A stretch of 37,624 nucleotides of DNA from Patescibacteria group bacterium. GTDB taxonomy: Bacteria; Patescibacteriota; Patescibacteriia; Buchananbacterales; GWA2-38-13. Shown here in pieces: positions 1 to 37,624 of this stretch. The translations under genes and the position numbers were made by a program. The notes below the pieces were generated by a model. That model had not been told where the DNA came from, searched no databases, and was given only the letters and a program-made list of their open reading frames with translations. Within the stretch, counting starts at the first letter, position 1. Every line of letters starts with the position of its first letter. Where the stretch lies: NCBI GenBank assembly GCA_028712155.1, contig JAQTQO010000013.1, positions 1-37,624 of the forward strand, written 5' to 3'.

Positions 1-119
1 TGCCCGCCGGGCACCACATCGCGAATCAGAATCCACCCCGTCAGCAGCAGCGGGACGAAGATCCAAAACGCCAGCGCACATCGCCACCTCAATGAAGAAT
101 GCGGTCTGCGTAACGGCAT
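1..119 (-). CDS. N-terminal fragment of a membrane protein (runs off left edge)
   Basis: An open frame starts with ATG at 117-119 and stays open to the window edge, so 39 codons are visible. It begins with a basic stretch (MPLRRPHSSLRWR) followed by a strongly hydrophobic segment at about residues 14-33 (FWIFVPLLLTGWIL), then RDVVPGG. This looks like a signal anchor or first transmembrane helix. It starts 11 bases after the stop of the GT39-like gene upstream and is probably co-transcribed with it. The rest of the protein lies outside the window, so no family can be named. Confidence 0.6.
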   Translation of the reverse strand, partial: MPLRRPHSSLRWRCALAFWIFVPLLLTGWILIRDVVPGG

Positions 120-130
120 AAGTCCGACAT

Positions 131-1735
131 TTACGGAGTGCGCACCGTGATTTGCATCAGACGTTCGGGGCTGGGCGCATCGCGGTCAATCACGGTCGGC
201 AAGGAAAGCTGTAATCGGTAGCGGGCGAGCTGCGTTTGCAGCGCGGCCAGATCAAAGTCGTCCAGAAAAGTATAGTAATACACCGGCCGCACGGCGACCA
301 GCGCCGGCAGGTTCTGTTGAACGGTTGGATCCATCAACGTACTCACCACCGGGAACGTCGGAAAAAACAGTTTGTCGGAACGCTCCGCGACCATGACGGC
401 GTCACTCGGCACCCGGGAGGCGACTGCTGCGCGCTTGGCATAGCCCGCGATGACCGCCTGCCGCACCTGGCGCAATCCTTCCTGCGGCGCATTGAGCGTC
501 ATGCGAATGGAAAGGCCCGCGATAGCCAAGAGCAACCCGCCGCCGATCAATCGGCGGAAAAATTTTGCGTGTACGCGGGCGGCCAGCCACTGAACACCCA
601 AGATCGTGAACGGCAGCATTCCGACGTACACCGGCAACCAGTACCGCACGTACGACATGCCCAGCGTCACCGCCGCCGGATTCAAATTGTCGGCGAGCTG
701 GGCGCTCCCGTAGTAGAGGACGAGGAGCGCGGACACCCCCAGGTACCCGGCGATGTACCACCGCCGGACATTCTTTAGCGCGCGCCAGGAAATTAGCTGC
801 GTGACCATCCCCAGCGCGGCCGGCCAAAATATCCACGGAAACATTTGTACAATGAAGCGCCAGGCATTGCTCCATGCCCGCCGGGGGTGGAGTCCGAACG
901 GGATCAGATCGCTCACGCTGCGTTGTGCCGCCGCCGAAGCGACGTCGTCGCCCGCCGGCGGCAGCAGGTATCCGAAACGGAACGGGTGGCCAAACGTTGC
1001 CGCCTGCTGCACCAAGATCGGAAGCCAGACGGCGATGACGCCGGCCGCCACCAACCACCACCGGCGCTTGTAGCGCCCCGGACAAAGCACAAACGTAAGC
1101 AGCAGCAACGGCGCCAGCCAAAATGCTTCCACCGTCCGGAACGCCAGCGCCAGACCCAGGCTCACCCCGGCGATCGCCGCCGCGCCGCGCCGGCCATGCC
1201 GATGGACGCTTGCCACGGCGGCAAGACCAACCAGCGTCAAGGCGAGGAATGGCAGGTTATGGAACATCGAACGCGCGCTGTAGTACCACCAGGGCGGAAC
1301 CATCGGCAACAACGCGACCGTCAAAAGCGCGACCGTATGACCGAAAATCCGCCGCAGCAGGCGGTAGAGCGCCAGACCGCCGACCACCGCCAACAGCGGC
1401 GTCAGATAAACCAGGCTCGAACCGACCACCCGCCCGGCAATCCCATACCAATACGGCAGACCGAGGAAACTCAACGGCACCAGGCGGCCGTTGAAGATGG
1501 CGGTAGAACGCGGGTGCACAATTCCGCCGCCGGCATCGCCCAGCGGCGCCGCGGCGGCGATTGTTTGGCCGTCGGCGACGCGGTTTGCGAAGTAAAAATT
1601 GGCGGCCTCATCCGGCGAGTTGAAACTCCGCACGCCGCCGGACGGTGTGGTCTGCCACGCCAGCTGGGCGTGGACCACGGCCCAAATCATCAGCCAAGCG
1701 CAAAGGATTGCGCTTGCGAGGCGGTGTTCCTGCAT
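131..1735 (-). CDS. GT39/ArnT-like polytopic membrane glycosyltransferase
   Basis: The 534-residue protein has a first membrane helix at about residues 6-26, then an extracytoplasmic loop with SPDEAANF (Asp-Glu at 42-43). About ten further hydrophobic helices follow, and then a C-terminal extracytoplasmic domain of about 110 residues. An acidic pair just after the first helix is the usual catalytic signature of GT39/GT-C enzymes, which take sugars from polyprenyl-phosphate donors at the outer membrane face. The frame could extend 17 codons upstream, but the ATG at 1735 is preferred: it begins a typical N-terminus (MQEHRLASAIL) and sits just after an extended -10 box. Acceptor and sugar are unknown. 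The fold assignment is fairly safe, the specificity is not. Confidence 0.7.
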   Translation of the reverse strand: MQEHRLASAILCAWLMIWAVVHAQLAWQTTPSGGVRSFNSPDEAANFYFANRVADGQTIAAAAPLGDAGGGIVHPRSTAIFNGRLVPLSFLGLPYWYGIAGRVVGSSLVYLTPLLAVVGGLALYRLLRRIFGHTVALLTVALLPMVPPWWYYSARSMFHNLPFLALTLVGLAAVASVHRHGRRGAAAIAGVSLGLALAFRTVEAFWLAPLLLLTFVLCPGRYKRRWWLVAAGVIAVWLPILVQQAATFGHPFRFGYLLPPAGDDVASAAAQRSVSDLIPFGLHPRRAWSNAWRFIVQMFPWIFWPAALGMVTQLISWRALKNVRRWYIAGYLGVSALLVLYYGSAQLADNLNPAAVTLGMSYVRYWLPVYVGMLPFTILGVQWLAARVHAKFFRRLIGGGLLLAIAGLSIRMTLNAPQEGLRQVRQAVIAGYAKRAAVASRVPSDAVMVAERSDKLFFPTFPVVSTLMDPTVQQNLPALVAVRPVYYYTFLDDFDLAALQTQLARYRLQLSLPTVIDRDAPSPERLMQITVRTP

Positions 1736-1743
1736 ACCGTTAC

Positions 1744-1752
1744 AGTATACCA
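1744..1752 (-). promoter_or_regulatory. Extended -10 promoter of the GT39-like gene
   Basis: On the minus strand TGG-TATACT stands 8 bases before the ATG at 1735. The TGn extension is present and no good -35 box is seen. Transcription starting about 7 bases downstream would give an almost leaderless message, which agrees with the absence of an SD sequence. Confidence 0.45.
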
Positions 1753-1793
1753 AAAAATTCGCCGCAGTACCCCTGCCTCTCCGCACCGCGGTA

Positions 1794-1802
1794 TGCTACA
1801 CT
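1794..1802 (+). promoter_or_regulatory. Extended -10 promoter of the 716-aa gene
   Basis: TGC-TACACT lies 23 bases before the ATG at 1826. It has the TGn extension and no clear -35. With the facing box at 1744-1752 it forms a compact divergent promoter region of about 90 bp. No SD is visible before the ATG. Confidence 0.4.
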
Positions 1803-1825
1803 AAAAGCAAAATTGTCTTGGCCGT

Positions 1826-3976
1826 ATGCGCAAGCAGCCCTCCTGGATTTTTACCCTCCTACTCGTTGGCGTCAACCTCGCCAACCTCCACTGGCACAGC
1901 ACCGCGATCGGATTGACGTTCGGGCTCGCCTATCTTTTGTGGTGCGGGTTTTTGGCCGGCGGATGGATGACGCCGCACGCGCGAAGGCGCTGGCAGCTCT
2001 ACTGGGGGTTGATCACCCACCTGGCGCTCACCAGCATCGCCGGCACCGCAATCTACTGGCTCTACCAGCTCAACGACTTGAGCCTCGCCTTTCTCATGCT
2101 TGCCCTGCCGATCCCATGGCTGCTACTGCCCCACTACCTTTCCCGGCAAGCCACGCCGCTGTGGTCACGCGACCAGCTCTACGGCATCCCGCGGACGCTC
2201 GGCATCAACATGATACTGTTGATCGCGTTTTTGGCCGCAGAATTTTTTAACCTGCGCTGGATCGTACGCGCGGCCACCACCGAAGCCATCCGCACCCCCT
2301 GGCAGGTTATCCCGCCGCAGCTTTTCGTCGGCTACTGCATCGCGACCGTGGCGTTCCTCGCGCTGATCCTCCGCAGCGATCGCGCCGGAAAAAAATTCGT
2401 GCTCGGGCTGCTGCACGTGGCCGTGAGCGTGAGCGTTGCACTCTTGGTCTACCCGCTCGGATTCGGATTCGATTCCATCATCCACCAGGCAACCGAAGGA
2501 CAGATCGTCCGGTTCGGGCAAATTTTCCCCAAGCCGCCCTACTACCTCGGACAGTACGCACTGGTCGTATTTTTGACGCAGCTGCTGGGATTAAGCGTCA
2601 CGACGATCGACCGGCTCATCGCGCCTTTCGGGTTTGTGCTCTTTGCCATGGGCGCATATTTCCCCTGGCGCCGCAGTCATCCGTTCGCGGCGGCCCTGCC
2701 GCTCGTGACGCTCCTGCTCCCCTACGGCCAGTACGCCGTCACCACGCCGCAGGCCGTCGGAAACCTCTGGGTGCTGTACACCGCGCTGGCAGTCACCCTG
2801 CCGTTCCTCTCGAGCGGCGCGCCGACCCGTCTTCGTTGGCTGCCGTTCGTATTGGCGACCGCAACCGCCGCGACGGTCACCCACCCGATTGCCGGCGTGC
2901 CGGCGTTTACGCTCGTGTGTCTGGCGGCCGTTAATTTTGCGATCGTGCGGCGCACCGTCCTCGTCCGTTTCGCGCGCACCGCTTCATTGTTCTTCCTCAC
3001 CCTCGGTGCCATCGCCGCCTTGCCGCTGCTTTTTCTGCTGCAGGCGCGCCTGAGCGGATATGCGATTCACGACGCGCTCCAATTTTCCAACATTTTTGAG
3101 CGGACCGGCAGCGCCGCCGCGTCGCTTTTGCCGCTGATGGGAAAACCGCTCCTTCCCCTTCTGGATTTCACTTACGGCCTCGACCGGTTCCGTCCGGCGC
3201 TGCTCATCATCTTAGCGCTCGGCGGGATCATGGCGCTGACGCAGCGCCGGGTCAGCATGGGAGCGATTCCGCCGCTTTTGACCGCCGGGGCCATGCTGCT
3301 TTCCGCCGGTGTACTGCAATTGTACTTCCGCTTCCCGCAACTGCCGCCCAGCGAGCAGACGGTTTTTCCGTCCCGCGTAGTCGAAATGGCCTGGCTCACA
3401 CTGCTGCCGCTGGTATTGGCCGGCGTAATGGCGCTGCTGCTGCGGATTGAGAAGGACGGCGTGCTGCGCCTCACCGCGCTCACGCTTGCCGCCGCGTGTT
3501 TCACCGCCACATTCTACCTTGCCTACCCGCGCGTGGACGCCTACCACGTTGACCGCGGCTACAACATGAGCGCCGCCGACATTGCCGCCGTGCATGCGGT
3601 CGCTGACGACGCCAAAGGTAATGCATACCTGGTCCTCGCCAATCAAATGACCTCGGTTGCCGCCGTGCGCGAATTCGGATTTACGCCGTCATATCCGGCG
3701 GCCGACGGTTCCGGAAAAAACTACTACTTCTACCCTATCCCGACGGGCGAACCGCTGTACCAAAGTTACCTCACCATGGTCTACCAACGTCCCTCGCTGG
3801 GAGCCACCCAAGATGCCGCCAAGCTTGTGACTGCGGATATCCGAACCGTCTATTTCATCCTCGACCGCTACTGGGACAATTTTGACGTTATCGCCGCCGA
3901 AGCCAAAATGACAGCCAACCGCTGGTGGGAAATCGCCGACGGCCGCGCACTGGTGTTTCGCTACGACACGAATTGA
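1826..3976 (+). CDS. Large polytopic membrane protein, GT-C-like layout, function unknown
   Basis: The protein has 716 residues. A hydrophobic N-terminal region of roughly 570 residues contains about 14-16 predicted helices. It is followed by a soluble C-terminal part of about 140 residues starting near YPRVDAYHVDRGYN, rich in aromatic residues (YYFYPIP, RYWDNF). A long bundle of helices with a C-terminal extracytoplasmic domain is the general layout of GT-C glycosyltransferases, but I see no acidic pair in the first loop and recognise no family. It is transcribed divergently from the GT39-like gene and is the only plus-strand gene in the first 16 kb. A role in glycan transfer or export is a guess from its neighbours. 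Confidence 0.6.
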   Translation: MRKQPSWIFTLLLVGVNLANLHWHSTAIGLTFGLAYLLWCGFLAGGWMTPHARRRWQLYWGLITHLALTSIAGTAIYWLYQLNDLSLAFLMLALPIPWLLLPHYLSRQATPLWSRDQLYGIPRTLGINMILLIAFLAAEFFNLRWIVRAATTEAIRTPWQVIPPQLFVGYCIATVAFLALILRSDRAGKKFVLGLLHVAVSVSVALLVYPLGFGFDSIIHQATEGQIVRFGQIFPKPPYYLGQYALVVFLTQLLGLSVTTIDRLIAPFGFVLFAMGAYFPWRRSHPFAAALPLVTLLLPYGQYAVTTPQAVGNLWVLYTALAVTLPFLSSGAPTRLRWLPFVLATATAATVTHPIAGVPAFTLVCLAAVNFAIVRRTVLVRFARTASLFFLTLGAIAALPLLFLLQARLSGYAIHDALQFSNIFERTGSAAASLLPLMGKPLLPLLDFTYGLDRFRPALLIILALGGIMALTQRRVSMGAIPPLLTAGAMLLSAGVLQLYFRFPQLPPSEQTVFPSRVVEMAWLTLLPLVLAGVMALLLRIEKDGVLRLTALTLAAACFTATFYLAYPRVDAYHVDRGYNMSAADIAAVHAVADDAKGNAYLVLANQMTSVAAVREFGFTPSYPAADGSGKNYYFYPIPTGEPLYQSYLTMVYQRPSLGATQDAAKLVTADIRTVYFILDRYWDNFDVIAAEAKMTANRWWEIADGRALVFRYDTN

Positions 3977-4028
3977 TTTTGTCTCGCAAAAGATTTCTTA
4001 CACTTCGCTTTGACGTTGATTATTCTTT

Positions 4029-4054
4029 AGTACAATTGTATATACTATTGTACT
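4029..4054. repeat. Palindrome AGTACAAT-N10-ATTGTACT
   Basis: Perfect 8-bp arms at 4029-4036 and 4047-4054 flank a 10-base AT-rich spacer containing TATATACT. It lies between the converging ends of the 716-aa gene and the 68-codon gene. No T-tract follows the arms, so it is not a standard terminator. The geometry would also suit a dimeric DNA-binding protein. Confidence 0.4.
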
Positions 4055-4075
4055 TGAGGAACTGCCAATCGGTAT

Positions 4076-4099
4076 AAAAAAGGACCCCATTAGGAGTCC
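4076..4099 (-). terminator. Intrinsic terminator of the 68-codon gene
   Basis: On the minus strand GGACTCC-TAAT-GGGGTCC is followed directly by six T. The stem is 7 bp with one G-T wobble. It begins 33 bases after the stop of the small gene at 4132. Confidence 0.75.
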
Positions 4100-4131
4100 A
4101 TAACGAACGACGCGGAAAACGGAACGGTCAC

Positions 4132-4338
4132 CTACCAATGTCGCGGCGACCGAAGAAAAGGCGGCCACGGGACGTACCGGTGCCCGCATCGGCACCCATG
4201 GTAACACGGCGGCATTCGCAGCGACCGCATCGCGCGACAGTGGTCGAGCACCGGGCGTTCCTCTTCAACTAAACGACGCAACACGGCGATCCGACGCCGA
4301 GACAACTCCTCGTGAGTAACTAGAGGTTCTCCGGCCAC
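4132..4338 (-). CDS. Small 68-codon protein with a Cys/His cluster
   Basis: The frame starts with GTG at 4338, preceded by AGAGAGGG three bases away, and stops at 4132. A near-consensus sigma70 promoter (4391-4419) and an intrinsic terminator (4076-4099) frame it, which is the main reason to call it a gene. The N-terminal half looks like a charged helix (HEELSRRRIAVLRRLVEEER). The C-terminal half has CYHGCRCGHRY at about residues 45-55, three Cys and two His in ten residues, which could bind zinc. It ends in a basic, Trp/Pro-rich tail. I recognise no family. A small regulator or an RNA- or DNA-binding protein are possibilities, not conclusions. Confidence 0.6.
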   Translation of the reverse strand: MAGEPLVTHEELSRRRIAVLRRLVEEERPVLDHCRAMRSLRMPPCYHGCRCGHRYVPWPPFLRSPRHW

Positions 4339-4390
4339 GGACCCTCTCTTTCTTTAAAAGTTCGACTGCGATTCCGTGAACAATATAAAA

Positions 4391-4419
4391 ATTATACGGA
4401 ATCAAGAATTTTCTGTAAA
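4391..4419 (-). promoter_or_regulatory. Sigma70 promoter of the 68-codon gene
   Basis: On the minus strand TTTACA is followed by exactly 17 bases and a perfect TATAAT. It overlaps the last codons of the preceding GT4 gene. The predicted leader is about 45 bases and carries the AGAGAGGG ribosome site. Confidence 0.7.
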
Positions 4420-5561
4420 TACGTTTTCAAATCAAGCGACGCACGGCTCTGTGCCGCACCTTGTCGCATCGGCGCGATAATATCGGGATGGTCGAGGTAA
4501 TGGATGAGGACTTTCTGTAGGCTGGCGGCATCCGCCGGCGCGAAGGTGAACCCGTTCACGCCGTCGGACACCAGCTCGGGAATCCCGCCGATGTCGGCGG
4601 CAATCACCGGCACGCCGCACGAAAAACTCTCGGCAATCACGGTCGGAGAATTTTCATAACACAGCGACGGCACCACCGTCAGGTCGGTTTGATTGAATAC
4701 CTGCCGGAGGCTGGAGCGCTTAACGTATCCCAGGTAGCGATAGCACGGCTTGCCGGCCGTTCTCGCCTCCACCGCTTTCGCCAAACTGCCGGTACCGACG
4801 ATGCGCAGCATCCAGTTGCCCCGCGGCAGTTGATCGAGCACGTCGAGCAAGAACAAAATGCCCTTGGCCGTTTCCAGCTGCCCCAGATACAAAAGGTTGA
4901 CATGGCCGGCGGGCGTTTCGCGGGTGATCGGCGGCGCGGGATCGAGCCGCGGCACGGGATTAGGCAACACCAGCCACTTGGACTTCCGGAAAAATCCGCG
5001 GGTGCGGTGGTAGTCGGCGATCCAGTGGGACGGCGCGACCACCGCCGTAGGCGAACCGAAGTAAAACCGGCAGAGCTTTTCGTACTGCAAATCCAGGACC
5101 AAAAACGGCTTCTCGTGACCGTGCAGCAGCAGCCCCGACGGACGCGACAGCTGCACGTCGTGGAGCGTATGAACGTGTTTGATATTGAGGTCGCGCAACA
5201 GCCGCGGGATCAGATACCCGACGCCCTTGAGATTATGCGTGATAACCAGCGCCGGCTTCTCCTGCTCGAGAATTTTTTGCACCTGCCGGCGGCTGGACCA
5301 GTTCAGTACGTCCAGTGCATGCCATGGCAGGCGCAGCCAGAACGGGTGCCACCCGAGATTGAAAAACGAGAACAGATTCCACGGCTTGATGTGATAGATC
5401 TTCACGTGATCGCCCGGCACAACGTCACGCTGCCGGCCCAACGTCACCACCACCACCTCGTGGTTAAGGTCCGTCAGCCCCCGGGCGATGGCTTCCACCA
5501 TCACCTCGGCGCCGCCACGGACTTCCGGCGGGTAGAGATTGTTGATTACGCAAATCTTCAT
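4392..5561 (-). CDS. GT4-family glycosyltransferase
   Basis: This 389-residue GT-B enzyme has an N-terminal Rossmann half starting MKICVINNLYPPEVRGGAE, the usual glycine-rich acceptor-side loop. The C-terminal donor half has the E-x7-E type signature around SPTVIAESFSCGVPVIA (about residues 310-326), then DIGGIPELV. No membrane helices are seen, so it should act at the cytoplasmic face, adding a sugar from a nucleotide donor to a lipid-linked glycan. Its ATG overlaps the stop of the VanZ gene by 4 bases (ATGA), indicating translational coupling. Sugar specificity cannot be read from the sequence. Confidence 0.88.
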   Translation of the reverse strand: MKICVINNLYPPEVRGGAEVMVEAIARGLTDLNHEVVVVTLGRQRDVVPGDHVKIYHIKPWNLFSFFNLGWHPFWLRLPWHALDVLNWSSRRQVQKILEQEKPALVITHNLKGVGYLIPRLLRDLNIKHVHTLHDVQLSRPSGLLLHGHEKPFLVLDLQYEKLCRFYFGSPTAVVAPSHWIADYHRTRGFFRKSKWLVLPNPVPRLDPAPPITRETPAGHVNLLYLGQLETAKGILFLLDVLDQLPRGNWMLRIVGTGSLAKAVEARTAGKPCYRYLGYVKRSSLRQVFNQTDLTVVPSLCYENSPTVIAESFSCGVPVIAADIGGIPELVSDGVNGFTFAPADAASLQKVLIHYLDHPDIIAPMRQGAAQSRASLDLKTYLQKILDSV

Positions 5562-5965
5562 CGGGAAGCAGATAGACGGCGGCGGTGCCGGAGGTATGCG
5601 CCCAGCATGAGCAGCATGATCCCGCCGAGGACATCGATGCCGACGTCAACGGGACTGCCGTGGCGGCCGGCGACCGTCGTTTGATAAAACTCATCGGTGC
5701 TGGCGACGGCGAGCACAAAAAGTGCGGCGCCTGCCATCGGTAACGCCCGATATGCAACCGGCTGCGACCAGCAACGCAACGCCAGGTACGCGGCCACAAA
5801 GTACTCGGCCATGTGCGCGCCTTTGCGCAGTACCATATCTTGCCACGTTTCCAGGCCGGATTTCAAGTCCGGCTGCGAGGAAAACCAAAAGATAACGCCG
5901 ATCCAGCCCAGCAATGCCGCCCAATTAAGCAGCCGCCGGAAGAAAGCAGTTAAAGATTTTGCCAT
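5558..5965 (-). CDS. VanZ-family membrane protein
   Basis: The protein has 135 residues and four hydrophobic segments. It carries the usual VanZ landmarks in order: WFSSQPDL (about 27-34), a Lys-Gly-Ala-His in RKGAHMAEY (about 46-54), DEFYQ (about 90-94), and GRHGSPVDVGIDVLGG (about 99-114). VanZ-like proteins are small integral membrane proteins of mostly unknown role, named after a teicoplanin-resistance gene and common in cell-envelope loci. It lies 6 bases after one GT4 gene and overlaps the next by 4 bases, so it is embedded in the glycan operon. Confidence 0.85.
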   Translation of the reverse strand: MAKSLTAFFRRLLNWAALLGWIGVIFWFSSQPDLKSGLETWQDMVLRKGAHMAEYFVAAYLALRCWSQPVAYRALPMAGAALFVLAVASTDEFYQTTVAGRHGSPVDVGIDVLGGIMLLMLGAYLRHRRRLSASR

Positions 5966-5971
5966 AGAAAA

Positions 5972-7102
5972 TTATGGCGCCAATTTTCGGTATCGGTCAA
6001 CCAGCTGCTTGCCGACCACGGCCCAATCATAGCGCTCCAGCACGCGTTGGCGGCCCGCCTCGCCGAAGGCGGCAGCTTTGGCCGGATCGTCCAGCAGCGC
6101 ACGGAGCTTGCCGGACAAATCGCCCGCATCACCGGGCTGCGCCAGATAGCCGGTCACGCCATCGGCCACCACCGTGCGTACGCCCGGCAGGGCGGACGCC
6201 ACGGCGGGTTTTCCGCACGCCATCCCCTCCAGCAGTACGATCCCGAACGCCTCGGAGCGTGTCAGGGACGGCAGAACGACGACCTCTGCCGAGCGATAGT
6301 ATGCCGGCAGTTCGTCGTCTGATATGGCGCCGGCAAACACCGCGCGCTCAGCGACTTGCAAACGAACCGCCAACTTTTTCAAACCCGGCACCAGTGCCCC
6401 GCTCCCCACGATGAGCACCCCCACGTCCTGGGGAAGCTGCGACAGCGCTTCCAGCAGCACCGGTACGCCTTTAAAATAGTGGGCGGCGTCAAGCCCGCCG
6501 ACAAACAGTACGATCCGCTTACCGGTAAGCTGGAAGTGCTCCAGCAGCGCGGCCGATTTCCGGCCGGGGGTAAAGCGCGTCGCATCAACGCCGTTGGGCA
6601 GTTCAAAAAATTTTTCCACCTGCCCCCGCAGGTAGGGAGTCAGCGCCGACTGCCAGGCGTAATCGAACGTCGGCACGGCGACGGCATCCGCAGCGGAAAT
6701 CAGGCGCGGCAGCACCGAGCTCCGCCACCACGAAAACGCGAGCCCTCGTAAACCGGGCGCTTCCAAATCCATGTGGTAGTGCACCAGCAGCCGGCCGTGC
6801 CCGTGCCGCCGCCACTCCACGATCGCGCGCGCCGCGCCCAAAAACGGCGCGTGAAAATGAACCACGGGGAAACTCCCCAGACGGGCGAGTTGCGGCAGCC
6901 AGGCGGCATTACCGTACCGCACCGTCGGCGGCAGGTACTCGATAGACAGTCCCGGGTAAGCCGGGCGGCTCCGACCGTAGTCGGGCGTAAACACGGAAAC
7001 GGTAAAGCCGGCCGCAGTCAGAATGCGCGCGTGATGGTACGCGATCACTCCCATGCCCCCGCCGTACGGCGGAAAAACCGGTGTGACAATGGCGACTTTC
7101 AT
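5972..7102 (-). CDS. GT4-family glycosyltransferase
   Basis: This 376-residue GT-B enzyme starts MKVAIVTPVFPPYGGGMGV, with the glycine-rich loop typical of the family. The donor half shows FVGGLDAAHYFKGVPVLLEAL (about 195-216) and the E-x7-E region RSEAFGIVLLEGMACGKP (about 285-302) followed by ASALPGVRTVV. It has no signal peptide or membrane segment. It lies 26 bases downstream of a GT2 gene and 6 bases upstream of vanZ, in one minus-strand run. It probably extends the lipid-linked oligosaccharide with a hexose-type sugar. The donor is unknown. Confidence 0.9.
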   Translation of the reverse strand: MKVAIVTPVFPPYGGGMGVIAYHHARILTAAGFTVSVFTPDYGRSRPAYPGLSIEYLPPTVRYGNAAWLPQLARLGSFPVVHFHAPFLGAARAIVEWRRHGHGRLLVHYHMDLEAPGLRGLAFSWWRSSVLPRLISAADAVAVPTFDYAWQSALTPYLRGQVEKFFELPNGVDATRFTPGRKSAALLEHFQLTGKRIVLFVGGLDAAHYFKGVPVLLEALSQLPQDVGVLIVGSGALVPGLKKLAVRLQVAERAVFAGAISDDELPAYYRSAEVVVLPSLTRSEAFGIVLLEGMACGKPAVASALPGVRTVVADGVTGYLAQPGDAGDLSGKLRALLDDPAKAAAFGEAGRQRVLERYDWAVVGKQLVDRYRKLAP

Positions 7103-7128
7103 ACGTACTCTACTTCAAGGCCGGCGGC

Positions 7129-8172
7129 TCACCAGCGCATGACGGACCTGACCAATCCCCAGTACGCACCCAGTACGGCATTGGCCATTCTGACCGGCAG
7201 GCTTAACGGTATTTCCTGAAAATCAATCCGGCCGGTGAAGCGGGAGGTGATTTCGCGATCCGTGCGCTTCCGCAACCGCTGCACGCGACGGCGACGCCCG
7301 ATAACGTGCACCCAAGTCGACGGCTTTAAGAACGCAACGTGTGCAGCCAATTCCTCGCGCCAAAACCCACCCGTCACCGACTGCACGATCAACCCCAGGT
7401 CGGTCAGCAAGCTCGCCGGCAAAATCAGCAGCAGCGTTGGCAAGCGGTAGTGCGTCAAAATCACCAGCAAACGATTCCGTTCCATCCAGTAGTATTTTTT
7501 CACGCTCCGGGAAAATTCATATTTATGATACACCAGCGAAGTCGGTGCCAGCACGCACCGGTATCCGGCCAGCCACAATCGCCAGCCCAGCTCCAAATCC
7601 TCATGGTACATGAAAAGCGCATCATCAAGGAGACCGACCTCCTGCAGCGCTGACAGGCGCAGCAGCAGCGCCGCACCCGAGGGATACGTAATTTCCCGCA
7701 CGGGCAACGGCTGATCCGGCTGGCGATTTCCACCCGCATAGCCGAAGCCAAGAAAATGGATGCTGTTTCCCCAACTGTTGATCTCCCCGGTTTTGAACCG
7801 CAGCAGTTTGGACTGCACCGCCGCCGTCGCCGGATCAGCACCGGCAACCGTGACGGCTTCCTTGAGAAACGGCGGAGTCACCACCGTATCCTGGTTGAGC
7901 AGATATGCGAATGCATAATCATGGCCCATCGCATACCGCAGCCCGACATTATTGGCCGCGGCAAAACCGGTGTTTTCATTCAGCGCGATACCATGGGCGG
8001 TCGGATACTGCTGGCGCAGGTACGCAACCGTGTCATCGGTTGAGGCATTGTCCACGACGACCAAACCCCAGCGATCGGACGGATAGTCAACATTTTTAAG
8101 GCTAGACAAAAGTTCCGGCAGGTACTGCCTGCCGTTGAAAGTTGCAATGATAACGCAGATGCGGGGCGGCAT
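7129..8172 (-). CDS. GT2-family glycosyltransferase (rhamnosyltransferase-like)
   Basis: The protein has 347 residues. A GT-A domain at the N-terminus starts RICVIIATFNGRQYL, with VVVDNASTD at about 39-47 and LLNQDTVV at about 91-98 in the place of the DxD motif. MYHEDLELGWRLWLAGY (about 190-206) carries the ED pair typical of the catalytic base region. The C-terminus has an amphipathic or membrane-associated segment (LLLILPASLLTDLGL). The arrangement resembles rhamnosyl- and galactofuranosyl-transferases of O-antigen loci. Its only SD-like AGGA lies inside the short AT-rich repeats upstream (8183-8210). Confidence 0.85.
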   Translation of the reverse strand: MPPRICVIIATFNGRQYLPELLSSLKNVDYPSDRWGLVVVDNASTDDTVAYLRQQYPTAHGIALNENTGFAAANNVGLRYAMGHDYAFAYLLNQDTVVTPPFLKEAVTVAGADPATAAVQSKLLRFKTGEINSWGNSIHFLGFGYAGGNRQPDQPLPVREITYPSGAALLLRLSALQEVGLLDDALFMYHEDLELGWRLWLAGYRCVLAPTSLVYHKYEFSRSVKKYYWMERNRLLVILTHYRLPTLLLILPASLLTDLGLIVQSVTGGFWREELAAHVAFLKPSTWVHVIGRRRRVQRLRKRTDREITSRFTGRIDFQEIPLSLPVRMANAVLGAYWGLVRSVMRW

Positions 8173-8182
8173 GACCGGGAAT

Positions 8183-8300
8183 TCCTAAAATCCTAATTTC
8201 TAATTCCTAAACAAGCCCCAATACCCAGTGACCAAAATTTTGTCATTTTTTCATTGATCATTGTTTTCGAAATTAGGTCAATTAGAAATTAGAAATTTTT
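8183..8300. repeat. Inverted clusters of degenerate heptamers (TTCTAAT type)
   Basis: Plus-strand 8183-8210 reads as TCCTAAT-, TTCTAAT- and TCCTAAA-like 7-mers. Plus-strand 8270-8300 carries the reverse complement (TTTCTAA units on the minus strand). The two clusters can pair into a long imperfect hairpin across this 109-bp spacer. The second cluster supplies the last codons and the stop of the DUF2304 gene. A loose palindrome around AAAATTTT (8231-8247) lies between them. Confidence 0.55.
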
Positions 8301-8659
8301 CTGCCACCATTTACTCCTCCTCGCTCTCTGCCTCCAGCCTCCTTTACATCACGGAGAGCTGTTTCCCTTACTACAATCGTAATCTCACGCTCGATTTTTT
8401 CCACCCGCGTAAGCAGCCAGGACACCAGCGCAAACAATGCGACTATAGAAATGAAAATCAAGAGATCGGCTCCGCGGCCGACGCCAAACCATTGCGCCAC
8501 CACGTCGGTTCCATGAGGAAACCACGCGGCGGCAAGTACCACGAGCCAAAGCCCCACCCAGCCTCCGGCCTCCCCTCGACCAAGTTCATGGCGCCGCAGC
8601 CGGTGAAAAATACGCAGCAACATCCAGGCGACGAATACTAGGGTAACCCACTTCAACAT
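8282..8659 (-). CDS. DUF2304 family membrane protein
   Basis: The protein has 125 residues and three hydrophobic stretches: about 3-18, 32-50 and 66-84. The family's hallmark follows: GVGRGADLLIFISIVALF, then RVEKIEREITIVVRETAL at about residues 86-103. DUF2304 proteins are small membrane partners very often encoded beside DPM/ArnC-type polyprenyl-phosphate glycosyltransferases, as here, where the GT2 gene ends 12 bases upstream. The partner role is inferred from that association. The last residues (GGRKISNF) come from the short repeat at 8270-8300, so the C-terminal tail is probably unimportant or recently extended. Confidence 0.88.
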   Translation of the reverse strand: MLKWVTLVFVAWMLLRIFHRLRRHELGRGEAGGWVGLWLVVLAAAWFPHGTDVVAQWFGVGRGADLLIFISIVALFALVSWLLTRVEKIEREITIVVRETALRDVKEAGGRERGGVNGGRKISNF

Positions 8660-8671
8660 ACCACCAATGCA

Positions 8672-9349
8672 TTATCGAAACATGCGCGACAACAATAGAT
8701 CGCGCAATATCCGCAAGCTGCCGAAAAACCCCGGCTGCCCTTTCACGCGCGTATACACCGTGTATTGCACCTTTACCGGCACCTCAACGTAGCGAAGCTG
8801 AAGGCGGGCGATCTCATCGAGGATCTGTGATGCATGGGCCATCCTGTCTTGCGTCAGGTGAATTTTTTCAGCCGCCTGACGACTGAACGCACGCAAACCA
8901 TTATGCGTATCCGTAATGCGCAGCCCCGTCCGCAGGCGGTCAAATCGGACCGCCAGTTTCAGCAGCCAACGGCGCGAAACCGGCATATTCACTCTCCCCT
9001 GCTCCAAAAACCGCGAGCCCAAAGCTACGTCAAAACGTCCGAGCAGCAAAGGTTCAATCAGCTTTGACACCTCTTCGGCCCGGTGCTGGCCGTCGGCGTC
9101 GAACGTAACAATATAATCGGCGCCAAGCTCGAGCGCGTACCGAATCCCGGTGAAAATCGCCGCGCCCTGGCCGCGGTTGATAAAATGCCGCAGCACTACC
9201 GCCCCCGCCTGGCGGGCACATTCTCCGGTGCGGTCGGCTGACCCGTCATCAACCACCACCACATCATTAACAAACGGACGCAGCCCTCCGATTGCTGCGC
9301 CGATAACTTGCGACTCATTGTACGCGGGAACTACCGCAACCACCTGCAT
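8672..9349 (-). CDS. Polyprenyl-phosphate sugar synthase (DPM1/GT2 family)
   Basis: This 225-residue GT-A enzyme has VVAVVPAYNESQVI at the N-terminus, VVVVDDGSADRTGE (about 30-43), HFINRGQGAAIFTG (about 52-65), TFDADGQH (about 82-89, the DxD motif) and ALGSRF (about 106-111). This set is characteristic of dolichyl/polyprenyl-phosphate mannose or glucose synthases, which make lipid-P-sugar from a nucleotide sugar at the cytoplasmic face. The frame is open 32 codons further upstream, but ATG 9349 is the first start that gives a normal family N-terminus. Its product would feed GT39-like enzymes in this locus. Confidence 0.88.
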   Translation of the reverse strand: MQVVAVVPAYNESQVIGAAIGGLRPFVNDVVVVDDGSADRTGECARQAGAVVLRHFINRGQGAAIFTGIRYALELGADYIVTFDADGQHRAEEVSKLIEPLLLGRFDVALGSRFLEQGRVNMPVSRRWLLKLAVRFDRLRTGLRITDTHNGLRAFSRQAAEKIHLTQDRMAHASQILDEIARLQLRYVEVPVKVQYTVYTRVKGQPGFFGSLRILRDLLLSRMFR

Positions 9350-9371
9350 AACAAAACTCGAAATTCCACTC

Positions 9372-10397
9372 CTACAACGCCCGATGTTCAATCCCGACCA
9401 GCGCTTTGTTGGCTTTCGCGTCGTCAATGACCTCGCGCAACCCATCCTCGAGCATCACGACCGGAAACCAGCCGAGTTTTTCGCGCACCGCCGTGATATC
9501 GGGCAACCCCAACGGCGACATGAACAAAAGCGGCTCTTCCAGCTTCACCTGGGAACGGCTGCCGGTCAGCTCGATAATCTTTCGCGCCACATCCACGAGC
9601 TTATACTCGAGATCGCTGCCAAAGTTCAACGGGCCGGCCTCACCACTGCGCATGAACTTGATCAGACCGGCGACAAGATCGCTGACGTGGCAAAATGTGG
9701 AAGAAAAATTTTCATTGCCGTAGATGACCAGCGGCTTATGATCAAGCGCGGCAACGGCAAAATCGGGCAGCATCTGCCCGTCATCCAACATCATCCGCGT
9801 CCCGTACGTCCGAAAAATCCGCGCCACTTTGACGTTCAGCTGGTGGACATCGCGGTACGTCGTCACCAATGTTTCGGCATACCGCTTCCCCTCATCGTAG
9901 CAGCTCCGCGGCCCGATCGGATTGACATAGCCGAAGTAATCTTCGCGAAACACCTTGAGATCGTCGCGACGGGCGCCGTAGACAACCGCCGACGACGCGT
10001 GCATGAATTTTGCCTTGTAGCGGACCGCCAGATCGAGCGCATTCTTGACCGCCAAGGAATTGGCCAGCGCCGTCTGCACCCGCTGCGCTTCAAACTGCTT
10101 GGCCGACGTGGGGCAGGCCAGGTGATAAATTTCCTGCACCCCCTGGAAGCGGACCCGGAACCGTTCAAGCTCGCGCCGCTCCTCCAAATCCAGCGGCTCC
10201 ACAAGGTCGGCCTTGAGGAAAACAAAATTCGGATGGGAGAGCAGGTGATCAATATTGCGCTCGCTGCCGGAACTGAAGTTGTCCACGCAGATAACTTTGG
10301 CGGTTTTGACCAATTCATCGCACAGGTGCGAGCCGATGAAACCGGCACCCCCGGTCACCAGCACGTTTTTTTGGTCAAAAATTGCTTGCGTAGCCAT
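9372..10397 (-). CDS. Extended SDR, UDP-glucuronate decarboxylase (UXS)-like, catalytic Glu missing
   Basis: The protein has 341 residues. NAD-binding GGAGFIGSH is at 16-24, YHLACPTSA at 91-99, and VNPIGPRSCYDEGKR at 158-172 with the SDR pair Tyr167/Lys171. TYG and SDLVAGLIKFM blocks also match the UXS family, which converts UDP-glucuronate to UDP-xylose. However, the family motif TSEVYG reads SAVVYG here, so the conserved acidic residue is Val138. The substrate may therefore differ. The start was chosen at ATG 10397 because AGGAGAGG lies 8 bases before it; an upstream TTG lacks support. A promoter lies at 10433-10462. Confidence 0.8.
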   Translation of the reverse strand: MATQAIFDQKNVLVTGGAGFIGSHLCDELVKTAKVICVDNFSSGSERNIDHLLSHPNFVFLKADLVEPLDLEERRELERFRVRFQGVQEIYHLACPTSAKQFEAQRVQTALANSLAVKNALDLAVRYKAKFMHASSAVVYGARRDDLKVFREDYFGYVNPIGPRSCYDEGKRYAETLVTTYRDVHQLNVKVARIFRTYGTRMMLDDGQMLPDFAVAALDHKPLVIYGNENFSSTFCHVSDLVAGLIKFMRSGEAGPLNFGSDLEYKLVDVARKIIELTGSRSQVKLEEPLLFMSPLGLPDITAVREKLGWFPVVMLEDGLREVIDDAKANKALVGIEHRAL

Positions 10398-10432
10398 AAA
10401 ATTTACCTCTCCTAGCAACGCGATATGGCATT

Positions 10433-10462
10433 ATTATACCACAGTATCGAAAGTACCGTAAA
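10433..10462 (-). promoter_or_regulatory. Promoter of the UXS-like gene
   Basis: On the minus strand TATAAT (10433-10438) is preceded by TGG, giving a perfect extended -10. A TTTACG at 10457-10462 with an 18-base spacer can serve as a weak -35. The leader is about 30 bases and includes AGGAGAGG at 10406-10413. Confidence 0.6.
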
Positions 10463-10472
10463 GTTGTGCAGC

Positions 10473-10547
10473 GAATCGGGAATCCACTAATTCTTATTGG
10501 CATCAGCCGCCTGTCCCTCTCGATCCCGAATTCCCGATTCCCGATTC
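10473..10547. repeat. Inverted GAATCGG heptamer repeats at the end of gtrA
   Basis: GAATCGGGAAT at 10473-10483 is complementary to ATTCCCGATTC, present twice in overlapping register at 10530-10540 and 10537-10547. On the minus strand the larger arm is GAATCGG-GAATCGG followed by degenerate copies. The gtrA stop at 10487 lies between the arms, and the larger arm encodes most of the protein's C-terminal tail. Confidence 0.55.
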
Positions 10548-10993
10548 TCCGTCGGGCGGAACGCCCAGAACTTCGTGACAATGAAATTCCAAAACGTCCC
10601 CAGAACGATCGCGATCGCTTTCCCGTACAGATCGTGCCAGCCCAGCATTTCCACGGAAAAATACAGCACCACGTTCTGCATCGTACCGCTGACCACGTTC
10701 GTGATGACAAATTTCGGGAACTGCCGGGTCAGGTTGCTCTCCGGCAAACGAAATGTCCACCGGCGGTTCCAGTAGTAGCTCCAGGAAACAGCGACGACAA
10801 ACGACGTGAGGCTCGCGTACAAAAAATACCACCCGAACACGCGGGTCAGCGCCAGGTAGATGCCGACGTCCACCACGACGTTCGAGAGCCCGACGACGCA
10901 AAATTTGACGAATTGACGCGCGCCGCGGTGACGGTCAAGAAAAGGAAACAGGCGGTAAGCAATCTGACGCAGGGCATCCAACATACGCGACAT
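10487..10993 (-). CDS. GtrA family membrane protein
   Basis: The 168-residue protein has four hydrophobic helices. GtrA landmarks are FVKFCVVGLSNVVVDVGIY (about 28-46), YYWNRRWTF (about 73-81), FPKFVITNVVSG (about 91-102) and NFIVTKFWAF (about 136-145). GtrA proteins are thought to flip or present undecaprenyl-phosphate-linked monosaccharides, which suits the two polyprenyl-phosphate sugar synthases in this window. It starts 3 bases after the subtilase gene, so it belongs to that operon. The polar tail after residue 146 (TENRESGIRDREG) is encoded by the heptamer repeat and has no counterpart in ordinary family members that I know. Confidence 0.88.
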   Translation of the reverse strand: MSRMLDALRQIAYRLFPFLDRHRGARQFVKFCVVGLSNVVVDVGIYLALTRVFGWYFLYASLTSFVVAVSWSYYWNRRWTFRLPESNLTRQFPKFVITNVVSGTMQNVVLYFSVEMLGWHDLYGKAIAIVLGTFWNFIVTKFWAFRPTENRESGIRDREGQAADANKN

Positions 10994-10996
10994 TAA

Positions 10997-13312
10997 CTAC
11001 CGCAAAAACCCCACCCGTACGCCGCCGCGATACGCGGCATCGTGGGCGAAAAATTCTCCCTTGAGCTGGCCGCGGCGGTCGAACCATCGGACGTGCGGCC
11101 CGCCGCCGGGACCCGCGCCGGTAATGATCTCGTCGCGGCCGTCGCCGTCGACATCGCCCGCAGCGAGGTTGACGCCGCCGGTAAAGTTCGGCGTAAAGGC
11201 GAAGAACGTCGCCTGCGGCGCCGTGGTACCGTAATCAAAAACGTACACCATCGGCTGGCCGCCGCGGACCGGACTGGCGAGAATTTCGTCGCGGCCGTCG
11301 CCGTCGACGTCGCCCGCGCCGACCGTCACGCCCGTCCGCGTGAACGGGCTGAGGGCAAAGAATGAGGATTGTAGCGTTCCGTCCCCTTCAAAAATCTTCA
11401 CTTCGGAACCGCCGCCAAGACCCGCGCCGGTAATGATCTCGTCGCGGCCGTCGCCGTCGACATCGCCCGCAGCGAGGTTGACGCCGCCCGTCATGCGCGG
11501 GTCGTATGCCAACCAATCCGCGAGATGCTCGCCGGACACATTGAATACCTCCACCTGCGGCTGACTGCTCCCGGCCGGTGCGACGATGATCTCTGCCGCA
11601 CCCACACCGTCAACGTTTCCGACCGCGACATTGATACCGAAACGAGTCCTTGAATCGAACGCGAAGAATTGCCCTTCGACCTGACCTTCCCGATTAAAAA
11701 CCCGGACGTGGGGTCCGCCGCCGGGACCCGCACCGGTCACCACATCGGAGAGGCCGTCGCCGGTCACGTCACCCGCCGCGACCGCAATGCTGCTGTTGAA
11801 CGTCGGCGCGTAGGCGAAGAACGACTTCAGCGCCTGGGCCGACGGCGTGAAAAGCTTGATCTGCGGGAAAGAACGGAACCCCAGGCCGGCGATGATCAAA
11901 CCGGGCGGCGCGGTCTCCGTGCCGGGCAACCCGCGCTGCGCGATCGCCTGCTCCACGACTTTCAGTAAATTGATTTGCCCGCTGCCGAGCTGTCCCGCAT
12001 GCTTGGGATTGGCGATCACCACGTCATCGACGCTGCGCAGCAGAATTTCCCGAACGGCGGCCGCGGAGAGCCCGGGCCTGAGCGACCGCGCGACGGCCGC
12101 CGCGCCGGAAACCAACGGAACGGCGACGGACGTCCCCGACCAGGATCCCCCATACAGCTGCGTGAACCCGGGGCGCGATGCGTCGTTCACCAGCAGGCCG
12201 AAAAAATTTTCTCCCGGCGCCACCAGATCGACGCATCCCTTGCCGTAATTGGAAAACCCCGTGAGCTGCCGATTTCCATTCACCGCAGCAACGCCGATGA
12301 TGAAATTTTCGGAATCTTGGGCATCCAGGCAAATGGGATACTCGGGATTTGCCGCCAAATCAATGCCGGGATTGCCGTCCGTCGTGTTACCGGCGGCCGC
12401 GACGACCACGATGCCTTTTGCCGCCGCCGCTTTCAGCGTGTCATAGAGCGCCTGGCTGTATTCAACGCCGACAAAACTCAGGTTGATCACGTCGGCTTTC
12501 TGTGCGGTCGCGTACTCCACGGCCCGGACCACGTCATAGATGGTGCCGTTTCCTTCGGCATCCAAAACCCGCAGCGACATGATCTTTGCCGTCCAGCTGA
12601 CGCCCGTCACCCCGATGCTGTTGTGGCTGGCAGCGGCGGCGATGCCCGCGACGATGGTTCCATGGTGGATGGCCTCCGGCAGATACCCGGAATCGAATTT
12701 CGGCGTTGGATCGGGGATATTGGCAACGAAATCCCAGCCCTGCCAGTCGTCCACATAACCGTTATGGTCGTTATCCACCCCGTCGCCCGGTCGCTCGTCG
12801 GAATTGTTCCAAATTTTCCCCTGCAAATCCGGATGGTCAACATCCACGCCGGTATCGAGAATTGCGATCACGGGGAGTTTGAGCTGCCGGCCTTCCTCAT
12901 CAATCAATTCAGCCGACCACGCGTCCCGCCCCTGAATGGCGCTCAGGTACCACTGCTTGCTGAAATTGGGGTCGTTGGGAAACGCCATGGCGTGGACGGT
13001 GGAATTGCGTTCCGCATACAGCACCTCGGGGCGCCGGCGGTACTCGTTCAACACGGCGTCCAAAGATACGTCCGGCGCAAACCGCAACCGCAGCAACGGC
13101 CCGCCCGAACGCAAGCGAACCAGCACCTCACCGACCTGATCATTCCGGGCGCGGGAACGCTGGGCTCCCGCTTCTCGCGGAGAAAAAATTCCGGTACTTC
13201 CCGCGATGGCGAGTGCGGCAACCAACACGGAAATCACGCGCAGCCAAATGCGTCGCGCACCGTACCGGGCGAAAAGACGAACGACTTTCAAAAATGCTGC
13301 CGTGTGCCGCAT
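10997..13312 (-). CDS. Exported S8 (subtilisin-like) serine protease with FG-GAP/VCBS-type repeats
   Basis: The protein has 771 residues. A signal segment lies at about 24-43, with a possible cleavage after AGA (residue 50). The S8 domain spans roughly 115-455: Asp153 in AILDTGVDVDHPDL, His217 in HHGTIVAGIA, oxyanion Asn309 in AAAGNT, and nucleophile Ser395 in SGTSVAVP. An Asp-rich loop (DGVDNDHNGYVDD, 177-189) probably binds calcium. From about 475 to the end come about six blades of roughly 50 residues with DVDGDGRDEI-type Ca-binding loops, as in FG-GAP beta-propellers. No cell-wall anchor follows. It sits between the O-antigen ligase-like gene (12-base gap) and gtrA (3-base gap). Its role in a glycan operon is unknown; maturation of surface proteins is one guess. 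Confidence 0.9.
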   Translation of the reverse strand: MRHTAAFLKVVRLFARYGARRIWLRVISVLVAALAIAGSTGIFSPREAGAQRSRARNDQVGEVLVRLRSGGPLLRLRFAPDVSLDAVLNEYRRRPEVLYAERNSTVHAMAFPNDPNFSKQWYLSAIQGRDAWSAELIDEEGRQLKLPVIAILDTGVDVDHPDLQGKIWNNSDERPGDGVDNDHNGYVDDWQGWDFVANIPDPTPKFDSGYLPEAIHHGTIVAGIAAAASHNSIGVTGVSWTAKIMSLRVLDAEGNGTIYDVVRAVEYATAQKADVINLSFVGVEYSQALYDTLKAAAAKGIVVVAAAGNTTDGNPGIDLAANPEYPICLDAQDSENFIIGVAAVNGNRQLTGFSNYGKGCVDLVAPGENFFGLLVNDASRPGFTQLYGGSWSGTSVAVPLVSGAAAVARSLRPGLSAAAVREILLRSVDDVVIANPKHAGQLGSGQINLLKVVEQAIAQRGLPGTETAPPGLIIAGLGFRSFPQIKLFTPSAQALKSFFAYAPTFNSSIAVAAGDVTGDGLSDVVTGAGPGGGPHVRVFNREGQVEGQFFAFDSRTRFGINVAVGNVDGVGAAEIIVAPAGSSQPQVEVFNVSGEHLADWLAYDPRMTGGVNLAAGDVDGDGRDEIITGAGLGGGSEVKIFEGDGTLQSSFFALSPFTRTGVTVGAGDVDGDGRDEILASPVRGGQPMVYVFDYGTTAPQATFFAFTPNFTGGVNLAAGDVDGDGRDEIITGAGPGGGPHVRWFDRRGQLKGEFFAHDAAYRGGVRVGFLR
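11110..11488. repeat. Two identical 70-bp copies inside the FG-GAP region
   Basis: Bases 11110-11179 and 11419-11488 are identical over 70 positions and encode the same blade core (GGVNLAAGDVDGDGRDEIIT). A third, diverged copy lies around 11283-11330. Identity including third codon positions points to recent duplication or gene conversion within the propeller. Confidence 0.8.
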
Positions 13313-13324
13313 GCAGATAAACGG

Positions 13325-15796
13325 TTACTTGGTTTCCTCTAATTTTTTCACGAAGTCGTCGTAGTCTTTCTGAATGCTTGGATCGAGCTCCAGCGCGCGC
13401 TTCGCCGCGGCAAGCGCCTTATCTTTTTCGCCGATCAGCGCATAAGCGGCGGCCAGCTTGACGAACCATTCGGATTTTGGCGGGTATTTCGCGATCAGCC
13501 GTTCGTAGAGTGCGGCAACCGGCGCGGACTGCTCGGTCCGCTCCCCCGCACGGATTATCCGCAGGTACTGATCCTCGGGAATGGTGAGATGGAGCTGCTC
13601 TTCGGCCGTCTGCAGCTGGCGGAGCGCGTCGTCGGGTCGGCGCACCAGCATGTACGCCAAGGCCATATCGACGTTGGATTCAACCACCTGGCTGGAGAGC
13701 GCGAGCCCCTGCTGATAGAGCGCAATCCCGTGTTCGGTATTACCCGACATCAGGTAGGCCTGCCCCAGTTCGAAGTACACCTGCGGCCGGCCCGGACTGA
13801 GCGGAATGGCCGGCTCCAGCACCGCGATAACCTCTTGCGCCGTGGAATTGAGAACGGCGCTGGCCCGGTTGGCGATACTGGCAAAGTACAGGTGATTGCG
13901 GATATTCGACGGTTCTTCGGCGACGCTCTTTTTCAGTTCATCGAGGGCGTCCCGGAGCACCGGACGAACCTGATCGGGCGTGACGTTCTGGTTGCCGATG
14001 AGCCCAAGCGCGTAGGTGGCAAACTGCTGCCGCGCCTCGAACCGGCCGGTCATAGACCCGCTGATCGATTCTTCGAACAGCTGCTGCTGCTTGGGGATGT
14101 CGGGCTTGGGAAACGTAAGCAGGGCATCGTAGATCTTGTTGTTGGCGACCAACAACCCGTAATTGAACGCAACGAGACAGTAGAACGCGACCGCACCGAC
14201 TCCGAAAACCGCGATGATCTGACCGGTGCCGTAGCGGGCCGGACGGCGGATTTCCGCCGGCGTCGTCGAAGCCGCCGGGGCATCAACGAATGCCCGCGCC
14301 ACCACGACGGCCAGAATGACGTGGAACATGATGAACGAATCGAGCGTGTCGAACACGAACAGATTCTGGAAAATATACGCCACCAGCAGCGCCAGGATCA
14401 CCAGCGGTGCGAAGAAATCGCCGTGCCGCCGGTAGGTTTGCCACAATGACCACGCCACCAGCGCAAAAATCGCGAGGTAGCTGAACAGCCCGAGCAGCCC
14501 ACTGGTGATACCCACGTCGAAAACAATATTGTGCGCCCGGTCAAACCAAATCTGCGAACCCTGGTCTTTAAAGATGCGCGAAGGAAAGTTGCGGCTGAAC
14601 ACCTGGGAGTAATCCTCCAGTCCGTAGCCGATCAAAAAACGCACGGGATCGCCGGTCCAGCCTTGCCAGCTCGCATTCCAGGTATCGAGGCGGGATTGCG
14701 AGGTCACGTCCTCCAAAGAAATCGATGCCAGGCGCTTGAGGGTCGGATCGTTCACCACGATGCTACTCCCGCGCGCCAGGTACAGTGCGACCGGGGCGAG
14801 GATGCACACGGCGACTACCGCCAGACTCACCCACCCCGTCACGGTACGGCGGCGAAAGAAGGCCAACAACCCCGAAAGCACGAGCAGTCCGCCCAGCAAA
14901 CCGATGAACGCGCCGCGCGTCTGGGTTTGGTAGAAGATGAAAAAATTGAGCAGCCCCAAAGCCGCCAGAAAACCCCGCGTCACCAGCCGCTGATTCTTAA
15001 ACATCAGGGCGGCGAGCGCCGCACCGTGCAACGCGATGATCAGCGCAAACAGCCGGGGTGCGCTCTGCAATTGCGTCAGCAGACCGACGGTATCGGGACT
15101 CATCCGCGAAATAATTTCAAATCCAACCAGGGAGATATCCATCCCGACCAGGCTCCAAAAAAACAGCCGGACGTCGAACTCGCGATCGCGGACGATGAAA
15201 TACCCGATCAGGAAAAGGTGGAACAGGAGATACGCGGCCAGGTACGTCGCGTTGCCGATCGTCCCGGTCAGCCGCGCACCGCCGGATGACTTCAGTAAAA
15301 ACGGCACCTGCAACCATTGGCCGAATGAGAACGTCGCTTCCACGACGCAGACGAAAACGGAAAACGTTAACAGCATCTGCCAGTCCTCCCAGCGCCGGAA
15401 GGTATTCACGAGGATGAAAAAGTACGCCGCCAGGTGCCACAGGCTGAACAGGCCGCCCATGCGCTCGTAGTTCCCCCAAAAACTCCACACCGGCTCGATG
15501 CCGGTGAACGACGTGAGCGTGACCACACCGAAGTACGTGAGCACCGCAATGATCAGCGGATTCCACCGCGGCCGGAACCGCGGGTCGCGCAGGGCAAAGG
15601 CGACGTACGCGACCGCGAGTATCTCGACCACGACCCGGAACAAAACGTTCTTGAGGACAATGAACGGAAAAAAGAATTTCCCGCCCACCACCAGCGGCAA
15701 AAACAGCGTCACACCGACACCCACCAGGATAATCCAGTACAACGTATCGCTGACCGGATCCGCGGTCCGACGGAACTTGAAAAGAGTATTTTTCAT
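13325..15796 (-). CDS. O-antigen ligase/polymerase-like membrane protein with C-terminal TPRs
   Basis: The protein has 823 residues. About 12 membrane helices occupy residues 15-530. A long loop near residue 417 carries DRAHNIVFDVGITSGLLG, the conserved His-Asn region of the Wzy_C/WaaL family. The C-terminal 250 residues are soluble helical repeats; the last reads KLAAAYALIGEKDKALAAAKRALELDP, a clear TPR. Such proteins ligate or polymerise undecaprenyl-PP-linked glycans on the outer face, and some act as protein O-oligosaccharyltransferases. ATG 15796 gives a normal basic N-terminus before the first helix; a GTG at 15850 is possible. No SD is near either. It probably starts the operon continuing into the protease and gtrA, and a TATAAT lies upstream at 15883-15888. 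Confidence 0.85.
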   Translation of the reverse strand: MKNTLFKFRRTADPVSDTLYWIILVGVGVTLFLPLVVGGKFFFPFIVLKNVLFRVVVEILAVAYVAFALRDPRFRPRWNPLIIAVLTYFGVVTLTSFTGIEPVWSFWGNYERMGGLFSLWHLAAYFFILVNTFRRWEDWQMLLTFSVFVCVVEATFSFGQWLQVPFLLKSSGGARLTGTIGNATYLAAYLLFHLFLIGYFIVRDREFDVRLFFWSLVGMDISLVGFEIISRMSPDTVGLLTQLQSAPRLFALIIALHGAALAALMFKNQRLVTRGFLAALGLLNFFIFYQTQTRGAFIGLLGGLLVLSGLLAFFRRRTVTGWVSLAVVAVCILAPVALYLARGSSIVVNDPTLKRLASISLEDVTSQSRLDTWNASWQGWTGDPVRFLIGYGLEDYSQVFSRNFPSRIFKDQGSQIWFDRAHNIVFDVGITSGLLGLFSYLAIFALVAWSLWQTYRRHGDFFAPLVILALLVAYIFQNLFVFDTLDSFIMFHVILAVVVARAFVDAPAASTTPAEIRRPARYGTGQIIAVFGVGAVAFYCLVAFNYGLLVANNKIYDALLTFPKPDIPKQQQLFEESISGSMTGRFEARQQFATYALGLIGNQNVTPDQVRPVLRDALDELKKSVAEEPSNIRNHLYFASIANRASAVLNSTAQEVIAVLEPAIPLSPGRPQVYFELGQAYLMSGNTEHGIALYQQGLALSSQVVESNVDMALAYMLVRRPDDALRQLQTAEEQLHLTIPEDQYLRIIRAGERTEQSAPVAALYERLIAKYPPKSEWFVKLAAAYALIGEKDKALAAAKRALELDPSIQKDYDDFVKKLEETK

Positions 15797-15995
15797 CGTC
15801 GTTGAAACAAAATTTTCGCCCTTTCGGGCATAACGCAACCCGCCGCCCACGGACTACCACCGAGAACTATCGGGCGGACCGAATTATAGATAAGTACCGG
15901 TAGTCTAGCATGTCACCGGGAGTCATTACAAGGCATGGAACTTGCTAAAATGGCTCAAATGCGCTAACATTCAGCAATTCCGCGAATTTTGGGGC

Positions 15996-16024
15996 TTCCC
16001 AACTCATCCGAGGAAAGTTACAAT
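15996..16024 (+). promoter_or_regulatory. Promoter of the initiating sugar transferase gene
   Basis: TTCCCA (15996-16001) and TACAAT (16019-16024) are separated by 17 bases. The -10 box ends 9 bases before the ATG at 16034, so the transcript should be nearly leaderless. The only SD-like element (GAGGAAAG) lies too far upstream to be used. The rest of the 237-bp spacer back to 15797 shows nothing else except a minus-strand TATAAT at 15883-15888. Confidence 0.5.
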
Positions 16025-16033
16025 AATCACGTC

Positions 16034-17440
16034 ATGGATCGCGCTAACCGTCAACTCAGAACCACGCTGCTGCTGGCAGGCGACATCGGCCTGCTCTATT
16101 TTTCCCTTTGGGTCACGCTCAGGCTCCGCTACGGCGGTACCTACGATGCGCCGCTGTGGCAGCAGCACTTTTGGCCGTTCACGGTCGTGTTCGGCGCGTG
16201 GATAATCATCTTTGCGATTAGCGAACTGTATGATTTGAGCGCCGGCAGCAGCCGCTCACGCGTGGCCTCCCGCCTGGCGGGCGCACTGGCGGTCGCCGGC
16301 ACGGTCGCCGCGACATACTTCTACCTCGGCTATAACCGGTTGTTCACCCTGCGGCCGCAGAAAGTGCTCATGATCATGCTGGTGATCACCTTCCTGATGC
16401 TCTTCCTTTGGCGGGTTGCCCTGATGGCTGCGCTCCGCTCGCCGCGGCTCGCGCGCCGAGTGCTGTTCGTCGGCAACCACCCGATTATCCCCCAGCTCAT
16501 CGCCGAATTACGCGCAAAACCCCAGCTCGGGTTTACCCCGACGGCCTGGCTGCAAGCCGACGGCGAACCGGCAGCACCAAATGCCGAAATACCAAAATAT
16601 CAAAATATCGATTTGCCGGTGTACCACCGGCCGAACGAACTGCAGGCGCTCTGCCAACGCCACCAGGTTGACCTGATCACCTCCAGCATCAATCCGCATC
16701 ACCACGAAGAACTCCTGCGCGAACTCCTCGCCTGCCTGCCGCTCCGCATCGATTTCTCGGACCTGTCGCATTTCTACGAACGCATCACCGGCAAGGTGCC
16801 GGTCGAAGCGATCGAACAGGTCTGGTTTTTGGAAAATCTCCGTGAGGGGACCAAGCGCCTCTACGAGATCTTCAAACGGATGCTGGACGTGACGCTCGCG
16901 ACCGTGTCCCTCATCATCGTTCTCCCGTTTTGGCTGCCCTTGTACGTACTCGTGAAGCGGAGCAGCCCCGGACCGTTCCTGTTCACCCAGACCCGCGTCG
17001 GGCAGGCGGGGAAGAAGTTCACCGCCATGAAAATCCGGACCATGGTGGTGGATGCCGAAAAGACCGGCCCGCAGTGGGCCAGCCCCAATGACGCGCGGGT
17101 CACGCGGTTCGGCCACTTCCTGCGCGCCACGCGCCTGGATGAGATCCCGCAGCTCTACAACGTCCTGCGCGGTGAAATGAGCCTGATCGGGCCGCGGCCC
17201 GAACGGCCGGAGTTCATCGAACACCTCCGCATCAACATTCCCTTCTACGAGGAGCGCCTGCTGGCCAAACCCGGCCTGACCGGGTGGGCCCAAGTCAATT
17301 TCCCCTACGGCGCCTCCGAGCACGATGCCCTGGAAAAACTCCAGTACGACCTCTTCTACATCAAGCACCGGTCACTCGGGCTGGACCTGACCATCGCCCT
17401 GCGCACCATCGGCACCATCATCTCCCGCAGCGGACGGTAA
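16034..17440 (+). CDS. Initiating polyprenyl-phosphate glycosyl-1-phosphate transferase (WcaJ/WbaP type)
   Basis: The protein has 468 residues. Four N-terminal helices (about 10-130) are followed by a Rossmann-like middle part starting near VLFVGNHP. The bacterial sugar transferase domain runs from about 275 to 462: FKRMLDVTLATVSLIIV (re-entrant helix), SSPGPFLFTQTRVGQAGKKF, the catalytic Asp369-Glu370 in RLDEIPQLYNVLRGEMSLIG, then GPRPERPEF and KPGLTGWAQV. It transfers a hexose-1-phosphate from a nucleotide sugar to undecaprenyl phosphate and so begins the glycan. ATG 16034 was chosen because it fits the membrane N-terminus and the -10 box. Three octamers (16587-16610) are inserted in frame in the middle region. 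Confidence 0.92.
   Translation: MDRANRQLRTTLLLAGDIGLLYFSLWVTLRLRYGGTYDAPLWQQHFWPFTVVFGAWIIIFAISELYDLSAGSSRSRVASRLAGALAVAGTVAATYFYLGYNRLFTLRPQKVLMIMLVITFLMLFLWRVALMAALRSPRLARRVLFVGNHPIIPQLIAELRAKPQLGFTPTAWLQADGEPAAPNAEIPKYQNIDLPVYHRPNELQALCQRHQVDLITSSINPHHHEELLRELLACLPLRIDFSDLSHFYERITGKVPVEAIEQVWFLENLREGTKRLYEIFKRMLDVTLATVSLIIVLPFWLPLYVLVKRSSPGPFLFTQTRVGQAGKKFTAMKIRTMVVDAEKTGPQWASPNDARVTRFGHFLRATRLDEIPQLYNVLRGEMSLIGPRPERPEFIEHLRINIPFYEERLLAKPGLTGWAQVNFPYGASEHDALEKLQYDLFYIKHRSLGLDLTIALRTIGTIISRSGR
16587..16610 (+). repeat. In-frame octamer repeat (AAATATCA x3) inside a coding gene
   Basis: AAATACCA-AAATATCA-AAATATCG occupies 24 bases, exactly eight codons. It encodes part of the stretch EIPKYQNID between the Rossmann-like middle domain and the next beta strand. 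The AT-rich run stands out sharply from the GC-rich gene around it and resembles the repeat at 17446-17472 in inverse orientation. Confidence 0.6.
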
Positions 17441-17444
17441 GCGT

Positions 17445-18842
17445 TCATTTTGATATTTCGGGATTTCGTAATAGCGAGATTCGGGATCGCTTTTCCGATA
17501 GCCGGATAACCGCGTACGCCGCGAGTGCGATCATCAGCGGCTGCACCGGCTGCCGGTAACGGGCATGGCTGATCGGACTGGACAGTGCGGCAAACATCAG
17601 CACCGCGAGACCAAACAGCACCAGGTACGGAAAGCGCTGGCGATCAGACCGCCAGGCGACTATCGGAGCAATGGCCGCCAGCAGAGAAATTATCGTCCAC
17701 ACCAGTGCCCCGATCAGATGGCTGATGAGCGGGAGATCGAAATCACGGAAAGCCGACGCGATTTTCCCCCACTCTTGGTGCAGCAATGCGCCGGTCAGGT
17801 CAACGGGACGGTCCGCGCTTTTGAACCCGGCAATTTCCACGATATCGCGCCAGCCCGACTGCACAAAAAACGGCGCGATTTTCACCGCCCACACCGGCAA
17901 ATACCAGCGCCAATTTTCCAGAAGAATCTCCCTAGAGCGCCGGCCCAAAAACCGGTCGCGGACAGCCACGTCCTGCGGCAAGGCGTCCAGATAGGTAATC
18001 AGCTCCCCGCGCACTTCCTGCGGCGTGCGGTGATCGCGCAAAGCCAGGGCCTGATTCGCATGGAACAGGTATAAGACGAAGTTGGATTCCGTGCTCAGCT
18101 TCCAGACGCCGAACGTCCGGCCGTTGCGGACCACCCAGGGAGCCAACATTCCGGAAAGGACAACGAGAAAAATTCCGGCCGCGGCCAACCGCCGCATCCC
18201 CAGCTTCCGGTACACGGCGTACCCGATCCACCACGCCAAAAGCAACCCGCAAAAAAACAGGCCGATCAGCCGCACGTACGCGGCGAGTGCCAGAGCAACC
18301 GCGCTCATCGCAATCCAGGCCGTGGAATTCTGGTGCAGCGCGCGTACATAGGCGTACAATCCCCCCATCATCAGGAAGGTGAACAGCGTATCGGTCATCA
18401 GCAAATTGGACTGGTAACTGGTGAACGGTTCCACGCCGTATCCCAGCGCTCCCCAGAACGCGAGGCGCGGCATTCCCGAAAACTGAAGCAGCCGGTAGAC
18501 GACAACGACCGTCAAAAGTGATAGAATATTCTGGAGCAGCGCCGTGAACCAGGGCGCGCGAACGACCCCCGTCGTTAAGGCTAGCATCGCGGCGTAGCCC
18601 GGCATCGTGAACATGGAAGGTTCGGGCGGATTGCCGGCCGTTTCGGCAAAACGATGGAACTGCTGAATATTATTCGCCGCGGTTAGATACAGCGTGGAAT
18701 CGTTGGAGCGCAAAAACGCGGCGTCGCCCCGGGCAAGAAAAACAAAAAATATCGCGGCATGCACGAGCGCCGCGGCAACGACAACGGTTACCAACGGATA
18801 CTGGACAACCCGGGAACGAATGAACGGAAATATTGTACCCAT
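17445..18842 (-). CDS. GT39-like polytopic membrane glycosyltransferase
   Basis: The protein has 465 residues. The first helix is at about 15-37, then a loop with RSNDSTLYLTAANNI (Asp48 region), resembling the acidic loop of GT39/PMT-type enzymes. About ten further helices follow, and a late YRQPVQPLMIALAAYAV helix. It should use a polyprenyl-phosphate sugar on the outer face. The start is uncertain: ATG 18842 gives a good N-terminus, but ATG 18875 is also in frame and would overlap the divergent FkbM gene. The last residues (RISLLRNPEISK) are encoded by the short repeat at 17446-17472, and the gene converges tail to tail with the initiating transferase only 4 bases away. Confidence 0.75.
   Translation of the reverse strand: MGTIFPFIRSRVVQYPLVTVVVAAALVHAAIFFVFLARGDAAFLRSNDSTLYLTAANNIQQFHRFAETAGNPPEPSMFTMPGYAAMLALTTGVVRAPWFTALLQNILSLLTVVVVYRLLQFSGMPRLAFWGALGYGVEPFTSYQSNLLMTDTLFTFLMMGGLYAYVRALHQNSTAWIAMSAVALALAAYVRLIGLFFCGLLLAWWIGYAVYRKLGMRRLAAAGIFLVVLSGMLAPWVVRNGRTFGVWKLSTESNFVLYLFHANQALALRDHRTPQEVRGELITYLDALPQDVAVRDRFLGRRSREILLENWRWYLPVWAVKIAPFFVQSGWRDIVEIAGFKSADRPVDLTGALLHQEWGKIASAFRDFDLPLISHLIGALVWTIISLLAAIAPIVAWRSDRQRFPYLVLFGLAVLMFAALSSPISHARYRQPVQPLMIALAAYAVIRLSEKRSRISLLRNPEISK
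17446..17472 (-). repeat. Second copy of the AAATATCA-type repeat
   Basis: On the minus strand CGAAATCCCGAAATATCAAAAT matches the repeat at 16585-16606 with two differences over 22 bases. It lies inverted about 860 bp away. It forms the stop region and last codons of the GT39-like gene. Together the two copies bracket the catalytic half of the initiating transferase gene. Confidence 0.55.
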
Positions 18843-18855
18843 ACGGAAAACCCCA

Positions 18856-19683
18856 ATGTTTCTCACTCCCCTCATCCGCAAAGCTCAAGATTATTTTTCC
18901 GAACACGGCATCGGAAAACTTCCGATGGTACGCGCAGCCCGTGATATATTCGTGCGCAACTGCGGACTGTCGTGGTGGAAAATTACGGAACGGACGCAAA
19001 CTAAAGTCGCGGAACAGATGGTGCGCCCCGGCCACACCGCCGTGGATGTCGGCGCCAATATCGGCTATTATACCCTGAAATTATCCGAACTGGTAGGCAA
19101 AGCGGGCCGCGTGTTTGCCTTTGAACCTGAGCCCGATAATTTCCATCTGCTGGCGCGCAATGTCGCCCGACGCAAATGCGGCAACGTCACGCTGGTACAG
19201 AAAGCCGTCGCGACATCCGCCGGAACGATGCGTTTGTTTTTGTCGTCGTTCAACCCCGGTGACCACCGCATTTATGATTCCGGCGACGGACGGCAATCGG
19301 TGGAGATTGCCACCGTCCGGCTGGATACATTCTTTGAAAATATCCCCGGTTCCATTGACTTTATTAAAATTGACGTCCAGGGCGCTGAGGGTGGCGTCAT
19401 CGAAAGTTTGGGCAACCTGCTTAACCACCCGAGGACCAAACACCTGGCCATCATGACGGAATACTGGCCGGCGGGGTTACGGCGTTTTGGCACCAATCCG
19501 AAAATGTTTCTGGAAAACCTGCACCGTCACGGTTTCACTTTTCAAAACATCGACGAACAGAAAAAAACCGTCACGCCGGTCACCATCACCGAACTCCTCA
19601 CCCGGTTTCCCGCCACTGACGAACGCGGCTACACGAATCTGCTCTGCGTCCGGAACGAAAAATTGGCGGCGCCGCTACAGTGA
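18856..19683 (+). CDS. FkbM-family SAM-dependent methyltransferase
   Basis: The protein has 275 residues. SAM-binding motif I is DVGANIGYYTLKLSEL (about 59-74), an acidic end of beta 2 is FAFEPEPDNFHLL (about 83-95), and the later FkbM signature IDFIKIDVQGAEGGVI is at about 170-185. FkbM proteins O-methylate sugars and related hydroxyl groups, so it probably decorates the glycan. ATG 18856 is 13 bases from the start of the divergent GT39-like gene, leaving no room for two normal promoters. Its own promoter must lie in the neighbour's coding sequence; TATTGT at 18831-18836 is a weak candidate. Its 3' end overlaps the converging fused gene by 9 bases. Confidence 0.85.
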   Translation: MFLTPLIRKAQDYFSEHGIGKLPMVRAARDIFVRNCGLSWWKITERTQTKVAEQMVRPGHTAVDVGANIGYYTLKLSELVGKAGRVFAFEPEPDNFHLLARNVARRKCGNVTLVQKAVATSAGTMRLFLSSFNPGDHRIYDSGDGRQSVEIATVRLDTFFENIPGSIDFIKIDVQGAEGGVIESLGNLLNHPRTKHLAIMTEYWPAGLRRFGTNPKMFLENLHRHGFTFQNIDEQKKTVTPVTITELLTRFPATDERGYTNLLCVRNEKLAAPLQ

Positions 19684-21081
19684 ATACTCTCGCAGGCACG
19701 AAATCAGCGTGCGTACCGGTGCGCTATGATCGCTGATCCCGTCTGCCGGCAGCTGGTAGTGCACGGGTATTTCGGCGATTTTTAGCCCCAACCGGGCCGC
19801 ACCGACCAGAACGCCGGCCATGCCGGAAGTTTTTTTATGGGGCGGAAAAAAAATTTTGCGCGCGTCATCCCGCCGCAGCACGACCACGCGGCTGCGGGCG
19901 TCGGTTACGCGCTGCCCGATGATCCACGACAGCACCGACGAGAAACAGCGCGTTGATAAACGCCCGAAAATTTTCACGGATGCCGAAGGGTATACCAGGC
20001 GCGATCCCACCACGCAGTCGGCCTTGCCGTCGGCGATGACTTGATAAAACTTCGGCAACTCTTCCGGCGCCACCGACAAATCCGGCGACAGGCAGACCAA
20101 TAGTTCTCCGGTCGCGTGTTGTGCGCCGCCGGCGAGCATCTGCTCCCAGCCCGCCGGACCGGCCACCAGCCGGACTTGCCGGCGGCCCGCGTTCATGGCG
20201 ATCGCCTCCTCAACGGCGCGCCGCGACCGCGCGTCGTCGTCGGCGACCACAAATACCATTTCAGTCCGGCTGCCCAGCGACGGCACCCGGGCGATAAAAT
20301 CGGACACCCGACCAGCATCATTCCCGAATGCACCCTCGCGCACCGGAAGAATCAGGGACATGGGGTAACGGCGAACCGTGGTGGACACCCGCGGACGCGC
20401 CACGAAATACTGGACCAGGCAAAGCCGGCGCACGAGCGGCAGCCGCCCGAGTGTGCGGTTGATGAAATCGCCCATCCCGCCCCAGCGCTTGGGGAACAGG
20501 AAGGTCCAGCCCCGGGTCACCACTTCAAACCCGGCCAGATCGAGCAATTCCACCAGCTGTTTGGCGGAAAGCCAATTGTTCAAGGGTTTGGGTTGGTTAA
20601 GGGAAAACCAGGCCCCCACGTGCAAGAACGGCTCCCACAGCCGGTTGTACTGCGTCACCAGCAGCCTCGTCCGCTCGTGGCACAGCATCCGCACATTTTC
20701 CAGGGCCGTCTGAATGTCATCCAGATAGCCGACGAGATCCGACATGACGATGGCATCGAAGGTTTCCCGCACGCCGACCGTCCATTCCACGTCACCGGTG
20801 ACAAACCGCAGTTTGGGGTCAGGGTGCCGCTGCTGCGCCTTTTTTACCATGGCCGGCGAGAAATCAATGCCAACGCCCACCGCGGGATCAACGGACGCCA
20901 AAAGATCGCCCAAACCGCTGCCCACTTCCAAAACTTTTTTTCCCGCGGGAATAAAAAACCGCAGCAGGCGGGCCAGCCACTGGTAATAGTATTGGTTCCT
21001 GGATCGCCAGTCTTCCACCTGCGCGGCGCGCGATTCAAAAAATGCCTGCAGTTTCTCGTGTGACGGCGTGGAATGCGACAT
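19675..21081 (-). CDS. Fusion: class I methyltransferase plus degenerate GT2-like domain
   Basis: The protein has 468 residues. Residues 1-235 form a SAM-dependent methyltransferase: motif I LEVGSGLGDLLA (51-62), GIDFSPAMV (71-79), GDVEW (96-100) and MSDLVGYLDD (113-122). Residues 240-468 resemble a DPM-type GT2: MSLILPVREG (241-250), PEELPKFYQVIADGKADCVVG (339-359) and GSRLVYP (359-365). The expected DAD motif reads SPD (332-334 in LSPDLSV), and the VDDGSxD region reads VVADDDARS. The GT2 part may be inactive or altered. It overlaps the FkbM gene by 9 bases at its end and follows the GDP-fucose synthase gene by 18 bases, so it probably belongs to the gmd operon. Confidence 0.8.
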   Translation of the reverse strand: MSHSTPSHEKLQAFFESRAAQVEDWRSRNQYYYQWLARLLRFFIPAGKKVLEVGSGLGDLLASVDPAVGVGIDFSPAMVKKAQQRHPDPKLRFVTGDVEWTVGVRETFDAIVMSDLVGYLDDIQTALENVRMLCHERTRLLVTQYNRLWEPFLHVGAWFSLNQPKPLNNWLSAKQLVELLDLAGFEVVTRGWTFLFPKRWGGMGDFINRTLGRLPLVRRLCLVQYFVARPRVSTTVRRYPMSLILPVREGAFGNDAGRVSDFIARVPSLGSRTEMVFVVADDDARSRRAVEEAIAMNAGRRQVRLVAGPAGWEQMLAGGAQHATGELLVCLSPDLSVAPEELPKFYQVIADGKADCVVGSRLVYPSASVKIFGRLSTRCFSSVLSWIIGQRVTDARSRVVVLRRDDARKIFFPPHKKTSGMAGVLVGAARLGLKIAEIPVHYQLPADGISDHSAPVRTLISCLREYSL

Positions 21082-21099
21082 GGAAAATAATTCGACTAA

Positions 21100-22101
<1,002 letters not shown>

Positions 22102-22116
22102 CTACCGGCTATGAGC

Positions 22117-23127
22117 TTAATGCACCAGTTTATCGGCCAGCCCCGCGGCCTTCAAATCCGCCTCCATCATAATCCGCACCAGCTCTTGGAAATGAACCTT
22201 GGGCTCCCAGCCGAGTTTGCGCCGGGCCTTACTGAAATCGCCCTGCAATAACTCGACCTCTGACGGTCGGAAATACAGCGGGTCGATGCCGATATACTTT
22301 TCCCAATCGGTAATGCCGACCAGCCGGAATGCCTCCTGAACAAATTCGCGCACGGAATGCGCCTTGCCGGTGGCGATGACATAGTCATCGGGGGAATCCT
22401 GCTGTAACATCCGCCACATCGCTTCCACGTACTCGGGCGCATACCCCCAGTCGCGCCGCGCTTCAAGGTTCCCCAGGTAAATCTTGTCACTTTTTTTGGA
22501 AATCAGGTCGGCGATGCCGCGCGTGATTTTTCTCGTCACAAAAGTTTCCCCGCGCCGCGGCGATTCGTGGTTGAACAAAATTCCGTTGCAGGCGTACACC
22601 CCGTAGCTTTCCCGGTAGTTCACCGTCATCCAGTACGCGTAGACTTTGGCCGCGCCGTAGGGGCTGCGGGGGTAAAACGGCGTGGTTTCTTTCTGCGGCG
22701 TCTCCACCGCCCGACCGTACATTTCGCTCGACGAGGCCTGATAAAACCGGCAGTTCACGCCCGCCTCACGGATGGCTTCCAGTAAACGGACCGTCCCCAG
22801 GCCGGTGACGTTGCCGGTGTACTCCGGCAGGTCGAAACTCACCCGCACGTGGCTCTGCGCGCCCAGATGGTAGATCTCATCCGGTTGAATTTTGGTCACG
22901 AGTCTGGCCAGGGCGCTGGAGTCGGTCAGGTCGATGTAGTGGAGGAAAAACCGCGTTTCGGGGCGGTGCGGATCGGCGTAAAGGTGATCGATGCGGTTGG
23001 TGTTCAGCGAACTCGAGCGGCGGATCAGGCCGTGCACTTCGTAGCCTTTGCCAATCAAAAGCTCCGCCAGGTAGCTTCCGTCCTGGCCGGTGACCCCGGT
23101 AATAATTGCCTTTTTCATGCTGCCCAT
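22117..23127 (-). CDS. gmd: GDP-mannose 4,6-dehydratase
   Basis: The protein has 336 residues, the usual length. NADP-binding [15 protein letters not shown] is at 10-24, [15 protein letters not shown] at 36-50, [13 protein letters not shown] at 92-104, the active-site SSSEMYG at 132-138 (Glu135), and Tyr157/Lys161 in [29 protein letters not shown] is diagnostic of the family. It makes GDP-4-keto-6-deoxy-D-mannose in the cytosol. ATG 23127 gives a 14-base leader from the promoter at 23148-23176; ATG 23118 is equally possible. Neither has a strong SD. GDP-mannose itself must be made elsewhere, since no ManB or ManC homologue is in the window. Confidence 0.95.
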
Positions 23128-23147
23128 ACGTCAAGACGCAACAGTTG

Positions 23148-23176
23148 ATTCTACCCTGTCCGGAAAAAATAATCAA
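23148..23176 (-). promoter_or_regulatory. Sigma70 promoter of the gmd operon
   Basis: On the minus strand TTGATT (23171-23176), a 17-base spacer and TAGAAT (23148-23153) form a good promoter. It should drive gmd, fcl and the fused methyltransferase gene. It diverges from the promoter region of the HAD gene. Confidence 0.7.
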
Positions 23177-23206
23177 CTACGTTACATTAAAATTTCGCCC
23201 CCGGAT

Positions 23207-23235
23207 TTGACAAAAACAGCAGAAGCAATTACCGT
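23207..23235 (+). promoter_or_regulatory. Possible promoter of the HAD hydrolase gene
   Basis: A perfect -35 TTGACA lies at 23207-23212, with a weak -10 (TACCGT) 17 bases downstream at 23230-23235. The perfect -35 with a poor -10 suggests either a weak or an activated promoter. Confidence 0.35.
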
Positions 23236-23259
23236 TACCCACTGTCTTTCCAGTGTAAC
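23234..23259 (+). promoter_or_regulatory. Hairpin in the leader of the HAD gene
   Basis: GTTAC-CC-ACTG pairs with CAGT-GTAAC around a TCTTTC loop, giving nine base pairs with a two-base bulge. It lies between the putative promoter and the ribosome site (GAAAGGAT at 23283-23290). No T-tract follows, so it is not a terminator. A role in message stability or regulation is conjecture. Confidence 0.35.
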
Positions 23260-23297
23260 TGAGACCTGCGCATTTGACAATTGAAAGGATCGGTACC

Positions 23298-24071
23298 TTG
23301 AAACACTCCCCATTGCCTGCGCCGGAGCAAAAAATTCTGGCAATTTTTTGCGATATCGGCAACGTCCTGATACGTTTTTGGGAACGCGGTGAATGGCTGT
23401 GGCACATGGCCAAGCTGGTGAACCCCGGTATTGTTCCTGACGGGATACCGGAGAAAACCGCCCGGGAAAAATTCCTCGAATACTTCCGTTCTCTCGGGAT
23501 GCTCGCCAAGGGAAAAACGGGCGGTGATGCCCAATGGCCGAGCCTTGAGACCGGCCGAGTTCCACTCGTCCGGCTTTACCACGCGTTCGTGGAAGCCGCC
23601 GGCACCACGTGCGATGAGGTTCCGCAGGAACGCTTTTGGTTCACTTACGGGAACCGCCACCGGATCATCCCGGAAACCTGCGAGCTGGTACGTGCGCTCC
23701 GGCGGCCCGACCGCGTACTCATCGCGGCAACTGACGGCGATTCCCTGGCGGCGGCCGACCTGGTCCAGATGGAAGGTAACGTTCGCTGGGATGGCGTAGT
23801 GCTGTCCGGCCGAATCGGGTGCATGAAACCCCGTGACGATTTCTACCTGGCTTGCCGCACCGCGGCGGAACGCGCGCTCTCTCGCCGCGCCGTGATGTGG
23901 CACGAATGCCTGTACATCGACGACGTTCACACGCACGTCGAGTCGTACCTGGCCCTCACCGCCGGCCACGCCATCTGTTTTGACGCCACCCGTCAACCCG
24001 CCGCGCAACTGCGCACGCAACTCCAAGACTACGGCGTTTTCCCGCCAGCCGGCGAACGCGCGACGAGCTAA
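23298..24071 (+). CDS. HAD-superfamily hydrolase
   Basis: The protein has 257 residues and starts with TTG at 23298, preceded by GAAAGGAT seven bases away; an in-frame TTG eight codons earlier has no ribosome site. HAD motif I is FCDIGNVLI (nucleophile Asp19), the DxGNV form seen in YihX-like phosphatases. Motif II is AATDGDS, motif III has the Lys of CMKPRDDF, and motif IV is YIDDVHTHVE. A helical cap lies between motifs I and II. It probably removes phosphate from a small sugar or nucleotide metabolite in the cytosol. It forms its own transcription unit, ending in a perfect 13-bp terminator, between two minus-strand operons. Confidence 0.82.
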   Translation: MKHSPLPAPEQKILAIFCDIGNVLIRFWERGEWLWHMAKLVNPGIVPDGIPEKTAREKFLEYFRSLGMLAKGKTGGDAQWPSLETGRVPLVRLYHAFVEAAGTTCDEVPQERFWFTYGNRHRIIPETCELVRALRRPDRVLIAATDGDSLAAADLVQMEGNVRWDGVVLSGRIGCMKPRDDFYLACRTAAERALSRRAVMWHECLYIDDVHTHVESYLALTAGHAICFDATRQPAAQLRTQLQDYGVFPPAGERATS

Positions 24072-24100
24072 CCGCCCTCCACTTGCCCCTTGCACAACAA

Positions 24101-24138
24101 CCGGGTAGCGATCCCAAGATCGCTACCCGGATTTTTTT
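24101..24138 (+). terminator. Strong intrinsic terminator of the HAD gene
   Basis: CCGGGTAGCGATC and its perfect complement form a 13-bp stem with a CCAA loop, followed by A and seven T (24132-24138). It begins 29 bases after the stop codon at 24071. Confidence 0.95.
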
Positions 24139-24162
24139 CACCAATCATTGGAAATAATCGTC

Positions 24163-25419
24163 TCACCCGCCGCACTGACCGCCGCAATCTTCGCACGAGC
24201 ATACCTGCTGCGCATGCGCATCCAAAAAATTGCGGAACTGCTGCTCGAGATAATCAAGCTGCGCCTCCGACAGCCCCTGGTGGCAGCCGACCACCATCGC
24301 ATTGCGCATAATGTATTCCGTGTTCGGACAACCGCCGGCGACCATGCGGTGCGAGATCTTGCCAAACCCCGGCTGCTTGAGGATATTGCCGGTGAACACC
24401 GGCCGGGTCTGAATGTTTTTTTGTTCAAGATACTGCACCAGCTCCAGGCGGGAAAACGGCGCGCGCGGAGTCAGAATCAATGGGAACGCGAGCCACGCCG
24501 TCTGGGTGTTTTGCGTCTGCTCCGGCAGGATGAACCAGTCGTCATACGCGCCAAAAAACTTCAGCAACCGCGCGAAGTGTTTTCGCCGCAGCGCCGCGTA
24601 GCGCGGGAACTTCTCAAGCTGCACCAGGGCAAACGCGGCGGACAGTTCCAGCGGCAGGAAATTGTAGCCGATCTCGCTGAAAATGAACTTCGCGTCGTAT
24701 GGAATGCCGTGGAGCTTGGTACGGAAACGGTTCTTGAGCAGTTCCGACGCGGCCTTTTCGCCGAACAGCGACGACTCTCTCCCCCATCCCCGCAGCACCA
24801 GCAGCCGGCGCGCCCATTTCGGATCGTTGACGCAGATCATGCCGCCGCCGCCGGCGCCGTTAATGATGTGCGAGCCGTAGAAACTGGTGGTGGAAATATG
24901 CGAGTAGCTGCCCGACGGCTTACCGCCGTATTTGGCGCCCAGCGTGTCGCAAGAATCCTCGATCAGCCACAGCTTGTGCTTGCGCGCGACTGCCGCCAGC
25001 TCCCGCAGGTTGGGCACGTTGCCCAGCAGCGACGGGATCATCAATGCCCGCGTCTTTTTGGTAATTGCGCGTTTGATCTGGTCGATCTTTGCCACATACG
25101 TTCCAAGTCCGACGTCCACAAACACCGGCGTGAGGCCTTTCTGCACGATGGGCGCCACGGTGGTGGCAAACGTCAACAGCGGCGTGATGACCTCGGATCC
25201 GCGCGGCAAATTCAGCAATTCAAGCGCCAAAAGATTTGCCGAAGACCCGGAGTTCACCATCAGCCCGAATTTTTTGCCAAACAGCCTGGCGATTTTATGT
25301 TCGAATTCCTCGGCTTTATCGCCCAAGGCGGTATTGCCGCGCAATACCTTGACGACCGCATCAATCTCTTCCTGCCCGTGCAGGGATAAACCGTACGGAA
25401 CGCGCATATTCTTTGCCAT
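24163..25419 (-). CDS. DegT/DnrJ/EryC1/StrS-family PLP enzyme, RfbH/ColD-like sugar 3-dehydratase (His at the PLP-Lys site)
   Basis: This 418-residue PLP enzyme has NSGSSANLLAL at 56-66, Asp155 of IEDSCDTLGA for the PLP ring nitrogen, and SFYGSHIING at 179-188. Aminotransferases have Lys where this protein has His184. The same Lys-to-His change marks the C-3 dehydrases RfbH/DdhC (E1) and ColD. The YDAKFIFSEIGYNF block (241-254) matches RfbH-like proteins. The Cys cluster that holds the [2Fe-2S] centre in E1 is absent; that segment reads RESSLFGEKAASELL. The protein ends instead in CSCEDCGGQCGG (407-418). Likely substrates are CDP-4-keto-6-deoxyglucose (rfbF/rfbG are nearby) or GDP-4-keto-6-deoxymannose (gmd is nearby). 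No E3 reductase is visible. No SD is seen; TACAAT about 20 bases upstream may be its -10. Confidence 0.8.
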   Translation of the reverse strand: MAKNMRVPYGLSLHGQEEIDAVVKVLRGNTALGDKAEEFEHKIARLFGKKFGLMVNSGSSANLLALELLNLPRGSEVITPLLTFATTVAPIVQKGLTPVFVDVGLGTYVAKIDQIKRAITKKTRALMIPSLLGNVPNLRELAAVARKHKLWLIEDSCDTLGAKYGGKPSGSYSHISTTSFYGSHIINGAGGGGMICVNDPKWARRLLVLRGWGRESSLFGEKAASELLKNRFRTKLHGIPYDAKFIFSEIGYNFLPLELSAAFALVQLEKFPRYAALRRKHFARLLKFFGAYDDWFILPEQTQNTQTAWLAFPLILTPRAPFSRLELVQYLEQKNIQTRPVFTGNILKQPGFGKISHRMVAGGCPNTEYIMRNAMVVGCHQGLSEAQLDYLEQQFRNFLDAHAQQVCSCEDCGGQCGG

Positions 25420-25508
25420 AAAACGAATGTAAAAATTGTAGACTAATGTTTCAAAGTATACTCTATTTGATAATTTTTTTCCATCCTATCAGCTTGGACA
25501 CGAAACAT

Positions 25509-25548
25509 AAAAAAACCGCCACCCTGCCTTGTACAAGTGTGGCGGTTT
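25509..25548 (-). terminator. Intrinsic terminator of the first Nudix-like gene
   Basis: On the minus strand AAACCGCCAC pairs with GTGGCGGTTT around a loop that contains the small palindrome CTTGTACAAG. Seven T follow. It begins 9 bases after the stop at 25558. Confidence 0.9.
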
Positions 25549-25557
25549 ATGCGCGAC

Positions 25558-26211
25558 CTAGAGACTCCCGACGATGCGCTCGACTTTCTCGAAGTGCTCC
25601 GCTGCTGCCGGAATGATGAGACCCCGGTGGGCCCAGTTGGTATCGGCCGGGAGATTGTCAACGTCGAACCACTCTCCCCTGCTTGACCCCGAAATCCGGG
25701 CGAGCCACACTTCGCTCTGGCAATGGCCGCGGTTTTCGGCCAGCTTCTCGCGGGTCAGGATCTCCCGTGGCGGACGGATGACCGTGACGAACACCGGCTC
25801 ACCATTGAGCGGACAGCCATACTCCTTCTCCACCAGTCGGCGGAACACGTCCGGGGGCAATTCCCCAACGCGGGTGATCGAACCACCGCAGTGATACTGG
25901 TTCGGGAAAGCCTCGAGAGGACCGCGCCGGAGCAAAAGCACTTGCAGCTTACCGTTCGCCGGATCGCGGCGCAGGCAGACCAGTTCGACGGCCACGCTCA
26001 CGCTCCGTAGGGCGATTGCTTCGTAGAGCTCCTTCCCGTAGGGCGCGAACGGGTCGATGAGTGCCAAGGCGGCGGCGACGGTACGCTTGACCTGTTCGTA
26101 GAACGCCTGATCCACATCCCTGGCTTCATTCAACGCGCGGACTGCCCGTAGAAACTTCTCCAGTTGCGCAGGATCCACTTCCGGCGCGACTAGAATCGGC
26201 GTGTTTTCCAA
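25558..26211 (-). CDS. Divergent Nudix-like protein, monocistronic
   Basis: The protein has 217 residues and starts with TTG at 26211, seven bases after AAGGAGG (26219-26225). This is one of the best ribosome sites in the window and decides the start over the longer frame. Residues 1-65 are mostly helical. Residues 70-190 look like a Nudix fold: VELVCLRRD, VLLLRRGPLEAFPNQYHCGGSI, then a degenerate box with E117, R125, K129, E130 and G132. The usual RE reads RL and the usual EE reads KE, and the first spacing is one residue longer than the consensus. It keeps the Glu that is also retained in GDP-mannose mannosyl hydrolase. Substrate unknown; it has its own terminator. Confidence 0.75.
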   Translation of the reverse strand: MENTPILVAPEVDPAQLEKFLRAVRALNEARDVDQAFYEQVKRTVAAALALIDPFAPYGKELYEAIALRSVSVAVELVCLRRDPANGKLQVLLLRRGPLEAFPNQYHCGGSITRVGELPPDVFRRLVEKEYGCPLNGEPVFVTVIRPPREILTREKLAENRGHCQSEVWLARISGSSRGEWFDVDNLPADTNWAHRGLIIPAAAEHFEKVERIVGSL

Positions 26212-26279
26212 TGTACAACCTCCTTCGGATTGTCGGTTATATTGATGTGAACCAACGCTGTAACATAGCACGAAGGAGC

Positions 26280-26317
26280 AAAAAAATCAACCGACCCACT
26301 GCGATGGGCCGGTTGAT
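26280..26317 (-). terminator. Intrinsic terminator of the second Nudix-like gene
   Basis: On the minus strand ATCAACCGGCCCA pairs with TGGGTCGGTTGAT (13 bp with one wobble) around TCGCAG, followed by seven T. It begins 13 bases after the stop at 26331. Confidence 0.92.
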
Positions 26318-26330
26318 CAATGTGATAAGA

Positions 26331-26807
26331 CTACTTTTCCGCGAGCGCCGCCCGCACTTTCTTCCATACCCGCTGGTGCTCCCAGATGATGTCTTTGGGC
26401 ATGCGGGCGAAAAACTTTCCTTTTTTGGGAGTGCGTTCAACCGTGCAGCGCCACACCAGGGATACACCATGTCCGCGCCCGGCGCCGGGGTAATTGAGCA
26501 CGGACATAAAACGCGCGCGGGTGACGCCGACCCCGAGTTCATGGCGCGCGACGTACCGGATGCGATGCAAAAATGTTTCCCCGTATCGCAGCAACCCGCC
26601 CGGAAAATGCCAACCCCGCCAGTATTTGTCGTCGCGCCAGGTGAGAAGAATCCTGCCGTGCCGGTCTACCACCACCAGCTCGCACGCCAGAAACGGCACG
26701 ACCAAAATGAGCGCCTCAAAAATGGACTCGGGCAAATCGCGTTTCGGTCGCGCGATTTTCCCCAGCAGTGTTACGAGCTGATTTTGCTCCCGCTTGGTCA
26801 ACGCCAT
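26331..26807 (-). CDS. Nudix hydrolase resembling GDP-mannose mannosyl hydrolase
   Basis: The protein has 158 residues. ELVVVDRHGRILLTWRDD (43-60) and YWRGWHFPGGLLRYGE (62-77) lead into a modified Nudix box with E77, then Y85-V86 in place of RE, H89-E90 in place of EE, and G92. GDP-mannose mannosyl hydrolases also have a modified box that keeps only the later Glu (ELG), so cleavage of a nucleotide-sugar glycosyl bond is more likely than pyrophosphate cleavage. That is inference. ATG 26807 has no SD; the gene ends in its own 13-bp terminator and follows rfbG by 38 bases. It might recycle or balance GDP- or CDP-sugars made by its neighbours. Confidence 0.8.
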   Translation of the reverse strand: MALTKREQNQLVTLLGKIARPKRDLPESIFEALILVVPFLACELVVVDRHGRILLTWRDDKYWRGWHFPGGLLRYGETFLHRIRYVARHELGVGVTRARFMSVLNYPGAGRGHGVSLVWRCTVERTPKKGKFFARMPKDIIWEHQRVWKKVRAALAEK

Positions 26808-26845
26808 TGGTGTTGGTATGCAGAGACCCGTGCGAATTCAGTCAC

Positions 26846-27871
26846 TCACGCGGCGGCCGGCTGATGCTGCCGGAAAAATTCATCATACCACGAAATCGTC
26901 CGCCGCAAACCATCATCGAGAGTGTATTGCGGCTGCCAGCCGAGCACCTCGCGCGCTTTTTGGGAAGACAGGTACTGCGCCGGAATTTCGTTGGTCGCCG
27001 TATTCAGAATCGTGGGGGGAAGCGCCTTGCCCATCAGCGCGGTAATCCGCTGCACCATCTCAAGCACCGTGACGGGATTGCCGCTGGCAAAATTGAACGC
27101 CTGTCCTGCCAGCTGCTTTTCGCGCAGATTCTCGGCCAACATCCGGTACGCGGCCGCCACATCCTCAATATAAAAGTAGTCGCGCACCAGCATCCCGTTA
27201 CTCCGGATGATCGGCGATTGATCGTGCCAGAGGAACTTGACGGTGCCCGGCACTACGCGGTTGAAATTCAAATCACCGCCGCCGAAAAAATTACCGCAGC
27301 GCACGATCGCCACCGGCGTCCGGTACGTATGAAAATAGCTCTGGCTGATGAGGTCCACGCAGCTTTTGCTGACGTCATAAGGGTAGCGGCCCGACAGCGA
27401 CGTTGCTTCGGTGTACGGCAAGACATCCTGATTCCCGTACGCTTTGTCCGACGACGCCACGATCACCCGCTCCACGTGCGGATTGCGCCGCACCGCTTCG
27501 AGCAAATTCCACGTGCCGCGGATGTTGGACTCAAACGTCGAGATCGGATTGCGGTTGGCAATACCAACAATGGCTTGCGCACCAAGATGAAAAACGGTAT
27601 CCACTTCGTACTCGTTGAGCACGCGCTCAAGCAAATCCCCGTTGCCCAGCTCGCCGAATACCTGGTTGACCAGCGGCAAACAACCGCACGTGTACAGGTA
27701 CGAGCGGTGCGGAATATCGCGCACCAAAATCGTCACATGCGCGCCCGCGTCCACCAGGCTTTTCACGAGCCACGGACCAAGCAACCCCGTAGCACCGGTA
27801 ACAAAAACATTCCGGTCGTACCAGAATCGGGCCGAGGCTGCGGCAATATTTCTCGATGTTTCCACTGCCAT
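26846..27871 (-). CDS. rfbG: CDP-glucose 4,6-dehydratase
   Basis: This 341-residue extended SDR has FVTGATGLLGPWLVKSLV at 23-40 (NAD site), FHLGAQAIVGIANRNP at 94-109, and the active-site SSDKAYG at 140-146, a form characteristic of this family with Asp142 and Lys143. The SDR pair is Tyr165/Lys169 in YPYDVSK, and RCGNFFGGGDLN is also diagnostic. It converts CDP-D-glucose to CDP-4-keto-6-deoxy-D-glucose in the cytosol, the substrate for C-3 deoxygenation. It lies 123 bases after the cytidylyltransferase gene, with a small hairpin between them, so the pair probably forms one unit with partial attenuation. Confidence 0.93.
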   Translation of the reverse strand: MAVETSRNIAAASARFWYDRNVFVTGATGLLGPWLVKSLVDAGAHVTILVRDIPHRSYLYTCGCLPLVNQVFGELGNGDLLERVLNEYEVDTVFHLGAQAIVGIANRNPISTFESNIRGTWNLLEAVRRNPHVERVIVASSDKAYGNQDVLPYTEATSLSGRYPYDVSKSCVDLISQSYFHTYRTPVAIVRCGNFFGGGDLNFNRVVPGTVKFLWHDQSPIIRSNGMLVRDYFYIEDVAAAYRMLAENLREKQLAGQAFNFASGNPVTVLEMVQRITALMGKALPPTILNTATNEIPAQYLSSQKAREVLGWQPQYTLDDGLRRTISWYDEFFRQHQPAAA

Positions 27872-27941
27872 ACTGGGTCAAGTCACGTCTGGGAACTCTA
27901 CAACTTTTGCCGCAAATCGTCAACCCCTCAACGCAAAATTA

Positions 27942-27963
27942 CCGACGGCCTGCTTGCCGTCGG
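27942..27963 (-). terminator. Weak terminator or attenuator between rfbF and rfbG
   Basis: CCGACGGC pairs perfectly with GCCGTCGG around a 6-base loop. On the minus strand it is followed by TAATTTT, a poor T-tract. It may reduce rather than stop transcription into rfbG. Confidence 0.5.
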
Positions 27964-27994
27964 TCTCTCTCCGCAAGATCGGCGCGCGGGAACG

Positions 27995-28798
27995 CTACGG
28001 TTGGTGCGCCGCATGCTCCCACACTACCCACGGTCGCTGCCCGCGATCCCACATCCGGTTGATTTCCTCGTAGTGCTGGTAGGTATCCATGGCGTAGAAA
28101 AATCCTTCATGCCGGAAAACCGACAACTGCCCTTCCTGCGCCAGAGTTTTGAGCGGCTGCTGTTCGAGCACGCAACTTCCGTCCGGCGAGAGGTAGCGGA
28201 AAATTTCCCGGTTGAACACGGCGTACCCGCCGTTAATGTACCCTTCCAGCTGCGGCTTCTCGCTGAAGTTGGTCACGCGGTTGCCGTTGACTTCCAGGAT
28301 GCCGAACCGTGAATTGGGGTGGACGCCGCAGACGGTGCCGATCGTCCCCTGCTGTTGATGGAACTCCGCGACTTTGGAAATCGGAATGTCGGACAGACCG
28401 TCGCCGTAGGTCATCAAGAACGACTCGTCTTTGCCCAAGTACGGTTCAATGCGCGCAATGCGCGAACCGGTCAAGGTTTCCTGGCCGGTGTCGGCGAGCG
28501 TAATCGTCCAATCTTCAAGATGCTGCGGATGGTGGTGGCGGATGCGCTCACTGCCGTTGCGGCGCAGTGTGACGGTCACGTCGTTGCTGCGCTCCTCGAA
28601 ATTGAGGAAGTAATCCCGTATCATTTCTCCCTTATAGCCCAGGCACAAAATAAATTCCTTGAAACCGTAGTGCGAGTAAATTTTCATGATATGCCAAAGG
28701 ATCGGCCGGCCGCCGATGGTTACCATGGGTTTGGGCTTGTATTCGGTTTCTTCGCGCAGCCGGGTGCCCTTTCCGCCGCACAAAATCACGACTTTCAT
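27995..28798 (-). CDS. rfbF: Glucose-1-phosphate cytidylyltransferase
   Basis: The protein has 267 residues. The nucleotidyltransferase signature LCGGKGTRLREETEYKPKPM runs from 6 to 25, with the family's GGRPILWHIMKIYSHYGF following. FILCLGYKGEMIRDYF, FLMTYGDGLSDI (metal-binding Asp), HPNSRFGIL and YINGGYAVFN are all typical of RfbF. It makes CDP-glucose from glucose-1-phosphate and CTP. It begins only 26 bases after the T-tract of the previous gene's terminator, with no SD, so it needs either read-through or a leaderless promoter in that short gap (AATAAT lies 9 bases before the ATG). Confidence 0.95.
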   Translation of the reverse strand: MKVVILCGGKGTRLREETEYKPKPMVTIGGRPILWHIMKIYSHYGFKEFILCLGYKGEMIRDYFLNFEERSNDVTVTLRRNGSERIRHHHPQHLEDWTITLADTGQETLTGSRIARIEPYLGKDESFLMTYGDGLSDIPISKVAEFHQQQGTIGTVCGVHPNSRFGILEVNGNRVTNFSEKPQLEGYINGGYAVFNREIFRYLSPDGSCVLEQQPLKTLAQEGQLSVFRHEGFFYAMDTYQHYEEINRMWDRGQRPWVVWEHAAHQP

Positions 28799-28824
28799 AG
28801 GATCTTGATTATTTCCATGGTAAT

Positions 28825-28858
28825 AAAAAAACGCCCATCAGTCAATGCTGATGGGCGT
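28825..28858 (-). terminator. Strong intrinsic terminator of the third Nudix-like gene
   Basis: ACGCCCATCAG pairs perfectly with CTGATGGGCGT around a 6-base loop, followed on the minus strand by seven T. It begins 23 bases after the stop at 28882. Confidence 0.95.
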
Positions 28859-28881
28859 AACGCTCACCATCCCTTGAAAGG

Positions 28882-29394
28882 TTAATCCTCGGTTACCCCC
28901 AACTCATTCAGAACGGCCTTCCGTTCATCCTCGAACATCCACATCGACTCGCCGTGGTACTGCGTCCCGAGTTCCTTGCCGCTGGCGATGGCCTCAGCGC
29001 CGCAGATTTCCTTTGCCTCTCTGGCATCCACCAAGTGAAGGCCGGCAAACCCACGGGGGATCGAAGCGATCGTCTGCCACGGCACGTAAACGAGGCAGTG
29101 AATCGATCCCGCCGCCCCCTTGGAGCGATCCATCCCGATGCGGGATGAAGCTTCGGCACGATCGGCGACGGCCGGCCCCAACTGCTGGGTGACGATGCGG
29201 CGGATGCCGCAAATCATGCTCTCGCCGGATTCGAGCGTACCGAAGGCGCTGACGCGCCAGACGCCCGGCCAGGCCCGGCGGACTTTCCGGGGCAGCTGAT
29301 TTGGCTCTAAAATCCCCGGCTGCTGGAGTAGAACGTGCTTGACACGTTTGAGCATCGTGACGACGATGACGCGGACGACCCGTTGTTTTGCCAA
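28882..29394 (-). CDS. Nudix-like protein with catalytic carboxylates replaced, monocistronic
   Basis: The protein has 170 residues and starts with TTG at 29394, six bases after GGAGG. Residues 5-30 (VVRVIVVTMLKRVKHVLLQQ) and 44-52 (GVWRVSAFG) fit the first strands of a Nudix fold. The box region GTLESGESMICGIRRIVTQQ (52-71) keeps the Gly, Glu58, Arg66 and Gly73 spacing. The three metal-binding Glu are Ile67, Gln70 and Gln71. As a hydrolase it should be inactive, so a binding or regulatory role is more likely. The Nudix assignment rests on spacing, not overall identity. It has its own promoter and a perfect terminator, and lies upstream of rfbF. Confidence 0.7.
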   Translation of the reverse strand: MAKQRVVRVIVVTMLKRVKHVLLQQPGILEPNQLPRKVRRAWPGVWRVSAFGTLESGESMICGIRRIVTQQLGPAVADRAEASSRIGMDRSKGAAGSIHCLVYVPWQTIASIPRGFAGLHLVDAREAKEICGAEAIASGKELGTQYHGESMWMFEDERKAVLNELGVTED

Positions 29395-29446
29395 GGTACA
29401 CCTCCACTACTAACACTAAAAGAAATATCCAATAAACCAAACGCAT

Positions 29447-29473
29447 CTTATAGCAAGAGCTTCAATTTGACAA
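29447..29473 (-). promoter_or_regulatory. Promoter of the third Nudix-like gene
   Basis: On the minus strand TTGTCA (29468-29473), a 15-base spacer and TGC-TATAAG (29447-29452 plus the TG extension) form a plausible promoter. The spacer is short, but the extended -10 can compensate. The leader is about 45 bases and includes GGAGG. Confidence 0.5.
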
Positions 29474-29509
29474 CCTTGAGACCATAGAAAAATGTGAGCA
29501 AGCAAAAAT

Positions 29510-29590
29510 TGTCATTCCTGCGAAAGCAGGAATCCAGTAAATGAACCCGTTTTATCATTTCTGGATCCCGCATCCGGGTGCGGGATGACA
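29510..29590. mobile_element. MITE/REP-like palindromic element
   Basis: TGTCATTCCTGC at the left end is an imperfect inverted repeat of GCGGGATGACA at the right end. Internal arms GCAGGAATCCAG and CTGGATCCCGC also face each other, giving two nested hairpins over 81 bp with an AT-rich centre. Elements with TGTCATTCC...GGAATGACA ends are scattered in many bacterial genomes. Here it fills most of the 207-bp spacer after the asparagine synthase gene. On the minus strand the CTGCTTTCGCAG hairpin followed by AATTTTTG could also terminate that operon. Confidence 0.65.
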
Positions 29591-29601
29591 GCTTTTTTCA
29601 T

Positions 29602-31473
29602 CTACTCCTTTCCCCACCGCTGCCACCACAGCTGAAAGCACATCAGCGTCCACAATTCCTTACGGTTGTCGGCGCGGCCATCAAGATGATCAGACAATAA
29701 ACGTTGAACCACTGCCGGTTGGAATATTCCCTGGTGCCGCAAGGCGTCGGCGGAGAGCAAATCCTGGGCAAGCGGTTTGAGCTCGCCGCGCAGCCACGCG
29801 CCGATCGGCACGGCAAACCCCTGCTTGCGCCGGCTCACGATACCCACGGGCAAACGATCCCGCATCAAGCGCTTGAGGAGAAACTTGGTATGGTACCGGT
29901 GGAGTTTGAGCGGCCACGGCAGCGAGAACGCAAACTCCACCAAACGGTAGTCAAGGATCGGCGCGCGCACTTCCAGCGACGCATACATTGACGCGCGATC
30001 GACTTTCACCAGCACATCATCCATCAGATAGCTCTTGAGGTACCAGTAGCTCAGGCGCGACCAGCGGGGAATCCGCCCGGGTTCGGGCAAACGGCTGGTT
30101 GGGTCGGAAATCCAATCGCCCCGGCAGCGCTCGCGCGCGTCGTCGGTCAGCAGCGCGCCGATCCGGTCCGGCGGAAATGAGCCGCGCCAAACCAGGTGGC
30201 GCTGATCGTCGGGGTACCCCAATCCTTGCAGGAACCGCTGCATTTTGTCGCGGAACGTAAAATAATCGTAGGAATGCGGGCGTAATCGCGGCACGCGGGA
30301 AACAAAATGACGCCGGACGCCGTGCGGCAGAAACCTCAACAGCTGCGCCAGGTACTCGGCCTGAAACGTCTGGTACCCCAAAAACAACTCGTCGCCGCCG
30401 TCACCGCCGAGCGCCACCGTCACCTGATTTTTGGCAAACTTGGACAGCAGGTAGGTCGGAATTAACGAGGCATCGGCCAGCGGTTCGTCGCATAAGTCGG
30501 AAATTTTTGGCACCAGTTCCAGGGCCTGCGCCGGACGCAGCACCTGATCGTAATGTTCGGTGCCGAGATGCTTGGCGACGCGGCGGGCGTGCGATGATTC
30601 GTCAAAACTCGCTTCGGCAAAGCCGATGGAAAACGTCTTAATCGGTTTCGAACTCGCCGCCTGCGCGTAGTAGGCCACGGTACTGGAATCAATGCCACCG
30701 GACAGAAATACGCCGAGCGGCACGTCGGAAACCATGCGAATCCGCACCGCGTCGGAAAGCAAGGTGTCCAATCGCGGCAAGGCTTCCCGGAGCGTCACCG
30801 GTGTCACCTGGAGCTTCACATCCCAAAAACGCGTAACCTCGGGTTCGCGGCCGGGCGCGTACGTACACGTGCAACCCTCCGGCAACTTGCGCATCCCGGC
30901 ATAGATGGAATGCGGGGTGGGAACATATTCATGCGTCAGGTACTGCGCCAGCGACTGCCAATCCATTTCGCGCTTCACGAGCGGATGCTGCAGTAACGCT
31001 TTAGGCTCCGATCCGAACACCAACGTCCCCTGCCACACGCCCCAGTACAGCGGCTTCTTCCCCAAGCGGTCGCGCGCCAAAATAAGTTGGTTGCTTCCCC
31101 CATCCCATACCGCCACTGCGAACATGCCGTTGCAGCGCGCAAACACTTCCGATCCCCACTGCTCATAGCCGTGGACGATCACTTCGGTATCCGATTGGGT
31201 GGAAAAGCGGTGGCCGGCGCGGGTGAGTTCATTTTTCAAATCCCGAAAATTGTAAATTTCCCCATTAAAAACCACGGCAACGGTTTTGGTTTCGTTGAAC
31301 ATCGGCTGCCGCCCGCCGGTCAGGTCGATGATGGAAAGCCGCCGGAATCCCAGCCCGACATTTCCGGCAATAAAAAAACCTTCGTCATCTGGCCCGCGAT
31401 GGGCGATGACGGAGGTCATCTTCCGGAGAATATCTTCATTGCCCTGGCCGACGTAGCCAGCAATACCGCACAT
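29602..31473 (-). CDS. asnB: Asparagine synthase (glutamine-hydrolysing) homologue
   Basis: The protein has 623 residues, the full family length. It starts MCGIAGYVG, so Cys2 is the free N-terminal glutaminase nucleophile; this fixes the start at ATG 31473 although the frame is open 84 codons further upstream. The glutaminase half has AHRGPDDEG (24-32), FNGEIYNF (69-76) and SDTEVIVHGY (94-103). The synthetase half has the ATP loop FLSGGIDSS at 256-264 and LGGDGGDELFLGY. Paralogues of this family are common in O-antigen and capsule loci, where they may amidate uronic acids or other glycan carboxyls instead of making free asparagine. Either role is possible. It follows the ArnC-like gene by 23 bases. 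Confidence 0.9.
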   Translation of the reverse strand: MCGIAGYVGQGNEDILRKMTSVIAHRGPDDEGFFIAGNVGLGFRRLSIIDLTGGRQPMFNETKTVAVVFNGEIYNFRDLKNELTRAGHRFSTQSDTEVIVHGYEQWGSEVFARCNGMFAVAVWDGGSNQLILARDRLGKKPLYWGVWQGTLVFGSEPKALLQHPLVKREMDWQSLAQYLTHEYVPTPHSIYAGMRKLPEGCTCTYAPGREPEVTRFWDVKLQVTPVTLREALPRLDTLLSDAVRIRMVSDVPLGVFLSGGIDSSTVAYYAQAASSKPIKTFSIGFAEASFDESSHARRVAKHLGTEHYDQVLRPAQALELVPKISDLCDEPLADASLIPTYLLSKFAKNQVTVALGGDGGDELFLGYQTFQAEYLAQLLRFLPHGVRRHFVSRVPRLRPHSYDYFTFRDKMQRFLQGLGYPDDQRHLVWRGSFPPDRIGALLTDDARERCRGDWISDPTSRLPEPGRIPRWSRLSYWYLKSYLMDDVLVKVDRASMYASLEVRAPILDYRLVEFAFSLPWPLKLHRYHTKFLLKRLMRDRLPVGIVSRRKQGFAVPIGAWLRGELKPLAQDLLSADALRHQGIFQPAVVQRLLSDHLDGRADNRKELWTLMCFQLWWQRWGKE

Positions 31474-31496
31474 ACATAAAATCCAAAATGCGGGAA

Positions 31497-32447
31497 TCAG
31501 GAAAGATTGATTTTTTCCTTCACCGCATACGTGGGTTTCGCCTGTGTTTCGTGGTGCATGCGCATGATCAGTTCGGCCAAAAGTCCCATCAACACAAACA
31601 GCACCGCCACGATGAAAAACAGCGCGGTCAGTACCGGCAGCGGCGTTTCGACGAAATCTTTCTGGCCCGTGATTTTGAAGTACACGGCCAGCAGCGCCGC
31701 CAGCGTCCCAATGCCAAACGACCACGCCCCGACTTTACCGAAAAAATAGATCGGTTTGGCGGAATAATCATTGAGAAACTTCAGGGTCACCAGATCCAGC
31801 GCGACTTTCAGCACGCGTTCCAGGCCGTACTTGGACTGCCCGAACTGGCGCGGCTGGTAGTGGACCGGCAGCTCGGTAATCTTTGCGCCCTGCCAGGCCG
31901 CCAGCGCCGGAATGAAACGGTGCATCTCGCCGTACAGCCGCACGCCCTTGATGATCTCGGCGCGGTAGGCTTTCAAGGTGCAGCCGTAATCATGGAGCTG
32001 TACGCCGGAGACTTTGGAAATGAGCCAGTTGGCCGTCTGCGACGTCAAACGCCGGCTGAACGGCCGGTTCTCCCAGCGGTTTTTCCGCCAGCCGGAAACG
32101 ATGTCGTACCCTTCGTTTAATTTGGCAATCAGCATCGGGATATCCGCCGGGTCGCTCTCAAGATCGGCGTCCACCGGCACGATCACCGCACCGCTCGCAT
32201 AGTCAACGCCGGCGGCAATCGCCGGGGTCTGACCGAAATTGCGGCGAAACGTGATAACTTTTATTTTGGGGTCAGCCGTCGCCAGTTCGCGCAGCACCTC
32301 ACCGCTGCTGTCGGCTGAACCGTCGTTGACAAAGATAGCCTCGTAGTCCGAGTGCATCGCGCCCATCACCGCCCGGATTTTTTCCGCCAGCGGCTTGAGG
32401 CTTTCCGCCTCGTTGTAGACCGGAATAATGAGAGAAATCTTTGGCAT
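31497..32447 (-). CDS. ArnC/GtrB-like polyprenyl-phosphate glycosyltransferase (GT2)
   Basis: The protein has 316 residues. A GT-A domain starts MPKISLIIPVYNEAESL, with FVNDGSADSSGE (about 39-50), FRRNFGQTPAIAAG (about 67-80), VPVDADLESDP (about 89-99, DxD motif), SGWRKNRWENR and HDYGCTLKAYR. Two C-terminal membrane helices follow (about 235-255 and 268-292), the usual GtrB/ArnC layout. It should make a polyprenyl-phosphate-linked sugar for membrane-facing transferases. ATG 32447 is the family-like start; it lies a few bases after an extended -10 box, so the message is nearly leaderless. It is the first gene of the unit that includes asnB. Confidence 0.9.
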   Translation of the reverse strand: MPKISLIIPVYNEAESLKPLAEKIRAVMGAMHSDYEAIFVNDGSADSSGEVLRELATADPKIKVITFRRNFGQTPAIAAGVDYASGAVIVPVDADLESDPADIPMLIAKLNEGYDIVSGWRKNRWENRPFSRRLTSQTANWLISKVSGVQLHDYGCTLKAYRAEIIKGVRLYGEMHRFIPALAAWQGAKITELPVHYQPRQFGQSKYGLERVLKVALDLVTLKFLNDYSAKPIYFFGKVGAWSFGIGTLAALLAVYFKITGQKDFVETPLPVLTALFFIVAVLFVLMGLLAELIMRMHHETQAKPTYAVKEKINLS

Positions 32448-32458
32448 AAACAAAAGAT

Positions 32459-32487
32459 AATGTAGCAAAAAAACATCGCCCTGGCAA
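32459..32487 (-). promoter_or_regulatory. Promoter of the ArnC-like gene and asnB
   Basis: On the minus strand TTGCCA (32482-32487), a 17-base spacer and TACATT (32459-32464) preceded by TGC form a good extended -10 promoter. The -10 box ends 11 bases before the ATG at 32447, giving a leader of only about 5 bases. Confidence 0.6.
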
Positions 32488-32502
32488 GGAGCGAGCAGAA
32501 AA

Positions 32503-32531
32503 TTGACGGCCGTACATCAACGTGATAGGGT
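32503..32531 (+). promoter_or_regulatory. Promoter of the HExxH gene
   Basis: TTGACG (32503-32508), 17 bases, and TAGGGT (32526-32531) preceded by TGA give a near-perfect -35 with an extended but weak -10. It diverges from the promoter at 32459-32487 with only 15 bases between the two -35 boxes. Confidence 0.5.
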
Positions 32532-32561
32532 GTGTCCGGTTCTACGAAAGGATCTTTAATA

Positions 32562-33218
32562 ATGCGTCGAAAAACCGATTTTTTAGTCCGTATGTATGTA
32601 CCCAGGAAGGAATATCCTGCGCGTTGGCGGGAAGGAGTTGCGCTCGCGCAAACGGTTGAGCGGCTCAACCGCATCATCTTCCCGGATCGTGAACTCGCCA
32701 TCGCATTCATCATCAGTGGCACCGGAGATGGCGCGGATAGCCACACGATGTGCTACATGGACAGCTTGCCGCACATCCCGCGACCGCAGCGGAAAGGACT
32801 TTTCCTGATTCATCCGAAAAAGGCAGCGGAGGAACTTAACGACCTGATACGTGATGGCATGACGGTCGCGCAAGCGCGCTTCTGGATGGCGGCGCACGAA
32901 ACCCGCCACCGCTTACAGGATCTCGAAAAGGTAAAACTTCTCAACCACCGCTTCCTGCGGCGCACATTCCCGGGTATTTCGCCGGCAAGAACGGTCCCGT
33001 GGGTTCGGACGGTCATCTGGGGCAAGCGGCGCTACCTGACGAGCCTCAAACGGGTATACCCGAGCGAATCGGCGCAAAAAATCCGACAACACCGTTGGTA
33101 CATCGAGCGCGACGCAGTGATTGTGTCCTACGTCGCCACGGCCTTCCTCATCGTCGGGAAAGGCATCCGTCTGGCTGCCACCGTGCTGTGCTGTGGTACG
33201 CCGCGTTGTCCGAAATAA
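32562..33218 (+). CDS. HExxH-motif protein, putative metalloprotease, monocistronic
   Basis: The protein has 218 residues. It starts at ATG 32562, eight bases after GAAAGGAT (32546-32553). The zincin motif AAHETRHRLQ is at 111-120 (His112, Glu113, His116). Glu182 in WYIERDAVIVSY, 66 residues later, is a good candidate third ligand, as in gluzincin-like HExxH...ExxA proteins. The N-terminal half has a strand-like AIAFIISGTGDG and FLIHPKKAAEELNDLI before the active helix. There is no signal peptide; the C-terminus has a hydrophobic stretch (about 186-211) and three Cys. I recognise no named family. It is a separate unit with its own promoter and terminator between two minus-strand glycan operons. 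Confidence 0.75.
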   Translation: MRRKTDFLVRMYVPRKEYPARWREGVALAQTVERLNRIIFPDRELAIAFIISGTGDGADSHTMCYMDSLPHIPRPQRKGLFLIHPKKAAEELNDLIRDGMTVAQARFWMAAHETRHRLQDLEKVKLLNHRFLRRTFPGISPARTVPWVRTVIWGKRRYLTSLKRVYPSESAQKIRQHRWYIERDAVIVSYVATAFLIVGKGIRLAATVLCCGTPRCPK

Positions 33219-33230
33219 GGCACTTTTACC

Positions 33231-33257
33231 ACACCTCGTCCAACGAGGTGTGTTTTT
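33231..33257 (+). terminator. Intrinsic terminator of the HExxH gene
   Basis: ACACCTCG pairs perfectly with CGAGGTGT around TCCAA, followed by G and five T. It begins 12 bases after the stop at 33218 and runs up to the end of the converging GT4 gene. Confidence 0.88.
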
Positions 33258-34392
33258 ATGCTACCGCCTCAAGGCTGCCAATAATGACCTTTGCGCGGTT
33301 CTCCCATGTATGCTGCCGCGCCAATATTTTCGCCGCGCCAACGCGTGCTGTTTGATCCAGCTCCCCGGCTTCGCGGATGCCCCGCGCCAAATCCTTCGGA
33401 TCGTCGGGTTTGACAAAAATGACCTCGCGCTCGGAAACGATTTCCCGGATCGACGGCAAATCCGACGCGACGATCGGCCGCCCGGCGACCAGGTACTCAA
33501 ACAATTTGAGCGGCGAAGTGTAGAGCCGCGAACGATCGGTTTTGCCCGAATTGGGAATCACCAAAACGTCTGCGGCGCCCAGGTAATATGGTACGCGTTG
33601 GCGCGGATGGTGGCCGACCATCTTTACCTGCGAAACATTCTGCCGCCGCGCAAACGCATGCAATTTCGCCTGGTCGTCGGCGGTCCCGCCCACCAGCACC
33701 GTCACCCACTCCGGCGGCAAATGTGCGGATGCCTCCACCAGCGTATACGCCCCTTTCCACGGGTAGAGATGCCCCGCATACACAACAATTTTTCTCTTGG
33801 CATCGAGCGAAACGATCTTGCGGCACTCCTCACGGGACGGCAGCGCGCCGAACGACTCCACCTGCACGGCATCGGGAGCGACCACGATCTTCCCGCGATC
33901 AACCCCCTGCAACGCCAAGGCTTCGCTGATGGCGCGGGAAATGACTACGATGATTTTGCTGCGTGAAAGTACCGGCTGATACTTTGCGGTCGGCAATGCA
34001 TGGAGCTCCACGGCGACGGGTCGCCGTAATTTACCGATCAACTTCAGCACGAGCTCATCGCGGCTGTACACCCAGTCGGAAATATTCTTGCGTAAATAAT
34101 TTTTGGCCGCGTTCGCGAACGTCCAGGTCTCAATCCAAAATCCCAACGGGCCGACGACGGTGCGCCACTTCCCGACCCAATCAACCACCGGCAAGCGAAC
34201 GATCGGAAATTTCTGTTTGATGCCGTAGTAGGCAAACGCATCCGCGCCCTGCAGCGTGATATTTTTTCGCTCCGGCACCACTAACGTGACATCAACGCCC
34301 TGCCGCGCGAACTCCGCGCACGTCTGCATGATTTGATACCCGTGCGCTTTCTCGGTGGGCAGGCGGATGTTGGCAAGATATATCAGTTTCAT
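33256..34392 (-). CDS. GT4-family glycosyltransferase
   Basis: This 378-residue GT-B enzyme starts MKLIYLANIRLPTEKAHGYQI, an N-terminal type common in surface-glycan GT4 enzymes. The donor half has YAGHLYPWKGAYTLVEA (about 208-224) and SPLKLFEYLVAGRPIVASDLP, the E-containing nucleotide-sugar region (about 306-326). No membrane helix is seen. Its ATG overlaps the stop of the GT39-like gene by 4 bases, so translation is coupled. The substrate is unknown. The stop is almost contiguous with the converging terminator of the HExxH gene. Confidence 0.88.
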   Translation of the reverse strand: MKLIYLANIRLPTEKAHGYQIMQTCAEFARQGVDVTLVVPERKNITLQGADAFAYYGIKQKFPIVRLPVVDWVGKWRTVVGPLGFWIETWTFANAAKNYLRKNISDWVYSRDELVLKLIGKLRRPVAVELHALPTAKYQPVLSRSKIIVVISRAISEALALQGVDRGKIVVAPDAVQVESFGALPSREECRKIVSLDAKRKIVVYAGHLYPWKGAYTLVEASAHLPPEWVTVLVGGTADDQAKLHAFARRQNVSQVKMVGHHPRQRVPYYLGAADVLVIPNSGKTDRSRLYTSPLKLFEYLVAGRPIVASDLPSIREIVSEREVIFVKPDDPKDLARGIREAGELDQTARVGAAKILARQHTWENRAKVIIGSLEAVA

Positions 34393-36047
34393 GGCAGTTG
34401 GTACACGGTGACCGTTGGCCCGAGCCGGTGGACCGGGAAAATCGTGAATATCGGATTTACAAAATTGCCGTTCAGGTCCGGAATTTCGGCGGTAAATGTT
34501 TGGCGGACCCGGGCGCCGGCGGCAATCAGCGCCAGGGTTTGCGGGCGCACGGCCGGGCTATCTTCGACCACCAGGTATTGAAAGCCCGCGCGCAAGAAAG
34601 ATTCGGGCGCCATATCCGCCAATGCGCCGGAGGAAATGAAATGCAGCGGCAGGACTTCCCAGGCCGGTGTCGGATAGTGCGCATCGTCGGTTTGCAACAG
34701 CGCCTGGTCTTCCTGCCGCAGGGAACCGGGATCAAGCTGCTGCTGCTGGAGAATCGAATCCTTCGTCGATGCGAGGCGAAACGTCACCAGGTCGGTCACC
34801 ACGCGGTTACCGGCGGGAATGTTTTGGGCAATCCACGCTTCCGCGTCCTGGCGCGTGTCGGGCCCCGTGAGCAACAGGAGATATTTCCCATCAACGGTGA
34901 GAGGAAACGCAAAAACCAACAGCACCAATGCGACCGCACTCAGTTGTGCGAATACGGCCGCGCGGCGCCATAAATGTTCCAATAAATTTCCGGCCACCGC
35001 GCAAAACAACGGCAACACCAGCAACAGGTAACGCACCTCGTCGTGAAATATCACGTACAGAACGGTCAGATACACCACCGGCAGCGTCAGGAGCAGGAAA
35101 AATTTTTTCCGCGACTCAAACCACAGCCACACCGCGCCTCCGAGGGTGGTCAAAAACAACACCGGTTCCAGGAATAAAAAATTCCGCAGGTGGAATTGAT
35201 AGGAACCCAGCAGCCCGAGAAAACTTTTCGCCTGCGCCGCAGTGGAGTCCTCGCCAACGGCCATCCGGAAAAATTCTTGCGGATGCAGCGCGATGAACAC
35301 GGCGGAAAGCGCCGCGGCAATTCCCAGACAAACCCACAACCACCGAAAGCCGATTTTCGGTTTGGCAACCGCTGGATTCATCCAATGCGCCAACACCACC
35401 AACACCATGGAAAGCACGGGCACATAGCTGACGCCAAACCCCAGGCCTCCAACGATACCCGCCCAGACGTAGTCAGACTTTTTCCCGCCGTTGGCGATCC
35501 GCACGGCAAAAATTGCGACCACGGTCACGCACAACGTCGCGGCTACCCAATGCCGGATGAAGTGCGACATTTGCACATGAAGAAACGAGGTGGCAATCAA
35601 AGCGGCGGCAAACAATCCGGCGTTCCGGTTGAACAATTCGCGGCCCAGACGATACACGGCGTACACCGTCGCCGTGCCGAGGAGCGCCGCCACGGTCCTG
35701 GCGGTCAGCCAAATGATCGTCGGATTCAAAACCAGAGACTGGGTGAACGTGCCCAAGCCGGAAACGCCGGAAGCCCAGTATGCCAGACCGAGAACCGGCA
35801 CCAGCGGCACCAGTAAAAGATAGGGAATGAGCGGCGGGTAGTAGAGCGGACGGAATTCGGCCGCATGCAGCACAGGTAATAGCGTTTTGAGCTGAAGCAT
35901 TTTGAGCGACCCGTAGACCATGGCCGGCTCGTCACCGATGAAAAAGCTGGGCAACCCATACCAAATCCCCCACAGCCGTAACACCAGCGCCCCGCCCAAG
36001 AGGAGCAGCAACACCCAGTTGATGGAATACTTCTTCGGCATACTCAT
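34389..36047 (-). CDS. GT39/PMT-like membrane glycosyltransferase
   Basis: The protein has 552 residues. The first helix (about 11-27) is followed by GIWYGLPSFFIGDEPAMVY, with the Asp39-Glu40 pair typical of the catalytic loop of GT39 enzymes. YYPPLIPYLL is also a family-like block. About ten more helices follow, then a C-terminal extracytoplasmic domain of about 170 residues. It should take a sugar from a polyprenyl-phosphate carrier on the outer face. It overlaps both neighbours by 4 bases, so the three genes are translationally coupled. An alternative ATG lies two codons in. Acceptor unknown: lipid-linked glycan or protein. Confidence 0.85.
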   Translation of the reverse strand: MSMPKKYSINWVLLLLLGGALVLRLWGIWYGLPSFFIGDEPAMVYGSLKMLQLKTLLPVLHAAEFRPLYYPPLIPYLLLVPLVPVLGLAYWASGVSGLGTFTQSLVLNPTIIWLTARTVAALLGTATVYAVYRLGRELFNRNAGLFAAALIATSFLHVQMSHFIRHWVAATLCVTVVAIFAVRIANGGKKSDYVWAGIVGGLGFGVSYVPVLSMVLVVLAHWMNPAVAKPKIGFRWLWVCLGIAAALSAVFIALHPQEFFRMAVGEDSTAAQAKSFLGLLGSYQFHLRNFLFLEPVLFLTTLGGAVWLWFESRKKFFLLLTLPVVYLTVLYVIFHDEVRYLLLVLPLFCAVAGNLLEHLWRRAAVFAQLSAVALVLLVFAFPLTVDGKYLLLLTGPDTRQDAEAWIAQNIPAGNRVVTDLVTFRLASTKDSILQQQQLDPGSLRQEDQALLQTDDAHYPTPAWEVLPLHFISSGALADMAPESFLRAGFQYLVVEDSPAVRPQTLALIAAGARVRQTFTAEIPDLNGNFVNPIFTIFPVHRLGPTVTVYQLP

Positions 36048-37126
36048 GACCGAACGGCAATAAGTTGTTCTAAAATTTCTTTCATTTCGGCGCCAAGAAT
36101 TTGCGGCGTTAAACGCTGCCGGTGGAGCGCCCGGCCGGCCGCCCCCAGCTGCCGCCGCAGCACGGCATCAACTTCCAGGTGCAGAATTTTGTCCGCCAGG
36201 TCCTGCGGATCGCCGGCCTGGCAGTACGCCACGTGGACATTGGGCTGCAGCAGTTCATCCATCGCCGGCAGATGCGCGGTGAGCACCGGCCGCCCCAACG
36301 CGAGCGCCTCAAATATTTTATTCGGAATCACCGGGCGCGGTCTTCCGCCACCGAACACTCCCAGACACAAATCCGACTGGATAATATACCCCTTGAGCGT
36401 CGGATAGTCAACGTCCGGCAGAAACTCGACGTTGGTAACCGCAAGCTTTTGCGCGAGCGCCGACACGGCCGGATACTCCTGGCCGCGGCCGATGAGACGA
36501 AACACCATCGGCCGGTGCTCCAAAAGCTTTGCCGCCCGCACAATCACGTCAGCGCCCTGAAACTTCGAGTAGTGGCCGTGGAAATGCACGATGAATTTCC
36601 CGGCCGGTTTTGGCGGTATGGGCGACGGCGGCTGTTCGTCAATATCGGAACCGACGAAAATGGAACGGAAGCGGTCCGCCGGCAAGTTCACCAGCTGCTG
36701 CAAATATTTAATGTGCGCTTGCGTATCGAGAAGAACCCGGGTTGCTTTCCGGCACGACATCCAGTCCATCGCAAAACTTTTCCACGCTTTCGCGTTCCAT
36801 ATCTTCGCGCGGCCGCGGCCTTCGGCCAGTGCGCCGTACTGCGACGTGAACGCGTCAAAAACCAGCGGCACTTTCTGGCGGCGGGCGATCCGGTGCGCCA
36901 ACGGCATCACCGCATGACCGGGAAAGCCAACGACCATAACCTGGTATTTTCCCGCATACGCGCGGTGTTTCTGTAGCAATTCGCGTTTCCGTAAACTGCC
37001 GCTGGCACGGCTTTGACATTCAAGCACCTGCACGCCGTTTAGCCGCAACCCGTTGATCAAAACGCGATTGCGCGAATAGTCCGGCCGGTACGTGCCAAAA
37101 TAGCAGATGGTCAGGGGCGCATGCAT
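36044..37126 (-). CDS. GT4-like glycosyltransferase
   Basis: The 360-residue protein begins at ATG 37126, one base after the stop of the upstream gene (TAG-T-ATG); a GTG at 37150 would overlap that gene. The N-terminal part reads LTICYFGTYRPDYSRNRVLI and the donor half has HFHGHYSKFQGADVIVRAA (about 186-204), FRLIGRGQEYP and VIPNKIFEALALGRPVLTA (about 278-296), the last being the E-containing sugar-nucleotide site. It is cytosolic by lack of hydrophobic segments. It belongs to the minus-strand operon from 37624 to 33256. Donor and acceptor cannot be told. Confidence 0.85.
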   Translation of the reverse strand: MHAPLTICYFGTYRPDYSRNRVLINGLRLNGVQVLECQSRASGSLRKRELLQKHRAYAGKYQVMVVGFPGHAVMPLAHRIARRQKVPLVFDAFTSQYGALAEGRGRAKIWNAKAWKSFAMDWMSCRKATRVLLDTQAHIKYLQQLVNLPADRFRSIFVGSDIDEQPPSPIPPKPAGKFIVHFHGHYSKFQGADVIVRAAKLLEHRPMVFRLIGRGQEYPAVSALAQKLAVTNVEFLPDVDYPTLKGYIIQSDLCLGVFGGGRPRPVIPNKIFEALALGRPVLTAHLPAMDELLQPNVHVAYCQAGDPQDLADKILHLEVDAVLRRQLGAAGRALHRQRLTPQILGAEMKEILEQLIAVRS

Positions 37127-37127
37127 A

Positions 37128-37624
37128 CTATGCCGGATGTTGACGCCCACAGGCGGAAATTATTTTTTCCGCCAGCTTTTCCAGCGCGTGGCGTTCAACC
37201 ACAATTTCCCGTAATTGTTTTCCGAGAGCAGCACGCTCGTCTGCCTTCAGTGCTCGCGCCCGTTCAATCGCCGCCCGCAACGCCCGAAAATCGTTGCCCC
37301 GAATAACAAAAGAATCCGGCAGCACGCCGTGAAACGCCTGGTTCGAGGTAATCACCGGACAGCCACACGCCATCGGTTCAAGTACCGCCTTGTCGATACT
37401 GCCGGTCCCGCTCAAGCTCACGGCCAAGTCCGCCTCCTGGTAATATCGCGCCACCTCGCGGTTTGGCACCGGCCCGGCAAACCGCACAGTGGCATCAAGC
37501 TCAAGGCGTCGCGTCAAGATTTGTAAATTCTCAAGATACGCCTGGTGCTGCGGCAATCCCGGACCGCCGACAATCGTGACGGCGATTTGACCCCCGGCCC
37601 GCCTGAGTTCGTCCGCCGCCTTTA
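37128..37624 (-). CDS. C-terminal part of a GT4-family glycosyltransferase (runs off right edge)
   Basis: The frame is open from the window edge to the stop at 37128, about 164 codons. It includes about 22 codons upstream of the first possible internal start (TTG 37556), reading AVTIVGGPGLPQHQAYLENL, a normal donor-domain strand. This shows the gene continues outside the window. Further motifs are VRFAGPVPNREVARYYQEADLAV and SIDKAVLEPMACGCPVITS, the E-x7-E-like nucleotide-sugar region, followed by a C-terminal helix. The N-terminal acceptor domain is missing only because of the window boundary. Confidence 0.88.
   Translation of the reverse strand, partial: KAADELRRAGGQIAVTIVGGPGLPQHQAYLENLQILTRRLELDATVRFAGPVPNREVARYYQEADLAVSLSGTGSIDKAVLEPMACGCPVITSNQAFHGVLPDSFVIRGNDFRALRAAIERARALKADERAALGKQLREIVVERHALEKLAEKIISACGRQHPA

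Follow-up and report, generated by a model that had tools for sequence, protein, structure and literature searches.

The gene at 24163-25419 of the window (the whole 37,624-nucleotide stretch of contig JAQTQO010000013.1, from a Patescibacteria group bacterium) encodes a relative of RfbH/E1 and ColD that has histidine in place of the PLP lysine and has lost cysteines of the E1 iron-sulfur center. The locus raises the question of which reaction such an enzyme catalyzes, and how. The initial annotation offered two answers: it works like ColD without Fe-S, or its cysteine-rich C-terminus supplies Fe-S or metal binding in a new place.

Residues and phylogenetic position

The gene reads from ATG to TGA on the minus strand, encodes 418 amino acids and is the sole open frame of the reported stretch. 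Its features, with groups as defined by the tree below, are:

24163-25419, minus strand: Fe-S-free, His-type DegT-fold enzyme of group A, in the sister clade of E1/RfbH (ORF, RfbH profile, tree, model and fold search)
24946-24951, minus strand: codons of Cys157 (E1 C193) and Asp158 (E1 D194) (alignment)
24868-24870, minus strand: codon of His184, which replaces the PLP lysine (alignment)
24736-24774, minus strand: Ser216-Leu228, which replaces the E1 ligands C251, C253 and C261 (alignment)

The protein has the DegT/DnrJ/EryC1/StrS fold (Pfam, 251.6 bits). Against the NCBIfam RfbH model it scored 348.7 bits, under the cut-off of 423; four other group A proteins scored 297-352 bits, a group B protein 400 bits and three Fe-S-type RfbH proteins 703-783 bits. 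The best solved relatives by sequence are Yersinia E1 (3bcx) and then ColD (2gms). When the predicted model was searched with Foldseek, E1 (3bcx) was the top match (TM 0.83); a sugar transaminase ranked ahead of ColD, which was still among the next best.

Residue equivalences were taken from the alignment to Yersinia E1. His184 is at the PLP-lysine position and corresponds to E1 H220 and ColD H188, which confirms the substitution described in the initial annotation at the correct coordinates. Asp158 and Tyr181 preserve E1 D194 and Y217. The ligands of the E1 [2Fe-2S] cluster are C193, C251, C253 and C261. The cluster cysteines had been described as absent. This holds for C251, C253 and C261, which are Ser216, Leu218 and Leu228 in the window protein, but not for C193, which is retained as Cys157. 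ColD has the same cysteine, and Cys157 is therefore uninformative about a cluster. Besides the three lost ligands, the window protein differs from E1 in lacking about 35 N-terminal residues and in a one-residue insertion in the Gly-rich loop past the histidine. It shares with ColD the histidine for lysine, the serine before it (ColD S187) and the lack of Fe-S cysteines, but the two are only about 30% identical, and the residue that follows the conserved cysteine is Glu in ColD, not Asp.

Relatives were collected from genome contigs, same-phylum genomes, plasmids, phages and viral contigs, and a maximum-likelihood tree of 70 proteins was calculated, from which L014 (broken frame) was excluded. 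The window protein falls into group A (26 rows, support 100/99), whose sampled members are 42-73% identical. Group B (4 rows, 100/99) joins group A at 100/99, and A+B is sister to the Fe-S-type E1/RfbH clade at 100/96. ColD is outside A+B+E1 (100/98); group D, together with two Cys-bearing rows, branches next, and the Lys aminotransferases are outside every His-type row (100/97). The window protein is thus sister to, not within, the Fe-S E1 clade and outside the ColD clade. An isolated Lys-to-His change inside the aminotransferases, one of two outcomes that the initial annotation had named as refuting its proposal, was rejected, since the His-type rows split from the Lys rows at 100/97.

Every row of group A, B or D, of E1 and of ColD has the histidine, and the window protein has no catalytic lysine. 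Every group A and B row keeps His184 and E1 D194 and has lost C251, C253 and C261. E1 Y217 is also kept in these groups except in L005 and L015 (Phe), L062 (Ser) and L063 (Ala). Group A occurs in CPR-type bacteria, Alphaproteobacteria, Gammaproteobacteria (a Thiothrix MAG), Bacteroidota (a Flavobacteriales MAG) and Actinomycetota, as well as in an Acidobacteria MAG. The tree and the alignment indicate that the window enzyme belongs to a real, widespread and unnamed Fe-S-free branch beside RfbH and is not an isolated oddity; on the same sequence evidence it belongs to neither Fe-S RfbH nor ColD. When A, B and ColD were forced into one clade, the tree was 14 log units worse with an AU p of 0.052, so this grouping is only marginally disfavoured and not firmly excluded.

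A tree constrained to unite every Cys-bearing row in a single clade was rejected (AU p = 0.003), which implies more than one gain or loss of the cluster motif. The His-type proteins L043 and L074 point the same way: they are outside the E1 clade and carry cysteines at the three E1 cluster positions other than C193, which they lack. L074, together with L073 and L075, adjoins two-subunit TPP/transketolase genes. Group D (L039, L040, L041, L042, L044) is an additional His-type, Cys-free group from the phylum of the window, in genomes without rfbF. For one of its members, the closest solved protein by sequence is a perosamine synthase, despite the absent lysine.

Gene context and proposed reaction

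The neighboring features in the window are:

27995-28798, minus strand: RfbF-like glucose-1-phosphate cytidylyltransferase (TIGR02623, 312.6 bits, over the cut-off of 300.25)
26846-27871, minus strand: RfbG-like CDP-glucose 4,6-dehydratase (best family TIGR02622, 204.7 bits, under the cut-off of 278.45)
26331-26807, minus strand: Nudix protein (PF00293)
25558-26271, minus strand: Nudix-like protein that itself matched no Pfam family and shares 38% identity with a Nudix protein adjoining an Fe-S-type E1 gene (L055)
24101-24130, minus strand: strong 13-bp hairpin, 33 bases past the stop (z = -3.9)
22117-23127: Gmd, over its cut-off
21100-22047: Fcl-like (GDP-fucose-synthase-like) gene

The RfbF-like, RfbG-like and two Nudix-like genes are on the same strand as the group A gene and upstream of it. 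Promoter-like and terminator-like sites lie between several window genes, so these genes need not form one operon. Both Nudix-like genes sit between the RfbG-like gene and the group A gene. In L049 and L052, homologues of the one at 26331-26807 with 43-49% identity occur close to genes of group A and group B, respectively. Downstream are the hairpin, a convergent HAD-like gene, and then Gmd and the GDP-fucose-synthase-like gene. The hairpin is terminator-like mainly for the convergent plus-strand gene, with its T run on that strand and a weaker T tail on the minus strand.

The Leisingera, Roseibium and Palleronia plasmids have the order rfbF, rfbG, group A gene, C-methyltransferase and SDR reductase, and the Ensifer and S. 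meliloti plasmids have rfbF, rfbG, group A gene and SDR reductase. The SDR is of the 4-ketoreductase type in all five. Compared with the Salmonella order (E3, rfbF, rfbG, rfbH, abequose synthase), the group A gene occupies the RfbH slot, ahead of a reductase. Only around half of the loci with a group A gene have rfbF/rfbG adjacent to it. RfbF was found in 5 of 6 group A genomes, compared with 1 of the 20 genomes that had no match (Fisher p = 0.0005). It was present in 0/3 group-B-only genomes, 10/13 genomes with Fe-S-type E1 and 0/5 with group D.

That no E3 gene is visible, as first reported, is true of the window and extends to its genome (95.8% complete), where neither Fer2 nor FAD_binding_6 (E3-type flavin reductase) domains were found. 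A tblastn search with Salmonella E3 gave no match near any examined group A gene. None of the 9 A/B genomes has Fer2, and a single one has FAD_binding_6; the genome of the window is among the 8 that lack it. Genomes with Fe-S-type E1 contain FAD_binding_6 in 8/13 cases and Fer2 in only 2/13, so missing E3 parts alone cannot separate the types. Several Fe-S-type RfbH genes also have no adjacent E3, which makes its lack nearby weak evidence.

The review PMC8987622 lists three characterized 3-dehydratases, E1 and SpnQ with a cluster and ColD without one, the latter acting on a GDP sugar. They share the first half of the reaction, in which a Schiff base forms with PMP, the histidine takes a proton and the C3 hydroxyl is lost. 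In ColD the intermediate is then hydrolyzed, ammonia is released and glutamate recharges the cofactor, whereas E1 and SpnQ end with reduction through the [2Fe-2S] cluster (PMC8987622).

The observed residues, clade, gene context and missing partners lead us to infer the reaction together with its substrate and its use of glutamate: the window gene probably encodes a PMP-dependent CDP-4-keto-6-deoxyglucose 3-dehydratase that would be ColD-like and glutamate-driven and would work without Fe-S and without E3. The neighboring RfbF and RfbG would supply CDP-4-keto-6-deoxyglucose. PMP and the 4-keto sugar would form a Schiff base, after which His184 would remove the PMP C4' proton and the C3 hydroxyl would depart. 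The bound intermediate would be hydrolyzed to PLP and an enamine sugar, which would tautomerize with loss of ammonia, and PLP would be re-aminated to PMP by glutamate. The predicted product is CDP-4-keto-3,6-dideoxyglucose, and the step would be that of RfbH/E1 in Salmonella and Yersinia.

A ColD ending on a CDP sugar is the simplest reading, because no cluster cysteine is conserved, a reductase is next in the operon and the genome has no ferredoxin domain. The same points, together with the clade-wide histidine, the RfbH slot and the missing E3, support the first of the two initial answers, and glutamate-driven chemistry would be expected by analogy with ColD. Asp158, which resembles E1 and not ColD (Glu), counts against a ColD-like reading. 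The dTDP-sugar 3-dehydratase SpnQ is also PMP-dependent and not bound to a dedicated E3, but it has a Cys-ligated [2Fe-2S] cluster and uses ferredoxin or flavodoxin reductase systems (PMC8987622).

The main rival is a Lys-less PMP aminotransferase that places an amino group onto C4 of CDP-4-keto-6-deoxyglucose, since SpnQ can transaminate when starved of reductant; SpnQ shows this side activity with PLP and glutamate (PMC8987622). Group A members are annotated by NCBI as 'DegT/DnrJ/EryC1/StrS family aminotransferase', and perosamine synthase is among the fold relatives. We consider this reading unlikely. The 4-ketoreductase-type SDR next in the alphaproteobacterial operons fits a retained 4-keto group and not an amine, the sister clade of E1 has the histidine without exception, and ColD and E1 had no transaminase activity in the conditions used for SpnQ (PMC8987622).

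Because Gmd and a GDP-fucose-synthase-like gene are present, a GDP sugar is possible in the window. The enzyme could then have the true ColD function, acting on GDP-4-keto-6-deoxymannose from Gmd (22117-23127), with the Fcl-like protein (21100-22047) completing GDP-colitose. ColD-clade genes elsewhere do directly adjoin gmd and a GDP-fucose-synthase-like gene, and not rfbF/rfbG. This function is nevertheless improbable for the window enzyme, which is outside the ColD clade and separated from gmd by a convergent gene; moreover, RfbF tracks group A, and the group A operons of L057, L058 and L061 have no gmd.

E1-type reductive chemistry, in which an enzyme without its own cluster would receive electrons from some other donor, could be suspected from the Fe-S E1 proteins being the nearest relatives and from the match of Asp158 and Tyr181 to E1. 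The lack of an invariant cysteine in group A and of Fer2 or FAD_binding_6 in the genome of the window leaves it with very little likelihood.

The cysteine-rich C-terminus

24166-24201, minus strand: Cys-rich tail CSCEDCGGQCGG, residues 407-418, private to the window protein

The Cys-rich end reported by the initial annotation is present and in frame, followed directly by the TGA stop. In random 12-codon stretches of the window, at least four cysteines occur at a frequency of about 3e-4 (3 per 10,000), which makes a chance origin improbable and could favor a CxCxxCxxxC site holding Fe-S or zinc in place of the lost E1 cluster. The tail was not found in any of the 25 other group A members, including one of 73% identity, the closest relative in the collections scanned, and three of 67-70%. 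Absence from close homologues was the outcome that the initial annotation had named as refuting its idea of the tail. The other group A members carry Cys-free, variable extensions of 12-17 residues at this place, which indicates that the group A C-terminus drifts.

In the predicted model, residues 411-418 follow the C-terminal helix with pLDDT below 50. Matches to the tail-coding motif (TGYNNNTGY...) number 11 in the genome versus 9 in a reversed control, which is no enrichment, and among the other matches checked, none is at the end of a long frame. Across group A, no alignment column is invariantly Cys; the commonest three (157, 196 and 379) are each replaced in some members.

The cysteine density is odd, yet without conservation it gives no support for a tail function. 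A new Fe-S or metal site, the second of the initial answers, is accordingly left unsupported, because the tail is absent from all relatives, the model confidence is low and the clade has no invariant cysteine. As a general mechanism it is rejected, the tail being private to one protein, and we regard it as scarcely credible even for the window enzyme. The tail is probably a private oddity of this protein and not important.

Implications and divergent relatives

A literature search for an Fe-S-free RfbH, with most subscription papers outside its scope, returned only the review PMC8987622. If the ColD-like reaction on a CDP sugar is correct, the Fe-S-free CDP-pathway clade would be a fourth 3-dehydratase branch, and abequose/paratose-type sugars could be made without an iron-sulfur enzyme, a route that would fit reduced genomes without such ferredoxins. 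In cultured Alphaproteobacteria, Roseibium and Leisingera among them, the systematic labelling of these enzymes as 'aminotransferase' would then need correction, and the origin of E1 Fe-S chemistry would become testable through comparison of the sister enzymes.

More tentatively, groups A and B may be living Fe-S-free sisters of E1 that deoxygenate C3 of CDP-4-keto-6-deoxyglucose with glutamate only, with the Fe-S/E3 route of RfbH added later. Such an addition would mean that the cluster motif arose more than once, as the rejected single Cys-bearing clade allows; several losses would fit too.

Some relatives are found in other contexts. In L046 (1994-10802, G297:C37), rfbF, rfbG, an SDR gene, a NeuB-family gene, an acetolactate-synthase-like TPP enzyme gene, another SDR gene, a 3-dehydroquinate-synthase-like gene and a group A gene are co-directional, and by its gene content this cluster would encode an unexplained CDP-sugar pathway. 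In L049 (1460-4557, G330:C14), a 606-aa TPP enzyme directly follows the group B enzyme, an arrangement that a YerE-like branched-sugar step would predict. This genome also encodes, 13 kb from the group B enzyme, a group A enzyme that adjoins rfbF.

The actinomycete group A members of Embleya and Rhodococcus (L062, 9001-10200; L063, 8992-10215) have Ser or Ala for Tyr181. The annotated neighbors of the Rhodococcus gene are not sugar-nucleotide genes, and this member possibly has another function. Within the phage set (L067, L068, L069), Fe-S-type E1 genes are present in Synechococcus phage S-H68 and in an uncultured phage, and Synechococcus phage S-CAM7 encodes a His enzyme resembling ColD, adjoining gmd and fucose synthase.
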